Numbered from the stretch's first letter, positions 1 through 64,000 are shown. The stretch: 64,000 nt of DNA from Paenibacillus sp. 32O-W (GCF_007679495.1 NZ_VEGP01000020.1:1-64000), one strand, 5' to 3'. The notes: a model not told the origin generated them from the sequence alone. A program made the numbers and translations.

Positions 1-2
1 AT

Positions 3-299
3 ATCAAGGAAGCGAAGAACGGCTTCTCCATTGATAGAATTGCGACGAGCGAATTTGAGGCGAATGAACTCGACTTGCTGATCAAATTACTCGCCTACAA
101 TTTGTTCGAGCGATTCAAGCGAAGTTGCTGCGAACCGGTACATCAAGGTTACACAATCGCTCGGTTCCGATTAGAGTTCTTCCACTGCGCAGCAACGATT
201 ATTCGCCATAGCCGCAACATCATTCTCAAGCTGGCAAAAGACTTTGTAAACCGGTATGCATGGCAACGAATTGAAGCCAGGATCGCACTTTTGGAATGA
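3..299 (+). CDS. IS1380-type transposase, C-terminal part (runs off left edge)
   Basis: The reading frame is open from the first bases of the window to a stop at 297-299, so this is the end of a gene that starts upstream. The protein ends with a Leu/Ala-rich helix, 'LIKLLAYNLFERFK', followed by 'HCAATIIRHSRNIILKLA', which resembles the C-terminal end of DDE transposases of the IS1380 group. The catalytic residues would lie outside the window. No terminal inverted repeat could be assigned between the stop and the histidine kinase gene. Whether the element is whole cannot be judged here. The family call rests on recalled C-terminal patterns and is moderate. Confidence 0.6.
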   Translation: MKEAKNGFSIDRIATSEFEANELDLLIKLLAYNLFERFKRSCCEPVHQGYTIARFRLEFFHCAATIIRHSRNIILKLAKDFVNRYAWQRIEARIALLE

Positions 300-504
300 A
301 AACCCCTAAATTTAACATGGAAGAAATCGCAGCCTCTTCATTGGGGAGGGGGAAAGTGTATCCACATAATGTTGACTTGAACCGAACGAACTGGGAAACC
401 TCCACTTTTTTACAGTCCGCGAGGCAGATCCACTATATTCAGTGTTTGATATTACGGGCTTTCGAAATTTAGGATCAACTTCATTCCCGGTTGGGAGGTC
501 TGCC

Positions 505-2352
505 ATGAAATTACTGCATTGGTTTGCAAATCGGTGGGTTGAGTCCCTCCAGCTTCGTCTCACGGTTTACTTTCTGCTCATTCTGATTCCACTCGTCTTC
601 ATTAGTTTGTATGCCAACTTCAAATCGAAATCGATCCTCGACCAGCAAGTAAGCGAGCGCATACAGAACGCCATGTCGGGAGCGATGGAATACATTGATC
701 TCACCATACAAAATGTAGAAGAGCTCTCCATGATTGTCGCCATGGACGGCAATATCAATCAGAAGCTGACCCAACTGGATACGAAGACGCTTCCGCAGTC
801 CAACTTCGACTTCGGTCAAGTATTGGCCAGCATAACCAACATTAATACGATTAATCCTTTACTGTCTCAAATTTCGATCCTGCATGCCTCATCCGGCACT
901 ATTCTGTCCACCCGTTTCGGAGGAAAGCGCATCGAGGATCTGGAAGCCCAGATATGGTATCAGGCGGTCATTAGCCATAATAAAGGGGCCGGCATCTGGT
1001 TAGTCCCACGCCACAATGAACCCGGCTACGATATAGAGCTGGAATCTATCTTCAGTCCGAAGAGCGTCACTCTGATGCGGTTGATGGATTATTTCAGCCC
1101 CGACGCCAATAATGTCCTGATGCTTACGATCAACAAGCAGAAGCTGCTGCAGATGATCAGCAATCTGTCAGGCTCCGAGCAGGAGAACGTCTATCTGTTC
1201 AATGAGAATATGCAGTTGATAGTGTCCACCACGGAGGAGCCTCTGCCCTCTATGGCCGATACTCTGACCACCAAGAACGGAATGGTCGAAACGGCGACGG
1301 ATCATGACAATGAGCTGTTTATCCGGCGGATTAATTCCAAGGAAACCGGATGGTCTCTTATTCTGCTGCAGCCGATTCATGCCATTCACCAGTCTTCGAA
1401 TCATTTAAGCCAATACACTTACTATATAGTTGCTGTCAGTATTGTTCTAGCCGTTATTATTGCATGGGTCATCTATCGCGGAATATCGTCCCCTCTTGCC
1501 TCTCTGGCCTACGGCATGAAACAAATGAGGCAGGGAAATTTGAATACCCGCCTGCCTATGGACCGAAAGGACGATTTCGGCAAGGTCACCCGCTCATTCA
1601 ATGATATGGTAAAGGAGCATCGGGACTTGATCAAAAATAATTATGAACAGCAGCTATTGATGGCAAAAACGGAATTGAGATTGCTGCAATCTCAGATTAA
1701 CCCGCATTTTCTGTACAATACGTTGGACTCCATTTATTGGAAAGCAGAAAATTACGAGGCTGAAGAAATCAGCGAAATGGTACTGAATCTTTCGAAATTT
1801 TTCCGGACCAGTCTAAGCAAAGGGAAGGATGTCTTTACCATTGAGGAGACGGTGGAGCATTTAACCTATTATTTGACGGTTCAGCGGCTGCGCTATGCAG
1901 ATCATTTCAGCGTACGCTTCGATATCGAAGAAGAGAGTAAACCGGTTCCGCTTCTCAAGCTGATTCTGCAGCCTTTAGTGGAGAATGCCATCCTTCATGG
2001 GCTGGAGAAGAAGCCGGAAGGGGGAGAACTGAAGATTTCCAGCCGGATACGGGATGGCCTCCTTATTCTAACGGTGGAAGATAACGGTAAAGGAATCGAC
2101 AGCGAGAAGCTCTCGGCCATTCGTCGGCAGTTGGATAAAGTCTCTTATAATGACTATGCGAAATTTAGCGGGATTCAGCCGGTTTACTATGAATTTTTCG
2201 GTCTGAGGAATGTGAAGGCACGCTTGAAGCTGTTCTACAAGGAACAGGCTGATTTGGAGATTGAAAGCACACTGAATGTCGGAACGGCCATTACGATTAC
2301 CATTCCCTTGGAAAGCTGCTATGAGATCGGAACAGGACAAGAGGAGGACTAG
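505..2352 (+). CDS. YesM-type sensor histidine kinase
   Basis: Membrane sensor kinase of a two-component system, about 615 residues. A short cytoplasmic start leads into TM1 (roughly residues 18-36), a large extracellular sensor region, TM2 (about 304-324), a HAMP linker, then the His_kinase domain with the phosphoacceptor motif 'QINPHFLYNTLDS' near residue 400, an N box 'ENAILHGL' near 493 and the G1 box 'DNGKGI' near 527. The ATG at 505 is preferred to an in-frame ATG at 442 because GGGAGGT precedes it and it places TM1 at the usual distance. It overlaps nothing and is followed after 5 nt by its response regulator. Kinases of this group usually control sugar ABC transporters, but none lies next to it, so the signal is unknown. 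Confidence 0.93.
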   Translation: MKLLHWFANRWVESLQLRLTVYFLLILIPLVFISLYANFKSKSILDQQVSERIQNAMSGAMEYIDLTIQNVEELSMIVAMDGNINQKLTQLDTKTLPQSNFDFGQVLASITNINTINPLLSQISILHASSGTILSTRFGGKRIEDLEAQIWYQAVISHNKGAGIWLVPRHNEPGYDIELESIFSPKSVTLMRLMDYFSPDANNVLMLTINKQKLLQMISNLSGSEQENVYLFNENMQLIVSTTEEPLPSMADTLTTKNGMVETATDHDNELFIRRINSKETGWSLILLQPIHAIHQSSNHLSQYTYYIVAVSIVLAVIIAWVIYRGISSPLASLAYGMKQMRQGNLNTRLPMDRKDDFGKVTRSFNDMVKEHRDLIKNNYEQQLLMAKTELRLLQSQINPHFLYNTLDSIYWKAENYEAEEISEMVLNLSKFFRTSLSKGKDVFTIEETVEHLTYYLTVQRLRYADHFSVRFDIEEESKPVPLLKLILQPLVENAILHGLEKKPEGGELKISSRIRDGLLILTVEDNGKGIDSEKLSAIRRQLDKVSYNDYAKFSGIQPVYYEFFGLRNVKARLKLFYKEQADLEIESTLNVGTAITITIPLESCYEIGTGQEED

Positions 2353-2357
2353 AGCCC

Positions 2358-3956
2358 GTGGATTTGATGATCGTCGATGATGAAATTCAATTGCTGGACA
2401 ATATGGCCCGCAACATCCCGTGGGATGAGCATGGCATCGAGGTTGTCGCAACAGCGGAAAACGGCGCCGAAGCCTTGGAGCTCTTCCAGATCACCAAGCC
2501 GGATATCGTCCTGCTGGATATCCAGATGCCGGAGGTCGACGGCCTGACAGTAGCCCAGCAGATTACGGCGGCCAATCCCCGCGTCAAGATTATTATCCTC
2601 AGCGGTTATGACGACTTCTCCTACGCCCAGAAAGCGGTGGAAATTAATGTCGTGAAATACTTGTTAAAGCCGGCCGGCTTCAAGGAAATTACGAATGCGG
2701 TTCTGGAAGCCAAGCGATTGATCAAGCAGGAGTTGGATGCTCTGTACAAGCAGGAGCAGCTGCAGAAAGCTTGGGAGGATCATCTGCCGGAATTGCGCAG
2801 CAACTTTTATTTAAACTGGGTGCTGGGGCAATATACCGGATGGGAGCTGGAAAAGCGCAGCCAGGACCTTATGATCGATCTGTCTTCGGTCCAGTACTAC
2901 GCCGTTATCATTGTAGATATAGACCCTTTGGAGGAAACGGAGACACGCTTTACCGAAAGAGACAATTCCTTGCTCCGGTTCTCCCTGAATCAGATGGCCA
3001 AGGAATACTTACACGACATTCCCTGCCAAGTCCTGAAGGATTACGATGATTCCACCATCCTGCTGTTTATGGAGAAGAACGAGAGGAAATCCAGTGATTT
3101 CATGACGGAGATTCACCGGCTTACCTCCCGCCTGCTGGTCCTCGTGAAGGAATACTTAAAGGTAACGGCTAGTGCGGGAATCGGCAATGCGGTCGCCTCC
3201 AAGGAATCCATCTTCGAGTCCTATCAGCAAGCCCGCCGGGCGCTTCAGGAAAGAGTCATTTACGGGCATGATTTGGCCATCCCCTATCGAGGGCAGAAAG
3301 ACAGAATGGCGGAAATTCCGTATAATCCGCCATTGGAAAAGATGCTCTCCAATGCATTGAAAGCCGGAAATGAGGACAAAGCTATTGAAGTCGTCGATGA
3401 ACTGGTCCGGCTGGGAATCCATCGGGCGCAATCTGTAGAGCAGGTGCGGGAGATCGCTCTGTATTTCAGCAGCCTGTTCGTCAGGACGGTACATTCCCAG
3501 GGCTGGGCGATGCAGGAAGTCGTCGGGGACAATTATGTTTATTTCCAAAACCTGCATTCTCTGCAGACGAAGGAGAAGATTGTCCAATGGCTGTACAGTA
3601 CGGTCCGCAGCATAACCCGCTATGCCAAACAGCTCAGCAGCTCGAACAGCCACCAGATTGTCGAGGAAATTATGAAATTCGTCGAGGCCGAACTCGACCA
3701 GCCGATCAACCTGCATACGATAGCGCAGAGATTATATGTCAATTCGTTCTACCTGTCGCGATTGTTTAAACAGGAAACCGGACAGTCATTCTCCCACTAT
3801 GTGCTGGACAAGAAAATGAAGCTGGCCATGGAAAGGCTGAACGAGGGAACGAAGGTTTTGGAGACGGCGCGCTCGCTCGGTTATAAGGATGTCAGCTATT
3901 TTACTAAAGTATTCCGCAAATATTGGGGAGTTACCCCCGGTGAAGTAAGGGGTTAG
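2358..3956 (+). CDS. YesN-type response regulator, AraC DNA-binding
   Basis: Partner regulator of the kinase just upstream, 532 residues, starting at a GTG with GAGGAGGA placed inside the end of the kinase gene, so the two are co-translated. The N-terminal receiver domain has the acidic pair 'VDDE', the phosphoacceptor Asp54 in 'VLLDIQMPEVDG' and the Lys of 'YLLKPAG'. A long middle region separates it from a C-terminal pair of AraC-type helix-turn-helix motifs ('TIAQRLYVNSFYLSRLFKQ' and 'ETARSLGYKDVSYFTKVF'). Phosphorylation by the kinase is expected to switch DNA binding. Targets are not visible: the next 660 bases hold only repeats, and the next gene is on the other strand. Confidence 0.93.
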   Translation: MDLMIVDDEIQLLDNMARNIPWDEHGIEVVATAENGAEALELFQITKPDIVLLDIQMPEVDGLTVAQQITAANPRVKIIILSGYDDFSYAQKAVEINVVKYLLKPAGFKEITNAVLEAKRLIKQELDALYKQEQLQKAWEDHLPELRSNFYLNWVLGQYTGWELEKRSQDLMIDLSSVQYYAVIIVDIDPLEETETRFTERDNSLLRFSLNQMAKEYLHDIPCQVLKDYDDSTILLFMEKNERKSSDFMTEIHRLTSRLLVLVKEYLKVTASAGIGNAVASKESIFESYQQARRALQERVIYGHDLAIPYRGQKDRMAEIPYNPPLEKMLSNALKAGNEDKAIEVVDELVRLGIHRAQSVEQVREIALYFSSLFVRTVHSQGWAMQEVVGDNYVYFQNLHSLQTKEKIVQWLYSTVRSITRYAKQLSSSNSHQIVEEIMKFVEAELDQPINLHTIAQRLYVNSFYLSRLFKQETGQSFSHYVLDKKMKLAMERLNEGTKVLETARSLGYKDVSYFTKVFRKYWGVTPGEVRG

Positions 3957-4019
3957 GCATCTCGGGAGGCTCAAGGATAGCAGGCCGGGTAAAAAGGAGT
4001 TTCTATTGAAGCCCGGCAC

Positions 4020-4115
4020 AGAAGATGAACAACCCGGTATTAGAGGCAGCTTTTTTTGCCGGGTGGAAAATTATTCGATCCTATGTGGTAAGAAAAGCTT
4101 CTATATGAAGCAATT
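4020..4115 (+). repeat. Dispersed repeat, second copy inside the mosaic at 35.9-36.1 kb
   Basis: This stretch, starting GAAGATGAACAACCCGGTAT and continuing through an AGCTTTTTTTGCC segment to a TATGTGGTAAGAA segment, matches the reverse complement of the block at about 35950-36045 in order and spacing. No coding sense was found; the small frame across it (4006-4194) has no convincing ribosome binding site. It is probably a degenerate mobile repeat. Confidence 0.6.
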
Positions 4116-4224
4116 TCGGGGATGTTGTAAAATTGTTCCTTACCAGACGCTTTTCATGGCATGTGGGGAATTATTCCATGCGGTTTGCAGCTAGCTTGCT
4201 CCGAATCTGGGGTGAAATTTGAAA

Positions 4225-4470
4225 ACTAAATGGATTTCATACAGTTAGATTTCTATATTCGGAAGAAATATGGGAACTAACTGGAAAACCTACAGCTAGT
4301 TTGCGCCAAAACAGCCGTTTCGCCCAAAGCTGCCCATTCTAACTGTAGTTTATCCAGTTAGTTTGATAATTTTCGCCCATTCGCTTGAATCTACCTGTAC
4401 AAAATACAGTTAGACGTGCCGCTCCGCTTGCAACGAATTTACCTGCATGAAATACAGTTAGGCGCCCATT
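4225..4470. repeat. Cluster of TACAGTTAG / CTAACTG repeats
   Basis: The 660-base gap between the response regulator and the EamA gene holds a cluster of short related motifs: TACAGTTAG at about 4239, 4405 and 4453, AACTAACTGG near 4275, CTACAGCTAG near 4290, TCTAACTGTAG near 4339 and CCAGTTAG near 4353. Some form small hairpins (CTGTA/TACAG around 4395-4410). No open frame with a plausible start runs through it. It looks like a lineage-specific intergenic repeat; the role is unknown. Confidence 0.6.
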
Positions 4471-4623
4471 CATGCCGCTTGGCCGCACCACCAGATGGTG
4501 AAAACAAGCCAGCGGATTTAATTTCCAAGATAGTTACGTCAGTTTCATTCCAAACCCGCAGGTATGAAGTGCAGTTGTGCCCTGGACACAAGACCGCGGC
4601 CTTTAGCCTGGTCTGGTCAGGCC

Positions 4624-5619
4624 TTAGCTTGCTGAAGCCTCGGCCTTGGCGGACGTCAGACCGGCACCCACACTTTCGGGACGCAGTGTCCCGTCGGGCC
4701 TCGATAGCCTCCGTTGGTACAGATTGTTGGCGACCAACGCTCCCATGACGAGCAGGGTTCCGCTCAGATCGTACGGAGTCATTTGGTAGCCTTGGGCCGC
4801 ACTCACTACGAACGTGGTCACCGGGATAAAATTAATAAATAAAATTCCGTTCATCGGAGTAAGATGCTTGACTCCCAAATTCCAGCTCAGTAGAGCAATG
4901 ACTCCGGGAAACAGGATCATAAAGCCCATCTCCGGGCCAATGAGCATGATTGTCTCCATACTCGGCGCCTTCAGAATACCTAACCATGTCAATACCGCGA
5001 CAATGACTGCCGAGGTGCCTGTACCGAGCAGACAGCTTAAGGTGGAGTAGCGCAGGGCCGACCACCGGGGATAGCTCTCCCCTCCCACAGTGTACAATAA
5101 CCAGCCCAACACGGCTATCAGCATCAGGCCGATAGCCAGCATCTGATGGAAGGACAGCAGCAGAGAATGCAAATCTCCGTGAGTAATGATAAGAATAACT
5201 CCTGTGAAAGCCACACTGACGGTAACCAGAGTGAACCGGCTGGGCCGGACATTTTTGTACAGCCACATAAAAACAACCGTCAGCATCGGCATGAGAGCTT
5301 CCATAATCGAGGCGATGATAATGCCTGATGTGCCAAGCATGTCCTGCCCGAGAAAAATACCAAAGTTATATACCGTGAAAGCCATCGTTCCGAAGAACCA
5401 CAGACGCTTCCCTTCCTTCCCCAGGCGAAAGGCCTCCCTCCCCTCCTTCCACCAAAGCAGCCCGATTAAAATGACCGTGACCGCGGAATACCGGATCAGA
5501 GAAAAATATAGCGCATCGACATGCTTCAGTGCGCTGTGAGCAACAGGAAACATAGCCCCCCAGGACATACTGGCGAGCAGGCAAAGCAATCCCCCTATTA
5601 CTATACGGTCTCTCTTCAT
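4624..5619 (-). CDS. EamA/DMT-family transporter
   Basis: Inner-membrane protein of about 331 residues with ten hydrophobic segments arranged as two EamA halves, starting 'MKRDRIVIGGLLCLLASM'. Members of this drug/metabolite superfamily export amino acids, metabolites or drugs; the substrate here is unknown. The ATG at 5619 is chosen because the membrane region begins directly after it; a longer frame to 5676 would add a charged leader of 19 residues. The C-terminus (about 40 residues) is polar and poorly conserved in appearance. It is transcribed divergently from a LysR regulator with a palindrome between them, a common arrangement for a regulator and its target exporter. Confidence 0.88.
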   Translation of the reverse strand: MKRDRIVIGGLLCLLASMSWGAMFPVAHSALKHVDALYFSLIRYSAVTVILIGLLWWKEGREAFRLGKEGKRLWFFGTMAFTVYNFGIFLGQDMLGTSGIIIASIMEALMPMLTVVFMWLYKNVRPSRFTLVTVSVAFTGVILIITHGDLHSLLLSFHQMLAIGLMLIAVLGWLLYTVGGESYPRWSALRYSTLSCLLGTGTSAVIVAVLTWLGILKAPSMETIMLIGPEMGFMILFPGVIALLSWNLGVKHLTPMNGILFINFIPVTTFVVSAAQGYQMTPYDLSGTLLVMGALVANNLYQRRLSRPDGTLRPESVGAGLTSAKAEASAS

Positions 5620-5718
5620 CTTGTTCTCTCGTTCTCCTATCCATCGTGTAGTCCGTAAAATCTGCCTTTCCATCATATCCGGTATTTTACATCAAGTAAA
5701 ACGATTGAAAATGAACGA

Positions 5719-5741
5719 ATCTATCATTATTATTGATAGAT
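5719..5741. promoter_or_regulatory. Palindrome between EamA and LysR genes, candidate LysR operator
   Basis: ATCTATCA (5719-5726) and TGATAGAT (5734-5741) form a perfect 8-bp inverted repeat with a 7-nt spacer. It lies immediately upstream of the LysR ribosome binding site and about 100 bp from the EamA start. LysR regulators usually bind T-N11-A palindromes in such divergent gaps. Confidence 0.6.
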
Positions 5742-5758
5742 AGGAGGGAGGCCGGGTT

Positions 5759-6637
5759 ATGGAGATTAGCGATCTGATTATATTTCAAAGTGTTGCCAAG
5801 CAAGGGAGCGTAAGCGGGGCCGCCCGCCAGTTGAATTACGTGCAATCGAACGTAACCGCCAGAATTAAGCAGTTGGAGAAAGAACTGCATACTTCCTTAT
5901 TCTACCGCCACAGCCGGGGGATGACTTTAACGCCCGAAGGCAAGCGGCTTCTGGAGTATTCGGATAAAATTATTTTTACTATGAAGGAAATGCAAAGCGC
6001 TTTTCAAGACCCCGACCATCCGGCGGGTAATGTAGAAATCGGGACGGTAGAGACGGTTTTCCGGCTGCCGCAAATTCTGTCAGTCTATTATCATCGCTAT
6101 CCCATGGTAGATTTGTCACTGGTTACCGGCGTCACGGAGGAATTGGTACAGGACGTCATTAACCACCGTTTGGACGGGGCTTTCGTCACAGGTCCGGTTA
6201 TCCACCCCCAGATTGTGCAGCATGAAGCGTTCGAGGAGAAGCTGGTACTGGTCACACACAAGAGCGCCACCAGCCCTCTGGATGAATTGACCAACAAGCC
6301 GCTGCTGGTATTCGGTTCGGGATGCGGTTACCGTTCCAAGCTGGAGCAATGGCTGCAGTTGGAGGGCATCACACCTGTCAAAAAAATCGAATTCGGAACT
6401 TTGGAGACGATACTTGGCAGCGTAGCTGCCGGCTTGGGGATAACCCTCGTTCCGGAATCTGCGGCCGCCACCTTTCGCGAGCTGGGTAAGGTGAGCGCCT
6501 ATTCGGTGCCGGAGGAAATCGGCCAGATCCGCACGGTGTTCATTCGCTCCGCGGAATCATTCCTGACCAATTCCATCCAGAAATTTATAGAGGTGATTGA
6601 GGCCACATCAAAGGAGCAGCTTTCCCCCATAGGGTAA
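5759..6637 (+). CDS. LysR-family transcriptional regulator
   Basis: Regulator of 292 residues with an N-terminal winged helix (about 1-60, 'FQSVAKQGSVSGAARQLNYV' then the recognition helix 'QSNVTARIKQLEKELHTSLF') and a C-terminal ligand-binding fold of the periplasmic-binding type (about 90-285). ATG 5759 follows TAGGAGGGAG at good spacing. It is divergent from the EamA exporter, so it probably controls that gene and itself through the palindrome in the gap. The ligand cannot be read from the sequence. Confidence 0.92.
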   Translation: MEISDLIIFQSVAKQGSVSGAARQLNYVQSNVTARIKQLEKELHTSLFYRHSRGMTLTPEGKRLLEYSDKIIFTMKEMQSAFQDPDHPAGNVEIGTVETVFRLPQILSVYYHRYPMVDLSLVTGVTEELVQDVINHRLDGAFVTGPVIHPQIVQHEAFEEKLVLVTHKSATSPLDELTNKPLLVFGSGCGYRSKLEQWLQLEGITPVKKIEFGTLETILGSVAAGLGITLVPESAAATFRELGKVSAYSVPEEIGQIRTVFIRSAESFLTNSIQKFIEVIEATSKEQLSPIG

Positions 6638-6925
6638 GCCCTATCCGAAAACGGGAGATAACAAGACCTTATTTCCCGCGCAATAGGCTTTTAATACCAT
6701 TTGATCGGGAATAGCCATGAGAGATAAGACTCATTTTCCCTGACAGGAATCGGCAATTCCTTGATGTTTCCATTCCCTTCCCTTAGAATGAAGGGAGTTT
6801 TCTGCAATTCTTATACCTTTCCCATGGGGCGGGATTCAGGAGATTTGCCGCGGCCCATTGCCAGTCTGCTTAGTTTAAGATGGGAAAGGATTGCGGACCT
6901 AACATTTACTCGGGAGGTTGTTTCA

Positions 6926-7609
6926 GTGAAGAAGAAAGCAGTCGTATTTGCATCCACCGCCACACTAATGTTCGGGTTAGTCGCTGGCGCAACAGCCGCT
7001 CCAGTGTTGGAGAACATCTCCGCCTACCTCAACTGGGGCATCAGCTTCAAAATTAACGGACAAAGCTGGACGGCCAAGGATGAGGATGGCAACAAGCTCG
7101 TTCCTATCACTTATAACGGCAGTACCTATCTGCCTGTAAGAGCGGTGGCTGAAGCGCTCGGAACCGCCGTAGACTGGGATAATGACACTCAGACCGTCCT
7201 TCTCGGCGAGAAACAAGACACTGTTCATATGAACGATGTCAAAATGGACTTGGGCTACAGCAGTCATGTCATGGCTACCACCGATAAGCAATATACGGTG
7301 CAGGATGGCCAGGATTACAAGGCCGGGATAGTCGTTGACGACATTAATTCCGCACAGAAGTCCTTCAAGCTCGTACCGGAAGGAAAATATCAGAAGCTGG
7401 AGCTGCAATTTTTCGGCTTGGAAATTCAGAAAGACGTAGAAATAAAAGTGTATGGGGCTAACGATACGGTCATCAAGCATGTAATGCTCTCCGGCAGCAC
7501 GTCCCAGAAGGTAGACCTGGACATCGGCGGCCTTAAAGAAGTGAAGGTGGAATTTAAGGGTGGCCTCTCTGCAGCCGACAAAGTATTTACTACAGGCACT
7601 TATCGTTAA
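6926..7609 (+). CDS. Exported protein with copper-amine-oxidase-type stalk domain
   Basis: About 227 residues. A GTG start at 6926 is preferred because GGGAGGT stands 8 nt before it and the product then begins with a normal signal peptide ('KKKAVVFASTATLMFGLVAG' then 'ATAAP'). The mature part starts with a stalk domain of the kind found in copper amine oxidase N-termini: 'ISFKINGQSW', 'YNGSTYLPVRAVAEALGTAV', 'WDNDTQTVLLG' (about residues 35-95). This domain is very common on cell-surface proteins of Paenibacillus and relatives. The remaining 130 residues look beta-rich and resemble a carbohydrate-binding or NPCBM-like module, but I cannot name it. A strong terminator follows. The 288 bases upstream hold no gene. 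Confidence 0.85.
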   Translation: MKKKAVVFASTATLMFGLVAGATAAPVLENISAYLNWGISFKINGQSWTAKDEDGNKLVPITYNGSTYLPVRAVAEALGTAVDWDNDTQTVLLGEKQDTVHMNDVKMDLGYSSHVMATTDKQYTVQDGQDYKAGIVVDDINSAQKSFKLVPEGKYQKLELQFFGLEIQKDVEIKVYGANDTVIKHVMLSGSTSQKVDLDIGGLKEVKVEFKGGLSAADKVFTTGTYR

Positions 7610-7627
7610 TTTATATTGAGAGGCATT

Positions 7628-7684
7628 AACCCCCGCGCTTGGAGACCGTTCTTCGCGGCCCTCATAAGGCGGGGGTTCGTCTTA
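7628..7684. terminator. Bidirectional-type terminator hairpin
   Basis: AACCCCCGC (7628-7636) pairs with GCGGGGGTT (7669-7677), followed by TCGTCTTATT. It separates the stalk-domain gene from the converging HAAS-domain gene. Confidence 0.75.
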
Positions 7685-7695
7685 TTGATGCTTAA

Positions 7696-8448
7696 TCATT
7701 GAGCCTTTCGTCTGTTTTGTATCACTAAATATACGAGGTAAAGCACAATCAGGCCAATCATGATTCCGAGACTGACTATAGCACGATCCTGGGGAGACGT
7801 CGTCAAGAGATCGGCGATAAAGTCGGGAACTATGATAATACAAGGCACGATAATGGTGACCCACGTCTTGGCAAAGATCGAATACCCGATAAGGAACACT
7901 CCGCAGGCGGCGGCAATCATATAATTCTGGGACGGCGTTGCAATAAATACGGGGCTTAAATCCATGAACCGATTAAGCAGCTTGATGCCGAGGAAAATCC
8001 CCATGGGAACAAACCCTATTACCCAGTACATCGCGATGCGGACTGCTTTGGAGAGAGATCTGGAGCTTTCTAACCGCAGGAAGAGAATAAACATCCCCAA
8101 CCCGATCACAAAAGCCGTCAGATTGCCGATAATATCAAGCAGAGTGTAAACTGCGTTTCCTTGCAGAGCATCCGGCAGAATTACGAAGGCCAGCGCCAGC
8201 GGGAAGAAGAGCAGCAGCGTCGACATTATTTCCTTCTGATCGGTCTTCATTTCAACTCTCAGTTGATCCATATAGGCTTTCGGCGAGCCGCCTGTTATTT
8301 CCTCAATGTTCTTTCCATGCTTCTCCGCTTGAACGAAATGATCCTCCAACTCGGACACAATGTCTTCAATTTCTTGCTCATTCTTACCGTACGTTGTCAA
8401 GTACATTCTTAAGTCGGATAGAAATTTCTCCGCTTTTTTAGATAACAT
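7696..8448 (-). CDS. HAAS-domain membrane protein
   Basis: About 250 residues. The N-terminal 75 residues ('KKAEKFLSDLRMYLTTYGKN...VSELEDHFVQAEKHGK') match the HAAS / DUF1700-like cytosolic helical domain, a module typically encoded next to PadR regulators. Six or so membrane helices follow (from about residue 78 to 240), ending in a basic tail. The gene lies 3 nt after the stop of the PadR gene, so the two are co-transcribed and likely work together. A membrane stress-sensing role is known for similar PadR-linked pairs, but the signal here is unknown. Confidence 0.8.
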   Translation of the reverse strand: MLSKKAEKFLSDLRMYLTTYGKNEQEIEDIVSELEDHFVQAEKHGKNIEEITGGSPKAYMDQLRVEMKTDQKEIMSTLLLFFPLALAFVILPDALQGNAVYTLLDIIGNLTAFVIGLGMFILFLRLESSRSLSKAVRIAMYWVIGFVPMGIFLGIKLLNRFMDLSPVFIATPSQNYMIAAACGVFLIGYSIFAKTWVTIIVPCIIIVPDFIADLLTTSPQDRAIVSLGIMIGLIVLYLVYLVIQNRRKAQ

Positions 8449-8451
8449 TGC

Positions 8452-8790
8452 TTAACCTCCTTTAGTATGATCTATCTCAAATAACGCATTGACGGCTTGA
8501 GAGAGCTCCTTCCACCGAGCTTCGAAATCCGCCAATTCCTTCAGACCTTCCGGGGTGATCGAATAGTATTTGCGCTTCGGCCCCGTAGGCGATGCTTTCA
8601 TAACCGTGGAAACAAGACCTTCCTTCTGCATTCGGATCAGTACGGGATAAATACTGCCTTCGCTCACCATGTGAAAGCCAAACCGCTCAAGCTTCTCTAT
8701 CATTTCGTATCCATAGGTCTCGCCGCGCGCTATGACAGCAAGCAAACAGCCCTCCAGTACCCCCTTCAACATCTGGGTGGATGTCGACAT
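8452..8790 (-). CDS. PadR-family transcriptional regulator
   Basis: About 112 residues with the PadR winged helix: 'MLKGVLEGCLLAVIARGETY', 'YEMIEKLERFGF', 'VSEGSIYPVLIRMQKEGLV' and the wing 'GPKRKYYSITPEG'. The ATG at 8790 is chosen because AAGGGAGTG lies 7-8 nt before it; a TTG at 8808 would be the only longer start. It is first in a two-gene operon with the HAAS-domain membrane protein. Upstream, AATACAAGATA (8807-8817) and TATCTTATATT (8849-8859) form an imperfect inverted pair that could be its operator; the upstream half overlaps the ribosome binding region. Confidence 0.9.
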   Translation of the reverse strand: MSTSTQMLKGVLEGCLLAVIARGETYGYEMIEKLERFGFHMVSEGSIYPVLIRMQKEGLVSTVMKASPTGPKRKYYSITPEGLKELADFEARWKELSQAVNALFEIDHTKGG

Positions 8791-8910
8791 AGTCACACTC
8801 CCTTGCAATACAAGATAGCTGGCTAAAAAAATAACAAGATCACTGAGGTATCTTATATTACATTATAGCAAAGCGGCCAGCATAAAGCAACCACTGGACA
8901 ATAATGGCAT

Positions 8911-8981
8911 ACAAACACACAGTCTCGCCATTCACGCCAACCATGTCATAGTTAAGGCCATAGCGAGACCTGTGCGTTTGT
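8911..8981. other. Long imperfect hairpin in the gap before the GntR-SBP gene
   Basis: The gap 8791-9153 has no gene. In it the arms 8911-8931 (ACAAACACACAG then TCTCGCCAT) and 8960-8981 (reverse complement ACAAACGCACAGGTCTCGCT) pair over about 20 bp around a 28-nt loop. No T-run follows either side, so it is not an obvious terminator. It may be a decayed insertion-element end or a structured RNA. Confidence 0.5.
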
Positions 8982-9153
8982 CCATATATTTCAAGCTCTT
9001 CTGCGCCATTGCAGCCTCAAATCGTTCCAGCTCTGCATGTCGTCGTTAAGTGGCCCCCGGCCCCATCCATAATAGCTTAAGCCTTAAAAAAGCGGCCGCC
9101 CCACTTCCCTTAGAATCGATCGGCAGTCGAACCAGTGCCGGTCCTTTAAATCT

Positions 9154-10533
9154 TTAAAGTAATGATTCCAGCCTCTGGCACAAAGAATTCTCATCCTCCA
9201 TGTTAGACCAAAACCATTTCAGCTCATTACGCAACGTTGCCAGCTCATCCAAGCTCAGGTTTAATTCGGACACCAGACGAAACGAGGGAATGATCTCCCG
9301 GTACATATGAAAGCGGGAAGGCCGGGGCAGCGACTCCTTGCCTGTCCATTCAGCCGCCCGTTTGTGGGCCGGCAAGCTTAACGTATTTCTGCGAATCCTT
9401 AGCTGCGCGGAATAGGAGAGCAAATAATCGACCAGTACCTTGGCCGCTTCCTTCTGCTTGGAATGACGGTTAACCGCCAGTCCGATCACCACCAGCAAAG
9501 ACCTAGCCTCGTTCATATAGGGCAGCGGAGCGACATCGAAGTCAAAATTGGCATGCCGCATATGGTTGAGGCTTAAATAAGTGGTCATGATCATCGACAC
9601 CTTGCCGGAAATAAACAATTGCTCCGCATCCGCATCGCTTTCGGACAGGAATGTCGGGAAAATCCCCTGGTGATAGATCAGGTTGCGGCAGTGAACCATG
9701 CTTTCCTGAAGCTTCGTATGGCGGATCGCATAACGCCCCTCTTCATTACGCTCGAATTTCTCCCCGCTCTGCAGCAGAAACACCGGCCACCGGTTATCCG
9801 ACAGAAGATGAAAGTAGAAGCCGTACCTGTCCTTGCCGTCGCTCAGCTTGACGGCCGCCTGCATGACATCATCCCAAGTCCAGCTGCTGTCAGGCTCAAG
9901 CACCTGCTTCTCTCGAAAATGCCTGCGATTATAGCACAGAATTACAGGCGTAAAAAGAAACGGCCGGATATAACTGACTCCATCCTGTGTGAATAGCCGC
10001 GATAAAAAAGGATAGATTTCCGAATCCTCCGCTTCGAGCGGCTCCAGATGGGATAGCTTCTCCTTTTCACAAATCCGCTGATAATCGGTATGGTTTAAGG
10101 TAAGAACGTCCAGCACATCATTGCCCATATAAACCATGCTCAAATCATCATATTCACCATAGGTCAACGGAACAGGCCGGACCCGGATATGCGGATGCTC
10201 CCTGTGGAAATCATCCAACAATCCGTGCAGATCGGCTTCCCGAACGACGGAAGGGTAGTATCCGAATGTAAGGGTAATTCTATCCCCTGCATAAGGCTGA
10301 GTAACCCGGTTGCCGATCCTGGGCACTTTCTCAACGAGTCCTTCGGCAACGAGAAGCTCCAGACCCTGACGGACCGAGTTTTTACTCAGTTGAAATTCGG
10401 AAGCCAGCGCTCTTTCGGAGGGCAAATACTGGCCGATGGGAAGCTTGCCGGATACAATATCGCTGCGTAACGTGTTGATCATAACATCCAGCCGTGCACG
10501 AAATGTCGTGCGGCTTGGCTTGCTGCTCGTCAT
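9154..10533 (-). CDS. GntR winged helix fused to family-1 solute-binding domain (regulator A)
   Basis: About 459 residues from the ATG at 10533, which has AGGAAGG just upstream; an in-frame start at 10656 is possible but gives an unconserved leader. Residues about 12-78 are a GntR winged helix ('RSDIVSGKLPIGQYLPSERA', 'SKNSVRQGLELLVAEGLV'). From about 90 the protein is a sugar ABC-type solute-binding domain ('ITLTFGYYPSVVREADLHGL', 'LFTPVILCYNRRHF', 'RWPVFLLQSGEKF', 'VAPLPYMNEARSLLVVIGLA'). There is no signal peptide, so the binding domain must act inside the cell as ligand sensor. It is a paralogue of the gene at 13988-15346; both flank the aminotransferase-amidohydrolase operon. The ligand is unknown; a sugar or a substrate of that operon is likely. 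Confidence 0.85.
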   Translation of the reverse strand: MTSSKPSRTTFRARLDVMINTLRSDIVSGKLPIGQYLPSERALASEFQLSKNSVRQGLELLVAEGLVEKVPRIGNRVTQPYAGDRITLTFGYYPSVVREADLHGLLDDFHREHPHIRVRPVPLTYGEYDDLSMVYMGNDVLDVLTLNHTDYQRICEKEKLSHLEPLEAEDSEIYPFLSRLFTQDGVSYIRPFLFTPVILCYNRRHFREKQVLEPDSSWTWDDVMQAAVKLSDGKDRYGFYFHLLSDNRWPVFLLQSGEKFERNEEGRYAIRHTKLQESMVHCRNLIYHQGIFPTFLSESDADAEQLFISGKVSMIMTTYLSLNHMRHANFDFDVAPLPYMNEARSLLVVIGLAVNRHSKQKEAAKVLVDYLLSYSAQLRIRRNTLSLPAHKRAAEWTGKESLPRPSRFHMYREIIPSFRLVSELNLSLDELATLRNELKWFWSNMEDENSLCQRLESLL

Positions 10534-10652
10534 AACCTTCCTAACCACCCGTCTATACTCATGTCCTGTATTTGAAAGAATCATATCCTCTGGTTCATAT
10601 CCTGTCAAGATAGATAAGACCCAAGCCTCGTCCCGAAGCAAGGGGGGCCGAA

Positions 10653-10745
10653 GCAAGGATAAACGGCTATCGCCGTCCTTTGGACAGGCGCATTTACCGA
10701 TGAAATATAGGACAGGTGAAACCTATACTTTCCTATATTTTAAAA
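10653..10745. repeat. REP-like hairpin repeat, copy A
   Basis: Begins CAAGGATAAACGGCTATCGC, contains the hairpins ACGGC-TATC-GCCGT and GTCC-TTT-GGAC, and ends with CCTATACTTTCCTATATTTT. Related copies lie at 21683-21773, 35897-36122 (reverse orientation, interrupted) and 40305-40346 (front part only). This copy sits between the operon end and regulator A, where it could act as a transcript end or spacer. Confidence 0.7.
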
Positions 10746-10799
10746 ACATAAAATCCGGCCAGACAGCCGGCTTTCAACTTTGCTATTCCTTATTCTATT

Positions 10800-11631
10800 T
10801 CAACCTACCGGGCAATCGTTCATCCCAAGAAACCGCAGAGCGTTGTCTCTACATAGGGCCAGACGATCCGCTTCGCTGATATTAGCCGCCGCTAGCTGAA
10901 GTGCCGTCGCTCCCATTTCCTGCAGAGGAGCGCATGAGCTATAAGCGAATGCCCCCGCTCCCCCCCCGTTGACACAGTTGGGCGATAACCGCGAGCGGGC
11001 CGTTGATATACCACAGATCGAAGATAACGCGATCCAACCGCCAATCGGAGGTCCTGAATCTCATAACGGCATCCCACTCATAATCGCGGAGACCGCTGAT
11101 TAACAGCGGGTGGCCTCCGCATGTTCCTATCAACTCGGCAATTGCATGCACGGGAACGGTTTCCGCCGGGTAGCGCGGGTGCTGCAGCCGCTCGTCCTGC
11201 AGACGGGCGATGACCGAGAGCGGAAGCCCCCGCTCACGCAAAGCGGCGATGAGCTCCGCGGCGTGTTGGCCATTGATCGCATACCCGTGATAGCCCGGGA
11301 GCAGCCGGACGCCCCTCGCCCCATTCCGCTCGGCGTAATCGAGCTCCGCTTCCCAGCCTGGCTCGGCCGGATTCAGCACGACGAACGGCCACAGCCGCTC
11401 ATCGGCAGCCGCTTGCGCGAGCAAAGCCTCGTTGCCGGAACGGGTATCATGGCCGAAGACGGAGGCCAGATGGCTGACGCACAGCCCGACAAGTCCAAGT
11501 CGGTCAGCCATCATCATTAAGTCTTCTGCCGAAGCCTGCGACCAGTAGCGAAACGGCCATTGCCCAATGAAGGCCGTGACGTCTACCCCGCGACCATTGA
11601 CGAAGGATTCGAAAGACAAGCCATCTCTCAT
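10800..11631 (-). pseudogene. Amidohydrolase-2-type protein, frameshifted in a C8 run
   Basis: Third gene of the operon; its ATG (11631-11629) shares one base with the TAA of the preceding gene (TAATG), so it is translationally coupled. As read, it stops at 10939 after 230 residues. Removing one base from the run of eight C at 10960-10967 restores the frame through 'GAFAYSSCAPLQEMGATALQ' and 'ISEADRLALCRDNALRFLG' to a stop at 10800, giving about 276 residues, the usual family length. The missing end is the characteristic last strand and helix of the TIM barrel. The N-terminal metal motif H-x-H is absent ('VDVTAFIGQWPFR'), so its chemistry is uncertain. The frameshift may be real decay, phase variation or a sequencing error. 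Confidence 0.8.
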
Positions 11632-12374
11632 TATCCAGCCACCTCCTCAAGCAATCTGCTCATGTTCCCTTTGGTAATCTGCTTCACTGCCTCCGGCGAT
11701 AAACCTGCGCAGAGCACCTTGCCGAGATTGCTGGCGAGACAGGCGCCCGGAAGATCCGAGCCGAAAATGACGCGATCCGCTCCGAGCCGTTCGACCGCTA
11801 AGGCGACCTCATGCGCGCCGATCGGAGTGCCGGACGTATCCGTACTTACATTAGGGTATGGAGCTATAACATTCATCGCGCTTTCCACCTGTCCTCCCAT
11901 GTGGGCCATGATGATACGGGCCTCCGGATAGCGGCGCGCGAGATCCGCCACATGACCGGCCGTCGATTCGTACGGAAGCTGTCCGACCGCTTTGCGCCAG
12001 GAATGAACAAGAATGGGCGCGCGATAGGCAATGGCCTGCTCGATGAAGGGAAAGGCCAACGGATCGTTGCACAGCGTCGCGACCCATAGCTTCAGACCGA
12101 TCATTCCCTGATCCTCGATGCGGCGGCGAAAATCCGCAAGCGCTTTCTCCCCGTGCCGCGGGTTCACATAGCAGTACCCGGCCACCCGGTCCGGGTAGCG
12201 GCGGGTGACCGCGACCATATCGTCATTCGCTAGCCGCACCTGTTCCCATGTAGGATAGTGTTCATAATTGCAGATTGAGCTGCCGACGAAGAGCCGGACG
12301 CCAAGCCGGTCCCCTTCCTCCAGTGTGGCCGGATGAAGATCGGAGCCATCCAGGTGAATATGCGCGTCGATCAT
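11631..12374 (-). CDS. Amidohydrolase-2 family TIM-barrel hydrolase
   Basis: About 247 residues starting 'MIDAHIHLDGSDLHP' with the metal-binding H-x-H right at the start. The C-terminal part has 'VIFGSDLPGACLASN' with the barrel Asp typical of PF04909-type hydrolases and decarboxylases, and ends 'ITKGNMSRLLEEVAG'. The ATG at 12374 overlaps the TGA of the aminotransferase (ATGA), showing tight translational coupling; an upstream in-frame start at 12407 would lie inside that gene and is less likely. Substrate unknown; members hydrolyse or decarboxylate lactones, amides or aromatic acids. In the operon it follows an aminotransferase, suggesting that it works on a keto or aldehyde product. Confidence 0.85.
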   Translation of the reverse strand: MIDAHIHLDGSDLHPATLEEGDRLGVRLFVGSSICNYEHYPTWEQVRLANDDMVAVTRRYPDRVAGYCYVNPRHGEKALADFRRRIEDQGMIGLKLWVATLCNDPLAFPFIEQAIAYRAPILVHSWRKAVGQLPYESTAGHVADLARRYPEARIIMAHMGGQVESAMNVIAPYPNVSTDTSGTPIGAHEVALAVERLGADRVIFGSDLPGACLASNLGKVLCAGLSPEAVKQITKGNMSRLLEEVAG

Positions 12375-13723
12375 CGGCTTTCCCTCCACCGGTTCAATTC
12401 CTCGCACGCCTTTTCCAGTCTCGTCAGGGCTTCATCGATATCCGGCTCGCCATGGCTGAAATTGACATACGAAATGTTGTAGAGCGACACCCCGTGGCGA
12501 TAAGCCAGCCGGAAGAACCGTTCCCGGATTCCTTCTTTCGGCCTCCCATCCGCCTTCCCTTCCATGTCGGGACGATTGACGAATGCCGGACAAGGCCAGA
12601 AGCCTTGTACAGAGAGTGGAATATCCCGTTGCTCAAAGAGAGCGTTCAGCCCCTTCCACATACTCTCCCCGCGCTTCCATAAGCCGGTAACAACGTCTTG
12701 CTCGACATAAGTGTTAATGCACGCTTTGGCAGCAGCTAACGATAGAGTTTCTCCGCCGAAGGTGGAGGTGATAATCACGCCGCCGCGGTCACAGCACCCC
12801 ATGACCTCCTTCCGCCCGGCTATGGCCGATAACGGCATTCCGTTCGCTATTCCCTTGCTGAACACGGCCAGATCGGGGACGACGCCGAAATACTCCTGAA
12901 CCCCGCCTATAGCGATTCGGAACCCGGTCACGATTTCATCGAAAATAAGAAGCGCACCATGCTTCCCGGCCAGCTCGCGAAGTGCCGGGTAATAGGCTGG
13001 CCCTTCCTGCATGGCCGCATAATCCGCGGCCACGACAACAGCGGCTATCTGTCCGCCGTAGTCGGCGAACAGCCGCTCCATGGCCGGAATGTCGTTCCAT
13101 GCGGCTGCATGATGGAGCGAGCTGAGCTCCCGCGGAACTCCCGGCACTTGGGCAGCCGCTCGTCCCGGCAGCTGGGAACCGCCGGCCGCCAGACTGTTCA
13201 GCCAGCCGTTATAACCGACCTGGACGATATGGTCCCTCCCGGTGTAATGGCGGGCTATGCGAATCGCGGCAGCCACGGCCTCCCCGCCGGTCTTCAGGAA
13301 GCGGACCTGATCGGCGCACGGGATAAGCTCACACAGCATTTCCGCCACTTCAGCTTCCAAAGGATGCGGATGGCCGAACGAAATCCCGCTGTCTAGCTGT
13401 CTGCGCAATGCTTCATCCACAGCCGGGAATCGATAGCCGAGTGTAACCGGCCCCAAACCATTGCGGAAGTCGATATATTCCTTGCCATCCGCATCCCATA
13501 CCCTGCAGCCGTCTCCTCTCACGATAACTCCCGGTTCTTCGGGCAGAAGCTCCGGAGCCTTGGAGCAAGTGCTTGATCCCCAAGGAATGACCTTGTTTAA
13601 GCGGTTGTTCCATTGCTGGCTCGTCGTCCCGTTCCGGATGGAATCCCCCTCCTCATCGGTTGAGCCATGGTTTCGTACATCTCTAACGGTTTCCGTTCCT
13701 CTCATTTTCCTCTCAGCCGTCAC
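12371..13723 (-). CDS. Class-III PLP aminotransferase, glutamate-1-semialdehyde-aminomutase-like
   Basis: First gene of the three-gene operon, up to 450 residues. The class-III fold is shown by 'VWDADGKEYIDFRNGLGPV' near the start, 'FLKTGGEAVAAAIRIARHYT', the PLP Asp in 'LLIFDEIVTGFR' and the Schiff-base Lys in 'FSKGIANGMPLSAI'. The closest known group by motif is HemL-like enzymes, but a true HemL would normally sit with heme genes; this one sits with two amidohydrolases, so a catabolic aminotransferase acting on an amino sugar, amino acid or amine is more likely. The start is uncertain: GTG at 13723 is given, ATG at 13705 is equally possible, and the first 45 residues look unconserved. Confidence 0.88.
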   Translation of the reverse strand: MTAERKMRGTETVRDVRNHGSTDEEGDSIRNGTTSQQWNNRLNKVIPWGSSTCSKAPELLPEEPGVIVRGDGCRVWDADGKEYIDFRNGLGPVTLGYRFPAVDEALRRQLDSGISFGHPHPLEAEVAEMLCELIPCADQVRFLKTGGEAVAAAIRIARHYTGRDHIVQVGYNGWLNSLAAGGSQLPGRAAAQVPGVPRELSSLHHAAAWNDIPAMERLFADYGGQIAAVVVAADYAAMQEGPAYYPALRELAGKHGALLIFDEIVTGFRIAIGGVQEYFGVVPDLAVFSKGIANGMPLSAIAGRKEVMGCCDRGGVIITSTFGGETLSLAAAKACINTYVEQDVVTGLWKRGESMWKGLNALFEQRDIPLSVQGFWPCPAFVNRPDMEGKADGRPKEGIRERFFRLAYRHGVSLYNISYVNFSHGEPDIDEALTRLEKACEELNRWRESR

Positions 13724-13883
13724 GTCCCTCTACTCCCCTCTTATAATCCCCCCGCTTCTCTCTCCTCCAACCCATTCAGCAGCTTTTCTCTTTATTGTTT
13801 TCGCGTTATCCATTCTCTTTTCGGTGGAACAATGATACAATTAATGGTTGTTTAAGCGATTTAATCTGCGAAGCTTGCCGTAC

Positions 13884-13919
13884 TGTTATTAGTCCTAAGA
13901 ACGATATCCTTAGGTAACA
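13884..13919. promoter_or_regulatory. Palindrome in the divergent gap, candidate operator of regulator B
   Basis: CCTAAG (13894-13899) and CTTAGG (13909-13914) form an inverted repeat, and outer TGTTA (13884-13888) and TAACA (13915-13919) add a second, offset pair. The site lies 70-105 bp before the regulator B start and 160-200 bp before the aminotransferase start. GntR-family proteins bind palindromes of this size. The assignment is inference from position and symmetry. Confidence 0.5.
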
Positions 13920-13987
13920 ACAATTTAAAACATGTACCATACATATTCCATTATACTTGAATACTACGAGGATGGGAAGGGATCATT

Positions 13988-15346
13988 TTGCGCAGGGAAA
14001 ACGAATTTCTGTACATGAGGCTGTACCATACATTGAAAGAACAGATCATGACCGGCTTGGTCAAGCCCGGTGATTATCTGCTGCCGGAGAACGAACTGTG
14101 CGAATTTTACAAAATGAGCCGAAATTCGGTACGCAAAGCTCTGGAGCAGCTTCAGAATGACGGACTTGTGATCAAACGGCCGGGTCTCGGCACGATGGTC
14201 CCCGCCGATCTCGTCATCTCGCCATCAGACAGGAATGTACTGCGAATTCTGACTCCATACCCGGCTCACTTCGTCGATAACGGGCTGCCCGCCATCATCG
14301 ACGCATTCTCCAAGAGATATCCCCATGTAAATGTCAAGGTGCTGAGCCTGCCGGCCTTGAACTTCTGGAAATCGTTCCAATCGAGCTCCGAAATGGGGCT
14401 CAGTCCCGACATCGTCATGGTTTCGGATTTGCAGCTTGCCGACAGCGACGTCCTTGCTCCCTTTTCCGATGTGACGACCGCTTTGGAAGATCGCCTGCAC
14501 ACCATTTACCCGAAATTGCTAAACCGGTTTCGTCATGAAGGCCAATTGATCGCGGCGCCGTTAACCTTCACGCCGGTATTTTTGGCATACAACCCACAGC
14601 TTTTTGCGAATGATAACATTCCCCGGCCGACAGAAGCCTGGACGCTGGACGATTTTCTCAATGCCGCCGAGGGATTGACTCATGTCAGCAACGGGATGCC
14701 CGTTCGCTACGGCTTTTCCGTCTACCCCTATATTTCCCGCTGGCCGGTGCTTGCCCTGCAGAACGGCGGAGCCAAGGAGGGGGGCGGCTTGAAGGAGAAC
14801 AGCCTGCGGACAGCCCTGACGCTGCTGCAGGACATGCTGTACCGGCGGCGCATCGCCACAATGTACCCCGAGTCTGACGCGAATCCTTTCCTGTACGAGA
14901 AAGCAGCCATGACGCTAACGACAACATTCGAAATGTCCGGATGGAAGGACCGGAGCCTCATCTTTACGCCTGAAGTCGCTCCGCTGCCGTTCGGCCCGTT
15001 GAAGGCTACGCTGCTGCAGGCCAATGCGCTGATGATACCTGCCGAGGCCAGCTCCCCCGAGCTGGCCCGCGAATTCATTCGAGTGGCCCTGGATCCCGGC
15101 GTACAGCAGGCCATGTATGAGCGCTCGTCCTTCCTATCGGTTATCCGGGAAGTCAATCAAGCGGCATGTACCGAAAGCTACCTGCGCGCGCTTAATATTG
15201 AGGACCCGTTAATGAACAACAACTACTTTATTCATGATTTGTTCAACGAGGCCGAGATCGCTGAACTCAAATCCGAGTTTGCTTTGTTCTGGCTCGGGCT
15301 CGAGTCCGCAGAAGCGGCGGCCACAGCTTGTGCCCAAATCCGTTAG
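13988..15346 (+). CDS. GntR winged helix fused to family-1 solute-binding domain (regulator B)
   Basis: 452 residues from a TTG start with GAAGGG upstream. Residues about 8-70 form the GntR winged helix ('LKEQIMTGLVKPGDYLLPEN', 'SRNSVRKALEQLQNDGLVIK'), then a solute-binding fold from about 78: 'VLRILTPYPAHFVDNGLPAI', 'LTFTPVFLAYNPQLF', 'YISRWPVLALQNGG', 'VAPLPFGPLKATLLQANALM'. No signal peptide and no lipobox. It shares local blocks with regulator A (TFTPV.LAYN/LFTPVILCYN, RWPV.ALQ/RWPVFLLQ, C-terminal 'FALFWLGLES'/'LKWFWSNMED'), so the two are paralogues. Divergent from the aminotransferase operon across a palindrome, it is the best candidate for the operon's regulator. A self-complementary terminator follows at 15355. 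Confidence 0.87.
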   Translation: MRRENEFLYMRLYHTLKEQIMTGLVKPGDYLLPENELCEFYKMSRNSVRKALEQLQNDGLVIKRPGLGTMVPADLVISPSDRNVLRILTPYPAHFVDNGLPAIIDAFSKRYPHVNVKVLSLPALNFWKSFQSSSEMGLSPDIVMVSDLQLADSDVLAPFSDVTTALEDRLHTIYPKLLNRFRHEGQLIAAPLTFTPVFLAYNPQLFANDNIPRPTEAWTLDDFLNAAEGLTHVSNGMPVRYGFSVYPYISRWPVLALQNGGAKEGGGLKENSLRTALTLLQDMLYRRRIATMYPESDANPFLYEKAAMTLTTTFEMSGWKDRSLIFTPEVAPLPFGPLKATLLQANALMIPAEASSPELAREFIRVALDPGVQQAMYERSSFLSVIREVNQAACTESYLRALNIEDPLMNNNYFIHDLFNEAEIAELKSEFALFWLGLESAEAAATACAQIR

Positions 15347-15354
15347 GGGACTCA

Positions 15355-15377
15355 AAAAGAACCCGGGGTTCTTTCAT
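15355..15377 (+). terminator. Terminator after regulator B
   Basis: AAAGAACCC (about 15356-15364) pairs with GGGTTCTTT directly, with a very tight loop, followed by CATAATGATT. Possible intrinsic terminator with a weak T-run. Confidence 0.55.
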
Positions 15378-15440
15378 AATGATTAGGTCAACGGAGTTTC
15401 CGTCTGGCCTTTTTTTCATGCTGCCAATGCCAATCATTTC

Positions 15441-15490
15441 CAAGAAAAAGAAGCCTCCATTCCCACTTTACAACGGGTTGGAGGCTTCCT
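15441..15490 (-). terminator. Terminator of the ABC exporter operon
   Basis: GAAGCCTCCA (15450-15459) and TGGAGGCTTC (15479-15488) form a perfect 10-bp stem. Read on the minus strand it is followed by TTTTTCTTG, as expected for an intrinsic terminator 40 bases after the permease stop. Confidence 0.85.
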
Positions 15491-15526
15491 TGCTGTGGCC
15501 CAAGCTCCAGTCTTCTTTTTACAGCG

Positions 15527-16804
15527 TTAAACCTTATAGGCTTTCATCGCTTTGCGGACTTCCTTCAAGGAAGGGCGTTTGCCGTACATCAGAACGCCTA
15601 CTCTGTAAATCTTCGCCGACAGCCATCCGAAGAAACCGATGGATACAATCAGTATGACTATGGACAGCCCAACCTCCCACAGGGCCGGATCACCGACCCC
15701 TATACGCAGGAACATAATCATCGGCGTAAAGAAAGGAATATAGGACGTCACGGTGACGAAGGTGCTGTCCGGGCTGCTTAAGCCAAACATGCCGATATAA
15801 AATCCGGCCAACAGAATAAACGTAAGCGGGGTGACCGCCTGACCGAGATCCTCCGTCCGGCTGACCAGAGAACCGACTGCCGCAAACAGGAACGCATAGA
15901 GCAGAAACCCTGCCAGATAGAAGAAGAAAAAGCCTGCGATCAACGGCAGCGGAATTTGACTCAACTGAATCCCCATGGAGCTTAGAATCTCTATATTATG
16001 CGGAAGCAGTAGATTAATGGCCGCCACTACAGCGAAGATGGCGATTTGTGCCAGCCCGAGCAGCAGCATCCCGATCACTTTCCCGAACATTTGCGTCATG
16101 GGCGAAATGCTGGAAATCAGGATTTCCATTACCCGAGAGCTCTTCTCCGCCGTCACTTCGGTGGATACCAGGTTGCCGTACATCATGACGGACATGAACA
16201 GCAGGAATAGGAGGACATAGACCAACCCTACAGCAATCGCCCTTTCCCCGGGGTCCTTCTCTGCCATTCCCCCTTCTTGAGGACTTATCTCCATCGTTTT
16301 AAGCTCTACCGGTGTGTTCAGCCGGACCAGCTGCTCCTGACTCAATCCAAGCTCTTTAACGACCGCTTCTGTCTTAACGGACTGCATAACCGTCGTCAGA
16401 ATCGACTGTTCACCCGTTCCCAGGCTGCCATCGGAATGGTAGATCGCCTGAACTAATGTTCCTCTCTCTTCCACCAGCTCCAGGTAACCTGATATTTCTC
16501 CGCTGTCAATCTTGCCCTTCGCTTGCTGCAGATTGGCTTCCGGAGATCCGGCATCCGGCAGCAGCACGATCTTCAGCTCTCCATCTTCCTGTTGATTGAG
16601 AGACGCAGCTATGTCCTGAGAGTAACGGCTTCCCTCCGCTATCCCGACCGCTTTCACCTCATTGGAGGAAAATAACGAAATAATGTAAGGCAAATTAATG
16701 ACTATACTTATGATTACGGCAAAAATGATGGTGGTTACTAAAGACGTTTTTGATAAAAACCGGTTTCTGAATGTAAACCGGACAACGCTCATCATATTAC
16801 TCAT
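15527..16804 (-). CDS. ABC-2 type permease, NatB-like
   Basis: 425 residues. N-terminal TM helix ('TSLVTTIIFAVIISIVINLP'), then a large extracytoplasmic domain (about 45-185), then five or six TM helices to the C-terminus, ending in a basic tail ('YGKRPSLKEVRKAMKAYKV'). This is the layout of NatB/ABC-2 sodium or drug export permeases. Its start overlaps the end of the ATPase gene by 8 bases, so the pair is translationally coupled. It is the last gene of the cluster and is followed by a strong terminator. The substrate is unknown; sodium or a toxic compound are the usual options for NatAB-type exporters. Confidence 0.88.
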   Translation of the reverse strand: MSNMMSVVRFTFRNRFLSKTSLVTTIIFAVIISIVINLPYIISLFSSNEVKAVGIAEGSRYSQDIAASLNQQEDGELKIVLLPDAGSPEANLQQAKGKIDSGEISGYLELVEERGTLVQAIYHSDGSLGTGEQSILTTVMQSVKTEAVVKELGLSQEQLVRLNTPVELKTMEISPQEGGMAEKDPGERAIAVGLVYVLLFLLFMSVMMYGNLVSTEVTAEKSSRVMEILISSISPMTQMFGKVIGMLLLGLAQIAIFAVVAAINLLLPHNIEILSSMGIQLSQIPLPLIAGFFFFYLAGFLLYAFLFAAVGSLVSRTEDLGQAVTPLTFILLAGFYIGMFGLSSPDSTFVTVTSYIPFFTPMIMFLRIGVGDPALWEVGLSIVILIVSIGFFGWLSAKIYRVGVLMYGKRPSLKEVRKAMKAYKV

Positions 16805-17699
16805 GTCCGCTACCTACTTTCTTAATGAAGATTTCGTTCAAGGTAGGCTCCAACACCTGGAATCTGGAAACATTGGTCTGCTCCATGGCCGTTTTCAAAA
16901 TATGCTGTGCGCATTCGATCTTGGAAATACGAATCTCCACACCGTTCTCCCGTGGCAGAACCGCCTTCACGCCGTCAATTTTCTCCAGGCCGGTAACCTT
17001 AGAGTCCGTCTCCAAAATAATGCGTTCTTTAGGAAACGAGCTCTTGATCTCCTTCAGATTGCCTTTCAGCACCACATTCGATTTATGAAGGATGCATATA
17101 TTTTGGCAGAGCTCCTCCACGTGATCCATCCGGTGGCTGGAGAAGAGGATCGTCTTGCCTTGGTCCCTTAGCTCCAACACCGTCTTTTTGAGCAATTCCA
17201 CGTTAACCGGGTCCAATCCGCTGAAAGCTTCATCCAGAATCAGAATATCCGGATTATGAATCACCGAGGCTATAAACTGGATTTTCTGCTGGTTTCCTTT
17301 GGACAGCTCTTCCACCTTTTTATTGTAATATTCCGGAACTCCGAATTTATCGAGCCATTCCTTCAAATGTTTATCCGCGGTTTTGCGGGACACTCCCCGT
17401 AGTTCGGCCAGATAAACGATTTGTTCGCTCACTTTGATCTTCGGATACAGCCCCCGCTCCTCCGGCAAATAGCCCATCGTCTTCCGCAAGCTCTCGTTAT
17501 AAGGCTGTCCCTTCCACAGGATTCTGCCGCTATCCGGGACAATGAGCCCCAAGACCATCCGCATCGTCGTCGTCTTCCCGGCACCATTACCGCCCAGGAG
17601 CCCGAAGATTTCCCCTTCCTTGACCTCCAGACTGACTCCATTGACAGCCGTATGCTCTCCGAACCGCTTGATGATTTCGTGTACTTCTAATCCTGCCAT
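16797..17699 (-). CDS. ABC transporter ATPase, NatA-like
   Basis: 300 residues. Walker A 'GLLGGNGAGKTTTMRMVLGL' near residue 32-51, signature 'VEELSKGNQQKIQFIASVIH' near 128-147, Walker B 'DILILDEAFSGLDP' near 151-164, then the switch His in 'ILFSSHRMDHVEELC'. The C-terminal 70 residues are the usual DrrA/NatA-type extension. It pairs with the permease downstream (8-base overlap) and its ATG overlaps the stop of the upstream ATPase (TAATG), so three exporter genes are coupled. It energises export by the permease. Confidence 0.92.
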   Translation of the reverse strand: MAGLEVHEIIKRFGEHTAVNGVSLEVKEGEIFGLLGGNGAGKTTTMRMVLGLIVPDSGRILWKGQPYNESLRKTMGYLPEERGLYPKIKVSEQIVYLAELRGVSRKTADKHLKEWLDKFGVPEYYNKKVEELSKGNQQKIQFIASVIHNPDILILDEAFSGLDPVNVELLKKTVLELRDQGKTILFSSHRMDHVEELCQNICILHKSNVVLKGNLKEIKSSFPKERIILETDSKVTGLEKIDGVKAVLPRENGVEIRISKIECAQHILKTAMEQTNVSRFQVLEPTLNEIFIKKVGSGHE

Positions 17700-18604
17700 T
17701 ATCCAGCTCCCCTTTCCTTTCCTGCAGATACCCCGTGTTTATTCATTAAATGATAAAAAATTTCTTCCAGCTCAAGCGACTCTGTTTTAATAATCGGGTT
17801 TCCTTCCTCGGCCAGAGCCTGTCTCGTTTCCTCGAAGGAACTGGTTACGATTCGAACAGGCCCCGAACCCGAGCTTTCCATTACGCCGGGAAACTGTTTC
17901 GAACGGTCGGAAGAGCGCTCCACCCATACCGCCTTCCACTCATCCAGCAAGACATCCTTCTCATACATGCCTAACTGCTGCCCGTAACATATAAAAATAA
18001 CATAGTCGGCCAGCTTCTTAACTTCGTCCATGATATGCGTAGCCATAAGTACCGATTTACTGCCGCTTTCCATAAAGCGGTGAATGTCCTCCACCATCGC
18101 CCGGGAAGCAAATGGATCCAGCCCGGAGGAAGGTTCATCCAGAAGCAGCAGATCCGGGTCATGGGCCATGGCCAGGGCAATGGACAATTTTCTCCGTACC
18201 CCCTTGGACATCCCTTTGAAACGGAGCTTGGGATCCAAGGAATAAAGCTGCATCAATTCCTGGAATCGGTCCTTCTGCCAGTTTGGATACCAATGCGAGT
18301 AGAAGCGGACAGCATCCTTAACTGTTCTCCAGCTATCGTCCCATTCTGAAAGCTCAGGAACATATCCTGTCCTCCGCTTGATCTCCACCCCATTCTCGGG
18401 GTAGGAACGGCCGAATAGACGGATCGAGCCTTCGTCGGGATAAGCCAGGCTCATCAGCATCCGGAAGAGCGTGCTCTTGCCGGAGCCGTTCGGTCCTACT
18501 ACGGCGGTTATATAGCCCGGCTCCAGGCTGAAATTCAACGGGCCGAGAACAAACCGATTATCGTAATGCTTGCGTACATCTGAAACGGTCAATACCGGTT
18601 CCAT
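17699..18604 (-). CDS. ABC transporter ATPase, YtrB-like
   Basis: About 301 residues from the ATG at 18604, which follows AAAGGGGAGAG; a longer frame to 18664 has no better start. Walker A 'AVVGPNGSGKSTLFRMLM', a divergent signature 'MSKGVRRKLSIALAMAH', Walker B 'DLLLLDEPSSGLDP', switch His in 'MATHIMDEVKKLADY'. The short C-terminal domain differs from the second ATPase. Encoded right after a YtrA-type GntR regulator, it resembles the ytr (acetoin/cell-wall stress) type of operon; its permease could be the membrane protein at 19191-19916. Confidence 0.9.
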   Translation of the reverse strand: MEPVLTVSDVRKHYDNRFVLGPLNFSLEPGYITAVVGPNGSGKSTLFRMLMSLAYPDEGSIRLFGRSYPENGVEIKRRTGYVPELSEWDDSWRTVKDAVRFYSHWYPNWQKDRFQELMQLYSLDPKLRFKGMSKGVRRKLSIALAMAHDPDLLLLDEPSSGLDPFASRAMVEDIHRFMESGSKSVLMATHIMDEVKKLADYVIFICYGQQLGMYEKDVLLDEWKAVWVERSSDRSKQFPGVMESSGSGPVRIVTSSFEETRQALAEEGNPIIKTESLELEEIFYHLMNKHGVSAGKERGAG

Positions 18605-18764
18605 AGTCTCTCCCCTTTTTTCTTTAAAATTCGGTACACGCTTGCTCTCCAACCCTTCATGCAAAAAGGCCCATCATGTTCTAAGTCGGCCTCATGGACA
18701 CGGCTATGCTTTCTAGATTTTGAAGCGCTTCGGTTATTCATAGTCCTACAAGACGCAAGCGCCA

Positions 18765-19157
18765 TTAATTCGGTTCTGTCTCCTGCAGCAGCTCGTCCAG
18801 AATGGATCTCATTTCATCGGAGGAGCACTGTACCTGTCTTCCTGTCTCTACTGCTTGACGGAAAGCTTCATAGACTGCCACATTACGGAACCGTTCCCGT
18901 TCCTCTTCGCTCACTCTGGCCACAAATGTGCCGGTGCCTTGTCTTGTATAAAGCAATCCCTCCTGCTCCAAATCCTGATACACTCTGCGGATGGTAATGA
19001 CACTGCAGGACAGATCCGCTGCGAATTCCCGAATAGAGGGCAGTAGCATGCCTTCCGGCAAATGTCTGCTTAGAATCATGGCTCTCAACTGCTCCTTGAT
19101 CTGATGATATAGAGGCTTACCGCTATCATTAGTAATTGTGACCGGAATGCGCATCAT
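18765..19157 (-). CDS. GntR-family regulator, YtrA type
   Basis: About 130 residues, the short form typical of YtrA: winged helix 'PLYHQIKEQLRAMILSRHLP', 'LLPSIREFAADLSCSVITIR', 'YQDLEQEGLLYTRQGTGTFV', then only a small helical tail (about 85-130) and no ligand-binding domain. GGAGGTGGGG precedes two consecutive ATG codons (19157 and 19154); either may be used. It lies between a membrane protein gene and the ATPase genes, all on one strand. The palindrome at 19977-20000 upstream of the cluster is a likely operator, giving repression of the exporter operon by its own regulator. Confidence 0.9.
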   Translation of the reverse strand: MMRIPVTITNDSGKPLYHQIKEQLRAMILSRHLPEGMLLPSIREFAADLSCSVITIRRVYQDLEQEGLLYTRQGTGTFVARVSEEERERFRNVAVYEAFRQAVETGRQVQCSSDEMRSILDELLQETEPN

Positions 19158-19190
19158 CCCCACCTCCACTCCATTCTCTTGCCGCACAAT

Positions 19191-19916
19191 CTAACTTGCA
19201 TCCCGCCAGTCTAACCGTCGAACGGAAATGCGCAAGCAGACTGCTTGGATCACCCCACCAACCGCTATACTGATTAAGGGGGCCAGAATGCTGCTCTTGC
19301 CGGCCAGTTCCATACTTTCCTCCACGAGATGAATTCCAGCCAACTGCAGTCCCGCCACGACAAAGATTAGAAGGAACATATGAATCACGCAGCATATAAA
19401 ATACGTTCTCTCTTTAAGAGAGAGCTCCATCAGAAGATATAAGCCGCCGCAAGCCAATGAATATCCGAGCCAAATAAACACGAAGGAAATGTACTGCTCT
19501 CTCGTGAGAGGAAGAAGTTCCCATTGACTTATAAAATATAGAGGGACAAAATAAACTAGACTCATGATTACAAAAACCAGTAAGTATGCAATGTAACGGC
19601 TGAAAACAATCTCAAAGGTAGTAACGGGAAGGCTCTTAAGCAGCGTCAGTTTCTTGGACAGAGCATGGGATTTCCACCAATTGCTCCCATAATCTCTGGA
19701 CATGAAAGTAAACCCAATCGTTCCCGTAACGGCCAAGAAGAATATATCGGCAGCAAAGCGAGTAAACAGTGTGTAGCTCTGACTGTATAGTAAAGAAACA
19801 GTCGTCAGGGAAAAGAAAAAGTAAAATATCGTTGTCCATAACCATCCCCAACCGGTTCGAACACTTTCGTATTTTATTAAAAACCGGACATTCTTCCACA
19901 TGAACATCCTGTCCAC
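19191..19916 (-). CDS. ABC-2-like membrane protein
   Basis: 241 residues with about six hydrophobic segments ('WLWTTIFYFFFSLTTVSLLY', 'FAADIFFLAVTGTIGFTF', 'YIAYLLVFVIMSLVYFVPLY', 'YISFVFIWLGYSLACGGLYL', 'YFICCVIHMFLLIFVVAGLQ', 'ILAPLISIAVGGVIQAVC'). The pattern and context suggest an ABC export permease working with the YtrB-like ATPase, but no diagnostic motif is visible. It is the first gene of the cluster. A GTG at 19916 with AAGGTG upstream is used; an ATG three codons later is possible. Confidence 0.7.
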   Translation of the reverse strand: MDRMFMWKNVRFLIKYESVRTGWGWLWTTIFYFFFSLTTVSLLYSQSYTLFTRFAADIFFLAVTGTIGFTFMSRDYGSNWWKSHALSKKLTLLKSLPVTTFEIVFSRYIAYLLVFVIMSLVYFVPLYFISQWELLPLTREQYISFVFIWLGYSLACGGLYLLMELSLKERTYFICCVIHMFLLIFVVAGLQLAGIHLVEESMELAGKSSILAPLISIAVGGVIQAVCLRISVRRLDWRDAS

Positions 19917-19976
19917 CGACGATCACCTTCTCCTCTGTTCTCTATCCGTTTTCCAGTCCATATTTATGCTGTGATT

Positions 19977-20000
19977 ACTGTATATATTGTTATATACAGT
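19977..20000. promoter_or_regulatory. Perfect 10-bp palindrome upstream of the YtrA-type cluster
   Basis: ACTGTATATA (19977-19986), spacer TTGT, TATATACAGT (19991-20000). Perfect inverted repeat 60 bp upstream of the first gene of the exporter cluster. It fits the half-site style of GntR/YtrA operators (TGTATA..TATACA) and could also contain promoter elements. Confidence 0.7.
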
Positions 20001-20162
20001 ATACAGATTTGAATTCTGTAATGCAATACTATTCATCGATTTTCTTTATACTCTCCAAATCTATCTACGCTCTCCTAATCTTCCTGCCTGTAAAATACTT
20101 GGTTGCCAGTTCTTTTTGCTATATTTATATATCTCGTTTCTTAATGAGTCTAAGCCAAACAT

Positions 20163-20192
20163 AAAAAAATCTGCACCTTTAAGTGCAGATTT
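20163..20192 (-). terminator. Terminator of the oxidase operon
   Basis: AAATCTGCAC / GTGCAGATTT form a perfect 10-bp stem with loop CTTTAA; on the minus strand a run of T follows. It ends the transcript of the ctaM-like gene 19 bases after its stop. Confidence 0.9.
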
Positions 20193-20210
20193 GATTTAGC
20201 GTATAGAAGG

Positions 20211-20681
20211 TTACCAGCCAAAAATAGCGTCAATGACCGGCTTGGTATCTCCCCCAGGATAGAGGACATAGAGCAAAGTATAAACAATAACTCCCGTCGG
20301 AGCTGTTATCAACCACATGACAGCCGTCCAACGGCCGAGTTTTCGGTGCTTGGCAAAGCTTTTCTTATAAGCGAGAGTTAAAGTCACAATTCCGAATACC
20401 GCAGATACCGTTGCCAGCACAATGTGAAATAATAAGAAGACATAATAAAACGATCTTACCGCATCAGGAGCACTCTCGGCTATAGCGGTATTTCCCGCAA
20501 AGATGGTTCTCGATACATATACGATAAAAAAAGCAACGGCAAATATCGCTCCGGCTACCATAAACCGTTCGTGCGCTATCCGGTTTTTCTGACGAATATG
20601 ATACCAGCCAATCGCTACCAGAACAGCGCTAATGACGATAAAAGAGGTGCTGATCGTTGGAAGTAAGTAGTTCAATGCCAT
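20211..20681 (-). CDS. ctaM: DUF420 membrane protein, CtaM-like oxidase assembly factor
   Basis: 156 residues, four to five TM helices, with conserved histidines at membrane edges ('RIAHERFMVAGAIFAVAFF', 'FYYVFLLFHIVLATVSAVFG', 'FAKHRKLGRWTAVMWLITAP'). This matches DUF420, whose member CtaM is needed for assembly of aa3-type oxidase in staphylococci and which in Bacillus is YozB. It is the last gene of the caa3 cluster, 14 nt after ctaG, and ends at a strong terminator. A metal or heme delivery role is inferred from the family. Confidence 0.85.
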   Translation of the reverse strand: MALNYLLPTISTSFIVISAVLVAIGWYHIRQKNRIAHERFMVAGAIFAVAFFIVYVSRTIFAGNTAIAESAPDAVRSFYYVFLLFHIVLATVSAVFGIVTLTLAYKKSFAKHRKLGRWTAVMWLITAPTGVIVYTLLYVLYPGGDTKPVIDAIFGW

Positions 20682-20695
20682 CCCGTCCCATTAAT

Positions 20696-21610
20696 TTATG
20701 ATGATGGTACTTGTTTAGGATTTAATACAGAATCCCGCGTTTCCCCCGATTCGCTGCGCTTCATCGGCTGCAGTGATTCCAGGAGATCCCGATCCATCTG
20801 CTCTTCCTTCTTCCTTTCCGAACGGAACCATTCGAAGAAGCTGTAGGCCAGAACAATTCCATAGACAATCTCCTGCATAATCTTCATGACGACTCCGCCC
20901 ATCTGTTGGTCATCTAACGAAGGAAGGAAGAATAATGTTTGCGGTGCCCCCATATACACGTCGTAAACCAACACTTGAGTAAAAATTAACAGAGCGCAAG
21001 CCGGAGTCAACAGGACGCCGTTGGCAAACATATACACCATCTTCTGAAGACCGTTGAGTCTGCTCCATTTCGGATCTTTGACAAAAATCGGAAACCACAT
21101 TTGGAAAGCCGTCAGCATCAGAACCCAATGATAGATTAGATGGAGATAATGAACTTCCATAATATAGTTAAAAATTGTCGGAATGTGGTAGAAAGAAAAT
21201 AAAGCGTTAAAGACAATCACGCTAATAAGCGGATGAGTAATCCGGTACAGCCACGGTTTGATCCACTTAATCTCAATTATCGATTTTATAAGCCAATGTG
21301 GCAGCCCCAAATAAAATAAAGGCGGGAAGACGAGGTAAATCAAAGACATCTGCAGCATATGAGAACTGAACAAATGGCTGTGTCCGTAATAATTGATCGG
21401 CGTTCCCTGAGCCAGATAATAGACGCCAAGCGCCGTAATCATTAATGCCTTGGTGCCTCCGCTTACCGGTCCCGACTCTGCAAAAAATTTGCGCCCGGGG
21501 CCCATCAAATAAAAATAGACGACACCGGCCAGAATCACCAGCAGCAGAATGTCAGGTCTCCATAGAGCGAAGAAATCCGGGTTTTGATGGATATGTCCTG
21601 TATTTGGCAC
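20696..21610 (-). CDS. ctaG: Cytochrome c oxidase assembly factor CtaG
   Basis: 304 residues with seven or so TM helices and conserved His/Tyr-rich stretches ('YYLAQGTPINYYGHSHLFSS', 'HMLQMSLIYLVFPPLFYLG', 'YLHLIYHWVLMLTAFQMWF'), the pattern of caa3-type CtaG. It begins at GTG 21610 with AAGGGGG 8 nt before it. CtaG is needed for the CuA or CuB centre of caa3 oxidase in Bacillus. It lies 207 bases after ctaF, an unusually wide gap that holds a repeat and a terminator-like hairpin, so it may be transcribed partly on its own. Confidence 0.92.
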   Translation of the reverse strand: MPNTGHIHQNPDFFALWRPDILLLVILAGVVYFYLMGPGRKFFAESGPVSGGTKALMITALGVYYLAQGTPINYYGHSHLFSSHMLQMSLIYLVFPPLFYLGLPHWLIKSIIEIKWIKPWLYRITHPLISVIVFNALFSFYHIPTIFNYIMEVHYLHLIYHWVLMLTAFQMWFPIFVKDPKWSRLNGLQKMVYMFANGVLLTPACALLIFTQVLVYDVYMGAPQTLFFLPSLDDQQMGGVVMKIMQEIVYGIVLAYSFFEWFRSERKKEEQMDRDLLESLQPMKRSESGETRDSVLNPKQVPSS

Positions 21611-21682
21611 GGGTTTTACCCCCTTATTTTCCTGTTTAACAAAGCCAAAGCATCATTTTATCCAAGAAGAAACGGCGGCCAT

Positions 21683-21773
21683 CCTTGTCCAAGGACGTAC
21701 AGTTTCTCGATGAAATATAAGAACTGAATAAGCATGCAAAACTTATACTTTCTTATATTTTAAAGAAAGAGAG
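21683..21773. repeat. REP-like repeat, copy B
   Basis: Shares with copy A the core TTGTCC-AA-GGAC hairpin, GATGAAATATAA and the end block ACTTATACTTTCTTATATTT, but lacks the ACGGC/GCCGT hairpin. It sits between ctaF and ctaG. Confidence 0.65.
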
Positions 21774-21804
21774 GCGGTACCAGTCTAATCTAATCCCGCC
21801 TCTC
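21769..21804 (-). terminator. Terminator-like hairpin between ctaF and ctaG
   Basis: GAGAGGCGG (21769-21777) and CCGCCTCTC (21796-21804) form a perfect 9-bp stem. On the minus strand TTTCTTTAAAA follows, so it would end or attenuate the ctaCDEF transcript before ctaG. Confidence 0.75.
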
Positions 21805-21817
21805 CCCCTATAAATAC

Positions 21818-22132
21818 TTACCACCAAATCCAAAATAATGCCGCTACGACTCCACACATTCCGAAGATGGCTCCGAAGATGATGCCAATAATCGGGAAGG
21901 TGTGATCTTTGTCCTTCATATGCATCCACACCGCCAATTGGAAAACCGCTTGGACGATGGCCAGCAGAATCAGGAAGGATACGAGAAATGCTTTGCTCAA
22001 GCCGCCGTAGATCACAGCGGCAAAAGCGAACATCGTCAATAAAATCGAGACTAGATACGTAATATAATGGTTTTTCGGGCCTTCAACGCGATGACGTACA
22101 TTAGGCGCAGAAGATTGCTGTTCTGAACTCAT
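21818..22132 (-). CDS. ctaF: Cytochrome caa3 oxidase subunit IV
   Basis: 104 residues with three TM helices ('YITYLVSILLTMFAFAAVIY', 'FLVSFLILLAIVQAVFQLAV', 'IIGIIFGAIFGMCGVVAAL') and the motif 'WMHMKDKDH' between helices 2 and 3, typical of CoxD/CtaF. It starts 4 nt after ctaE with AAGGTGGG upstream. Small structural subunit of the terminal oxidase in the cytoplasmic membrane. Confidence 0.93.
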   Translation of the reverse strand: MSSEQQSSAPNVRHRVEGPKNHYITYLVSILLTMFAFAAVIYGGLSKAFLVSFLILLAIVQAVFQLAVWMHMKDKDHTFPIIGIIFGAIFGMCGVVAALFWIWW

Positions 22133-22136
22133 CCGT

Positions 22137-22754
22137 TTAACCCACCTTTCCCATTAAGTAAACTACGGTGAAGATAAATACCCAAATTACGTCGACATAG
22201 TGCCAATACAAGCTGGCTACGTAAAATTTAGGCGCGGTCACTACCGTTAATCCTTTTCTGAAGCCTTGAATAATCAGCATTGCAATCCAAATCGTTCCGA
22301 ATACAACGTGCGCACCGTGGAAACCGACCAAGGTGTAGAAGGATGTACCGAAAGCGCTGCTTGTAAATGTATGGCCTTCATGAACGTACTCCACAAATTC
22401 ATAAATCTCAAGACCCAAGAAGGACAAACCGAGAATAACGGTAACGATCAGCCATCCGAGCATAGCCTGGACCTTGTGCTTATGCATGGCGATCATAGCC
22501 AGCACGCTCGTCAAGGAGCTTGTGAGAAGAATCAATGTTGCGGTACCGACCATGCCGAGCTTGAATATTTCGTCGGCCGTCGGCCCCTCCGGAACCTGAT
22601 TCCGAAGGGCGATAAAGCCCGCGAACAGAGTTCCGAAGAGGACGGTCTCGCCGCCTAGAAAGAACCAGAACGCCAGAAGTTTATTTTTGCCTTCAAGTGT
22701 TGCTTTTTCCGGTTGGGCAGGAAGTGCGCCGTTCATGTGATTTGCATTTGCCAT
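22137..22754 (-). CDS. ctaE: Cytochrome caa3 oxidase subunit III
   Basis: 205 residues, five TM helices. Family marks are 'LLAFWFFLGGETVLFGTLFA' near the start, 'SFYTLVGFHGAHVVFGTIWI' in the middle and 'ASLYWHYVDVIWVFIFTVVY' at the end, including the conserved acidic and His residues of COX3. The ATG directly follows the ctaD stop with no gap, and GGGAGGT lies inside the ctaD end. Structural subunit that stabilises subunit I and lines proton or oxygen access. Confidence 0.96.
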   Translation of the reverse strand: MANANHMNGALPAQPEKATLEGKNKLLAFWFFLGGETVLFGTLFAGFIALRNQVPEGPTADEIFKLGMVGTATLILLTSSLTSVLAMIAMHKHKVQAMLGWLIVTVILGLSFLGLEIYEFVEYVHEGHTFTSSAFGTSFYTLVGFHGAHVVFGTIWIAMLIIQGFRKGLTVVTAPKFYVASLYWHYVDVIWVFIFTVVYLMGKVG

Positions 22755-24635
22755 TTAAGCCTTACCTCCCTTTCCTTGCAGTTCCTCCAGTTCAATATGC
22801 CAACCCGGATCGTCCTTGAACGAACGGATAATCATGCACAGGAAGAAGATTGCAAGGCCGAAAATCGCAATAATGTGATCGCCGAACAGCGTGTTCATCA
22901 GGCTGCTGTCGAATTCATACCGGGCAAACATGAAGCCGAATCCGGAAATAAACAACCCAAGCGACATGATGAACGGCAGAATCGATGGAGACGGCATATG
23001 AATCGGTCCCAGAGGCTCCGCCGGAGTCATCTCTTTGTTACCTGCCATCTTCTCTTTGAACAGAGCGTCCAGTCCGCGAACGAGCGGAAGCTGCTTGAAG
23101 TTATACTCCGGAGCAGGAGAAGGAATCGTCCACTCCAGCGTACGGCCATCCCACGGATCTGCAGGAGCATCTGCCGGTTTCATGGCCGCAATAATGATGT
23201 TGAGCACGAATACGACTACACCGACTCCCATCAAAGCAGCGCCTATCGTACTCAAGAAGTTGCCCAGCTCGAGCTGTTGTCCCGGCAGGAACGTGTATAC
23301 CCGGCGCGGCATTCCCATCAAGCCCAAGAAGTGCTGCGGGAAGAACGTTAGATGGAACCCGATAAAGAATGTCCAGAAGTGCAGCTTGCCCAGGCCTTCG
23401 TTAAGCATACGTCCGAACATCTTAGGCCACCAGTAGTAGAAGCCTGCGAAGATACCGAACATCATTCCGCCTACGATAGTGTAGTGGAAGTGAGCAACAA
23501 CGAAGTAAGAGTCATGGTATTGGAAGTCAGCCGGAGGAACAGATAACATAACCCCGGTCATACCGCCGATCAAGAAGGTTGGAATGAATCCGACCGCCCA
23601 CAGGTTAGCGGCGGTGAAGCGGATTTGTCCTCCCCACATCGTGAACAGCCAGTTAAAGATTTTAATCCCGGTCGGTACGGCGATAGCCATGGTTGCTACA
23701 GCAAAGATCGAGTTAGCTACAGGCCCCATTCCTACCGTATACATATGGTGAACCCAAACCATGAAGCCCAGGAACCCAATCAGGATAGTCGCGAACACCA
23801 TGGAGCTGTATCCGAACAATCTCTTCTTGGAGAATGTGCTGACGACTTCAGAGATGATCCCGAATGCCGGCAGGATCAGAATATACACCTCAGGGTGTCC
23901 GAAAATCCAGAAAATATGCTGCCAAAGAACGATATTTCCACCCTTGGCTACATTAAAGAAGTTTCCGTCGAACAGACGGTCGAACATTAGCTGGACCAAA
24001 CCTACGGTTACCGCAGGGAAAGCAAACAGAATCAATGCCGAAGTAATAAATGCAGTCCACGTAAACAACGGCATACGCATGTAAGTCATTCCAGGAGCAC
24101 GCATATTTACGATCGTAACGAGGAAGTTAATTCCTCCAATCAGAGTACCCAAACCGGAAATCTGCAAACCGACTACGTAGAAATCCACTCCGAACAAGCT
24201 GGTATCTGTAGACAACGGAACGTATGCGGTCCATCCGGCGTCCGGGGCCCCACCCATGAACCAGCTCAGGTTCAGCAGCAGACCGCCGAAGAAGAACAGC
24301 CAAAATCCGAGAGAGTTCAGGAACGGGAACGCTACGTCACGTGCACCGATCTGTAAAGGAACGATAGCGTTCATAAAACCTAAAAGCATCGGCATGGCCG
24401 CCAAGAAGATCATGGTCGTACCATGCATAGTTATTAACTGGTTAAACGTGCCTCCAACGAAAATTTCCAGGTTGGGGTAGAGAAGCTGAATCCGGATCAG
24501 GAGGGCTTCCAATCCCCCGATGAGGAAGAACATTCCCCCTGCAAGGAAATATAGAATCCCTATTTTCTTATGGTCAATCGTAGTTAACCAATCCATTAAG
24601 CCGGTGTAACGTTTTACCGCATGAGATTGAGCCAA
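22755..24635 (-). CDS. ctaD: Cytochrome caa3 oxidase subunit I
   Basis: 626 residues, the catalytic heme-copper subunit that reduces oxygen and pumps protons. Heme a ligand His in 'LITMHGTTMIFLAAMP', the CuB/His-Tyr region 'FWIFGHPEVYILILPAFGII', the 'WVHHMYTVGM' His pair, K-channel region and the heme ligands in 'YFVVAHFHYTIVGG' are all visible. The C-terminal extension with two further TM helices ('PSILPFIMSLGLFISGFGFM') is usual for caa3 subunit I. The start is a TTG with a strong AAGGAGGT 7 nt before it. It follows ctaC after 31 nt. Confidence 0.97.
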   Translation of the reverse strand: MAQSHAVKRYTGLMDWLTTIDHKKIGILYFLAGGMFFLIGGLEALLIRIQLLYPNLEIFVGGTFNQLITMHGTTMIFLAAMPMLLGFMNAIVPLQIGARDVAFPFLNSLGFWLFFFGGLLLNLSWFMGGAPDAGWTAYVPLSTDTSLFGVDFYVVGLQISGLGTLIGGINFLVTIVNMRAPGMTYMRMPLFTWTAFITSALILFAFPAVTVGLVQLMFDRLFDGNFFNVAKGGNIVLWQHIFWIFGHPEVYILILPAFGIISEVVSTFSKKRLFGYSSMVFATILIGFLGFMVWVHHMYTVGMGPVANSIFAVATMAIAVPTGIKIFNWLFTMWGGQIRFTAANLWAVGFIPTFLIGGMTGVMLSVPPADFQYHDSYFVVAHFHYTIVGGMMFGIFAGFYYWWPKMFGRMLNEGLGKLHFWTFFIGFHLTFFPQHFLGLMGMPRRVYTFLPGQQLELGNFLSTIGAALMGVGVVVFVLNIIIAAMKPADAPADPWDGRTLEWTIPSPAPEYNFKQLPLVRGLDALFKEKMAGNKEMTPAEPLGPIHMPSPSILPFIMSLGLFISGFGFMFARYEFDSSLMNTLFGDHIIAIFGLAIFFLCMIIRSFKDDPGWHIELEELQGKGGKA

Positions 24636-24666
24636 CGTGGTTACCTCCTTTTTTCAAAGCTGTCCG

Positions 24667-25674
24667 TTATTGCAACGATAATTGATTTAAGTATTTAACA
24701 AGCTGATCCAGCTGCTCTTCCGTCAAATTGATCTTAGGCATCTTATTGCCCGGCTTGACGGCTTGCGGGTCCCGAATCCATTTCTTTATGTTCTCATCGT
24801 TATGTTCCAGGATGCCAGCGACCAATTCACGGTCAGCGAATCCGGTCAGGTTAGGCCCCATGCTTAAGCCTTCTGCTCCGACCGCATGGCAGGACAGACA
24901 GTTGTCTTTGAAAATTTGCTCTCCCTGAGATGCTTCAGCGGTAATCGTTGCAGGTGTCTTCATCTTGTCGATCCATTCTTGGAATTCAGCCTCCGTCTTC
25001 GCCACTACTTTGAAGTCCATCAAGGCGTGGGAAGCTCCGCAAAGCTCTGCACATTTACCACGGTAAACTCCCGGTTCGTCTGCCTCCAGATGGCTGACGT
25101 TCATCATACCGGGGTTGGTGTCAATCTTCCCTCCAAGAGCAGGAATCCAGAAGGAGTGGTTAACATCGGAAGCGGTGACTTGGAACGAAACTTGCTGTCC
25201 CGCAGGAATTACAAGGTCTTGAGCGGTGATAATTCCATATTGAGGATACTCGAACTGCCACCAGAATTGATGCGCGGTTACCTTCACCTGGAGAATATCG
25301 TCGTTCTGAGTGTAGTCCTCTGAGTGCTTAAATGTATACGTAACAGTAGGAACCGCAAGAATGATCAACAGAATGATCGGAATGACGGTCCAGATCACTT
25401 CCAGCAAGTGGCTGCCTTCCACCTGCTTCGGAATGATATCCTTATCTCCCTTACGTTTCGTGAAACGCAGAAGAACGTAGGTGTAGATGGATATTACGAC
25501 CACAAACACAAAAATCATGATCCCTATGCTGAGCTTTATCATGAACAGTTGTTCCCTAGCTACAGGCCCTTTGGGATCAAGCGCGGAAAGGTTAGGTTCG
25601 CCACACCCGGTCAGCAAAAACGCCAATACCGCCAGCAGGGGCATTAGACGCCATACAAATTTCCAACGATTCAT
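24667..25674 (-). CDS. ctaC: Cytochrome caa3 oxidase subunit II with cytochrome c domain
   Basis: 335 residues. N-terminal signal with lipobox 'AFLLTGCGEPN' (Cys near 24), two TM helices (about 45-68 and 88-110), the cupredoxin domain with the CuA motif 'GKCAELCGASHALMDF' near 205-218, and a fused C-terminal cytochrome c with 'CLSCHAVG' near 258 and a distal Met in 'KMPKINLTEEQLDQL'. The fused heme domain defines the caa3 type. It takes electrons from cytochrome c and passes them via CuA to subunit I. First gene of the ctaCDEF(G,M) group, with a 285-base gap to the divergent lipoprotein gene. Confidence 0.97.
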   Translation of the reverse strand: MNRWKFVWRLMPLLAVLAFLLTGCGEPNLSALDPKGPVAREQLFMIKLSIGIMIFVFVVVISIYTYVLLRFTKRKGDKDIIPKQVEGSHLLEVIWTVIPIILLIILAVPTVTYTFKHSEDYTQNDDILQVKVTAHQFWWQFEYPQYGIITAQDLVIPAGQQVSFQVTASDVNHSFWIPALGGKIDTNPGMMNVSHLEADEPGVYRGKCAELCGASHALMDFKVVAKTEAEFQEWIDKMKTPATITAEASQGEQIFKDNCLSCHAVGAEGLSMGPNLTGFADRELVAGILEHNDENIKKWIRDPQAVKPGNKMPKINLTEEQLDQLVKYLNQLSLQ

Positions 25675-25959
25675 CTTTTATCAACCCCAATTTTCTGTTT
25701 TAACCGCTATCACCATGGATGCGCACCGTGTCAAGAAACCTAATCACGTATTAACTATAAATTCGTTATACAGGTTTGTCAATCTTCCTAGGAAAGTTCA
25801 CACAATGTTCTAAATCCTTGCCACGACTCGGTTTAGAGCCATCCGTTTTTGTCATTTCCATCTCGAAAATGCAGGTTTTGCCTTCTGGGAATGGGCATAA
25901 TTTGAACTTCCTGACCCATGCTATCTATACAACGATTATTCGCAACAAGGAGGAAAAAC

Positions 25960-26652
25960 ATGCATACTCGTTTAAATCGTACGGCCTGTTTCGTTTTCAT
26001 CTCGATTATGCTTCTGATTACAAGCGGCTGTTACGATCTGAAGGCCGACCGCCGGAACGCCAACAATTATGGGAGCCGCATCGAGGTCCCTGCGGAGGAG
26101 CAGGGCAACAGAACTTACGGCATTAAGCAGCAGAGCGCTTCTTTCCACGATAATAAGACATTAGCGTTCAGCCAAAGCTTGTCCCGGGAAGTGGAGGAAT
26201 TGGACGGCGTCAACAGCGCTATTGTCATGCTGACGGATCGCAATGCTTACTGTGCCATTCTCGTTGACAGCTCCGCCACCGGAACGACAGGCAGTACATC
26301 TGCACGCAAAGAAACTAACAATTCCGGCACCTCACTCGGCCGATACAACCCGTTTACCTTTAACCAGTACGCAAATCCGGAGGATCTCGCAACAGGAATT
26401 AACAACTACGATACCGTCGAGGACCCCGACCGCCTGGCTCACGGCTTCAAGCAGTCTATTGCCGAGCGGATTAAAGCCGCCTATCCCTCTGTCCAGCAGG
26501 TGTATATTTCCGCTAACCGGGATTTCATTAACCAAATGAACACCTACGCACAGGAAAGCTGGAAGGGATACCCTCTGGACGGTTATGTAGAAGATTTCAA
26601 CCGGACCGTCCGCCAGCTATTCAGTCGTTCCGACAATAAACCCGTCCGGTAA
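25960..26652 (+). CDS. YhcN/YlaJ-family sporulation lipoprotein
   Basis: About 230 residues from ATG 25960, preceded by AAGGAGG. Signal peptide with lipobox 'LLITSGCYDLKAD' (Cys near residue 23). The folded part has 'SREVEELDGVNSAIVMLTDR' and, later, 'AERIKAAYPSVQQVYISANR', the paired alpha-beta blocks of the YhcN/YlaJ family, separated by a Ser/Thr/Asn-rich linker longer than usual (about residues 105-135). Family members are inner-spore-membrane or forespore proteins in Bacillus. The gene is alone, divergent from ctaC. Confidence 0.85.
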   Translation: MHTRLNRTACFVFISIMLLITSGCYDLKADRRNANNYGSRIEVPAEEQGNRTYGIKQQSASFHDNKTLAFSQSLSREVEELDGVNSAIVMLTDRNAYCAILVDSSATGTTGSTSARKETNNSGTSLGRYNPFTFNQYANPEDLATGINNYDTVEDPDRLAHGFKQSIAERIKAAYPSVQQVYISANRDFINQMNTYAQESWKGYPLDGYVEDFNRTVRQLFSRSDNKPVR

Positions 26653-26657
26653 GCTCT

Positions 26658-26705
26658 GCAGCCTTCCCCCCGGCCCCCGATCCCGGGATAAGCCGGGAAG
26701 GCTGC
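26658..26705 (+). terminator. Strong hairpin after the lipoprotein gene
   Basis: GCAGCCTTCCC (26658-26668) and GGGAAGGCTGC (26695-26705) form a perfect 11-bp stem, extended by inner GGC/GCC pairs. No T-run follows, so its strength as terminator is uncertain. Confidence 0.6.
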
Positions 26706-26858
26706 GGCCTTGGGCAGCGTTCTTTGCCCGAGCCTGTCCGGAAAATCTACATATTAAAGTAGTAGGTATTCCTTGAGTTAAACTTTATAGACCAGATTTT
26801 AGCGCAAAATATGGTATCCTTAATATGAATCCTTATTACGCAAGGAGGTTGCGCTTTA

Positions 26859-28004
26859 ATGAAAATCATATCTATCGAGCCGACGCCTAGTCCGAATTCG
26901 ATGAAAATCAATCTGGACGAGAAGCTTCCTGACGGCGTCCGCAAGGAATATAGCCCTACTAATAAAGATCAAGCCCCCGAGAGCCTGCAGCGGCTTCTGG
27001 ACATTGAAGGCGTGACCGGTATTTATCACGCCGCCGATTTTATCGCCATTGACCGTCACCCGAGAGGGGACTGGCAGCGGATTCTCACCGAGGCAAGGGA
27101 AATCCTCGGCGAGAGCGATCAGGCGGTGGCCGGCTCGGCTGCCGGGCCGGCTCCTGAAGCGGAAGCCCCGGCAGCCTTCGGTGAAGTGAAGGTGCTGGTC
27201 CAGACGTTCCGCGGAATCCCCATGCAAATTCGGGTGAGCAACGGAACGGAGGAACAGCGTGCCGCTCTCCCCGAGCGCTTCTCACAAGCGGCCATGACCG
27301 CCGGCCTGGCCTCTCCCAATTTGATCAAGGAACGCAAATTGGAGGAGCAGGGCGTCCGCTATGGAGAGCTTAAGGACGTTCTGGAAGAGGTAGTTCGCGA
27401 ATACGATGCAGCCTACGACCAGCAACGTCTGGAAGCTATGATCGAGCAGGCTGCCCAGCAAGCGCCCGGCGAAACCGTCGTAGAAGAGGCCGCGTCGCTG
27501 GATGAGCTGGCTTCGGCGATGGAGAGCAGCGATTGGCGGACCCGCTATGCCGCTCTGGAAAGAATAGAGCCGACCGAAGAAGCTATCCCCCTGCTCTCCC
27601 GGGCACTGGATGATCCGCAGATGTCCATCCGCCGGTTGGCGACCGTATACCTGGGCGATATTAAAACTCCGGAAGTGCTGCCCTTGCTCTTCAAGGCCTT
27701 GAAGGACAAGACCGTGGCCGTTCGCAGAACGGCAGGAGATACGCTGTCCGACCTTGGTGATCCCGCTGCCATTGGTCCAATGGCAGATGCCCTGAAGGAT
27801 ACGAACAAGCTTGTCCGCTGGAGAGCGGCCCGGTTTCTGTATGAAACCGGCGATGAGACAGCCCTGCCGGCCTTGAAAGCGGCGAAGGACGATCCCGAGT
27901 TTGAAGTAAGCATGCAGATTAACATGGCCATAGAGCGGATCGAGGGCGGGGAGGCGGCTCTAGGATCAGTATGGCAGCAGATGACGAACCGCAATCGGGA
28001 TTAG
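26859..28004 (+). CDS. cvfC: CvfC/YpgR-like protein: Nfu N-terminal domain plus HEAT repeats
   Basis: 381 residues with AAGGAGG before ATG 26859. Residues about 1-88 form an Nfu/NifU N-terminal-type domain ('IEPTPSPNSMKINLDEKLP', 'LLDIEGVTGIYHAADFIAID'). A linker and a middle domain follow, and the C-terminal half (about 205-375) consists of HEAT-like repeats ('DWRTRYAALERIEPTEEAIP', 'DPQMSIRRLATVYLGDIKTP', 'DKTVAVRRTAGDTLSDLGDP', 'DTNKLVRWRAARFLYETGD'). This order matches the conserved virulence factor C family, YpgR in Bacillus subtilis. No Fe-S-binding CxxC is present. Molecular role is not established; HEAT repeats suggest protein binding. Confidence 0.82.
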   Translation: MKIISIEPTPSPNSMKINLDEKLPDGVRKEYSPTNKDQAPESLQRLLDIEGVTGIYHAADFIAIDRHPRGDWQRILTEAREILGESDQAVAGSAAGPAPEAEAPAAFGEVKVLVQTFRGIPMQIRVSNGTEEQRAALPERFSQAAMTAGLASPNLIKERKLEEQGVRYGELKDVLEEVVREYDAAYDQQRLEAMIEQAAQQAPGETVVEEAASLDELASAMESSDWRTRYAALERIEPTEEAIPLLSRALDDPQMSIRRLATVYLGDIKTPEVLPLLFKALKDKTVAVRRTAGDTLSDLGDPAAIGPMADALKDTNKLVRWRAARFLYETGDETALPALKAAKDDPEFEVSMQINMAIERIEGGEAALGSVWQQMTNRNRD

Positions 28005-28039
28005 AGAGTAAATGTAAATTATCCTTTTTCTCTCAACGG

Positions 28040-28062
28040 GGACCGGTCAACCGACCGGTCCT
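28040..28062. terminator. Hairpin between converging genes
   Basis: GACCGGTC (28041-28048) and GACCGGTC (28053-28060) pair with loop AACC. It lies between the cvfC-like gene and the converging pncB gene and may end both transcripts; the T-run is weak. Confidence 0.5.
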
Positions 28063-28149
28063 TCTAATGTCATTGAGCCTGTTCCGCCAATCTTCGCCCT
28101 TGCTCATAATCGTTCGGGGCGCTGAATTGCGTCCCGGTCTGCTCCAAGT

Positions 28150-29601
28150 TTACGGCCGTTGCCCCAGATGCTTGTCTATCAGCTCCATCTTCATATTCCA
28201 TAATTTCTGGCTCAATGATACGGGATACAGCTCCGGATTAAGCTTGCGCAAATATTCCGGCCAGAATAATTTTAGCTGCTCCTTGTGATGCTGACGGATT
28301 TGTTCCAAACCGGGAAGAGAATAAACCTGTTTCCCTTCTATATAAATCGGCTTAAGTATCGGATAGGCATCATAATTGGCAACCGTCTTGCGAATGAATG
28401 TATGGGTCGGATTGAACAGCTTGAGGCTCTGCCCCTGAACGGCATCCTCCTCCCCCTGGAGAGCGATATAGTCCCCTTCCGCCTTGCCTGTTGCGCGGTT
28501 GACTATCCGATAAACCTCTTTAATGCCCGGGGTCGTAATTTTCTCGGGATTTCCGGATATTTTGATCGCGGGAACATACTCCCCATCGACCTCCCTGGCC
28601 ACCAGCTTGTAAATCCCTCCCAGCGAGGGCTGGTCTCCGGCTGTAATCAACTGAGTCCCGACTCCCCATACATCAATCTTGGCCCCTTGGGCCTTCAGAT
28701 TGAATATCGTATTCTCGTCCAAATCGTTGGATGCGGTAATCTTGACCTCGTTAAGCCCTGCTTCATCGAGCATTTGCCTTGCCCTTATGGACAGGTAAGC
28801 GAGATCTCCGCTGTCCAGACGAATTCCGAGCAGCTTCTTCCCCTGCTCCTTCAGCTTCAAGCCTACCTTGATGGCGTTCGGAACTCCGGACTTGAGCGTA
28901 TCATAGGTATCTACCAGCAGAATTACCTGTCCCGGCAGTGCAGCGGCAAAACGCTCGAATGCCTCCTCTTCGGATTCGTGGCTCTGGACCCAGGCGTGAG
29001 CATGGGTCCCTTTGGTCGGGATGCCGAACCTCATCCCCGCAAGCACATTGGAGGTACCGTCGAAGCCCGCAATATAAGCTGCCCGCGCCCCCCATAACGC
29101 TGCATCGGCTTCCTGGGCACGTCGTGTTCCGAACTCCAGCAGCTGATCGTCGCCGGCCACTTGCTTGATTCTTGCCGCTTTGGTCGCCAGCAGCGTCTGA
29201 TAATTCATGAAGTTAAGCATGGCCGTCTCTATCAATTGAGCTTCGAACACCCTGGCTTCCACTCTTATGAGAGGCTCATTCGGGAACGCGAGAGTCCCCT
29301 CTTCCATGGAATAAAGATTACCGGTAAACCGGAAATTCCGAAGCTCCTCGAGAAATCTCGGATCGTACCGCTCCTCTTGTCCGGCCAAATATTGAATCGC
29401 GGCTTCATCGAATTTCAATTCATTTAAATAATTAACAATTCTTTCCAACCCTGCGAAAACCGCGAATCCATTGCCGAAGGGCAGCTTGCGAAAATAAGCG
29501 TCAAAGACGGTTTTACAGTTGTGGGTTCCGTTATACCAATGCGCATACATCATGTTGATTTGATATTTATCCGTATGCAAAGCTAAGTTTGCTAAATCCA
29601 A
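28150..29601 (-). CDS. pncB: Nicotinate phosphoribosyltransferase
   Basis: 483 residues; forms nicotinate mononucleotide from nicotinate and PRPP in NAD salvage. Start 'MDLANLALHTDKYQINMMYA' and 'VFDAYFRKLPFGNGFAVFAG' are typical, followed by 'EFGTRRAQEADAALWGARAA' with the catalytic region, 'FGIPTKGTHAHAWVQ' and 'GIRLDSGDLAYLSIRARQML'. Length matches the long Firmicute form. TTG start at 29601 with AGGAGG 7 nt before it. Only 11 nt separate it from the pncA-type gene, so the deamidation and ribosylation steps are co-expressed. Confidence 0.95.
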   Translation of the reverse strand: MDLANLALHTDKYQINMMYAHWYNGTHNCKTVFDAYFRKLPFGNGFAVFAGLERIVNYLNELKFDEAAIQYLAGQEERYDPRFLEELRNFRFTGNLYSMEEGTLAFPNEPLIRVEARVFEAQLIETAMLNFMNYQTLLATKAARIKQVAGDDQLLEFGTRRAQEADAALWGARAAYIAGFDGTSNVLAGMRFGIPTKGTHAHAWVQSHESEEEAFERFAAALPGQVILLVDTYDTLKSGVPNAIKVGLKLKEQGKKLLGIRLDSGDLAYLSIRARQMLDEAGLNEVKITASNDLDENTIFNLKAQGAKIDVWGVGTQLITAGDQPSLGGIYKLVAREVDGEYVPAIKISGNPEKITTPGIKEVYRIVNRATGKAEGDYIALQGEEDAVQGQSLKLFNPTHTFIRKTVANYDAYPILKPIYIEGKQVYSLPGLEQIRQHHKEQLKLFWPEYLRKLNPELYPVSLSQKLWNMKMELIDKHLGQRP

Positions 29602-29612
29602 TGCGGGTCCTC

Positions 29613-30170
29613 CTATTCCTTAACGACCGATCCGGCGTTGACAATCGTAGCGCCCAATGTTCCTCTGAAATGAGAAAGCGCCCAGTCATGTCCTGCCGGA
29701 TTGAAGCTGGCCACCGCATCCTGATGAATAAAGATTTGAAAGCCTTTGTTATAAGCCTCAACAGCAGTATGCAGGACACAAATATCCGTACATACTCCAA
29801 CAAGATGCACCTCTTTAATTCCCCGTTCCTTAAGCTGAGCCTCCAGATCCGTACCGTGAAAAGCGCTGTATCTTGTTTTATCCATCCAGTAAATGCGATC
29901 CTTGTATTTGTCGTACACTTCTTTCAATTGACCGTATAATTCCCGGCCGCTGGTTCCTCTGATATTGTGCGGCGGAAAGAGGAGCGTCTCCGGATGATCC
30001 GGGTCATTCTCTTCGTGCAAATCGACCGCCATCACGACAAAGTCTCCCCGTTCTGTAAATTCCCGCGTCAACTCCGCCATGCGTCCTTCAATCGCTATGG
30101 CCGGTTCGCCGCAGGGCAGCTTTCCTTCCACAAAATCATAAGTATAATCGATGACAATCAAAGCTTTCAT
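29613..30170 (-). CDS. pncA: Nicotinamidase-type cysteine hydrolase
   Basis: 185 residues of the isochorismatase-like cysteine hydrolase family. The catalytic Asp is in 'ALIVIDYTYDFVEG', metal-binding 'AVDLHEENDPDHPE', the Lys in 'YWMDKTRYSAFHGTDL' and the nucleophile Cys in 'VHLVGVCTDICVLHTAVEAY'. It converts nicotinamide to nicotinate, feeding the pncB product encoded 11 nt downstream; this context supports nicotinamidase over other hydrolases of the family. It starts 3 nt after the ydbT-like stop with GAGGAGG upstream, so it belongs to the same operon. Confidence 0.9.
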   Translation of the reverse strand: MKALIVIDYTYDFVEGKLPCGEPAIAIEGRMAELTREFTERGDFVVMAVDLHEENDPDHPETLLFPPHNIRGTSGRELYGQLKEVYDKYKDRIYWMDKTRYSAFHGTDLEAQLKERGIKEVHLVGVCTDICVLHTAVEAYNKGFQIFIHQDAVASFNPAGHDWALSHFRGTLGATIVNAGSVVKE

Positions 30171-30173
30171 TGC

Positions 30174-31730
30174 TTACCCTCCTCGGTTATCGGCAGAACG
30201 GCCGGGCCCGACGTTCCATCTTCGGTACCAGGCAAGAATGGCAAGCCCTTCCTCCGCCGGCATTCCTTTAATCCGAAACTCGGTGCCTCCCCCGCCTGAG
30301 GCGACTGTCGCTTTGGCCGTGCACAGCCCTTTCCTTAATTGGAAGGGATGGCGGCCGACGCTGTAAGACTGGATCCTTCCTCTGGGAATGATGGCCGTCA
30401 TCCGGCTGATTCGCCGATATCGGAAAATAACCTTATCCGCATCGACGATCCAGCCTGCCGTTTTATATTTCCACCAGCCAAGCAGCAGGAACAGAACGAC
30501 CAATCCCCAGCCGATTGCCCCCCATTTTGTAAAATAGCCTATAATTAATGTAAGGACGGCGAGTACGGCCGGTACGGGAAACAAATAACCGGGCAATGCT
30601 TTACGGGATACCGGAGTATAAGCTTTATCCTCTTCCTGCACAAACACGGGGGCAAATTCCTTAAGAAAATCTCTGATCTCATCTTTGCGCAGCAAAGGAA
30701 ACAACAGGGTGGACTCCCCTTTCTCATTGCCATACCCGACACTCTCCACCTGGATGGAGGCCAGGCCGAACGGCTGCCAAACCGGTTCCTCGACAATCAC
30801 TATCGCCTGAATTCTTCTGATCGGCAGCGTCACCCTCTTGATTTCGAGCAGCCCCCGCTCGATAAGCAGCTCATCTCCGTCCCGCGTGACGGTAAAATTG
30901 GCGAACCGGATCATAGCGGACAGAATAGCGACCAGTACAGCCAGCAATAAAATACATAATACCGCGAGGATCAGCATTCGCCAACCCCAACGGGCCACAT
31001 TGCTGTAAAGAAATAAGTTCGGGAACCATTCATCCAGCTGTGTAAAGGCGGCAAATATAAGGGAAAACGCGACACCCAGACTCCCCGAAGTAAGTCCGGC
31101 AATGAACAATTGCCCGAACGGCAGCCTTCGGCTGGGTTTAGGCATAATAACATTGTCCTTGGCAGGCTCGAGCACCTCGGCGGGTGAGTCGAACCTCTCC
31201 TCCGGACCGCTATCCGCATCTTCTCTCTCCCGTTCGTCGCCCAATTCCTGCGTGTCCCGAACCGCTTCAGCCCTCTTCCGGCCCCGCAGTTCAAGCTGCA
31301 GATCAGCCGCAGCCTCCTTGGTCACCGCCGTCAGGACGGCTTCCGGCTTCTGGCCCCCCGCAGTCTGAACCTGCACCCGGACCAGGCCGAACAATCTGTG
31401 CAGCAGGCCTTCCGTGAGATCAATGCTTTGTATCCGTTCATAAGGAATGTACTGCCTTTTCTTAAAAAATACACCTTGATAGACAAACAATTTGCCGTCT
31501 TTAGTCCCATAACGAAATACTGCCCATGACCATATCCCCGAAACGATAGCCAGAACGAGGAACACGGCCCCGAACAGGATTCTGTAGGAATATTCTCCCG
31601 TTGCGCTTTGCCCCCTGAAAAACTGGGAAACAAAAATGATCAGAAGAGGAAGAAGAAAATCTTTAAGCGCACGCAGAGCCAGCAAAACCGAACTCAGTGG
31701 ATGAAGCCGTTTTCCTTCAGACGTCTTCAT
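30174..31730 (-). CDS. YdbT-like PH-domain membrane protein
   Basis: 518 residues. Repeated units of two TM helices followed by a bacterial PH (bPH_2, YdbS/YdbT) domain: TM near 20-65 then 'LFVYQGVFFKKRQYIPYERI' (about 80-145), TM near 205-265 then 'LLIERGLLEIKRVTLPIRRI' (about 270-345), TM near 370-410 then 'VIFRYRRISRMTAIIPRGRI' (about 415-500). A charged insertion rich in Glu/Arg/Asp lies at about 150-190. Overlaps the ydbS-like gene by 14 bases. In Bacillus, YdbS/YdbT have been linked to resistance to antimicrobial peptides; here the operon continues into NAD salvage genes. Confidence 0.87.
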   Translation of the reverse strand: MKTSEGKRLHPLSSVLLALRALKDFLLPLLIIFVSQFFRGQSATGEYSYRILFGAVFLVLAIVSGIWSWAVFRYGTKDGKLFVYQGVFFKKRQYIPYERIQSIDLTEGLLHRLFGLVRVQVQTAGGQKPEAVLTAVTKEAAADLQLELRGRKRAEAVRDTQELGDEREREDADSGPEERFDSPAEVLEPAKDNVIMPKPSRRLPFGQLFIAGLTSGSLGVAFSLIFAAFTQLDEWFPNLFLYSNVARWGWRMLILAVLCILLLAVLVAILSAMIRFANFTVTRDGDELLIERGLLEIKRVTLPIRRIQAIVIVEEPVWQPFGLASIQVESVGYGNEKGESTLLFPLLRKDEIRDFLKEFAPVFVQEEDKAYTPVSRKALPGYLFPVPAVLAVLTLIIGYFTKWGAIGWGLVVLFLLLGWWKYKTAGWIVDADKVIFRYRRISRMTAIIPRGRIQSYSVGRHPFQLRKGLCTAKATVASGGGGTEFRIKGMPAEEGLAILAWYRRWNVGPGRSADNRGG

Positions 31731-32196
31731 TGGAAACCCTCGCTAACTCGGCAATCCGATCCCGGACCTGATCAGCAGTTTCATTGGCCAATGCGGGAAT
31801 CTCATGGCCCCCTGCCGCCGTGGAGAAAGTTACGGTGGACAGCCCGAATTTACGCATAATCGGTCCTTGATTCGTATCGACATGCTGCACCCGGACCATC
31901 GGAATAATCGTTCGGGTCCGGAAGATGATGCCTCTCTGCAAATCGATTTCTTCCTCGCGGATCTCATAGCGCCAGCGGTGCCAGCTCCACTTGGGAACGA
32001 TTACGACAAACCACACCGTCCCTATGGCAATCAATGCCCATACTATGGCGGAAATCCAGTAGGGCCAATCAAATTTAATGGTCAAGAACAGCAGAACTCC
32101 GCCGGCCGCCGCCATCAGAAATGACGTAATGGCGCCCTCCCATCTCCAGACGGTCAAGGCGCGAATATCTATCTTGTGCCTGGGTTCCGGGCGCAT
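31717..32196 (-). CDS. YdbS-like PH-domain membrane protein
   Basis: About 159 residues from ATG 32196, with GAAGGAG 9 nt upstream; a GTG 18 bases earlier would use the binding site itself as codons and is less likely. Two TM helices (about 25-70) followed by one bPH_2 domain ('YEIREEEIDLQRGIIFRTRT', 'IPMVRVQHVDTNQGPIMRKF', 'STVTFSTAAGGHEIPALANE'). First gene of the ydbS-ydbT-pncA-pncB operon. Confidence 0.88.
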   Translation of the reverse strand: MRPEPRHKIDIRALTVWRWEGAITSFLMAAAGGVLLFLTIKFDWPYWISAIVWALIAIGTVWFVVIVPKWSWHRWRYEIREEEIDLQRGIIFRTRTIIPMVRVQHVDTNQGPIMRKFGLSTVTFSTAAGGHEIPALANETADQVRDRIAELARVSNEDV

Positions 32197-32329
32197 AGGG
32201 TACAACTCCTTCACTACACTCGAATGACTTCAAATTTACATTCATGACTTAAGTTTAAACCAGGATCCTAATGTACTATTGTAACGCAAAACGTTCCCTA
32301 ATAACCGTTGGTTGATTGCATCCTCCCGG

Positions 32330-33403
32330 TTATTCGACTCGTACGGCCTTCTTCTGGGCTATTAAACAAAGCTCGGCGGCCTTGAAGGCATGCTCCTGAG
32401 TCATGGCCTCCTCCGTCCTGTTCAGACAGTCCAGAATAAGCCGGCCGAAGTAAGGGAAGCCGACTTTGCCGCGGACGGATATATGCTGTTCCCCGTCCCG
32501 GTTAACCAAATAAACATGGTCCCCTTGCGGATCTCTGGCCACATCCGTATACTTGCGAAGCTCAATCGTTCCTTCCGTGCCCAGAATGATCGTTCTCCCG
32601 TCTCCCCACACCCCAAGGCCATCCGGAGTAAACCAGTCTACCCTGAAGTAATGGGTTGCTCCGTTATCTCCTATCAGAGTGGCATCTCCGAAATCCTCAA
32701 GCTCGGGATACTGTTTATTATGATAGTTTGCTACCTTGCTGCTGACCACCTCTGCTTCCTTCACGCCGGCAAAGGTAAGGAACTGTTCGATCTGATGGCT
32801 TCCGATATCACATAGAATGCCCCCGTACTGCTCCTTCCGAAAAAACCAATCCGGACGCGATGAAGCATTCAACCGGTGCGGACCGAGACCCAGCACCTGC
32901 AGAACCCGGCCGATTCTTCCTTCACGAATGAGCTGCTCGGCATACACGGAGCTTTCGACATGCAGCCGCTCGCTGTAGTACACCGCATATTTGCGCCCGG
33001 TTTCGCGAACCTTCACCCTGGCGGACTCCAGCTGCTCCAATGTAGTGAACGGAGCTTTGTCGGTGAAATAGTCTTTGCCGTGGTCCATAACCCGCAATCC
33101 CAACGCACAGCGTTCGGAAGGAATTTTGGCCCCGGCCACCAGCTTGATCTCCGGATCATTCAGTATTCTTTCTTCGCTATCGGCAATCTGCACCTGAGGA
33201 TAGCGCTTTTGAAAATTGGCGCATTTCACCGGGTCCGGATCATATACCCATTTCAACTCGGCTCCTGCCTCCAGCAAGCCGTTGCACATCCCGTAAATAT
33301 GTCCGTGATCCAGACCGATGGCGGCGATTTGAAATTCCCCTTTGCCGCAAACGGCATTCGCCTTGCCGGTCGGCGCGTAATTCATCCCATCTTTTGCTTG
33401 CAT
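32330..33403 (-). CDS. Gfo/Idh/MocA-family dehydrogenase
   Basis: About 357 residues from ATG 33403, preceded by GGAG; a longer frame to 33511 has no supporting site. The N-terminal Rossmann fold begins 'FQIAAIGLDHGHIYGMCNGL' (less typical GxDHGH in place of GxGxxG), with 'VKCANFQKRYPQVQIAD' and the K in 'HGKDYFTDKAPFTTLEQLES' corresponding to the E/D-K-P region; the C-terminal domain starts near 'VESSVYAEQLIREGRIGRVL'. Such enzymes oxidise sugars or inositols with NAD(P). The gene is alone, with an AATAACCG/CGGTTATT hairpin at its stop (32300-32334). Confidence 0.85.
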   Translation of the reverse strand: MQAKDGMNYAPTGKANAVCGKGEFQIAAIGLDHGHIYGMCNGLLEAGAELKWVYDPDPVKCANFQKRYPQVQIADSEERILNDPEIKLVAGAKIPSERCALGLRVMDHGKDYFTDKAPFTTLEQLESARVKVRETGRKYAVYYSERLHVESSVYAEQLIREGRIGRVLQVLGLGPHRLNASSRPDWFFRKEQYGGILCDIGSHQIEQFLTFAGVKEAEVVSSKVANYHNKQYPELEDFGDATLIGDNGATHYFRVDWFTPDGLGVWGDGRTIILGTEGTIELRKYTDVARDPQGDHVYLVNRDGEQHISVRGKVGFPYFGRLILDCLNRTEEAMTQEHAFKAAELCLIAQKKAVRVE

Positions 33404-33587
33404 TCCTATTCTCCAGCTCCCTTCGACTAACTTCTGTTTATAGTGTAATGAATTGTCACCCAATTGGCAAAGCATCCTTTGGATAAATTTCTCAACATTT
33501 TGTAGTTTCAATCCTCCTGTTGATGTTTATTAACTTCATGAAGGCAAATCAAACAGAATGCCTCGAATGGATAAGGAGGAGAAATAC

Positions 33588-33815
33588 GTGAAGAAAACCG
33601 GATTTTTGTTGTTGTCGGTAGTCATGGCGGTAATGTTGGTGTTGACCGGATGCGGAGACGGAGGCGGCAGCCCTGTAGATTCCGGAACGACTCCTTCTGA
33701 AAATGGAAGCACAGATCTCGGAACCGGCGGGAAGCTTAACGATTCTCTGGGAGATACGGATAAAGAAGCTCCCGGCAGCGATATCGGCGATAGCAAAGAG
33801 GGTACAGGAGACTAA
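33588..33815 (+). CDS. Small lipoprotein, 75 residues
   Basis: GTG start at 33588 with AAGGAGG upstream. Signal with lipobox 'VMLVLTGCGDGGG', then a 50-residue mature part made of Gly, Ser, Asp, Thr and Glu with no predicted fold ('TDLGTGGKLNDSLGDTDKEA'). Strong terminator right after. It is a real small gene by its ribosome site, signal and terminator, but the function is unknown; the mature part looks like a flexible surface or cell-wall spacer. Confidence 0.8.
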   Translation: MKKTGFLLLSVVMAVMLVLTGCGDGGGSPVDSGTTPSENGSTDLGTGGKLNDSLGDTDKEAPGSDIGDSKEGTGD

Positions 33816-33835
33816 TCCTGTTCAAAAAAAAGCGG

Positions 33836-33866
33836 GGCACCTTAAACAAGGTGCCTCTTTATTTTG
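33836..33866 (+). terminator. Terminator of the small lipoprotein gene
   Basis: GGCACCTT (33836-33843) pairs with AAGGTGCC (33848-33855), followed by TCTTTATTTT. Confidence 0.92.
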
Positions 33867-33961
33867 TTTCCATTTATTTTCTTTTTGCCTATTTACAAAA
33901 TATTCCGTCATATATTACAATACGAGTAAATATATTTGACCGAGTAATTTAAAGAGGATGT

Positions 33962-34642
33962 GTGACAGTATTGAATCAACTACCCTATTTAATGATCGAT
34001 AAATTCGATCAGCTTAAAGCGTTGAGTGATCCGTTCCGGGCCCGAATCGTCATGCTGTTGATTGAAAACTCCTATACCGGGCAACAACTGGCGCAGCAAC
34101 TGGAAATCCCCCGTTCGAAAATCCATTACCATCTCAATGAATTGGAAAAGAACGAATTGATTCGGGTCAACCGGACCGAAGTGAAGAACGGAATCATCCA
34201 GAAATTTTACCGTTCTGTCGCCAGAGGCTTCTTTCCGTCTCCCGACCTGCTCCCCCATGCCACAGAAGTCAGTGATTACTTCCGGGAGAGTACGATCTCC
34301 AGCTTGGACCGTGCCAAGTTAAGGGCTCTTTCCGCTCCCGAACGAGCTTTTCAGCATACTTCCCCCGACAAGAACTCCTGGCCCCGGACTTCAATGCAAG
34401 CCGAGGTAAGAGCAACGGAAGAACAATTCGTAGAATGGCTGCGCAAATTCAGGAAGCTGGTCGCTGAGCTAGCCGAAATAGAATGCGGGGATGAAGGAAA
34501 TTTGTACTATATTTCTACGGTCGCTTTTGAAATTGACGAACCTTGGTTCAATATCGAAGACGAAAATCAAGGAGGGCTCTCCTTCGATGAGAACAGCGAG
34601 AAGATAGACCCGCCGAATAAAGAAAATCTTGATAAGCAGTAA
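33962..34642 (+). CDS. ArsR-like winged-helix regulator
   Basis: 226 residues from a GTG at 33962 with AAAGAGG upstream. The N-terminal 80 residues are an ArsR/HTH_20-type winged helix: 'QLKALSDPFRARIVMLLIEN', 'TGQQLAQQLEIPRSKIHYHL', 'ELEKNELIRVNRTEVKNGII'. The rest (about 85-226) is a helical domain with a Pro/Ser-rich stretch and an acidic C-terminus; no metal-binding Cys pair is visible, so it is not a standard metal sensor. A 90-codon partner gene follows after 30 bases with its own AAGGAGG. Confidence 0.85.
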   Translation: MTVLNQLPYLMIDKFDQLKALSDPFRARIVMLLIENSYTGQQLAQQLEIPRSKIHYHLNELEKNELIRVNRTEVKNGIIQKFYRSVARGFFPSPDLLPHATEVSDYFRESTISSLDRAKLRALSAPERAFQHTSPDKNSWPRTSMQAEVRATEEQFVEWLRKFRKLVAELAEIECGDEGNLYYISTVAFEIDEPWFNIEDENQGGLSFDENSEKIDPPNKENLDKQ

Positions 34643-34672
34643 ATTTTATAGAGCAATAAGGAGGCTGGAACC

Positions 34673-34942
34673 ATGTTCATGGATTATTGGGCGAAAGAGA
34701 AATTCGCCGAGGAAAGACAACGGGAAACCGAGAGAGAGGCCCGCCACCGTTGGAAGGAAATGTCGGATGCCTGCTCCCCTTCCACTATCGGAGCCGATGT
34801 CTCTTCCTACGAGTCTCTTCAACGGAAAGCAATGAGAGTGCTGGAGGACATGCTGAACAACGGCAAACCGGAGAACAGGCTGCGCGCAGCGGAGATTATT
34901 CTGAAAAATATGCCTAGGGCTGGGAGCGGCGGTATCTGCTGA
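34673..34942 (+). CDS. Hypothetical small protein
   Basis: 89 residues, strong AAGGAGG 8 nt before the ATG. Highly charged N-terminus ('YWAKEKFAEERQRETEREAR', coiled-coil-like) followed by a helical segment 'SLQRKAMRVLEDMLNNGKPE'. No family recognised. It lies 30 nt after the ArsR-like gene and ends before a terminator, so the two likely form an operon. Confidence 0.7.
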   Translation: MFMDYWAKEKFAEERQRETEREARHRWKEMSDACSPSTIGADVSSYESLQRKAMRVLEDMLNNGKPENRLRAAEIILKNMPRAGSGGIC

Positions 34943-34957
34943 AATGCCGTATCATTC

Positions 34958-34985
34958 GGAGGGCTTCCGAGCAAGCCCTCCTTAA
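34958..34985 (+). terminator. Terminator after the small gene
   Basis: GGAGGGCTT (34958-34966) pairs with AAGCCCTCC (34973-34981), loop CCGAGC, then TTAAACGTT. Confidence 0.65.
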
Positions 34986-34999
34986 ACGTTGTGCCATTT

Positions 35000-35153
35000 C
35001 ATTTACTACGGCCTTCCAGCGGCAAGCCTGCAATAAGGCGGCTTTTTAACGATAACCATTTATTCACGCCATGCTACGTTTTGATGGGAGAAAGCCTGCT
35101 CATTTACTACGGCCTTCCAGCGGCAAATCTGCAGTAAGGCAGCTTTTCAATCG
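35000..35153. repeat. Direct repeat, two copies 101 bp apart
   Basis: Two copies of a ~53-bp block that begins CATTTACTACGGCCTTCCAG at 35000 and again at 35101, differing at a few bases. The gap 34943-36362 has no gene; this is its first repeat family. Confidence 0.75.
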
Positions 35154-35412
35154 ACAACTATTTGGGCCCTCCGCTGTAATAACGCCAAGCTTTTCGCTGA
35201 AGTATTTCAAATCGACTCAAATTGATGTATAATCGCTCGGGCCCGCTATATGGCGTGAAAGGGGTCACCGAGGAACGGACGGCAAACTGTTCTCAGACAG
35301 CTAATGCTTATGTCCAAAAGAGTTCACTATAAAACGAAAAATTCCGGTGCTAGCGGTGCTGAATAATCGCAAACCCCGGATCGTCCGCCGGATGGTGTAA
35401 GACAAGCAAAAC

Positions 35413-35661
35413 TGCACGTCTTTTTGGAAAACACCGCGGAGTGCCCTATTCTAAAGCGATAATGCACGTCTTTTTGAAGAAAAGTCGCCACATACCTGAT
35501 TCTAGAGCAATAATGCACGTCTTTGGAGCGATTTTTTGCGAAATGGCCCCATTTTGTGAAAAAGACCTGCACATTTGAGCGTCTTTCGCCTTCTTTTTGG
35601 AAAAAGGCACGATTTTAATGTATTTTTGCTCGTCTTTGTGATGTCTTCACCGCCCCGGATG
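35413..35661 (+). repeat. 51-bp tandem-repeat element, short copy
   Basis: Two full units and one partial unit marked by ATTCTA(A/G)AGC at 35448 and 35499 (51 bp apart), each carrying GCACGTCTTT, followed by a ~145-bp conserved block (GGAGCGATTTTTT, AAATGGCCCCATTTTGTG, CCTGCACATTTGAGCGTCTT, TTGCTCGTCTTTG) ending near CCCGGATG. The same element with five units lies at 53297-53684 in the same orientation. A reverse-strand open frame across it (35327-35572) is a by-product of the repeat. Confidence 0.85.
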
Positions 35662-35896
35662 AACGATGGCGTACAAAGACGACGCTGACAGTTATCCCCT
35701 TGCTATTTTCAAGTGTTGCAGCACTTTCAGTACTTTGAAAGCCGGTTTAATTTCATTTGGAAGTTGATTCGGTTGTACGATTTGCTCTATCCTATAGAGG
35801 ACACCTCTTCTTTATGGCAGTGATTGCTTGACACTCTCACTTTACCAAACGAAGCGGTGTTTTTCTATTTTTCAACTTTTGTATTTAATCCGCTGC

Positions 35897-36122
35897 TTTT
35901 TCAAAATACAAGAAAGTATAAGTTTTCACCTTATACCTGTTCTTACCACATTAGAAAGTTTAAGTTCATTAAAGCATTAAAATGGAACAAACTTTCTAAC
36001 TGGCATAAAAAGCTTTCTCTAATACCGGGTTATTCATCTTCGAGATGGCTTCGTTAGGAGCTTTTTTTATATTTCATAGGTAAACGCGCCTGTCCAAAGG
36101 ACGGCGATAGCCGTTTATCCTT
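35897..36122 (-). repeat. REP-like repeat, copy C, interrupted and mosaic
   Basis: In reverse orientation, the front part (GGATAAACGGCTATCGCCGT with GTCC-TTT-GGAC and ATGAAATATAA) lies at 36067-36122 and the end block (AAAACTTATACTTTCTTGTA) at about 35900-35930. Between them sit about 120 extra bases, part of which (about 35950-36045) match 4020-4115. It looks like one repeat inserted in another. From 36123 to 36362 I see no gene. Confidence 0.6.
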
Positions 36123-36362
36123 GGTTGTATCAAGCATTTAAACCGGTTTTCGCTCTGCGAAAGTTGAGTTAGTATGATATACCCCCCCAATTTCCCACAA
36201 AATGGATTTTTTCTTAATTCTAAAGTACCATTTCCGCCCAGGAATCGAATCCTAACCCTTCCCCTTGCGTATAAAATACAACCAGGCAGCGAATCTCCTT
36301 TCCATACAAGATAAATTGCTATACATCTTTATACATAATACATAGATTTGGGGAGTGATGAG

Positions 36363-38307
36363 ATGAGAAGGGCCATCGGCTTGGTTTTCTTTGTGGTTAT
36401 CTTGGCTCTGTTGGCGGGATGCAAAGAAGGCCGTTCCTTTACCATCGACAAGGTGGATATTCGGGCGCAGCTCCTGGAAGATGGGGATCTGTACGTCGAA
36501 GAACTGTATACTTATCAATTTGAGGGAGAATTCAACGGTACTACGCGGAAGCTCAAGAGCGGCGGTCATGATGGGGTCGAGTTTTTCGAAGCTTATCTTC
36601 CGCCTGCGAACGCGAAGCTGGGCGGCTTTTCTTATAAGGAAGCTGATCAATTGACAACGGAGCTGAGTGATAATACTTACCGGATCCATACCAAGTCGAA
36701 AGACGAAATCAAGCAGGTCTACTACCGGTACCGCCTGGATCATGCCGTTTGGAAATATTCGGATACCGCCGAATTCTACTGGGCTTTCTTCGATTCGGAT
36801 AATGAGACCGATTTGCATAACATGTCCATCGAGATCATGCTGCCCCAACCGGTCGACTCGGGGGAAGTAAGCTATTTTTTTCATGATAAGACAGGAGGCC
36901 ACATTACCGGGACTTCCGGCCGTTCCATCCATTACGAGACGGAGCTGATGCCGGCCGGACAGAAGTCGGAGTTCCGCCTGTTGTTCCCTGCGGAATGGCT
37001 GCCGGATTCCCCATTGACTGCAGAAGAGAACCGCAAGGAGTCCATTCTCGCCAGGGAACAGAAGCTGCAGACCAGATACGAGCAGCGCGGGGCAAAACTG
37101 GCCTATGCGGAAGACATAATAAAAATGGCTTCCTGCATAATTCTGCTGGGCATCCTATATTTCGCCCTGCTGACTCCCTACAAGCTGACGGGCTTAGCCG
37201 GCAGGCATATTTCACGGGATGAGCTGGAAGCCCTCGATCCTTTGTTCGTCGCTTATATACACCGTAACGGCAAACTGATTCCAAAGGACATTACCGCCGG
37301 CCTATTTTCCTTATATCAAAAGGGCTGGATAGAAATCAGGAAAATTCCTGCCAGTCTACATTATAGACAAGATCCGAAGGCACCGAAGGAAACGTTCCGA
37401 TTCACATTCACCGGCGACCAACGCCTGCTTAATGAATATGAAACGGGATTTCGTCGGTTGGCTGTTTAAGAATATACCCGGAAGAAATCGTTCCTTCTCT
37501 CTGGAATCCATCTCCGGACCGTCCAAAGAGGAACGCAATAATGGAAAAGCGATGGAAGCTTACCGCAGAAGAAAGAAGAAATTCGATGAGAGATTCGAGG
37601 CATGGAAACAAAAGGTGCTGCATCATGAACGGTTCGCACCGTTCTTCAAGAACAATAAGGCGGTTGCATGGGTAGTATCGACTCTAACCGTCTTCCTCTA
37701 TGCCATGACCCTATATCTCTACTATGCGGATGTAAGCTCGTGGACCGCTATGGGCTGGGCCGGCGTTATTCTTGGGGCGGTTGCCGCAGTCGCCATAGCA
37801 TTATGGCGGTCGACCTGGACTTTTTTGATCTACGGTGTCATATGCTTCTTTACCGTCGCCCAGATCACCTTTAGCCATGCTATATTTCTGTTTACAGGAA
37901 CGATCCTTCTGTCCATGATTCTCCGGCTGCTGCTGCCGCTGCGAGTCCCTACTACGGAAGGTGCCCACTACAAAGCAGCCGTGGCCAAATGGAGAAGAGC
38001 ATTGAAACGTAAAAGGTACCCCGCAGGGACAGAAGCTGCCCGGTTGGAACGGCTGATGCAGTATGCTCTTATTCTCAACATTTCCAAGCCGTTCGCTAAG
38101 CATCATGCGAGCTTCGAGAGCTACAAGGAGCTGGAGAAGGCGTTCCCTCTAATCTCCATTCCGCATAGTACAACGAAATCTTTCAATCACACCTATGATT
38201 CCTGGAGTACGTGGGGGGGCTCGTATAGCTCCGGGGGAGGCAGCAGCTCTGGAGGTGGTGGAGGCGGAGGCGATTCCGGGGGTGGGGGCGGTGCCGGCGC
38301 TTTCTAG
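36363..38307 (+). pseudogene. DUF2207 membrane protein, split by a one-base insertion
   Basis: Begins at ATG 36363 (GGGGAGTG upstream) with a signal and a Cys in 'LALLAGCKEGRSF', then the DUF2207 extracytoplasmic domain ('DGDLYVEELYTYQFEGEFNG', 'VYYRYRLDHAVWKYSDTAEF'), and a TM helix near 255-275. The frame ends at 37469 after 'NEYETGFRRLAV'. One base fewer in the GAAAC at 37440-37444 gives 'NEYERDFVGWLFKN' and joins the second frame (to 38307), which carries two to four more TM helices and the Gly/Ser-rich tail ending 'GAGAF' that is typical of full DUF2207 proteins. The joined product is about 647 residues, the normal size. The break may be decay or a base-calling error. Function of the family is unknown. 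Confidence 0.85.
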
Positions 38308-38347
38308 CTTGGTTGGACGATTCAGCTGTCGAAATCAGCCCCGGGAA

Positions 38348-38398
38348 GCAGCAGCGGCCAAGACCTTCCTTCAATAGGAGGCCCGGCTGCTGTTTTTA
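38348..38398 (+). terminator. Terminator after the DUF2207 gene
   Basis: AGCAGCAGCGGCC near 38348 pairs, with a bulge, with GGCCCGGCTGCT near 38380-38391, followed by GTTTTTATT. From 38399 to 38658 I see no supported gene. Confidence 0.75.
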
Positions 38399-38658
38399 TT
38401 GTGGCCCATTAGATAGCGTCAAACAAGTGCCCCCCATTTATTTCCTATCCCCGAGATTATCGGCTAGAAATAAGTGATCGCTGCCTTTATTAGGTCCCAA
38501 TTACGGATGATGTTCACGAAACAGACCTCTTATTGGGTTCGTTCTTGGTTATGCTTTCGAAAACAATACAAAGTGCATCGGACGGACTTTCCGCCCATTC
38601 AGATGCACGGTGCGAGCAAACAAACATCGCTTCAAGCAGCGAACCTGTTCCATAACAT

Positions 38659-39330
38659 TCAGCCTTCGGAACGGAGTCGGGATTCCGTGATCTCCTTCAG
38701 CCTCCGCTGTACAAGATGAACGGCTATGGCATCGTCCAAATAGCCGAACGGAAAGATATAATCCGGTATAATATCGGTCGATAAAATAAAATAAAGCAGC
38801 CCGCTGCCGAGAACGGCCCGCTCCTCCGGCGACGCCTGCCCCTCTTCATAGATTCGGTACATATCGCTTAATTGATTTATGAAAGGCCCCGCCCCGCTTA
38901 CCTGATCCAGCTTGGCCCGAAAATCGCTATGGATGACCTGCTGCCCTTCCTTGGTCCGGGCATATTGCTCGTATTTGTTCAGCTCCTGTTCGATCCGCTC
39001 TACCGTAAAATGCTCGTGGAACCATTGGGAAGAGGCCAGCACCTCATAAATAATCGAGACGATTTCATCGATCTGAGACGGATTTTCCTCCAGCGGCTCC
39101 CCGACCGCATAGCCTGCCGCCCGAAACAACTGCTCCGCCGGCACCTGCAAATGGTCGGACAGCTTGCGCAGATGGTCCGGCTTGGCCTGCTGTTTGCCAT
39201 TGATAATCCGTGAAATGGTCGCTGTATGAATACCGGTCCGTTCACTCAATTTCCGCATCGAGAGCGAACGCTCCCGCAGCAGGTCCTTCAGTAACGAGCC
39301 GAGAGGAAGCTCCCTGGAATCGACTGACAT
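38659..39330 (-). CDS. XRE helix-turn-helix fused to DUF1232 domain
   Basis: 223 residues, ATG 39330 with AAGGAGGG upstream. Residues about 10-72 are an XRE/Cro-type HTH ('LLRERSLSMRKLSERTGIHT', 'TISRIINGKQQAKPDHLRKL'). The C-terminal part (about 165-212) is a DUF1232 / YkvA-like hydrophobic unit, 'LYFILSTDIIPDYIFPFGYL' with the conserved D-x-IPD motif. The hydrophobic unit may anchor the protein to the membrane or mediate pairing. No neighbour shares the strand closely; the target is unknown. Confidence 0.85.
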   Translation of the reverse strand: MSVDSRELPLGSLLKDLLRERSLSMRKLSERTGIHTATISRIINGKQQAKPDHLRKLSDHLQVPAEQLFRAAGYAVGEPLEENPSQIDEIVSIIYEVLASSQWFHEHFTVERIEQELNKYEQYARTKEGQQVIHSDFRAKLDQVSGAGPFINQLSDMYRIYEEGQASPEERAVLGSGLLYFILSTDIIPDYIFPFGYLDDAIAVHLVQRRLKEITESRLRSEG

Positions 39331-39481
39331 CGTCTGCTTCCCTCCTTACGGGCATAGAAATGCCATCTGTATAGACTAGTCTATACAGTCTACGAACCCC
39401 TGCCGGACAGTATGACAAAAACAGAATTCCCACCATACTCGGGATCATAAAGAAAGAGAGATAAGGCAGAGACAGGACTCG

Positions 39482-39515
39482 AAACACCGCGCGCGACTCC
39501 CAGCGCGCGGTGTTT
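39482..39515. other. Perfect 13-bp GC-rich hairpin
   Basis: AAACACCGCGCGC (39482-39494) and GCGCGCGGTGTTT (39503-39515), loop GACTCCCA. No T-run on either side. The gap 39331-39638 holds this and the terminator below and no gene. Confidence 0.6.
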
Positions 39516-39556
39516 GGCGTCGCATGACGGTGGTCAACCACATGCGGAAAGAATCA

Positions 39557-39585
39557 AGGCCTCGGAGCACAACCCTCCGAAGCCT
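39557..39585 (-). terminator. Terminator of the 39639-40271 gene
   Basis: GGC-TCGGAG and CTCCGA-GCC pair around CACAACC with one mismatch; on the minus strand TTGATTCTTT follows. Confidence 0.55.
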
Positions 39586-39638
39586 TCTTCCATTGAAATG
39601 CCCCTCTAGCATAGCGAATTTTAGCAAGCCGTGACGAA

Positions 39639-40271
39639 CTACTTGGATTCCGCATCAGATCGATAAGTGAACAGAAACTCCGGCGCATCGGCAAAGATAT
39701 CATTGATTTCCTCAACAATATCGACCCACTTTCCTCCGCGGGCCATCGCAAGCGCCAAATTGTCCGCCGTATTCTCCACATGATAGCCATCCAGAAGCTG
39801 TGCCGTCCGAGAGAACAACTCATGAGCGGTGCGAAGGTAATTCAACTCCGTCTCCTGCAGCGGCCCCTCGTGACTTCCTATCGTCCCCAACGCATTATTG
39901 ATCTCCGTGAACCAGGCTTGAGGAGTATATTTTATCGTTCGGAACGGCTCCCCCTTGACCTCTTCCGCCCCAGCAATTAAAGCAGGGATGGCCTGATTGA
40001 AGCGGTAAGCCAAGCCTGCCTGATACTTATAGCTGAGCCTCTGTTCCATCTCGTGATCCTGCAGCAGGCTTCCGGTGGCATCGCGCAGGATTCCGGCAAA
40101 CATAATCGCATCATAGTAATGCAGAATTAACTGCTTTCCCCGGTCTACCTCCGCTTGCTGACGTTCCGTCATGTTATGATTGATAAAATATAGATTCCAG
40201 GCGGCACTTGCCAGCAATAGAAGCGTAAGCACCGGTAGTATTAACTTTCTCCTTGCAGTCAAACGGATCAA
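39639..40271 (-). CDS. Membrane-anchored hypothetical protein
   Basis: 210 residues. A basic start and one TM helix ('KLILPVLTLLLLASAAWNLY', about 9-28) anchor a helical extracytoplasmic domain without recognised motifs. Blocks such as 'LHYYDAIMFAGILRDATGSL' and 'ALAMARGGKWVDIVEEINDI' look like long helices, perhaps a sensor-type or chaperone-type bundle. No family recognised. The next gene on the strand lies beyond a 263-base gap that contains only a REP-like copy. Confidence 0.75.
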   Translation of the reverse strand: MIRLTARRKLILPVLTLLLLASAAWNLYFINHNMTERQQAEVDRGKQLILHYYDAIMFAGILRDATGSLLQDHEMEQRLSYKYQAGLAYRFNQAIPALIAGAEEVKGEPFRTIKYTPQAWFTEINNALGTIGSHEGPLQETELNYLRTAHELFSRTAQLLDGYHVENTADNLALAMARGGKWVDIVEEINDIFADAPEFLFTYRSDAESK

Positions 40272-40304
40272 CTCTCATTCTTTATAAACTGTTTGCTCCC
40301 ATTA

Positions 40305-40346
40305 CAAGGATAAACGGCTATCGCCGTCCTAAGGACGGGCGCGTTT
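40305..40346. repeat. REP-like repeat, copy D (front part)
   Basis: CAAGGATAAACGGCTATCGC, then CGTCC-TAA-GGACGGGCGCGTTT. Carries the two hairpins of the family but not the AT-rich end block. The gap 40272-40534 holds nothing else recognisable. Confidence 0.75.
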
Positions 40347-40534
40347 CGGCGGAACCCCTATAGTATATACCATAAACTGGATGGCATCAATTGTTTGGAT
40401 CGAACAGTATACCCAGAGTCTCGTTCGCCGAATAACGGGACTTATACCGATTCGGAAATCTATATCCAAGGGGATGTTCCCGTTTTATGTGACGTTTTTT
40501 GGGACAGCCCCTTGCCTCGGAGTCTTTATAACGG

Positions 40535-43500
40535 TTAATCACCGTTCTTCGGACCGTTGCCGTTTTTCTTGACGACTTGAATTTGCAATCGCTCGGAAGT
40601 AACCTTCTTGCCGTTCAGAGTAACCTCGGCCCATATCTCCGCCGTTCCCGTCTTCTGTGTGACGACCATTCCGTCTTCTACCCTCGCTATCTTGTAATCT
40701 GTGGTGAAGTAACGGATTTCCGCCCCCGCCAGATCGATAGGCTCGAAGGAATTGAGATAGCCTTGGATTTCCAGCGGAACGCGGTCTTTCCGCTTGATTT
40801 CCTCCTGGTCGATGGAGAGGACAACCCGTTCCAGCTCATAGGCAGGACCGTAAATCCCTGTCTCGGTAATGCTGTTCCACATATTCTGATTGTTGCCGAA
40901 TCCATTGACCCGGACATAACGGGCATTCACCGGAGCAATAGGATATACCTCGTGATCCTTGGTTCTGCCTGAGCTGGAGCCGTCGAATACTTTCGTCCAC
41001 TGCTCCCCGTCTGCGGAAACCTCAATGTTGAAAAAGCTGGTTCTGGTATCGCCGTTGTACCAGGCCAAGCTGACGGCCGTCACTTCGCGGATCTCTCCCA
41101 GATCATAGCTTATCCATTGCTTGCCCGAGGCCGACCAACGCGTCTCCAGATTGCCGTCTATCGTATTCTCCGGCACGTTGCCATCGTCTTCGCTTGCGGC
41201 GACCGAAGCTACCGGCCAGGAAGGACGGTCAGCAGGAATCCCGTACTGGACCTGGCTCGTAAAGTAGATATAATAGACTCCCTCGTTTCGTACACCGGAA
41301 GGGTCGGTAACGGTTATGCGAGCCATACCCGGAATTTGCTCCGCCTGCCGGACATGAACCTGATGCCCGTCCACAGATGGAACGGCATTGACAACAGGGG
41401 GCTTCTCCTGATCCGCCGGCAGTTCCATTTCATATACATATTTCTTGGATTTGAAACGGGCCAACGGCTGACCATCAACCGTTATTCCGCCTGCCTCGGC
41501 CAACTCCCCTTCCATGACCTGCCATTGATCGAGCGGAACAACCGCCGGCGCTTGCTGCGGCAGGGGCTCTCCCGGCATAAGAGGCACCATCCAGACGCTG
41601 ATAGTCGTGTTCAATACCTCCTCCATATGGATGGCCAGCTTGCGGATCCCGATATTCGGATTCTGGCCGGAAGGATTCGGAGAGGTAGGCAAGGGCTCAG
41701 CCGGCATGACGCTGAACTTCGCCTCTCCCGGGGACAAGATTTTGACCAGCAGACGCTTGTCGCCATAACTCAACACGGCCGAGGTTCCCATGTCGTCTAT
41801 ATCGATATTCGCCCGCGTATGCATGAACCAATACAGTTCGGAAGGCACCTTGTTCTCCACTTCATCCTGAACGAGGAACTGCCTCCGATGATCCAGAAGC
41901 GCCGTGCCTCTGCGGACGGACACGGCCTGATCCCGATAAGCGGGCGTCATATCCGTTATCGCAAATGCGCCTTGCAGGCGGTTGAATTCGCTGCGGACGA
42001 TTTCGGAAACGGCCGCTTCCCTCTGATCCGCTCTGGCGGACGGCTGGATCACCAACGTGTTATGGCCTTCCGCACGCTTGCGGTAATAATTCCATCGGGC
42101 GCCGTTAACCCCGTTGTCCCAATAACCGGGAACATTATAGTCTTCACTGCCGAAGTCTTCGGCCCAACGGACTCCATACGCATCGAAGACGAACGATCCG
42201 GTATCCAGGTCGCCATGCGGAGCGCCGTTCACTCCTCCCTTGAAGCCGACGAACAAGCCGTACCGGTCATTCCAGGAGCTCCGCATCGTGACGGCCTTGG
42301 GACGCCCGAAGTAACGGTCCAGGTAGGCAGGCTCGGCCGCCCCGTATATTTCCGGGCGATACCATAACAGATCATACATTCCGGCAGCCACGTTATTCTC
42401 TGTGGCGAACCGGTGATAGCCCGTATATTCCGGCTTGTCAAACCGGTTGGCAAACCAGAGCAGCAGTCGCCCGGGAACCAATCCCGCACTATTATCGGAA
42501 TAATTAAATCCTCCCGTTGACCCGGCTATATAGATCGGAAACTCGGGGGTTTCGAACAGGCCGTCCCGTTCGGTGAACCCGTAATCATGCCCGACCGTTG
42601 TCTCCAGAGCGGACAGGAAATAGACTAGGGAAATCGTACCGTACTCCCAATAGGCAGGGCCTTCGATGGCCGAGCCGTCAGGGGCATACTGGGTAAGCCC
42701 GTATTGAATCGACTTGAAAGCTTCGCGGAGAATCAGGCCGGCCAATTGTTCCTCTTCGTCGGCAATGGCAAGGGCGCCCAAGGCCATTCCGCCATTGGAG
42801 ACGAAGTTCCAATTGTCACGGTTATAGACCCACCAGTACGTTTTGTCGATGTACATCGGAACGGCGGGCTTCAATCCCTTGTTGACGATTGCCTGGCGCA
42901 CCGTCTCCCGCTGCTCCTCGTTCAAATAGCTGTACAGCCAATCATATCCGAGTGCAATTCCGTGCGTCATCGTCGCGGTGTCGAGGAAATGCTGCGGACT
43001 CCAATCCGGATAGGCATCGGAGGCAGCATACTCCAATTCCGCCCAGGCTCTGTCCGCATATTTGGAATCCTGTGTGATCTGGTAAACGAAGGCCAAGGTA
43101 GCCACACGCTTCGCAGCCGTAGAATCCAGCCTCAAACCGTCCGGCTTCCGATACTCGGCCGGGGGCTGGGGCAATATGCTGTCGGCTTCCTCCCGCACCC
43201 CTTCAAACCAGGAAGCCGCCCTATCATCCGAGGATACCAGATTCCGAATCCGTTCGAAGTCGCTCGCTTCAGCCAACAGCCTCGGATGCCGGTTGCCCGG
43301 ATTGTTTGCCTTGATCTCCGCTATGATCTCCTCTGCCGTCGGGGCCGTGTACAGACGGACGATCGTCCGGCCGGTTCCGCCATGCGGGTCGGAGGCCGTT
43401 ACCGTGAAGGAATCGGCACCGACGTATTCCGCATTCGGGGTATACGTCCATTTTCCGCTCTCCTCCATCGATAACCGGCCGTGCTGCGGCTGCTGCTCCA

Positions 43501-45220
43501 CCGTGAAGACCAGCGGGTCTCCGTCCGGATCGGACGCCGCTATCTGCCCGGAGACAGGTGTGTTCTTATCCGTAGGCTGAATACCTTCCTCCAGAATCGG
43601 CGCATGGTTGACCGGATGCACAAGGAGCGTCACCTTGGAAACGGCAAAGGAACCCCTGCCATCCTCTACGGCCACCAAGAAGCTGTCGGTACCCGTGAAG
43701 GAATCGTTCGGATAATAAGACCATCGGCCGTCGGCCTGGACATGGACCACACCTAGTCCGGCGTCCATCGCCTTCCAATAGACAAGCGGAAGCTCCTGTT
43801 CCGATACGCCCTCTATGCGGCCGCTTGCGTATTCGTTCTCATTAATATCTGCCGAGTAATCGGGCACCGCAATCCCCCTCTGATTCCCGACCAGAACTAC
43901 ACAAGAAGCGGTATGCCCCCCGTCTGCGGTTACTGCTTTAATGACGGCAATCCCTTCGGAGTGCGCCGTGACCACTCCCTCCTCCACAGATGCCACGTCG
44001 GAATTGGAGCTGTTCCATTCCACGGCGGGATTAGAAGCATTAGGAGGAGTCAAGTAAACATTCACGGTGACCGATTGCCCTATTTGAAGCGAAACCTGCT
44101 CTTGATCCAAACGGATTCCCTCCACAGAGTGCCAAGGCACCATACGAATGTCGTCAAACCAAACCTTGCCGGTGCCCGTCTCCAGAAAATTCTCGATTTT
44201 CACGGCGGAAACAGCAGCGTTGTCCGGGATTTGAACGACGCGTTCCAGCAAGGTCCAATCGTTCGTTCCCCGCAGCGTATCCAAATAGACGAGATCGCCC
44301 ACCCTTTTCCCACCGGAATCGGTAAATTGCAGCCTCGTCACTCCGCCGCCGGTCGCTTCTTCTGTCTTTATCCAGAGCTGCAGCTTTACGGCTCGTCCGA
44401 TATGCTCGGGCTTCAAAGGCACACTCTGAACGACCGCCGCTCTGGACGGCTGTTCCGCGGAGATTCTGAGCGAAGTTTGCCCGGAATGATAAACTTCATT
44501 ATCTGCCTGAATGGAAGGAGAACCGCTGGCTATCCAATTAGACCAATTAATGAAGCCGCCCTTATCATCCCTTTTCTCGAAATCGCCGTTCATCACCATC
44601 TCCTCACCGATCGGCCCGGATTCCACCCCGATCAGCAGGGCACCGTCAAACCATGCTGTCCCGGTGCCGGTTTCCAGGAAATTTTCAATTTTGATGCCGG
44701 CCACAGCACTATCCTTGGGAACGAAAATGGTTCCTTCGATTTGAATCCAATCCGCCGTTCCCTGAACCTTCTTCAGTTCAATCAGGTCGCCTGTGCGCCC
44801 TCCGTTCTGATTAATGAGAAACATCCGGTTGAATGCCCCGCTGCCTGTCACGTTTTCCGTTTTGATCCATTGCGAAAATTTAAAATGACGTCCTTTCAAT
44901 TCGTCCGGAATAAGGACATTTTGATATAAACTGGCCCGGCTGGGCTCTGCGGCATGTATTCGGAACGATCGGTTACCCTCCTTCGCTATCGTATCGTCCA
45001 CTGTAAACTCCGGGTTTCCACTGAAGCGATAAGGCGTCCAACCTGCGGGGATCCCGCCGCTCTCTACCTCATACCCTCCATTCTGCAATAAATTGTCCGG
45101 CTCCGGGGATTCCGCATAAACTAACTGTCCCCATCCGGCAAACAGGGTTCCCACCAGCAATGTAAGCGTTAGCAAAACTGCCGTTCCGGAAAACCATTTC
45201 CTTGGAATCAAACATACCAT
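40535..45220 (-). CDS. Large secreted heparinase-II/III-like polysaccharide lyase, multidomain
   Basis: 1561 residues. Signal peptide (about 1-36, ending near 'QLVYAESPEP'); two homologous carbohydrate-binding jelly-roll modules (about 42-200 and 205-360, both with 'RAA/RAS..QNV..P' and 'IENFLETGTGKVWFD' type ends); a Big_2 Ig-like domain (about 360-450, 'VEGIRLDQEQVSLQIGQSVT'); two cadherin/VCBS-like repeats (about 455-635, 'VNHAPILEEG', 'DPDGDPLVFTV'); a heparinase/alginate-lyase alpha-toroid and beta-sandwich (about 640-1210, 'RDNWNFVSNGGMALGALAIA', 'YDWLYSYLNEEQRE', 'GHNTLVIQPSARA'); an F5/8-type discoidin module (about 1325-1450); and a final Ig-like domain. It probably degrades uronic-acid polysaccharide outside the cell. 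The gene stands alone; no S-layer or sortase signal at the C-terminus. Confidence 0.88.
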   Translation of the reverse strand: MVCLIPRKWFSGTAVLLTLTLLVGTLFAGWGQLVYAESPEPDNLLQNGGYEVESGGIPAGWTPYRFSGNPEFTVDDTIAKEGNRSFRIHAAEPSRASLYQNVLIPDELKGRHFKFSQWIKTENVTGSGAFNRMFLINQNGGRTGDLIELKKVQGTADWIQIEGTIFVPKDSAVAGIKIENFLETGTGTAWFDGALLIGVESGPIGEEMVMNGDFEKRDDKGGFINWSNWIASGSPSIQADNEVYHSGQTSLRISAEQPSRAAVVQSVPLKPEHIGRAVKLQLWIKTEEATGGGVTRLQFTDSGGKRVGDLVYLDTLRGTNDWTLLERVVQIPDNAAVSAVKIENFLETGTGKVWFDDIRMVPWHSVEGIRLDQEQVSLQIGQSVTVNVYLTPPNASNPAVEWNSSNSDVASVEEGVVTAHSEGIAVIKAVTADGGHTASCVVLVGNQRGIAVPDYSADINENEYASGRIEGVSEQELPLVYWKAMDAGLGVVHVQADGRWSYYPNDSFTGTDSFLVAVEDGRGSFAVSKVTLLVHPVNHAPILEEGIQPTDKNTPVSGQIAASDPDGDPLVFTVEQQPQHGRLSMEESGKWTYTPNAEYVGADSFTVTASDPHGGTGRTIVRLYTAPTAEEIIAEIKANNPGNRHPRLLAEASDFERIRNLVSSDDRAASWFEGVREEADSILPQPPAEYRKPDGLRLDSTAAKRVATLAFVYQITQDSKYADRAWAELEYAASDAYPDWSPQHFLDTATMTHGIALGYDWLYSYLNEEQRETVRQAIVNKGLKPAVPMYIDKTYWWVYNRDNWNFVSNGGMALGALAIADEEEQLAGLILREAFKSIQYGLTQYAPDGSAIEGPAYWEYGTISLVYFLSALETTVGHDYGFTERDGLFETPEFPIYIAGSTGGFNYSDNSAGLVPGRLLLWFANRFDKPEYTGYHRFATENNVAAGMYDLLWYRPEIYGAAEPAYLDRYFGRPKAVTMRSSWNDRYGLFVGFKGGVNGAPHGDLDTGSFVFDAYGVRWAEDFGSEDYNVPGYWDNGVNGARWNYYRKRAEGHNTLVIQPSARADQREAAVSEIVRSEFNRLQGAFAITDMTPAYRDQAVSVRRGTALLDHRRQFLVQDEVENKVPSELYWFMHTRANIDIDDMGTSAVLSYGDKRLLVKILSPGEAKFSVMPAEPLPTSPNPSGQNPNIGIRKLAIHMEEVLNTTISVWMVPLMPGEPLPQQAPAVVPLDQWQVMEGELAEAGGITVDGQPLARFKSKKYVYEMELPADQEKPPVVNAVPSVDGHQVHVRQAEQIPGMARITVTDPSGVRNEGVYYIYFTSQVQYGIPADRPSWPVASVAASEDDGNVPENTIDGNLETRWSASGKQWISYDLGEIREVTAVSLAWYNGDTRTSFFNIEVSADGEQWTKVFDGSSSGRTKDHEVYPIAPVNARYVRVNGFGNNQNMWNSITETGIYGPAYELERVVLSIDQEEIKRKDRVPLEIQGYLNSFEPIDLAGAEIRYFTTDYKIARVEDGMVVTQKTGTAEIWAEVTLNGKKVTSERLQIQVVKKNGNGPKNGD

Positions 45221-45325
45221 CTCCTTTATTTAGGTAGTCGACTCCATAGTAAATGATTGTATATCCGTTGATAACTATACATATTCAAGATAGCCTATCC
45301 ACATTTAAGATTTATCTATCCCATA

Positions 45326-45642
45326 GAGGCTGTCGATTCATTGTGGGAAAGGTGTACAACAGGATGTTGTACTAGTGAAAAGTCCAACAGCGAAAACATA
45401 ACGGACCTGGGAGACCCTATTTCGTCAAAATAGGCGATTTTTTTAGACTAACGGACACCGTTGCGCTTATTTCATTGAAATCCTCATACTTTCGCCTGCA
45501 TTTCTTGGGAATAAGGTCATCTGGTTCCGTTAAAATTTCCGAAAGGACCTTGTGGAGCAATTAAGGTCTCTGGGGTCCGTTATAACCAAACCGTGTAGGT
45601 TTTCGCATGATCTTTGGTTGTACACCTTTATTCGACAGCCTC
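45326..45642. mobile_element. MITE, 317 bp, with 5-bp target duplication
   Basis: Bounded by GAGGCTGTCGA (45326-45336) and its inverted copy ending at 45642; an inner pair AAGGTGTACAAC / GTTGTACACCTTT continues the inverted repeat. The direct repeat CCATA flanks both ends (45321-45325 and 45643-45647). No transposase frame inside. The interior has several GGTCCGTTA / TAACGGACC motifs. Termini of this kind suggest mobilisation by a transposase of another element with GAGGCTGTC ends. It lies between the lyase gene and mazG. Confidence 0.9.
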
Positions 45643-45666
45643 CCATAATCTCATAGCCGCATTGTT

Positions 45667-46017
45667 CTATGCTTCCTTATGCGGTACGGCCGTACCCTCC
45701 CCCTCCGAATAGCGCTTCATCAGCTTGGCTTGATGGGCCGACGCAATCTCCTCCAGGGAAACGTCGTACAGGTTGGCGAGCAGAATGATATTGCCCAGCA
45801 CGTCTCCCAGTTCCTCCACAAGCTCCTGCTCCAGCTCCGGCAAAGGCCGGTCCGTTTCGTCCGGACGGTCCCTTCCTATTTCCAAGGCGCGAACCGCTCT
45901 GGCGACCTCCCCCGTCTCCTCCATCAGAAAGCCGACCCGGATAAATGGACCGTATTCGGACCAGCCCCTCTGCCTGTAAAACTGCCGCACCCATCTCTGG
46001 AATTCCTCTAGCTCCAT
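45667..46017 (-). CDS. MazG-like nucleotide pyrophosphohydrolase
   Basis: 116 residues. The MazG helix pair with metal-binding acids is seen in 'GFLMEETGEVARAVRALEIG' (ExxE) and 'ELVEELGDVLGNIILLANLY' (ExxD), the C-terminal helix 'SLEEIASAHQAKLMKRYSEG'. Such enzymes hydrolyse non-canonical or stress-related NTPs. The gene is divergent from a LOG-family gene whose product also acts on nucleotides. The start region (ATG 46017) has AAGGAGAACGAT upstream. Confidence 0.88.
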   Translation of the reverse strand: MELEEFQRWVRQFYRQRGWSEYGPFIRVGFLMEETGEVARAVRALEIGRDRPDETDRPLPELEQELVEELGDVLGNIILLANLYDVSLEEIASAHQAKLMKRYSEGEGTAVPHKEA

Positions 46018-46122
46018 ATCGTTCTCCTTGTCATTTCCTTGTCATATGAAAAAGTTTATACTAACATATTGTATGTCACTGACAATATAGATACAAGATA
46101 TAGTATATTTGGAGGGAAACTT

Positions 46123-46707
46123 ATGAAAAGAGTATGCGTCTATGCCGGTTCCAACCCGGGGAATGACCCGGCTTACGAGCAAGCCGCCGTTCAGTTGGGC
46201 GTCAAGCTGGCGGAGAAAGGCTTGGAACTCGTGTATGGCGGTTCCTCGGTCGGTTTGATGGGACGAATCGCCAATTCGGTGCTGAATCAAGGGGGAGGAG
46301 CCATCGGTGTCATGCCAAAGGGCCTGTTCCGCGGAGAGGTGGTCCATACCGGCTTGACCCAGCTATATGAAGTTAACGGAATGCATGAGCGGAAGGCCAA
46401 GATGATGGAATTGTCCGATGCTTTCATCGCTCTGCCGGGGGGCTACGGCACCTTGGAGGAAGTATTCGAGGTCGTAAGCTGGGGGCAGCTCGGCATTCAC
46501 AGCAAGCCGCTTGGACTGTTGAATATTAAAGGTTATTATCAGCCTCTGGTAGATATGGTCGACAACGGCGTCAAAGCCGGCTTTATTCCCGCTGCCCAAT
46601 CCCGGCTTCTGATTGTGGAAGAGGACCCGGATATTCTTCTGGACCACTTGGCCTCCTATGAGCCGCCTGAAGGTGTGAACAAGTGGAGTGAGCTGCCCCC
46701 GGCTTAA
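46123..46707 (+). CDS. LOG-family cytokinin-type nucleotide phosphoribohydrolase
   Basis: 194 residues from ATG 46123 with GGAGGG upstream; the longer frame to 46039 is not supported. TIGR00730/LOG marks are 'KRVCVYAGSNPGNDPAY', 'LVYGGSSVGLMGRIANSVL', 'HERKAKMMELSDAFIALPGG' and the signature 'PGGYGTLEEVFEVVSW'. The family releases the base from nucleoside 5'-monophosphates (cytokinin-activating in plants; YvdD in Bacillus). It is divergent from the MazG-like gene. Confidence 0.92.
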   Translation: MKRVCVYAGSNPGNDPAYEQAAVQLGVKLAEKGLELVYGGSSVGLMGRIANSVLNQGGGAIGVMPKGLFRGEVVHTGLTQLYEVNGMHERKAKMMELSDAFIALPGGYGTLEEVFEVVSWGQLGIHSKPLGLLNIKGYYQPLVDMVDNGVKAGFIPAAQSRLLIVEEDPDILLDHLASYEPPEGVNKWSELPPA

Positions 46708-46858
46708 GGCTTCCGGGCATTATGATTTCAACTCAGAATAAACCTGTCCAACTGATTGAGTTTCAAAAATGAATCATCAGATCACGCTGAGCATGATCCA
46801 CAAGATCAATGAATTTCTTGATAACCCCTCACTGCCACTCTAAAGAATACAAAAAACA

Positions 46859-46893
46859 AACCGGCCTCCGCGATTATGGCAGCCGGTTTTTTC
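46859..46893 (+). terminator. Terminator after the LOG gene
   Basis: AACCGGC (46859-46865) pairs with GCCGGTT (46882-46888), followed by TTTTTC. It lies about 150 bases after the stop; the bases between hold nothing recognisable. Confidence 0.75.
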
Positions 46894-46945
46894 ACCATAC
46901 AATACAAAGAAAGTCTATGTCCTACTATTGTTCGTCGCTGCTACT

Positions 46946-47290
46946 CTACTTATCACTGAATCCTTTGCCGATCACCGTTTTTTTGTCCAAATCGACATAT
47001 ACGACGAAATTTCCGGCGGAAGGAGTCTCCGTATGATTAAAAGTAACGGAGTACACTTCTTTACCGGAATAGCTGCTGCCCAACAAGGTAGCCAAGTCTT
47101 CATTAACCGTCACTTTCTCCACTACCGAATCCTTCGGGCTCACGGGAATGAGCTGTTCTTCCTCCTCCGTCAAACTGTTATAGGCCACCATTTCGATCGG
47201 CCGCTCCATACTTTGAGATTGAAATGCACATCCGCTTAAAGCCATCGCCGAAAGAAGCAGCACTGGAATCCACCTCAGCCTCTTCAACAT
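46946..47290 (-). CDS. Lipoprotein of unknown function
   Basis: About 114 residues from ATG 47290. Signal peptide with lipobox 'LLLSAMALSGCAFQSQS', mature domain of about 95 residues with 'EKVTVNEDLATLLGSSYSGK' and 'VYSVTFNHTETPSAGNFVVY', perhaps a small alpha-beta fold. It ends with a charged tail. No family recognised. It is followed on the strand by nothing; its upstream neighbour is the DUF1836 gene 90 bases away. Confidence 0.78.
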   Translation of the reverse strand: MLKRLRWIPVLLLSAMALSGCAFQSQSMERPIEMVAYNSLTEEEEQLIPVSPKDSVVEKVTVNEDLATLLGSSYSGKEVYSVTFNHTETPSAGNFVVYVDLDKKTVIGKGFSDK

Positions 47291-47379
47291 ATTCGACCTA
47301 TCCCTTCCTTTCCAATAGACCATCGCAGTTAACCGTCGAGGGCTTCCCGTCTTCGGGCCGCCGCATGGTTTGATCCCGT

Positions 47380-48156
47380 TCAGTTCAAATTCTGCAGAAA
47401 GACAGCCGCATTCCAGTACCTTCTGGCCAAAGACTGAAAATAGGAGGTTTGCACGGAAATCGTCGCTATAAAGATCATATGACTGACCGCCTCCCGCTGC
47501 TCTTCTTTCAATCCCGTCAGTGTCGAGGCGAATTGATCCGCTCTATGCTTGATCAGATTTTCCAGCATATGATCCTGGTTCCGCATCCCGCTCTCATGCC
47601 CGGACAGATCCAGCACCTGATCGTTGTTGGCGTCCAAATCTTCGAATATGGAAGAATAAGCGGAGTAAAGCTGCAGGGGGCGGATCAAATCATCGGCCTC
47701 GCTATGCGGGTCGTTGAATACCAGGGCCAGCAGCTTGCGGATCGATTCAAAATCGAGAGCAGCCTTTAAATCTTCGATAATAAACAGAATAGCGGTTTGG
47801 TCGATCGAATACTTCTTTCCGAGCCGGGGAGAGCCGATCCAGTCTTTAAAGTCGCGTTTCACCCAATTCTGCACGGAAGTAACGGAGAAATGAGTGTATT
47901 CAATCTGATTCCCCATGGCAACAATATCCGTAAGGGAGAAGCCTTCTCCTCTTTGTTTCATTTTAATCATTTTCTCAAAAATCGGAGGCAGTGAGGTCGA
48001 CATAAACGCCCCCAGCGATTTACCGTCCCTAATGTCGATTTGATGGGCTCTGGACCACGCTTCCCGCAGTACAGCCAGAGGGGTTTTATCGATTTGGCCG
48101 GCCAGCGAGAGCAAGAGACCCGCCATCTGCTTGCGGGTTAATTGAAACATCTGCAT
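47380..48156 (-). CDS. DUF1836 family protein, MerR-like winged helix
   Basis: About 258 residues from ATG 48156 (GAGGGGG upstream). The DUF1836 core includes an HTH-like block 'EYTHFSVTSVQNWVKRDFKD' followed by 'KKYSIDQTAILFIIEDLKAA', resembling MerR-type DNA-binding helices. The C-terminal half is helical. Members are thought to be regulators. The same palindrome, (A)AGTTCATA(C/A)GAACTT, lies before this gene and before the divergent CNNM gene, which suggests that it binds there. Confidence 0.8.
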   Translation of the reverse strand: MQMFQLTRKQMAGLLLSLAGQIDKTPLAVLREAWSRAHQIDIRDGKSLGAFMSTSLPPIFEKMIKMKQRGEGFSLTDIVAMGNQIEYTHFSVTSVQNWVKRDFKDWIGSPRLGKKYSIDQTAILFIIEDLKAALDFESIRKLLALVFNDPHSEADDLIRPLQLYSAYSSIFEDLDANNDQVLDLSGHESGMRNQDHMLENLIKHRADQFASTLTGLKEEQREAVSHMIFIATISVQTSYFQSLARRYWNAAVFLQNLN

Positions 48157-48178
48157 TGTGTTCTCCCCCTCACATTTC

Positions 48179-48194
48179 AAGTTCATACGAACTT
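48179..48194. promoter_or_regulatory. Palindrome 1 in the DUF1836/CNNM gap
   Basis: AAGTTCATACGAACTT, 16 bp, perfectly symmetric apart from the centre, 23 bases upstream of the DUF1836 start. A near-identical site lies at 48341-48356. Confidence 0.75.
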
Positions 48195-48340
48195 ATAATA
48201 AGACCTGTCGAAAAGAATGTCAAAGCGCTAGAAAATAAAAGTGCGGGCTCAGTACATAAGTTTAATGCAAGCATTCTGTCCTATTCGGCACAATATGAAC
48301 CAAAATGAGCTTTGCAAATTGCCGGGAAAGTTCATATTAT

Positions 48341-48356
48341 AGGTTCATAAGAACTT
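48341..48356. promoter_or_regulatory. Palindrome 2 in the DUF1836/CNNM gap
   Basis: AGGTTCATAAGAACTT, matching palindrome 1 at 14 of 16 positions, 42 bases before the CNNM gene start. Likely a second operator of the same regulator. Confidence 0.75.
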
Positions 48357-48397
48357 GTATTTGGAAAGCTCACAAAAAATGAACTCAGGAGATGGAA

Positions 48398-49723
48398 ATG
48401 ATCGCTTTTAACTTAGTTTTGGTTGCTATTCTTATTATCGCAACGGCCTTCTTCGTCGCTACCGAATTTGCCATCGTCAAAATCCGCCCCAGTCTGGTTG
48501 ATCAAATGGTGCAGGAAAAACGCAAGAACGCCCTCGCCGTCAAGAAAGTCATTCAAAATCTGGACGGCTATCTCTCCGCCTGCCAGCTCGGGATTACGAT
48601 TACGGCCCTCGGCCTCGGCTGGCTTGGGGAACCGACGGTCGAACGGCTGCTGGATCCTCTGCTCGCTCCGTTGAATTGGCCGGGTGAGGCTGTTTCCTTC
48701 GTCTCGTTCATTATCGCCTTTATCTCGGTTACTTATTTGCACGTGGTGCTCGGCGAATTGGCCCCCAAGACCGTCGCTATCCAGAAAGCCGAGTGGATCA
48801 GTCTGGTGACTGCCCGTCCCATTATTTTCTTCTATAAAATCATGTATCCCTTCATCTGGCTGCTGAACGGATCGGCCAACGGCATTGTCCGCTTGTTCGG
48901 CATGAAGCCGGCCAAAGAGCACGAAGAAGCTCACTCTGAGGAAGAGCTGCGGATTATTCTGACGGAAAGCTATGAAGGCGGAAAAATTAATAAAACCGAG
49001 TACGGATATGTAGAGCGGATTTTTGCTTTCGACGATCTGCTGGCCAAGGAAATTATGGTCCCCCGCACGGATATGGTTTGCTTGAGTCTGGATAAACCGC
49101 TGGAGGAAAATCTTCGCATCATTAAAGAAGAGCAGTATACCCGTTTTCCCGTCATGAAAGAGAACAAGGACTATATCGTGGGAATGATCAATACCAAGCG
49201 CTTCTTCCTGTCCCGCGATGACCAGCCCGACCTGGCGCTGGAGGATATGCTTCAGCCGGTCATTACCGTTTCCGAAGCGATGCCGATCAAGCATCTGCTC
49301 AAGAAGATGCAGAAGGAACGGGCTCATATGGCAGTTCTGGCCGATGAATACGGCGGAACGTCCGGGATGATTACGATTGAAGATATTCTGGAAGAGATTG
49401 TCGGAGACATTCGTGACGAGTTCGATGCGGATGAAAAGACGGAGATCGAAAGAATCGATGACCATCATCTGATCGTGGACGGCAAAGTGACGATTACTCA
49501 TATTAATGACCTGCTAAATACAGAGATCGAAACCGAAAATCTGGACACGATCGGCGGCTGGCTCTACGGGCAGAATACAGAGTTAAAAAAGGGCGAGGAG
49601 TGGAGATATCACAATTTAACCTTCATTATCCGGGAAAAGGAAAAGCACCGGATTCGCAAGGTGGAAATTATTAAGCATCCGGAGGAGTCTCCCGATAAGG
49701 AAGAAATAACGGAGCAGGATTAA
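48398..49723 (+). CDS. CNNM/CBS-domain membrane protein (hemolysin family)
   Basis: About 441 residues. ATG 48398 is preferred over 48392 because AGGAG stands directly before it. The CNNM (DUF21) membrane domain spans about 1-190 with four TM helices ('NLVLVAILIIATAFFVATEF', 'LSACQLGITITALGLGWLGE', 'FVSFIIAFISVTYLHVVLGE', 'IIFFYKIMYPFIWLLNGSAN'); two CBS domains follow (about 205-335, 'IMVPRTDMVCLSLDKPLEEN', 'HMAVLADEYGGTSGMITIED'), then a CorC_HlyC domain (about 350-425). Family members export Mg2+ or affect divalent metal and stress tolerance. A terminator with T7 follows. Confidence 0.93.
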   Translation: MIAFNLVLVAILIIATAFFVATEFAIVKIRPSLVDQMVQEKRKNALAVKKVIQNLDGYLSACQLGITITALGLGWLGEPTVERLLDPLLAPLNWPGEAVSFVSFIIAFISVTYLHVVLGELAPKTVAIQKAEWISLVTARPIIFFYKIMYPFIWLLNGSANGIVRLFGMKPAKEHEEAHSEEELRIILTESYEGGKINKTEYGYVERIFAFDDLLAKEIMVPRTDMVCLSLDKPLEENLRIIKEEQYTRFPVMKENKDYIVGMINTKRFFLSRDDQPDLALEDMLQPVITVSEAMPIKHLLKKMQKERAHMAVLADEYGGTSGMITIEDILEEIVGDIRDEFDADEKTEIERIDDHHLIVDGKVTITHINDLLNTEIETENLDTIGGWLYGQNTELKKGEEWRYHNLTFIIREKEKHRIRKVEIIKHPEESPDKEEITEQD

Positions 49724-49756
49724 TCGGCGGATGGAGCATAACGGCATTTGGATTTC

Positions 49757-49803
49757 CGGGCTTTCCCTCTTCTTCCAATGAAGAACAGGGGGCCTTTTTT
49801 TGT
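49757..49803 (+). terminator. Terminator after the CNNM gene
   Basis: TCTTC-CAAT-GAAGA inside an imperfect outer GGGC/GGCC stem, followed by TTTTTTTGTT (49795-49804). Confidence 0.75.
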
Positions 49804-49893
49804 TATGTTAAGAGCAGGCGACTTTGGTATTATTAGAAGATACAACATTCGCATAGGTCTCACTCTTATAAATACAAAGGATGGAATTTAGCA

Positions 49894-52800
49894 ATGAGTT
49901 TTCAATTGACAGATCGGATTATCAAGCTGCTGTGCGGCCGGACCTCTTATGATAGAGGGGCGGCTTACCATCGCGGTAAGAGAGTAACCTTCACCCGATA
50001 CGATTCCGAAGCATCCATATACGAAGCTGTGGTCACAGGAAGCAAACATTACGAGGTTTCCGTTGAAGTGGACGGGAACGGGGATGTGGATGCGGAATGC
50101 ACCTGTCCCGCGTTTCATTCCTATGACAACTACTGCAAGCATATTGCCGCCGTGCTGTTTTCCATCCAGGAGAAGGAGTATTCCGGACAAGCGCCGGAGC
50201 GCATATTTCCCTCCCTGCTGCATCTGGCGGATTCTTCGCCGGAGGACACCGGGATGCTGTCCCCGCGATTTTCTGCTGCTGCCGGCATGCCATCGGGAAG
50301 CTCGGCAGGGGATCTTCAATTGACACGCGGCCTGTTGAAGCTTTTTGGCGATACGCCCACCCGTCCCAGCGGGACCAGAACGATGTTTGACAGCAGGGAG
50401 CCGCTTAATGTTCAATTCATTTGCAAGCCGGTTTCTTATGGCTTCCGGAAGAGCTTGTTCGCCATAGAAATGAAGGTAGGCATCCAGCGGCCGTATATCG
50501 TGCAGAAAATCAAGATGTTTCTGGAGCGAATCGACCGGGGAGAAGCCCAAGAATTCTCCAGGCTGTTCACATACGACCCGCAGGTCCACCGCTTTCTGCC
50601 GGAAGACGACGCCATCATTCAGCAGTTGATTCAGATCACGCGTAACGAAACGATTTATCTCGAATCCGCGAATGCCTACTCCTTTTCATATGGAGGCAAG
50701 GACAAAGACCGGCTTCTTATGATTCCTCCCCTCGCTTGGGAAACCCTTCTTCCCCTGCTGGCCAAAGCTCCGGCGCTGCAGCTCCAGCAAGGAATGGAAA
50801 CCTACGAAGGAATCGGCTTATCCGATGAGCCCCTTCCTCTTCATTTTGAGTTCGGTCAGGCGCAGGAGGAAGGTTATCATCTGGAGATTCGGGGCCTGGA
50901 TGAAATGATCATCCTGGAACCGTACGGAATGATCCTCACCGCAGGCAAGCTGCAGAAGCTGCCGGCGGAGTCTTGCAGACGTCTTGCGGAGCTGAAACAG
51001 ATGCTTGAGGCTTACCGCAGGCAAGAAATTCGAATCCCGTCCGAGCAAATGGAACCGTTGATGGAGAAGGTCGTCCCCAGCTTGATGAAGCTCGGCAGTG
51101 TCCGCATCGCGCAAGCCGTCTCCGACCGTATTGTCCAAGCCCCGCTCAAGGCCAAGCTGTATCTGGACCGGGTGAAGGACCGGCTGCTCGCCGGCCTGGA
51201 GTTTCACTATGGAAATATAGTGATCCATCCCTTGGAAGGAGATGGCCGGAAACACAGCTCCGATCGGATTCTCATACGTGACGGCGAACGGGAACGGCGC
51301 ATTCTGGAGCTGATGGAGCAGAGCGACTTCGCCAGGACGGAAGGCGGATATTTCCTGGATGATGAAGAAGCGGAATATGAATTTCTATACCATGTCGTTC
51401 CCCGGTTGGAGGAGTTGGCCGAGGTGTATGCCACCACAGCCGTCAAGGTACGGCTGTTCACCGGACATGCCTCCCCGAAAGTGACGGTGGATGTGGATGA
51501 ACGGACGGATTGGCTGGAATTCCGCTTCGATATCGCGGGGATTCCGGAGTCGGAGATCGGCCAATTGCTGAAATCTCTCGAGGAGAAGCGCAAATATTAC
51601 CGGCTCCCGAACGGAGCGTTAATGCCGCTGGAAACTGCGGAGTTCCAGGAAATCAGCCGCTTCATAGGGGAAGTGGGCATTCGCAAGGGAGAGCGGAAGG
51701 AAGCGACAATCCGCGTTCCGGTCGTCCGCGGGCTCTCGCTGATCGACTCCGATCGTTCCGGAAATGCCGTCAAGCTGGGCAGAGCCTTCCGCCAGCTTCT
51801 GGACAATATGCGCAATCCGGACCAACTGGAATTCCCGGTTCCCGACAGTCTCGCCCCGGTCCTGCGGGATTACCAGAAGTATGGATTCCAATGGATGCGA
51901 ACGCTGGCGCATTACCGGTTCGGCGGCATTCTGGCAGACGATATGGGACTGGGCAAAACGCTGCAAAGCATCGCCTTCCTCGTCTCTATGCTGCCCGAGA
52001 TCAGGGACAGGAAGCAGCCGGCGCTTATCGTCTCCCCGGCTTCCCTCGTCTATAATTGGCAGAATGAGCTGAAGAAGTTCGCGCCGGAGATACGGGCGGC
52101 CATTGCCGACGGGAGCCAGGCGGATCGCAGCGATATAGTGATGCAGGCGGCCCAATTGGACGTCATCATCACCTCCTATCCTCTGCTTCGCAGGGATATC
52201 GGGGAATATGCCGGCCATTCGTTCCACACCCTCATCCTGGACGAGGCCCAGGCCTTCAAGAACCATGCCACCCAGACGGCGCAGGCGGTGAGGCAGCTTC
52301 AGGCCCGGTATCGCTTTGCTCTCACCGGCACCCCGGTCGAGAACAGGCTGGAGGAGCTGTGGTCGATCTTCGAAGCGGTCTTCCCCGGGCTGTTCCCTGG
52401 CCGCAAGGCCTTCAACGAGCTGTCCAGGGAAGTGGTAGCCAGGCGGACACGGCCGTTTCTGCTGCGCCGGTTGAAGGCCGATGTGCTCAAGGAGCTGCCG
52501 GATAAGATCGAGTCGCTGCAGGCCTCCGAGCTGCTGCCGGAGCAGAAGAAGCTGTATTTGGCCTATCTGGCCAAACTGCAGCAGGAGACGTTGAAGCATC
52601 TGAACGAGGACGATCTCCGGAAGAATCGGCTCAAAATTTTGGCCGGCTTGACCCGGCTTCGCCAGTTATGCTGCCATCCCGCCTTGTTTGTCGAAGGCTA
52701 CGGCGGAAGCTCGGCCAAATTCGAGCAGTTGATGGACATTGTGGAGGATTGCCGGAGTGCGGGAAGGCGAATGCTGATCTTCTCCCAATTTACCGAAATG

Positions 52801-53226
52801 CTCGCTCTGATCGGTCAGGAACTGGGGAGCCGGGGAGTGCCTTTCTTCTACCTGGACGGCAAAACTCCCGCTTCCGAGCGGGTTGAGCTGTGCAGCCGGT
52901 TTAACGAAGGGGAGAAGGACTTGTTCCTCATCTCCTTAAAAGCGGGCGGCACCGGATTGAACCTGACCGGGGCGGACACCGTCATCCTCTATGATCTGTG
53001 GTGGAACCCCGCCGTAGAGGAGCAGGCCGCCGACCGTGCGCACCGCATCGGGCAGAAGAAGGTGGTGCAGGTTATCCGCCTCGTCGCCCAGGGCACAGTA
53101 GAGGACAAAATGTACGAGCTGCAGCAGAAGAAGAAGCATCTGATCGATGAAGTCATTCAGCCCGGCCAGGAAGCTCTGTCCTCCTTGACGGAGCAGGACA
53201 TCCGGGAAATTTTGATGATAGGCTGA
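49894..53226 (+). CDS. SWIM zinc finger plus SNF2-family helicase
   Basis: 1110 residues. The SWIM finger 'CTCPAFHSYDNYCKHIAAVL' lies near 68-88. A long middle region (about 90-640) leads to the SNF2 ATPase: Walker A 'ILADDMGLGKTLQSIAF' near 680, 'SPASLVYNWQNELKKFAP', the DEAQ box 'LILDEAQAFKN' near 785, 'ALTGTPVENRLEELW' and C-lobe motifs 'ISLKAGGTGLNLTGADTVIL' and 'RAHRIGQKKVVQVIRLVAQG'. The domain order matches the bacterial SWIM-SNF2 group. It translocates on DNA or removes proteins from it; the exact role is unknown. Alone on its strand; the 51-bp repeat element follows. Confidence 0.93.
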   Translation: MSFQLTDRIIKLLCGRTSYDRGAAYHRGKRVTFTRYDSEASIYEAVVTGSKHYEVSVEVDGNGDVDAECTCPAFHSYDNYCKHIAAVLFSIQEKEYSGQAPERIFPSLLHLADSSPEDTGMLSPRFSAAAGMPSGSSAGDLQLTRGLLKLFGDTPTRPSGTRTMFDSREPLNVQFICKPVSYGFRKSLFAIEMKVGIQRPYIVQKIKMFLERIDRGEAQEFSRLFTYDPQVHRFLPEDDAIIQQLIQITRNETIYLESANAYSFSYGGKDKDRLLMIPPLAWETLLPLLAKAPALQLQQGMETYEGIGLSDEPLPLHFEFGQAQEEGYHLEIRGLDEMIILEPYGMILTAGKLQKLPAESCRRLAELKQMLEAYRRQEIRIPSEQMEPLMEKVVPSLMKLGSVRIAQAVSDRIVQAPLKAKLYLDRVKDRLLAGLEFHYGNIVIHPLEGDGRKHSSDRILIRDGERERRILELMEQSDFARTEGGYFLDDEEAEYEFLYHVVPRLEELAEVYATTAVKVRLFTGHASPKVTVDVDERTDWLEFRFDIAGIPESEIGQLLKSLEEKRKYYRLPNGALMPLETAEFQEISRFIGEVGIRKGERKEATIRVPVVRGLSLIDSDRSGNAVKLGRAFRQLLDNMRNPDQLEFPVPDSLAPVLRDYQKYGFQWMRTLAHYRFGGILADDMGLGKTLQSIAFLVSMLPEIRDRKQPALIVSPASLVYNWQNELKKFAPEIRAAIADGSQADRSDIVMQAAQLDVIITSYPLLRRDIGEYAGHSFHTLILDEAQAFKNHATQTAQAVRQLQARYRFALTGTPVENRLEELWSIFEAVFPGLFPGRKAFNELSREVVARRTRPFLLRRLKADVLKELPDKIESLQASELLPEQKKLYLAYLAKLQQETLKHLNEDDLRKNRLKILAGLTRLRQLCCHPALFVEGYGGSSAKFEQLMDIVEDCRSAGRRMLIFSQFTEMLALIGQELGSRGVPFFYLDGKTPASERVELCSRFNEGEKDLFLISLKAGGTGLNLTGADTVILYDLWWNPAVEEQAADRAHRIGQKKVVQVIRLVAQGTVEDKMYELQQKKKHLIDEVIQPGQEALSSLTEQDIREILMIG

Positions 53227-53296
53227 ACCCTACCATTGATGGGAAACGACAAACGACGGACGTTGAGAGTTGAATCGTCCGTCGTTTGTCGTTTCT

Positions 53297-53684
53297 GGAA
53301 AAAAACGCGGAGTGCCCTATTCTAGAGCGATAGTGCACGTCTTTTTTAGAAATAGCCACGCAATGCCCTATTCTAGAGCAATAATGTAGGTCTTTTCGGG
53401 AAAAGCCTTGAAGTACCTGATTCTAGAGCGATAGTGCACGTCTTTTCGGAGAAAAGCCTTGAAGTACCTGATTCTAGAGCGATAGTGCACGTCTTTTCGG
53501 AGAAAAAGCCACGCAATGCCCTATTCTAGAGCAATAATGCACGTCTTTGGAGCGATTTTTGCGAAATGGCCCCATTTTGTGAAAAAGACCTGCACATTTG
53601 AGCGTCTTTCACCTTTTTATTGGAAATAGTCACGATTTTAATGTATTTTTGCTCGTCTTTGCGATGTCTTCACCGACCCGGATG
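53297..53684 (+). repeat. 51-bp tandem-repeat element, five-unit copy
   Basis: Five units with ATTCTAGA at 53319, 53370, 53420, 53471 and 53523 (spacings 50-52). Each unit also carries GTGCACGTC or a variant and a small hairpin CTTTTC-GG(A)-GAAAAG. The last unit runs into the same ~145-bp conserved block as at 35514-35661. The element fills most of the gap 53227-53754, which has no gene. Confidence 0.9.
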
Positions 53685-53707
53685 CGACGTTGGCTTTCCC
53701 TCAGGTC

Positions 53708-53727
53708 TCCGTCAGGAGCTTTTTTTA
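53708..53727 (+). terminator. Possible terminator after the repeat element
   Basis: CTCC-GTCA-GGAG followed by CTTTTTTTAAAA. A short stem but a good T-run. Confidence 0.45.
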
Positions 53728-53754
53728 AAAATATATAAGAAAGTTATGTAAGCT

Positions 53755-55785
53755 TTATCCTTTGCTGATATGCCGTTCAAACCATTCCACGATCCGGTTC
53801 AGCCGTTCAACGCGCAGCCCGGGATTCCCACTTCGCGACAGCTCATGGCTTGCGCCCGGAAAGCGCACGAGCTCGGTCTCTTTGCCGGAACGCTTCAACG
53901 CCATATAGAGCTGCTCAGCCTGCTCAATCGGGCAGCGCAAATCCTGCTCCCCGTGAAGAATCAGGAGCGGGGTCCGGATATTGCTCACATAAGCGAGCGG
54001 GGAATGCTTCCACAGCTTCTCCGTGTCCTCCCACGGATTTCCCATGATTTCCCCTTCGGTAAAGAAATAGCCGATATCGCTTACCCCGTAGAAGGACAGC
54101 CAGTTCGAGATCGACCGTTGGGTGACGGCCGCCCGGAAGCGGTCCGTATGGCCTACCGCCCAATTCGTCATGAAGCCTCCGTAGCTGCCCCCCGTTATGC
54201 CGAGTCTCTCCTTATCGATGAAATCGAAATGGTCTGCTGCATAATCGACCGCTTCCATTAAGTCCTGATAATCCCGCCCCCCATAATCTCCGCGGCAGCC
54301 GTTCACGAACGTCTGTCCGTAGCCGAAGCTGCCTCTGGGGTTGGTATACAGGACGGCATACCCCTGTGCAGCCAGCAGTTGGAACTCATGGAAGAAAGAA
54401 TGAGAGTACATGGCATGCGGGCCGCCATGGATTTCCAGAATGGCGGGATACCGTCTCCCCGCCTCGAAACCGGCGGGACGCATGACCCAGCCATGAACGG
54501 TGACGCCATCCGAAGCCTTGAATTCGAAGGCTTCCGGCGAGCTCCACTCGATCTGCTCCAGGAAAGCGTCGTTGGCTGCGGTCAGCCGGACCTCCTCCCC
54601 GGTGTGCAGATCCACCCGGTATAAATCTCCCGGCAGTAACGGATCGGTCACTGCGATCACCAGATACCGTTCGTCCTTCGTTATCGCAAATTGATAAACT
54701 TCCCTGGCTCCCTCCGTCAGTGCCTCGGGCTTCCCGCCGCCGTCCAGAGGGAACTGGCAGACCTGCACGCTGCCCGCAATGGAAACCAGCGCGTAGATGG
54801 AGCGGCCGTCCGCGCTGAACAGCGGGGGAGGCGTCCGCAAATGCGACCTCATATCGCTGATAGCGGCATTGCCCAGCAACACATCGAAGCCCTCGGTCAG
54901 GCAGGCTGCGGCCCCGCCTTCTGCGGAGATCGTATACAGCGCGGTCTGCGTCGCGCCTTCATATGCCCGGTCGTGGCCGAAGAAGGCTATGAGCTTCCCG
55001 TCGGGAGAGAAGCTTGCCTGGCTGATCGCCCAGCTCGTATCCGTCAGCCGGCGGGGTTCGCCTCCGTCACGGTCGATGAGGAACAGATCGTTCATAAGCT
55101 GCAGGTCGATGTCCTCTGACGGGTCCTTCGCTATTTTCGCCAGGAACGCTATCTGCCGACCGTCCGGCGACCATACGGGCTCATGAACATCATAATCTCC
55201 ATCGGTGATTTGACGAGTCTGCTCCGTCTCCAGGTCGAGCACAAACAGATGGCTTCTCCGATGATCCCATAGCCCGGCGCCGTCAGCTTTCGGCTTCGAC
55301 CGGGTGACGACCCGGACCCGGCTTGCCCAGCGCTTATTCTCTTCCTCCGGCGTAAGCTCATCCAGCTCCGGATCTGCGGCCACCTTCGCCGTAAACAGCA
55401 AATGCGTGCCGTCGGGAGACCAGGCAAAAGAGTTGACACCGCGCGGCAAGCGCGTGATCTGCCTTGCCTCCCCTCCTTCACGGGGAATGATCCAGATCTG
55501 CCTTCCTTGATCGGATTTGCGCAGGAAGGCGAGCCGATTCCCGTCCGGAGACCAGACCGGAGCCGTATCCTGCCCTTCAGGGGCCAGCGGTCCCCCGTTG
55601 GTAAACGAGCGGTCCTCCGCTCCGTCGATAGTAAGAAGTCGGATATGAGACCGGTAGTTCTCCCTGTCGTCGCTCACCGATTGACACACATAAGCAATGG
55701 AACGGCTCACCGGACATACGGCCGGATCACTGACCCAGCGGAAACTATATAGATCTTCCGCAGTCACCTTTCGTTTGCTCCCCAT
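53755..55785 (-). CDS. S9 family prolyl-oligopeptidase-type peptidase
   Basis: About 676 residues from ATG 55785 with GAGGAGAG upstream. The N-terminal half is a beta-propeller with TolB/WD40-like repeats ('APVWSPDGNRLAFLRKSDQG', 'SFAWSPDGTHLLFTAKVAAD', 'EPVWSPDGRQIAFLAKIAKD', 'QASFSPDGKLIAFFGHDRAY'). The C-terminal alpha/beta hydrolase has the nucleophile Ser in 'GITGGSYGGFMTNWAVG' near 533, Asp in 'LLILHGEQDLRCPIEQAE' near 613 and His in 'FPGASHELSRSGNPGLR' near 646. No signal peptide, so cytoplasmic, acting on short peptides. The layout fits acylaminoacyl-peptidase or DPP-type enzymes. Confidence 0.92.
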   Translation of the reverse strand: MGSKRKVTAEDLYSFRWVSDPAVCPVSRSIAYVCQSVSDDRENYRSHIRLLTIDGAEDRSFTNGGPLAPEGQDTAPVWSPDGNRLAFLRKSDQGRQIWIIPREGGEARQITRLPRGVNSFAWSPDGTHLLFTAKVAADPELDELTPEEENKRWASRVRVVTRSKPKADGAGLWDHRRSHLFVLDLETEQTRQITDGDYDVHEPVWSPDGRQIAFLAKIAKDPSEDIDLQLMNDLFLIDRDGGEPRRLTDTSWAISQASFSPDGKLIAFFGHDRAYEGATQTALYTISAEGGAAACLTEGFDVLLGNAAISDMRSHLRTPPPLFSADGRSIYALVSIAGSVQVCQFPLDGGGKPEALTEGAREVYQFAITKDERYLVIAVTDPLLPGDLYRVDLHTGEEVRLTAANDAFLEQIEWSSPEAFEFKASDGVTVHGWVMRPAGFEAGRRYPAILEIHGGPHAMYSHSFFHEFQLLAAQGYAVLYTNPRGSFGYGQTFVNGCRGDYGGRDYQDLMEAVDYAADHFDFIDKERLGITGGSYGGFMTNWAVGHTDRFRAAVTQRSISNWLSFYGVSDIGYFFTEGEIMGNPWEDTEKLWKHSPLAYVSNIRTPLLILHGEQDLRCPIEQAEQLYMALKRSGKETELVRFPGASHELSRSGNPGLRVERLNRIVEWFERHISKG

Positions 55786-56064
55786 AGCGCTCACTCTCCT
55801 CTTTTCACAATTGCCCCCTTTTTCCATATTTTATCAAAAAGCTTAGACTATGGTCCGAAAAAAGATTCCAGGGCTGCCCCTATTTTTTTAACAAGATAAC
55901 GATGAAGATCGCTGCCGACAATATATGACCGTTAAAATGCAAAGGTGGCCATGCTTCCCCAATGGATCACCATCTCGATATCACCTCAAACGAATTTACC
56001 GAGTGTCGGCAAACAGTCTGTTAACCCATTAACCGGCTTAACCAAACAAGCCCTTTGCCCTCTT

Positions 56065-56865
56065 TCACTGACCGGAAAGAAGCTTCCGAAAGCGAACAAT
56101 CAGAACAGGAGAGATCTCCTCCCACACCGACCCTCGGCCTCCGTCATCCCGCCGAAATACCGGCTCGGCCATTCCATCCAGGACGAACTTCTGCTCCAGC
56201 CCCAAGGTCACCAATTCCGAAAGCGGCCTGTGAAAATACCGTGTGGGAATCGGTTGATTACGGAGTGAGAGGCCTTCATAGGTCTCCGGTTGGATATATT
56301 TGGATATTAGGACGCCCCGCCGAGTAATGATCCCCGTTGCATCTTCCTCCTCCTCTACAACCTTTCGGGCACCGGGTGTTTGGAAACAGGGGTGCAGCAC
56401 CGAGAAAACGAAAACTCCTCCGGGCTTCAGCAGCTCATACAGTCCTTGCATCAGCGGGGTCATTTCGGCCATATCCATTATAGCCATGTTCGCCACGGCA
56501 GCATCGAAGGATTGGACCCCGAGAGACAGAAGAGAATCCAGGTCCGTCCCGTCCATCACCCGGTAATCGATTCGGTCACCGTAATCGGCCGACCGGATTT
56601 GGGCCCGTTCAATCATCGTCTCGCTATAATCGAAAGCAACCACCTTCACCCCCAAATCGGTAAGCCTCCGGGCGAAATTGCCGTTCCCGCAGGCAACCTC
56701 TACAACCCGCTGTCCTGCCTGCACCCCAAGGAGTCTTTCGGTATGCGGCCTGATCAGGTCTCTGTAAAAGGAATTACTCTCTTCCCCCATACGTTCATCC
56801 CAGTAGGAGGCATTTTCTTCCCAGCGCTTTTGACTGTCCGAGACCCATTCTTTCCAGTCAGTCAT
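56065..56865 (-). CDS. Class-I SAM-dependent methyltransferase
   Basis: About 266 residues from ATG 56865 (GAGGGGAG upstream). Motif I 'RVVEVACGNGNFARRLTDLG' near 55-74, 'KVVAFDYSETMIERAQI' (motif II) and 'SFDAAVANMAIMDMAEMTPL' follow, with 'LLKPGGVFVFSVLHPCFQ' after the fourth strand. Typical Methyltransf_11/25 layout, small-molecule type; the substrate cannot be told. Its start lies 16 bases beyond another gene end and it reads toward the S9 peptidase, from which it is separated by 279 bases. Confidence 0.88.
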   Translation of the reverse strand: MTDWKEWVSDSQKRWEENASYWDERMGEESNSFYRDLIRPHTERLLGVQAGQRVVEVACGNGNFARRLTDLGVKVVAFDYSETMIERAQIRSADYGDRIDYRVMDGTDLDSLLSLGVQSFDAAVANMAIMDMAEMTPLMQGLYELLKPGGVFVFSVLHPCFQTPGARKVVEEEEDATGIITRRGVLISKYIQPETYEGLSLRNQPIPTRYFHRPLSELVTLGLEQKFVLDGMAEPVFRRDDGGRGSVWEEISPVLIVRFRKLLSGQ

Positions 56866-56963
56866 TGACTCCCCTCCCAAATAATGCTACCGAATCTCAA
56901 AATTCGAATCTGCATGTTACCGGTCGCGTCATACGGCCCGACATACGCCCCGTGCCCCTGTCA

Positions 56964-59315
56964 TCAATCCCCTGCGACGTAAGTATCCGGCGAGACATCG
57001 TCCAGAAACGGGCTGCGCGTGCCGATGTAGTACAGATGCAGTTCATGCATCGCGCGGGTGCATGCCGTGTAGAACAGCCTGCGCTCGCCCTCTCTGCCGT
57101 ACTGCTCCTGCGAGGCGTTGTAGAGGATGACGGCATCGAACTCCACCCCTTTGGCCAGGTAGGCGGGAATGACCAGCACCCCGGGCTCGAACGAGGCCGC
57201 ATCCTTCTCGATCAGCCGAGCCCCCAGCAGTTGATCCAGCTTCGCGAAGGCTTGCCGGCTTTCCCGGGCCGACTTGCAGATAACGGCAATCGTTCGAAGT
57301 CCGGAATTCTGCAAAGCCCGGATTCGTTCGGCCACCCTCGCATTAAGGTCAGACTCGTCGGCTGCTTGCGTCACGGTCGGCTTGCTTCCTTCGCGGTTAA
57401 AAGGCTCGATCGCATGCCCTTCCGGAATCAATCCGCGCGTAAAATCGATGATTTGCCGTGTGGAACGGTAGCTTCGCGTCAGTATGAACCGCTCGGTCTG
57501 TTCTTCCCCGTACAGAGCCTGCAGCGTCTCCCAATGGTCCTCCGCCTCCGCATGACCGAAAATCGCCTGGTTCAAATCTCCGAGCACCGTCATTTTGCTG
57601 CGCGGAAACAGTTTTTGGATAAAAGCGAACTGAAAAGGGGAATAATCCTGGGCTTCATCCATAAAGACATGGCGGATCAGGTTGTTGGTCTGGAAGCCCT
57701 CTATTCTTTCCTGCAAATACAAATACGGAGTTGCATCCTCATAGGCCAATTCGGACCGGTCCAGCCGCTCTACGGTTTGCGCGCAAATTTCCTCCCAATG
57801 CTTGGGCAGGTCCGCCTCCCGGCCGAATCTAAGGGCATACTGCGGATCGGCAAATAACTGCCGGTAAATGCCCGGGACATTAACAAACCGTAATTTCTTC
57901 ACCCGCTGACGCAGCCCCTTGAAGTGCTCGCGGACAATCATGGAGCCCAGCAGCTCCCTTTCCCGATCATAGTCATCGAATGACTCCCCTGCGAAGCGGT
58001 TTTGCTTCCTCAGCTTTTGGTAAGCTTTCTGATAGGCGTCATTATCGAGCAGCCCGATTTCATCCTCCACCCACGGTTCATTCCGTTCGGCCTTCTCCTT
58101 TTCCTTCAATTCCCCCAGAAGCCATTCGGACAACAACTGCATCCGGTTCGGTATGGACAAGGACGAATCCAATGCATAGAACTGCTCCCGGATCCGGGCC
58201 GCCGACAGAAGCGTTTTGCCCCTGAACCTCAAGCCTTTAAAAAGGATTCCTTCCTTCCCGAGAACGGACAAATACCTCTCGATCAGCTCCATAAACCGCG
58301 CCGAAGCCTTATAACGGATTCCCTCCATGCGGGCCTCGTATCCCGGTTCGTTCATAGCGGTGTACTCGTACTCCAGTTGGGCGAACGGATCGCCAAGCTG
58401 GAATTGACGGCCGAGCCGATGATCCAGAAATTGCTGGAAGGTCGTCTGCTGCATGTTTTCTTCGCCAAGCTCCGGAAGGACGGTCGACACATAGCTGTTA
58501 AACATCATATTGGGCGAGAAAAGAACGATATGCTCGGCCTTCAGCGTTTCCCGGTACCGATACAGCAAATAAGCTACCCGTTGCAAAGCCGCCGAGGTTT
58601 TGCCGCTTCCGGCAGCTCCCTGGACGATAAGAAGACGGCTTCTCTCGTTGCGGATAATTTGATTCTGCTCTTTCTGAATGGTGGCTACAATGCTTCTCAT
58701 CTGCGAATCCGCCTGCTTGCCCAGCACCTCCTGCAGCAGCTCGTCGCCGATGGTCACTCCTGTATCGAACATACTGACGATTTGCCCGTCACGGATCGTA
58801 TATTGACGCTTAAGCTCAACGGTTCCGGAGACCGTGCCCCCGGGAGTCTCGTACCGGGCAGGGCCGGGTGCGTAATCGTAATACAAGCTGGATACCGGCG
58901 CCCGCCAATCATAAATGAGAAATTCCATTTCTTCTTCATCATACAAGGAGCTTATTCCAAGATATATGGACTCGGCCCTTCTCTGTCCCTCTTCCAGAAA
59001 ATCCACCCGGCCAAAGTATGGGGATTGCTTGAGCTTGTTCAGAATGTTCAATTGGTTGTACGCGTGCTCGTAGCTGCGCTCCTTCTCCGACAACACCTCC
59101 GCCTGCTGTTTAATGCTGGCGTAGGTTTCGATGAGCTCGCTGGGATCGTCCAGATTTATGGTGACGTCGTCCCAGAAATTTCTCCGCACGTCCACGGTTT
59201 CCTCTTTCTTATCGCTGACATGCTCCTGAAGAACCGCGATCTTGCTGTCAATTTCTTGTTCCACGCGCTCTACACGCTTCTTCTCTTCCAGCCAATCCTG
59301 TTCAGTCAAACTCAT
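56964..59315 (-). CDS. helD: RNA polymerase recycling helicase HelD
   Basis: About 783 residues from ATG 59315, with AAGGAGTG 7 nt upstream. N-terminal coiled coil ('EEKKRVERVEQEIDSKIAVL'), then 'PYFGRVDFLEEGQRRAESIY' and 'EFLIYDWRAPVSSLYYDYAP', hallmarks of HelD; Walker A 'VQGAAGSGKTSAALQRVAYL' near 225-245; helicase motifs 'DEAQDYSPFQFAFIQKLFPR', 'VLGDLNQAIFG', 'LTRSYRSTRQIIDFTRG' and C-terminal 'VIPAYLAKGVEFDAVILYNA', 'FYTACTRAMHELHLYYIG'. HelD releases stalled RNA polymerase. Length and order match the Bacillus subtilis protein. Two palindromes lie upstream, suggesting local regulation. Confidence 0.93.
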   Translation of the reverse strand: MSLTEQDWLEEKKRVERVEQEIDSKIAVLQEHVSDKKEETVDVRRNFWDDVTINLDDPSELIETYASIKQQAEVLSEKERSYEHAYNQLNILNKLKQSPYFGRVDFLEEGQRRAESIYLGISSLYDEEEMEFLIYDWRAPVSSLYYDYAPGPARYETPGGTVSGTVELKRQYTIRDGQIVSMFDTGVTIGDELLQEVLGKQADSQMRSIVATIQKEQNQIIRNERSRLLIVQGAAGSGKTSAALQRVAYLLYRYRETLKAEHIVLFSPNMMFNSYVSTVLPELGEENMQQTTFQQFLDHRLGRQFQLGDPFAQLEYEYTAMNEPGYEARMEGIRYKASARFMELIERYLSVLGKEGILFKGLRFRGKTLLSAARIREQFYALDSSLSIPNRMQLLSEWLLGELKEKEKAERNEPWVEDEIGLLDNDAYQKAYQKLRKQNRFAGESFDDYDRERELLGSMIVREHFKGLRQRVKKLRFVNVPGIYRQLFADPQYALRFGREADLPKHWEEICAQTVERLDRSELAYEDATPYLYLQERIEGFQTNNLIRHVFMDEAQDYSPFQFAFIQKLFPRSKMTVLGDLNQAIFGHAEAEDHWETLQALYGEEQTERFILTRSYRSTRQIIDFTRGLIPEGHAIEPFNREGSKPTVTQAADESDLNARVAERIRALQNSGLRTIAVICKSARESRQAFAKLDQLLGARLIEKDAASFEPGVLVIPAYLAKGVEFDAVILYNASQEQYGREGERRLFYTACTRAMHELHLYYIGTRSPFLDDVSPDTYVAGD

Positions 59316-59394
59316 CAAATCACTCCTTTTGCTAAATCCCTATCTTTAACCAACCTAATAAAATGAATGTTGACAGCCATGCTTCTTTTGTGAT

Positions 59395-59420
59395 AATATA
59401 TTATTGGGAAATAATATATT
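59395..59420. promoter_or_regulatory. AT-rich perfect palindrome upstream of helD
   Basis: AATATATTATT (59395-59405), spacer GGGA, AATAATATATT (59410-59420). An 11-bp perfect inverted repeat 80 bases before the helD start. Possible operator or promoter region. Confidence 0.6.
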
Positions 59421-59445
59421 TGGATTTTGACATCTACAAAATCCA
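59421..59445. promoter_or_regulatory. Second palindrome upstream of helD
   Basis: TGGATTTTG (59421-59429), spacer ACATCTA, CAAAATCCA (59437-59445). Perfect 9-bp arms, directly beside the first palindrome. Confidence 0.6.
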
Positions 59446-59597
59446 AACCTTATTGTAGCACAGGACCGGTTTAGAAATCAATCGGTTTCTTCTTGTGCTC
59501 TATTTTGTTATGTCTGAATATTGGTGCAGCTCTAGCGTTCAATTTGACGGATAAAATAAGATGGGGTCGAGCATTGCTCCTGCCCGATCTTTTTTTC
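59446..59597 (+). ncRNA. Possible small RNA with its own terminator
   Basis: No gene is visible between helD and ymaF on the plus strand, yet a well-formed intrinsic terminator stands at 59559-59597: AGAT-G-GGG and CCC-G-ATCT with an inner GAGC-ATT-GCTC stem, then T7. Upstream AGCACA (59457-59462) pairs with TGTGCT (59494-59499) around an inner GACCGGTTT / ATCGGTTT region. A short RNA of about 120-150 nt would explain this; the remains of a lost gene would explain it equally well. The rest of the gap to 59778 shows nothing else. Confidence 0.35.
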
Positions 59598-59778
59598 TTT
59601 GTTAAGGATCCGGTGCTTCCTTTACTATGCCCTGTAATCCTTCCCGACAAATGGGCATCTGCACAGTCCAACCGTTAATCCGGGACATAGACTTATATAG
59701 GCTATCTGTTGCCGCCCTAACCGGCTTGCCTGGCGAGGCAGACAGCCGCAATGATCGTTCTGACAGGATGTGAGCCCT

Positions 59779-60159
59779 ATGGATATACCCGTCTCCGGCT
59801 TCGTTGTTCATTCGGATGATTCGGACGGGCGTCATTCCCACAAACTGTATATTACAAATTGGAATGGAAGACCCGTTCACATTCATCCTTTCTCCGGTGT
59901 GACCTCCTTCGATGTCGGGCATAGACATCAATACGCGGGCACAACCGCCCCCGCTCCGAGCGGAGTGCAGCATGTCCATCAATATCAAGCTGAAACCTCG
60001 TTCGATGATGGCCATATGCATCTGATCCGGGGCACGACCGGACCGGCCATTCCCCTTCCCGAAGGTGGCCATTACCACTATTTCGAAGGCGTCACTACCG
60101 TTAATGGAGCCACTCCCCATGCCCATGAATACGGGGGAAAGACCGGCAACGAAATCTAA
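59779..60159 (+). CDS. YmaF-like His-rich protein
   Basis: 126 residues from ATG 59779 (a GTG at 59770 is the alternative). Five or so repeated units with 'H-x-H' and a Gly-Thr-Thr turn: 'SDGRHSHKLYITNWNGRPVH', 'FDVGHRHQYAGTTAPAPSGV', 'QHVHQYQAETSFDDGHMHLI', 'EGGHYHYFEGVTTVNGATPH'. This is the YmaF family pattern, common in Bacillaceae. Metal binding by the histidines is likely by composition, but the role is not known. No signal peptide. A clear terminator follows. Confidence 0.82.
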   Translation: MDIPVSGFVVHSDDSDGRHSHKLYITNWNGRPVHIHPFSGVTSFDVGHRHQYAGTTAPAPSGVQHVHQYQAETSFDDGHMHLIRGTTGPAIPLPEGGHYHYFEGVTTVNGATPHAHEYGGKTGNEI

Positions 60160-60173
60160 TCAAGCGAAGACAC

Positions 60174-60215
60174 AGAAGGCTGCAGACCCAAGCGGATCTG
60201 GCAGCCTTCTTTCCC
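60174..60215 (+). terminator. Terminator after the YmaF-like gene
   Basis: AGAAGGCTGC (60174-60183) and GCAGCCTTCT (60201-60210) form a perfect 10-bp stem, followed by TTCCC. Confidence 0.8.
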
Positions 60216-60226
60216 TTATCGGGCGG

Positions 60227-60510
60227 CTAATATTTGCGCAATGACACGGGCGCCTTCCCAAACCACTGCTCCCGTGTATAATTGACAATCCGGCCAAATA
60301 ACCGTTCGATGGTTTGGGTGGAATCAGCCAGCATCCGCACAGCGAAGCCCGGCACGATCAACTCGGACAGGCCGATCTTCCCCGCCTGTTCCTCCAGTTG
60401 AACCGCTTCTGTCAATGCACTGCAGAAGGACGCCGTTGCCTGCTCACCGATGACGAACAGGGAGCCGAAATGGGTGTGCCCGTCCATTCTGCCTAAACCG
60501 GACAACGGCC
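60227..60510 (-). pseudogene. ureD: 3' remnant of urease accessory gene ureD
   Basis: The translated part reads 'RMDGHTHFGSLFVIGE', then 'GKIGLSELIVPGFAVRMLAD', 'STQTIERLFGRIVNYTREQW' and ends 'PVSLRKY', the C-terminal third of UreD/UreH as found in Firmicutes. Upstream of about 60510 the frame continues through unrelated AT-rich codons to 60691, so the N-terminal two thirds are gone. ureD is usually last in urease operons; none of the other urease genes lies in the window. The break lies 480 bases from a composite insertion element, so deletion with insertion-element activity is likely. Confidence 0.75.
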
Positions 60511-60723
60511 GGCTTGCTGGATTATACTTTGAAATTTCTTTGGGATTGTTTATTATTGAAACAAGGAGTTTAATTTTGTGAATGATATAAATAAAGGTGT
60601 CATTCCTGACTGCATCTAAATAGTCCTCACTTAACCAAATGCTTAAAATAAGAACAATGAATGAACTATTTGGTAATTTTCTAAGCGACAATGGTCCATG
60701 AAGTGTCTATAAGGAGTGAGAAA

Positions 60724-60939
60724 ATGCTTGTAATTATAGTAAGTCTGTTTTCGTTTGTTCCAGTTCTAGGGTTATTCATAGGAGTCTTCTCTATAATTAG
60801 TAATATGAAAAGTATAAACAGCTTTGAAAGAAATAATAAACCTTACTTTATTTCTTTAGTAATTAGTATACTTGGATTATTATTCCAGGTATTTATTATC
60901 ATTAATCTATTAAGCTATTTCAGTTTGTCTGTAAAATAA
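60724..60939 (+). CDS. Small hydrophobic protein in AT-rich DNA
   Basis: 71 residues from ATG 60724, preceded by AAGGAG. Two TM helices ('VIIVSLFSFVPVLGLFIGVF' and 'YFISLVISILGLLFQVFIII') with a polar link. The codons and the surrounding 60511-60990 are much richer in A+T than the rest of the window, a sign of recent acquisition. No family recognised. Confidence 0.6.
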   Translation: MLVIIVSLFSFVPVLGLFIGVFSIISNMKSINSFERNNKPYFISLVISILGLLFQVFIIINLLSYFSLSVK

Positions 60940-61096
60940 TAAGGACATAAACTAAGTCTAATTTGGGGCCATATCTTTTATACCTTTCTAGATGGCGTAA
61001 AATATTCTGTGTACCAAGATTTGGAGCCTTCACAGGCGACAAAAAAGTAGGGTATTCTCGGGATTGCAAAAAGTCACCAAGAAAGGAACCCTACTC

Positions 61097-62288
61097 ATGG
61101 TAACTATACACGAAAATATGCTCACAAATCTAATTGAAAATCTTGTCACCGATTTTGTGAAAGAAAAACTCGAACTGATCATGCGAGAAGAAATTCAACA
61201 CTTTATGCAGGAACACGCGGAAAAACCAAATAGCCGCAACGGTTATTATGTACGTACCCTAGATACGAAGTATGGCAAAATCGACGATCTACGAGTTCCG
61301 CGAGACCGTAACGGCGAATTCCACACACAGGTCTTTGAACCTTACCAGCGTCGAGACGGTTGGTTAGAGGAGGCTGTTATCCACATGTATAAAGGCGGAA
61401 TGAGTACCCGCGATGTGGCTCATTTTATCGAGGGCATGTTCAGCAGTCAGTATTCCCCTACTACCGTAAGTAACATTACCAGTACCGTGCTCGAAGACGT
61501 TTGTCGTTGGCAGTCCAGGGGCCACTTGAGAAGCGCTATTCGGTGATTTATTTGGATGGCATGTATGTGAAGTTGAAACGAAGCACCGTCAGCGGCGAAG
61601 TGATCTATTTTGTCATGGGAATCAACGAGCAAGGCTATCGCCACATCCTCGGCTTCTACGTTGGCGGTCAAGAAAGCGCCAACGGCTGGAAAGATGTGCT
61701 TAAAGACCTGTATAACCGCGGCGTACGTGAAGTGCTGCTAGGGGTTTTTGATGGGCTTCCGGGCCTGGAAGAGGCGTTTCGCGAGGTCTATCCCAAAGCA
61801 GACGTTCAGCACATTGCGTTGTGCATAAAGTACGCTCGACGTTTCCGAAAATCCGGGTGGAGGACAAGACCGATTTTCTAGAGGATCTCAAAACCGTCTA
61901 TCATGCGCTGGATCATGAATTAGCGCTGGCTGCGTTTGACGTGTTTAAGGGAAAGTGGGGCAAAAAGTACCCAAAAGAAATCAAGTCCTGGGAAGACCAG
62001 TTGCCGACACTTTTGACCTTTTACAAGTATCCTCCGCAAATCAAGGAGGCGATTTACACCTCCAATCCCATCGAACGGATGATAAAGGAATTCCGAAAGC
62101 GCCTGCGGCCTATGAACAGTCTGACGAACATCGAAGCCGCAGAAAAGATTGTCTACCTGGACGCGCTTGATTACAACGAAAGGTGGGGACAACGCGTCAT
62201 TCGTGGTTTCGGTGATCCGTTAGTGAAACAAAGGCTGCAAGATCTGTTTGAGGAACGTTATCCGAATGATGGCCCGGAAGTAGAATAA
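61097..62288 (+). pseudogene. IS256-type (mutator) transposase with two frameshifts
   Basis: Three frames read one after the other: 61097 onward ('MVTIHENMLTNLIENLVTDF', 'PNSRNGYYVRTLDTKYGKID'), then from about 61522 ('PLEKRYSVIYLDGMYVKLKR' with the first catalytic Asp), then from about 61815 ('VHKVRSTFPKIRVEDKTDFL' to the C-terminal 'TSNPIERMIKEFRKRLRP' with the catalytic Glu). Each joint is explained by two extra bases: GG at 61520-61521 and AT at 61813-61814. Without them the product is about 395 residues, the normal length, with the family motif DVQHCVVHKVR restored. Confidence 0.9.
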
Positions 62289-62346
62289 AAAATGAACTGC
62301 ACCCCAATTGTTAGACACGATCTGACATAGGAGGTGCAGTTTTTTC

Positions 62347-62853
62347 ATGGCCAAATTAACAGCACAAGAAAAAATACAAGCCGTAAAAACGTATCTTGAG
62401 GGAATTGAAGGACTGAAAACCGTAGCTGAAAGCGTAGAAGTATCAAAAGCTATGCTCCAAACATGGATACGTCAGTATCAGCATCATGGGGAAGATTCCT
62501 TTAAAAAAAGCTATACAGCTTATTCAGCGGAGTATAAACTAAGGATACTTAACTACATAAAAGAATACGGGACGTCTATCCGCGAGGCAGCTGCGATCTT
62601 CAATATTCCAACACATTCTCTGATTTCAAGCTGGAAGAAACAACTTGAGACAAAAGGAGTAGACGCCCTCATATCAAGGAAAAGGGGACGTCCGTCAATG
62701 AAAAAAGAAGAAACACCAACACCATCTGAAGGCTCGGTCGAAGCATTACAAGTAGAAGTAGAACGTCTACGAATGGAGAACGCCTATTTAAAAAAGTTGA
62801 ATGCCTTAGTTCAAAGCAAGGGAAAATTACAAAGCAAGATAAAGCGCAAGTAA
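62347..62853 (+). CDS. IS3-family transposase OrfA
   Basis: 168 residues with two helix-turn-helix regions ('EGLKTVAESVEVSKAMLQTW' and 'YGTSIREAAAIFNIPTHSLI') and a Leu-zipper-like C-terminus ('ALQVEVERLRMENAYLKKLN'). It binds the element ends. The A-AAA-AAG sequence at 62790-62796 in the zero frame is a standard -1 slippery site, leading into orfB to make the OrfAB transposase. Confidence 0.93.
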   Translation: MAKLTAQEKIQAVKTYLEGIEGLKTVAESVEVSKAMLQTWIRQYQHHGEDSFKKSYTAYSAEYKLRILNYIKEYGTSIREAAAIFNIPTHSLISSWKKQLETKGVDALISRKRGRPSMKKEETPTPSEGSVEALQVEVERLRMENAYLKKLNALVQSKGKLQSKIKRK

Positions 62854-63692
62854 TTTATGATCTAAGGCTAGAATTCCCAATCACTTCATTACTGCAACTG
62901 GCTCAGATCCCGCGTAGTACGTATTATTACTGTGTAAATACATTCGGAAGGCCAGATAAAGATGCAGACTTAAAAGCCCGTATTACAGCCATTTACCAAG
63001 AACACAAAGGTCGTTATGGATACCGTCGAATTTGCGATCAACTAAACAATGAAGGGCTTCAAATAAATCACAAAAAAGTAAAACGAATCATGGACGAGCT
63101 TGGATTGAAATGCTCAGTCCGGATTAAAAAGTATCGTTCTTATAAAGGAACTGTGGGTAAGATCGCACCAAATATATTAAATCGAGATTTCAACGCCACG
63201 AAACCTAATGAAAAGTGGGTAACGGATATTACGGAGTTCAAATTATTCGGTGAGAAGTTGTATTTATCCCCGATGCTAGACTTATTTAACGGTGAAATTA
63301 TTACGTATACAGTGGAGTCACGCCCCGTCTATTCCCTTGTATCCAACATGCTGGACAAAGCACTGGAACATATAAAAGGCGAAGATGTACTCATTATTCA
63401 TTCGGATCAGGGTTGGCACTATCAGATGAAGCAATACCAAAAGTTATTAAAAGAACACGGGATAACTCAAAGCATGTCACGTAAAGGAAACTGCTATGAC
63501 AATGCCGTTATGGAGAACTTCTTTGGCATCTTAAAATCCGAATTTTTATATACACAAGAATTTGAAAGCATTGAGCACTTCAAGAAAGAACTTGAACAAT
63601 ACATCGAGTATTACAATTACAAACGTATTAAAACAAAACTAAAGGGCATGAGCCCGGTACAATACCGGGTTCACACCCAGAAAGTAGCTTAA
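62790..63692 (+). CDS. IS3-family transposase OrfB (made by -1 frameshift)
   Basis: The frame is open from the slippery site to 63692 and has no good own start; it continues OrfA. HTH_21-like start ('RSTYYYCVNTFGRPDKDADL', 'YGYRRICDQLNNEGLQINHK') and an rve integrase core with the D,D,E triad: Asp in 'KWVTDITEFKLFGEKLYLSP', Asp in 'VLIIHSDQGWHYQMKQY', Glu in 'NAVMENFFGILKSEFLYTQ'. It cuts and joins the element ends. The reading frame is intact, so this copy may be active. Confidence 0.92.
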   Translation, partial: KKVECLSSKQGKITKQDKAQVIYDLRLEFPITSLLQLAQIPRSTYYYCVNTFGRPDKDADLKARITAIYQEHKGRYGYRRICDQLNNEGLQINHKKVKRIMDELGLKCSVRIKKYRSYKGTVGKIAPNILNRDFNATKPNEKWVTDITEFKLFGEKLYLSPMLDLFNGEIITYTVESRPVYSLVSNMLDKALEHIKGEDVLIIHSDQGWHYQMKQYQKLLKEHGITQSMSRKGNCYDNAVMENFFGILKSEFLYTQEFESIEHFKKELEQYIEYYNYKRIKTKLKGMSPVQYRVHTQKVA

Positions 63693-63940
63693 TAATAAAA
63701 CTGTCTAACTTTTTGGGGTCACTTCACGCCTTCGCTTGGGCTACGTCCTCCACCGAGCTTAAACATAAAAAATATTTCTTATCCATCGTCCCGATGGATA
63801 ACCCTACCAGCTTACACAAACTTCTTGACGCTACCCCTTTCTATTAGACATTGGAAAAACTAATGAAAATTCGATGTGCATTTTTATGGTAGTCAAAGGA
63901 CAAAAGCTTAACAATCGTTAAAAATAGAAGGTCCTACCGC

Positions 63941-64000
63941 ATGTTGAAGAGAGATGGAATTATAGAGAGATTACTGAACACTTGGATAAATAGGATTAAA
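63941..64000 (+). CDS. Possible start of a gene cut by the right edge
   Basis: ATG 63941 with AGAAGG about 9 nt upstream opens a frame to the edge ('MLKRDGIIERLLNTWINRIK'). Only 20 codons are seen, so the call is weak. The bases 63844-63940 hold nothing else. Confidence 0.3.
   Translation, partial: MLKRDGIIERLLNTWINRIK

Follow-up and report, generated by a model that had tools for sequence, protein, structure and literature searches.

A GntR winged helix joined to a complete solute-binding domain as a putative ligand-released repressor of an aminotransferase-amidohydrolase operon in Paenibacillus sp. 32O-W

A proposed local repressor

A five-gene locus of Paenibacillus sp. 32O-W, in which an aminotransferase-amidohydrolase operon (AT, AH1 and AH2) is flanked by the genes of two GntR-solute-binding chimeras designated chB and chA, has been analysed within a 64,000-nucleotide stretch of DNA, hereafter the window. 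The reading that we regard as rather probable is that chB is a ligand-released local repressor of itself and of the operon and that chA is an independent regulator. According to this model, chB would be a cytoplasmic one-component regulator that arose when a GntR repressor took over a whole sugar-type ABC importer receptor as its effector domain. In the ligand-free state, the winged helices of chB would occupy the positions 13928-13951. The bound site would overlap the expected start of AT-AH1-AH2 and lie just 5' of chB, thereby keeping the expression of both the operon and chB low. When the cleft between the two lobes is then filled, either by an intermediate of the pathway or by an imported compound, the solute-binding domain would close, the DNA-binding domains would move and the operator would be freed. 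We infer that chB dimerises, and its ligand is probably the substrate or an intermediate of the operon. chA is transcribed from a promoter of its own, probably uses a different operator and would most likely regulate itself and other genes, and it would stand at the operon end only within a small lineage.

Organisation of the locus and the enzyme genes

The three enzyme genes are transcribed leftwards and neighbouring open reading frames overlap by 1-4 bases. The stop-start overlaps that had been described previously, ATGA between AT and AH1 (12371-12374) and TAATG between AH1 and AH2 (near 11631), match the coordinates of the reading frames. Pfam also agrees with the initial annotation that a class-III aminotransferase and two amidohydrolase-type enzymes are encoded between the chimeras. 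AT (12371-13723, minus strand) is a class-III PLP aminotransferase, whose true start likely lies slightly inside the open reading frame and whose nearest relative in the PDB is glutamate-1-semialdehyde (GSA) aminomutase, followed by D-phenylglycine aminotransferase. AH1 (11631-12374, minus strand) matches Amidohydro_2 and carries the HxH motif DAHIHLDG, downstream of which a further His and an Asp resemble metal ligands; its relatives in the PDB are uncharacterised amidohydrolases. AH2 (10800-11631, minus strand) is Amidohydro_2-like and lacks the HxH motif (DVTAFIGQW). As read, its frame is lost at a run of eight C residues (10960-10967 on the plus strand) and the homologous C-terminus resumes in another frame to position 10800. 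The AH2 homologues of Paenibacillus sp. J2TS4, P. eucommiae and P. contaminans have an unbroken frame. The HxH metal motif is absent from every AH2-group homologue examined, which suggests that AH2 may accompany AH1 as a partner without catalytic activity.

All NCBIfam matches of the enzymes fall far under the cut-offs and do not point to a particular substrate, and neither do the PDB relatives given above. The enzyme types and the partner genes found at related loci suggest that the ligand of chB is a nitrogen-containing small molecule. It had also been claimed that neither a permease nor an ATPase is encoded nearby. No importer genes were seen around the locus in the translations of the window, but two ABC ATPase-like genes of an exporter-type cluster are located at 16797-18664, starting less than 1.5 kb past the end of chB. 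The region adjoining chB (15527-19187) contains ABC exporter-type genes and a small GntR gene, and this neighbourhood is kept in J2TS4.

Domain architecture and predicted structure of the chimeras

chB (13988-15346, plus strand) has 452 amino acids and consists of a GntR winged helix (residues 8-71) and a complete CUT1-type solute-binding domain (residues ~80-452). chA (9154-10533, minus strand; 459 amino acids) is a distant paralogue of the same architecture. As had been proposed, a GntR winged helix is joined to a whole solute-binding domain in both proteins: PF00392 is matched with 58.6 bits in chB and 52.9 bits in chA (cut-off 27), and the SBP_bac_1/SBP_bac_8 matches likewise exceed the curated Pfam cut-offs. 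None of the described GntR effector domains (FCD, UTRA, aminotransferase-like or LacI-like) was found by Pfam, and SBP families alone exceed the cut-off in the C-terminal part. Moreover, there is no Pfam match to the SgrR_N helix-turn-helix domain or to SBP_bac_5 in either protein up to an E-value of 1, and no LacI/GalR-type (PBP type I) effector was found, the effector being SBP_bac_1/8 with a MalE-like fold. Judged by these domain assignments, chB and chA are placed as a separate architecture within the GntR superfamily. The earlier statement that a signal peptide is absent was borne out, because no transmembrane-like or signal-like segment is present in either protein.

The AlphaFold model of chB, which was computed from 44 sequences, has a pLDDT of 90.8 and a pTM of 0.86. 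Its residues 81-452 match sugar-binding receptors in the PDB, with a Z-score of 33.6 to 5f7v and 32-33 to several others, and the matches include MalE3, a trehalose/maltose receptor and AbnE. The predicted two-lobe MalE-like fold spans the whole domain (residues ~80-452), as in CUT1-type solute-binding proteins, and the nearest PDB structure to the winged helix is the repressor YvoA. The chA model is weak (pLDDT 71.6), probably because only six sequences were available for it. In a profile alignment to MalE, the FTPV..YN block of chB aligns with the strand bearing E111 and T311-T312..E315 aligns with the stretch bearing W230. F194, Y201, N202 and T311-T312..E315 are kept across the chB group and the binding pocket is likely retained. 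Many chimeras keep a calcium-type loop, DTDGDGxxD, near the position of chB residue 235, as in exported receptors, though they are cytoplasmic; the loop is missing from the chB of the window.

Both shared blocks reported for the two proteins, FTPV..YN and RWPV..LQ, are indeed present, except that the leading T of TFTPV occurs in chB only. However, the description of chB and chA as twins does not hold, as they are 24% identical and belong to different deep clades on opposite sides of the family tree. The automatic start of chA at 10656 was corrected to the ATG at 10533 because a strong promoter conserved in J2TS4 sits between both positions. The chA orthologue of J2TS4 is 82% identical.

A family of GntR-solute-binding chimeras

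With a chimera profile, full chimeras score at least 282 bits and plain solute-binding proteins at most 65 bits, and chB and chA are full-length members. Owing to this gap, the chimeras look like a single family rather than the outcome of local receptors having been fused again and again. Seven chimeras are encoded in this genome, P. oceani 37 and P. eucommiae 12, and none were found in other genomes of the same family. Among 398 genomes of the Bacillota, full-length chimeras are present only in this genome and in two others of its order (G044 and G051), by which a Bacillota-wide distribution is ruled out. With a chB-type query and short peptide patterns, which distant members escape, the genomes of 84,980 species yielded relatives in Paenibacillus, Cohnella, Paenactinomyces, Thermoactinomyces and Lihuaxuella. 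The family was found here only among Paenibacillaceae-like and Thermoactinomycete genomes.

A set of 106 distinct chimeras was used for counting neighbours and signals. None of them (0/106) has a hydrophobic, export-signal-like or lipoprotein-anchor-like segment in the first ~78 residues. Sugar-type ABC permease genes are located near 46 of the 106, and the other neighbours encode Gfo/Idh dehydrogenases, DegT aminotransferases, sugar-isomerase-like TIM barrels and ceramidase-like proteins. The condition named at the outset as refuting the initial annotation, that homologues always stand beside sugar ABC transporters and not beside this operon, is thus half borne out: permeases are frequent neighbours, but the chB clade tracks the operon with or without them. 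A protein of ~570 amino acids with no Pfam match (L126:15348-17060 and homologues) is encoded at 26 of the chimera loci. The genome of strain 32O-W has a second pair of A-type and B-type chimeras (G000:C224:46982-54621) with the same flanking layout and a counterpart in J2TS4, and the cluster between this pair contains Gfo/Idh-, DegT-, ceramidase- and TIM-barrel-like genes. That one lineage has two pairs of this kind may be more than chance.

No published account of the GntR-SBP architecture was found in the literature, the open-access coverage of which is incomplete, and the family is apparently unstudied. To this extent, the initial annotation of the system as undescribed is consistent with our search. 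With somewhat less assurance than for chB itself, we lean towards an undescribed group of one-component regulators in the Paenibacillaceae. It would have arisen when a GntR winged helix acquired a complete receptor of a sugar importer, and would since have diversified to dozens of paralogues in a genome, with clade-specific operators matching clade-specific catabolic operons.

Linkage of chB to the operon

In the chB clade (n = 11; SH-aLRT 96), AT and/or AH1 are adjacent to the chimera gene in 11 of 11 cases, and a further operon-linked chimera (L130) is the neighbour of this clade on the tree. A chB-type gene accompanies the aminotransferase-amidohydrolase operon at nine further loci in other species, and at two additional loci the amidohydrolase is present and the aminotransferase is absent. 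These loci bear out the earlier view of regulators with a solute-binding effector domain as far as the tie of chB to the operon is concerned. When operon linkage is mapped on the tree, three changes are needed, compared with 13.4 for shuffled labels. The gene order is variable: chB and the operon point away from each other in the window, J2TS4, P. eucommiae and Cohnella silvisoli, whereas a convergent arrangement is found in P. hemerocallicola, P. mesophilus, P. oceani and P. contaminans. Moreover, some linked loci contain additional genes for a carbon-nitrogen hydrolase, a lone receptor, an M20 peptidase, RidA, a creatininase or a permease, and a permease is absent near many of them, the window included. 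Since the linkage outlasts the rearrangement of the gene order, it points to a functional tie, and chB is probably the cognate regulator of AT-AH1-AH2. The divergence of chB is also correlated with that of AT (Mantel p 0.012), which species history could also produce.

Besides this genome, J2TS4, the nearest syntenic relative, is the sole one with chA at the operon, in conserved order. At one other linked locus (L135), a chA of another subclade is located ~8 kb from the operon, and there is no chA near the remaining linked loci. In five related genomes, the genes listed around an AT-AH1(-AH2) block include no chimera, and a LysR-like gene lies beside most of these blocks. Thus, the operon does not require chB, which is one among several ways of controlling it. 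Four AT-AH1-AH2-like blocks for which the listed neighbours likewise include no chimera (L079, L080, L082 and L083) adjoin a LysR-like gene and, as seen by eye, MtnE-, MtnU- and methylglyoxal synthase-like genes.

A conserved DNA site upstream of chB

A comparison of the regions 5' of chB across loci revealed a phylogenetic footprint at 13928-13951 (plus strand), which we consider as the putative chB operator (AAACATGTACCATACATATTCCAT). The footprint reads ACATGTACCATACATAT.CCAT and consists of two phased 11-bp half-sites, to which a left arm is added in most loci (GTACATGTACC). The complete site is unique in the window, and with up to three mismatches allowed it has no second copy in the 5.76 Mb genome; a larger set of chB targets in this strain was therefore rejected. 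Of the 12 operon-linked chB genes, 8 have the core TAYMTGTACC in their upstream region, compared with 19 of 1713 control upstream regions (p 5.5e-13); this p-value is optimistic because the motif was derived from the clade in which it was counted, but other genes are a fair standard of comparison. The core is absent from the upstream regions of all 91 other chimeras. The copy in the window lacks the first two bases, and two loci (L130 and L135) are operon-linked yet devoid of the motif.

A -10 box facing the operon is located just past the site in the window, in J2TS4 (L099), P. eucommiae and Cohnella silvisoli (L106 and L108 among these loci) and also in L100, with P. plantarum, which lacks AT, among the species. 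In the convergent loci L101, L102, L103 and L105, a -10 box facing chB is found at similar distances just before the site. The predicted sigma-A promoter of the AT operon (TTCCCA-17-TATAAT, 13950-13978, minus strand), with similar geometry in L099, L106, L108 and L100, would place the transcription start within the putative operator; all these promoters are consensus matches, the number of which in the region is not above chance. Repression of both the operon and chB would agree with a single site that covers the start regions of the two, and the overlap argues for repression as the direction of control.

Other elements upstream of chB were also considered. AACAATGATACAATT (13828-13842) also occurs 5' of chB in J2TS4, as compared by eye, and is either the -10 region of chB or a second half-site (reverse TTGTATCAT). 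The palindrome at 13884-13919, which had been put forward as a site for regulator binding, does exist and folds into a strong RNA hairpin (-17 kcal/mol, z -5.4). However, its sequence is not conserved in J2TS4, where the hairpin is weak, and it was rejected as the operator in favour of the conserved site at 13928-13951. A known riboswitch or leader RNA was dismissed as well because there is no Rfam match. A de novo motif search recovered ATACNNGTAT/TACATGTA dyads, which after redundancy reduction are enriched 5' of chimeras across the family (21/95 vs 40/672, p 2e-6).

The chA promoter (TTGACA-17-TATGAT, 10580-10608, minus strand) is conserved in J2TS4 and contains a GGATATGA direct repeat and ACCAGA between the hexamers. 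The embedded ACCAGA is related to ACCAGATA-like sites, which occur in 5 of 36 A-type promoters compared with 4 of 1713 controls (p 3e-7 before correction). As they rest on five promoters, these sites are a suggestive A-type motif. A single operator common to A-type and B-type chimeras was ruled out, since the motifs differ.

Alternative explanations

chB could act on the same operator as a ligand-dependent activator or a dual regulator, which we consider unlikely. SgrR, the best-known regulator with a solute-binding effector, is reported to control the expression of other genes besides repressing itself (PMC13060122), and in the window the sole good promoter match at the site faces the operon. 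At the compared loci, however, the -10 box precedes the site, which covers or follows the expected start and is not found upstream of the -35 box. Activators usually bind upstream of -35. Slightly less probable is joint control of the operon by chA and chB via two ligands or in opposition, the arrangement that had been suggested originally. Both genes flank the operon here and in J2TS4, and the second A-type/B-type pair flanks another catabolic cluster that is matched in J2TS4. This proposal is weakened by the lack of chA at the other linked loci save L135, by the separate chA promoter and by the difference between the A-type motif and the B-type site.

It is about equally doubtful that the solute-binding domain is no longer a ligand sensor and serves as a module for dimerisation or protein contacts, for instance with a local ABC permease at the membrane. 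Receptor domains can persist for contacts, and almost half of the chimeras have sugar-type permease genes nearby. Against this stand the full two-lobe fold that is confidently predicted for chB, the conservation of its residues in the regions of MalE E111 and W230 and the lack of permease genes near many operon-linked loci, including the present one.

Significance and comparison with known systems

It is recognised as difficult to engineer ligand-controlled DNA binding by fusing a periplasmic receptor with a DNA-binding domain (PMC6079105). If the proposed model is true, the family would offer many natural and evolvable solutions for converting a receptor into a switch, with varied sensors and with operators usable for reporters. 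It would also open uncharacterised catabolic clusters in Paenibacillus and its relatives, because each receptor domain should bind a substrate or an intermediate of the adjacent genes. The present locus, with one regulator, one site and three enzyme genes, is directly testable.

The nearest solved winged helix to that of chB belongs to the HutC-type regulator YvoA/NagR, the effector of which is a UTRA domain, whereas the chimeras have a solute-binding domain instead. GntR proteins usually use GT...AC-type operators. The GntR repressor NanR is reported to bind GGTATA repeats (PMC8012715), which resemble the reverse of the chB half-sites; this is a resemblance only. Periplasmic receptors have been fused to repressor DNA-binding domains in engineered biosensors that act as ligand switches (PMC6079105). 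These are laboratory constructs, in contrast to the large evolved family of chimeras. SgrR/DsvR of E. coli and V. cholerae consist of a DNA-binding domain and a cytoplasmic solute-binding effector, and SgrR is negatively autoregulated (PMC13060122). Like the chimeras, they are cytoplasmic, have an N-terminal DNA-binding domain followed by a whole solute-binding domain and act on carbon metabolism. However, SgrR has its own helix-turn-helix type and SBP_bac_5, whereas the chimeras combine a GntR winged helix with CUT1-type SBP_bac_1/8 in up to 37 copies per genome. AraR of B. subtilis is a regulator of carbon catabolism with a GntR winged helix and a sensor related to sugar-binding proteins (PMC4218819). 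This sensor is of the LacI/GalR type (PBP type I), whereas that of the chimeras is of the MalE-like type II and has complete receptor length. The new elements compared with SgrR and AraR are the multiplicity and the matched operators. As judged by the domain tests, the chimera family is outside both SgrR and AraR and combines the ideas of both with a different class of receptor.
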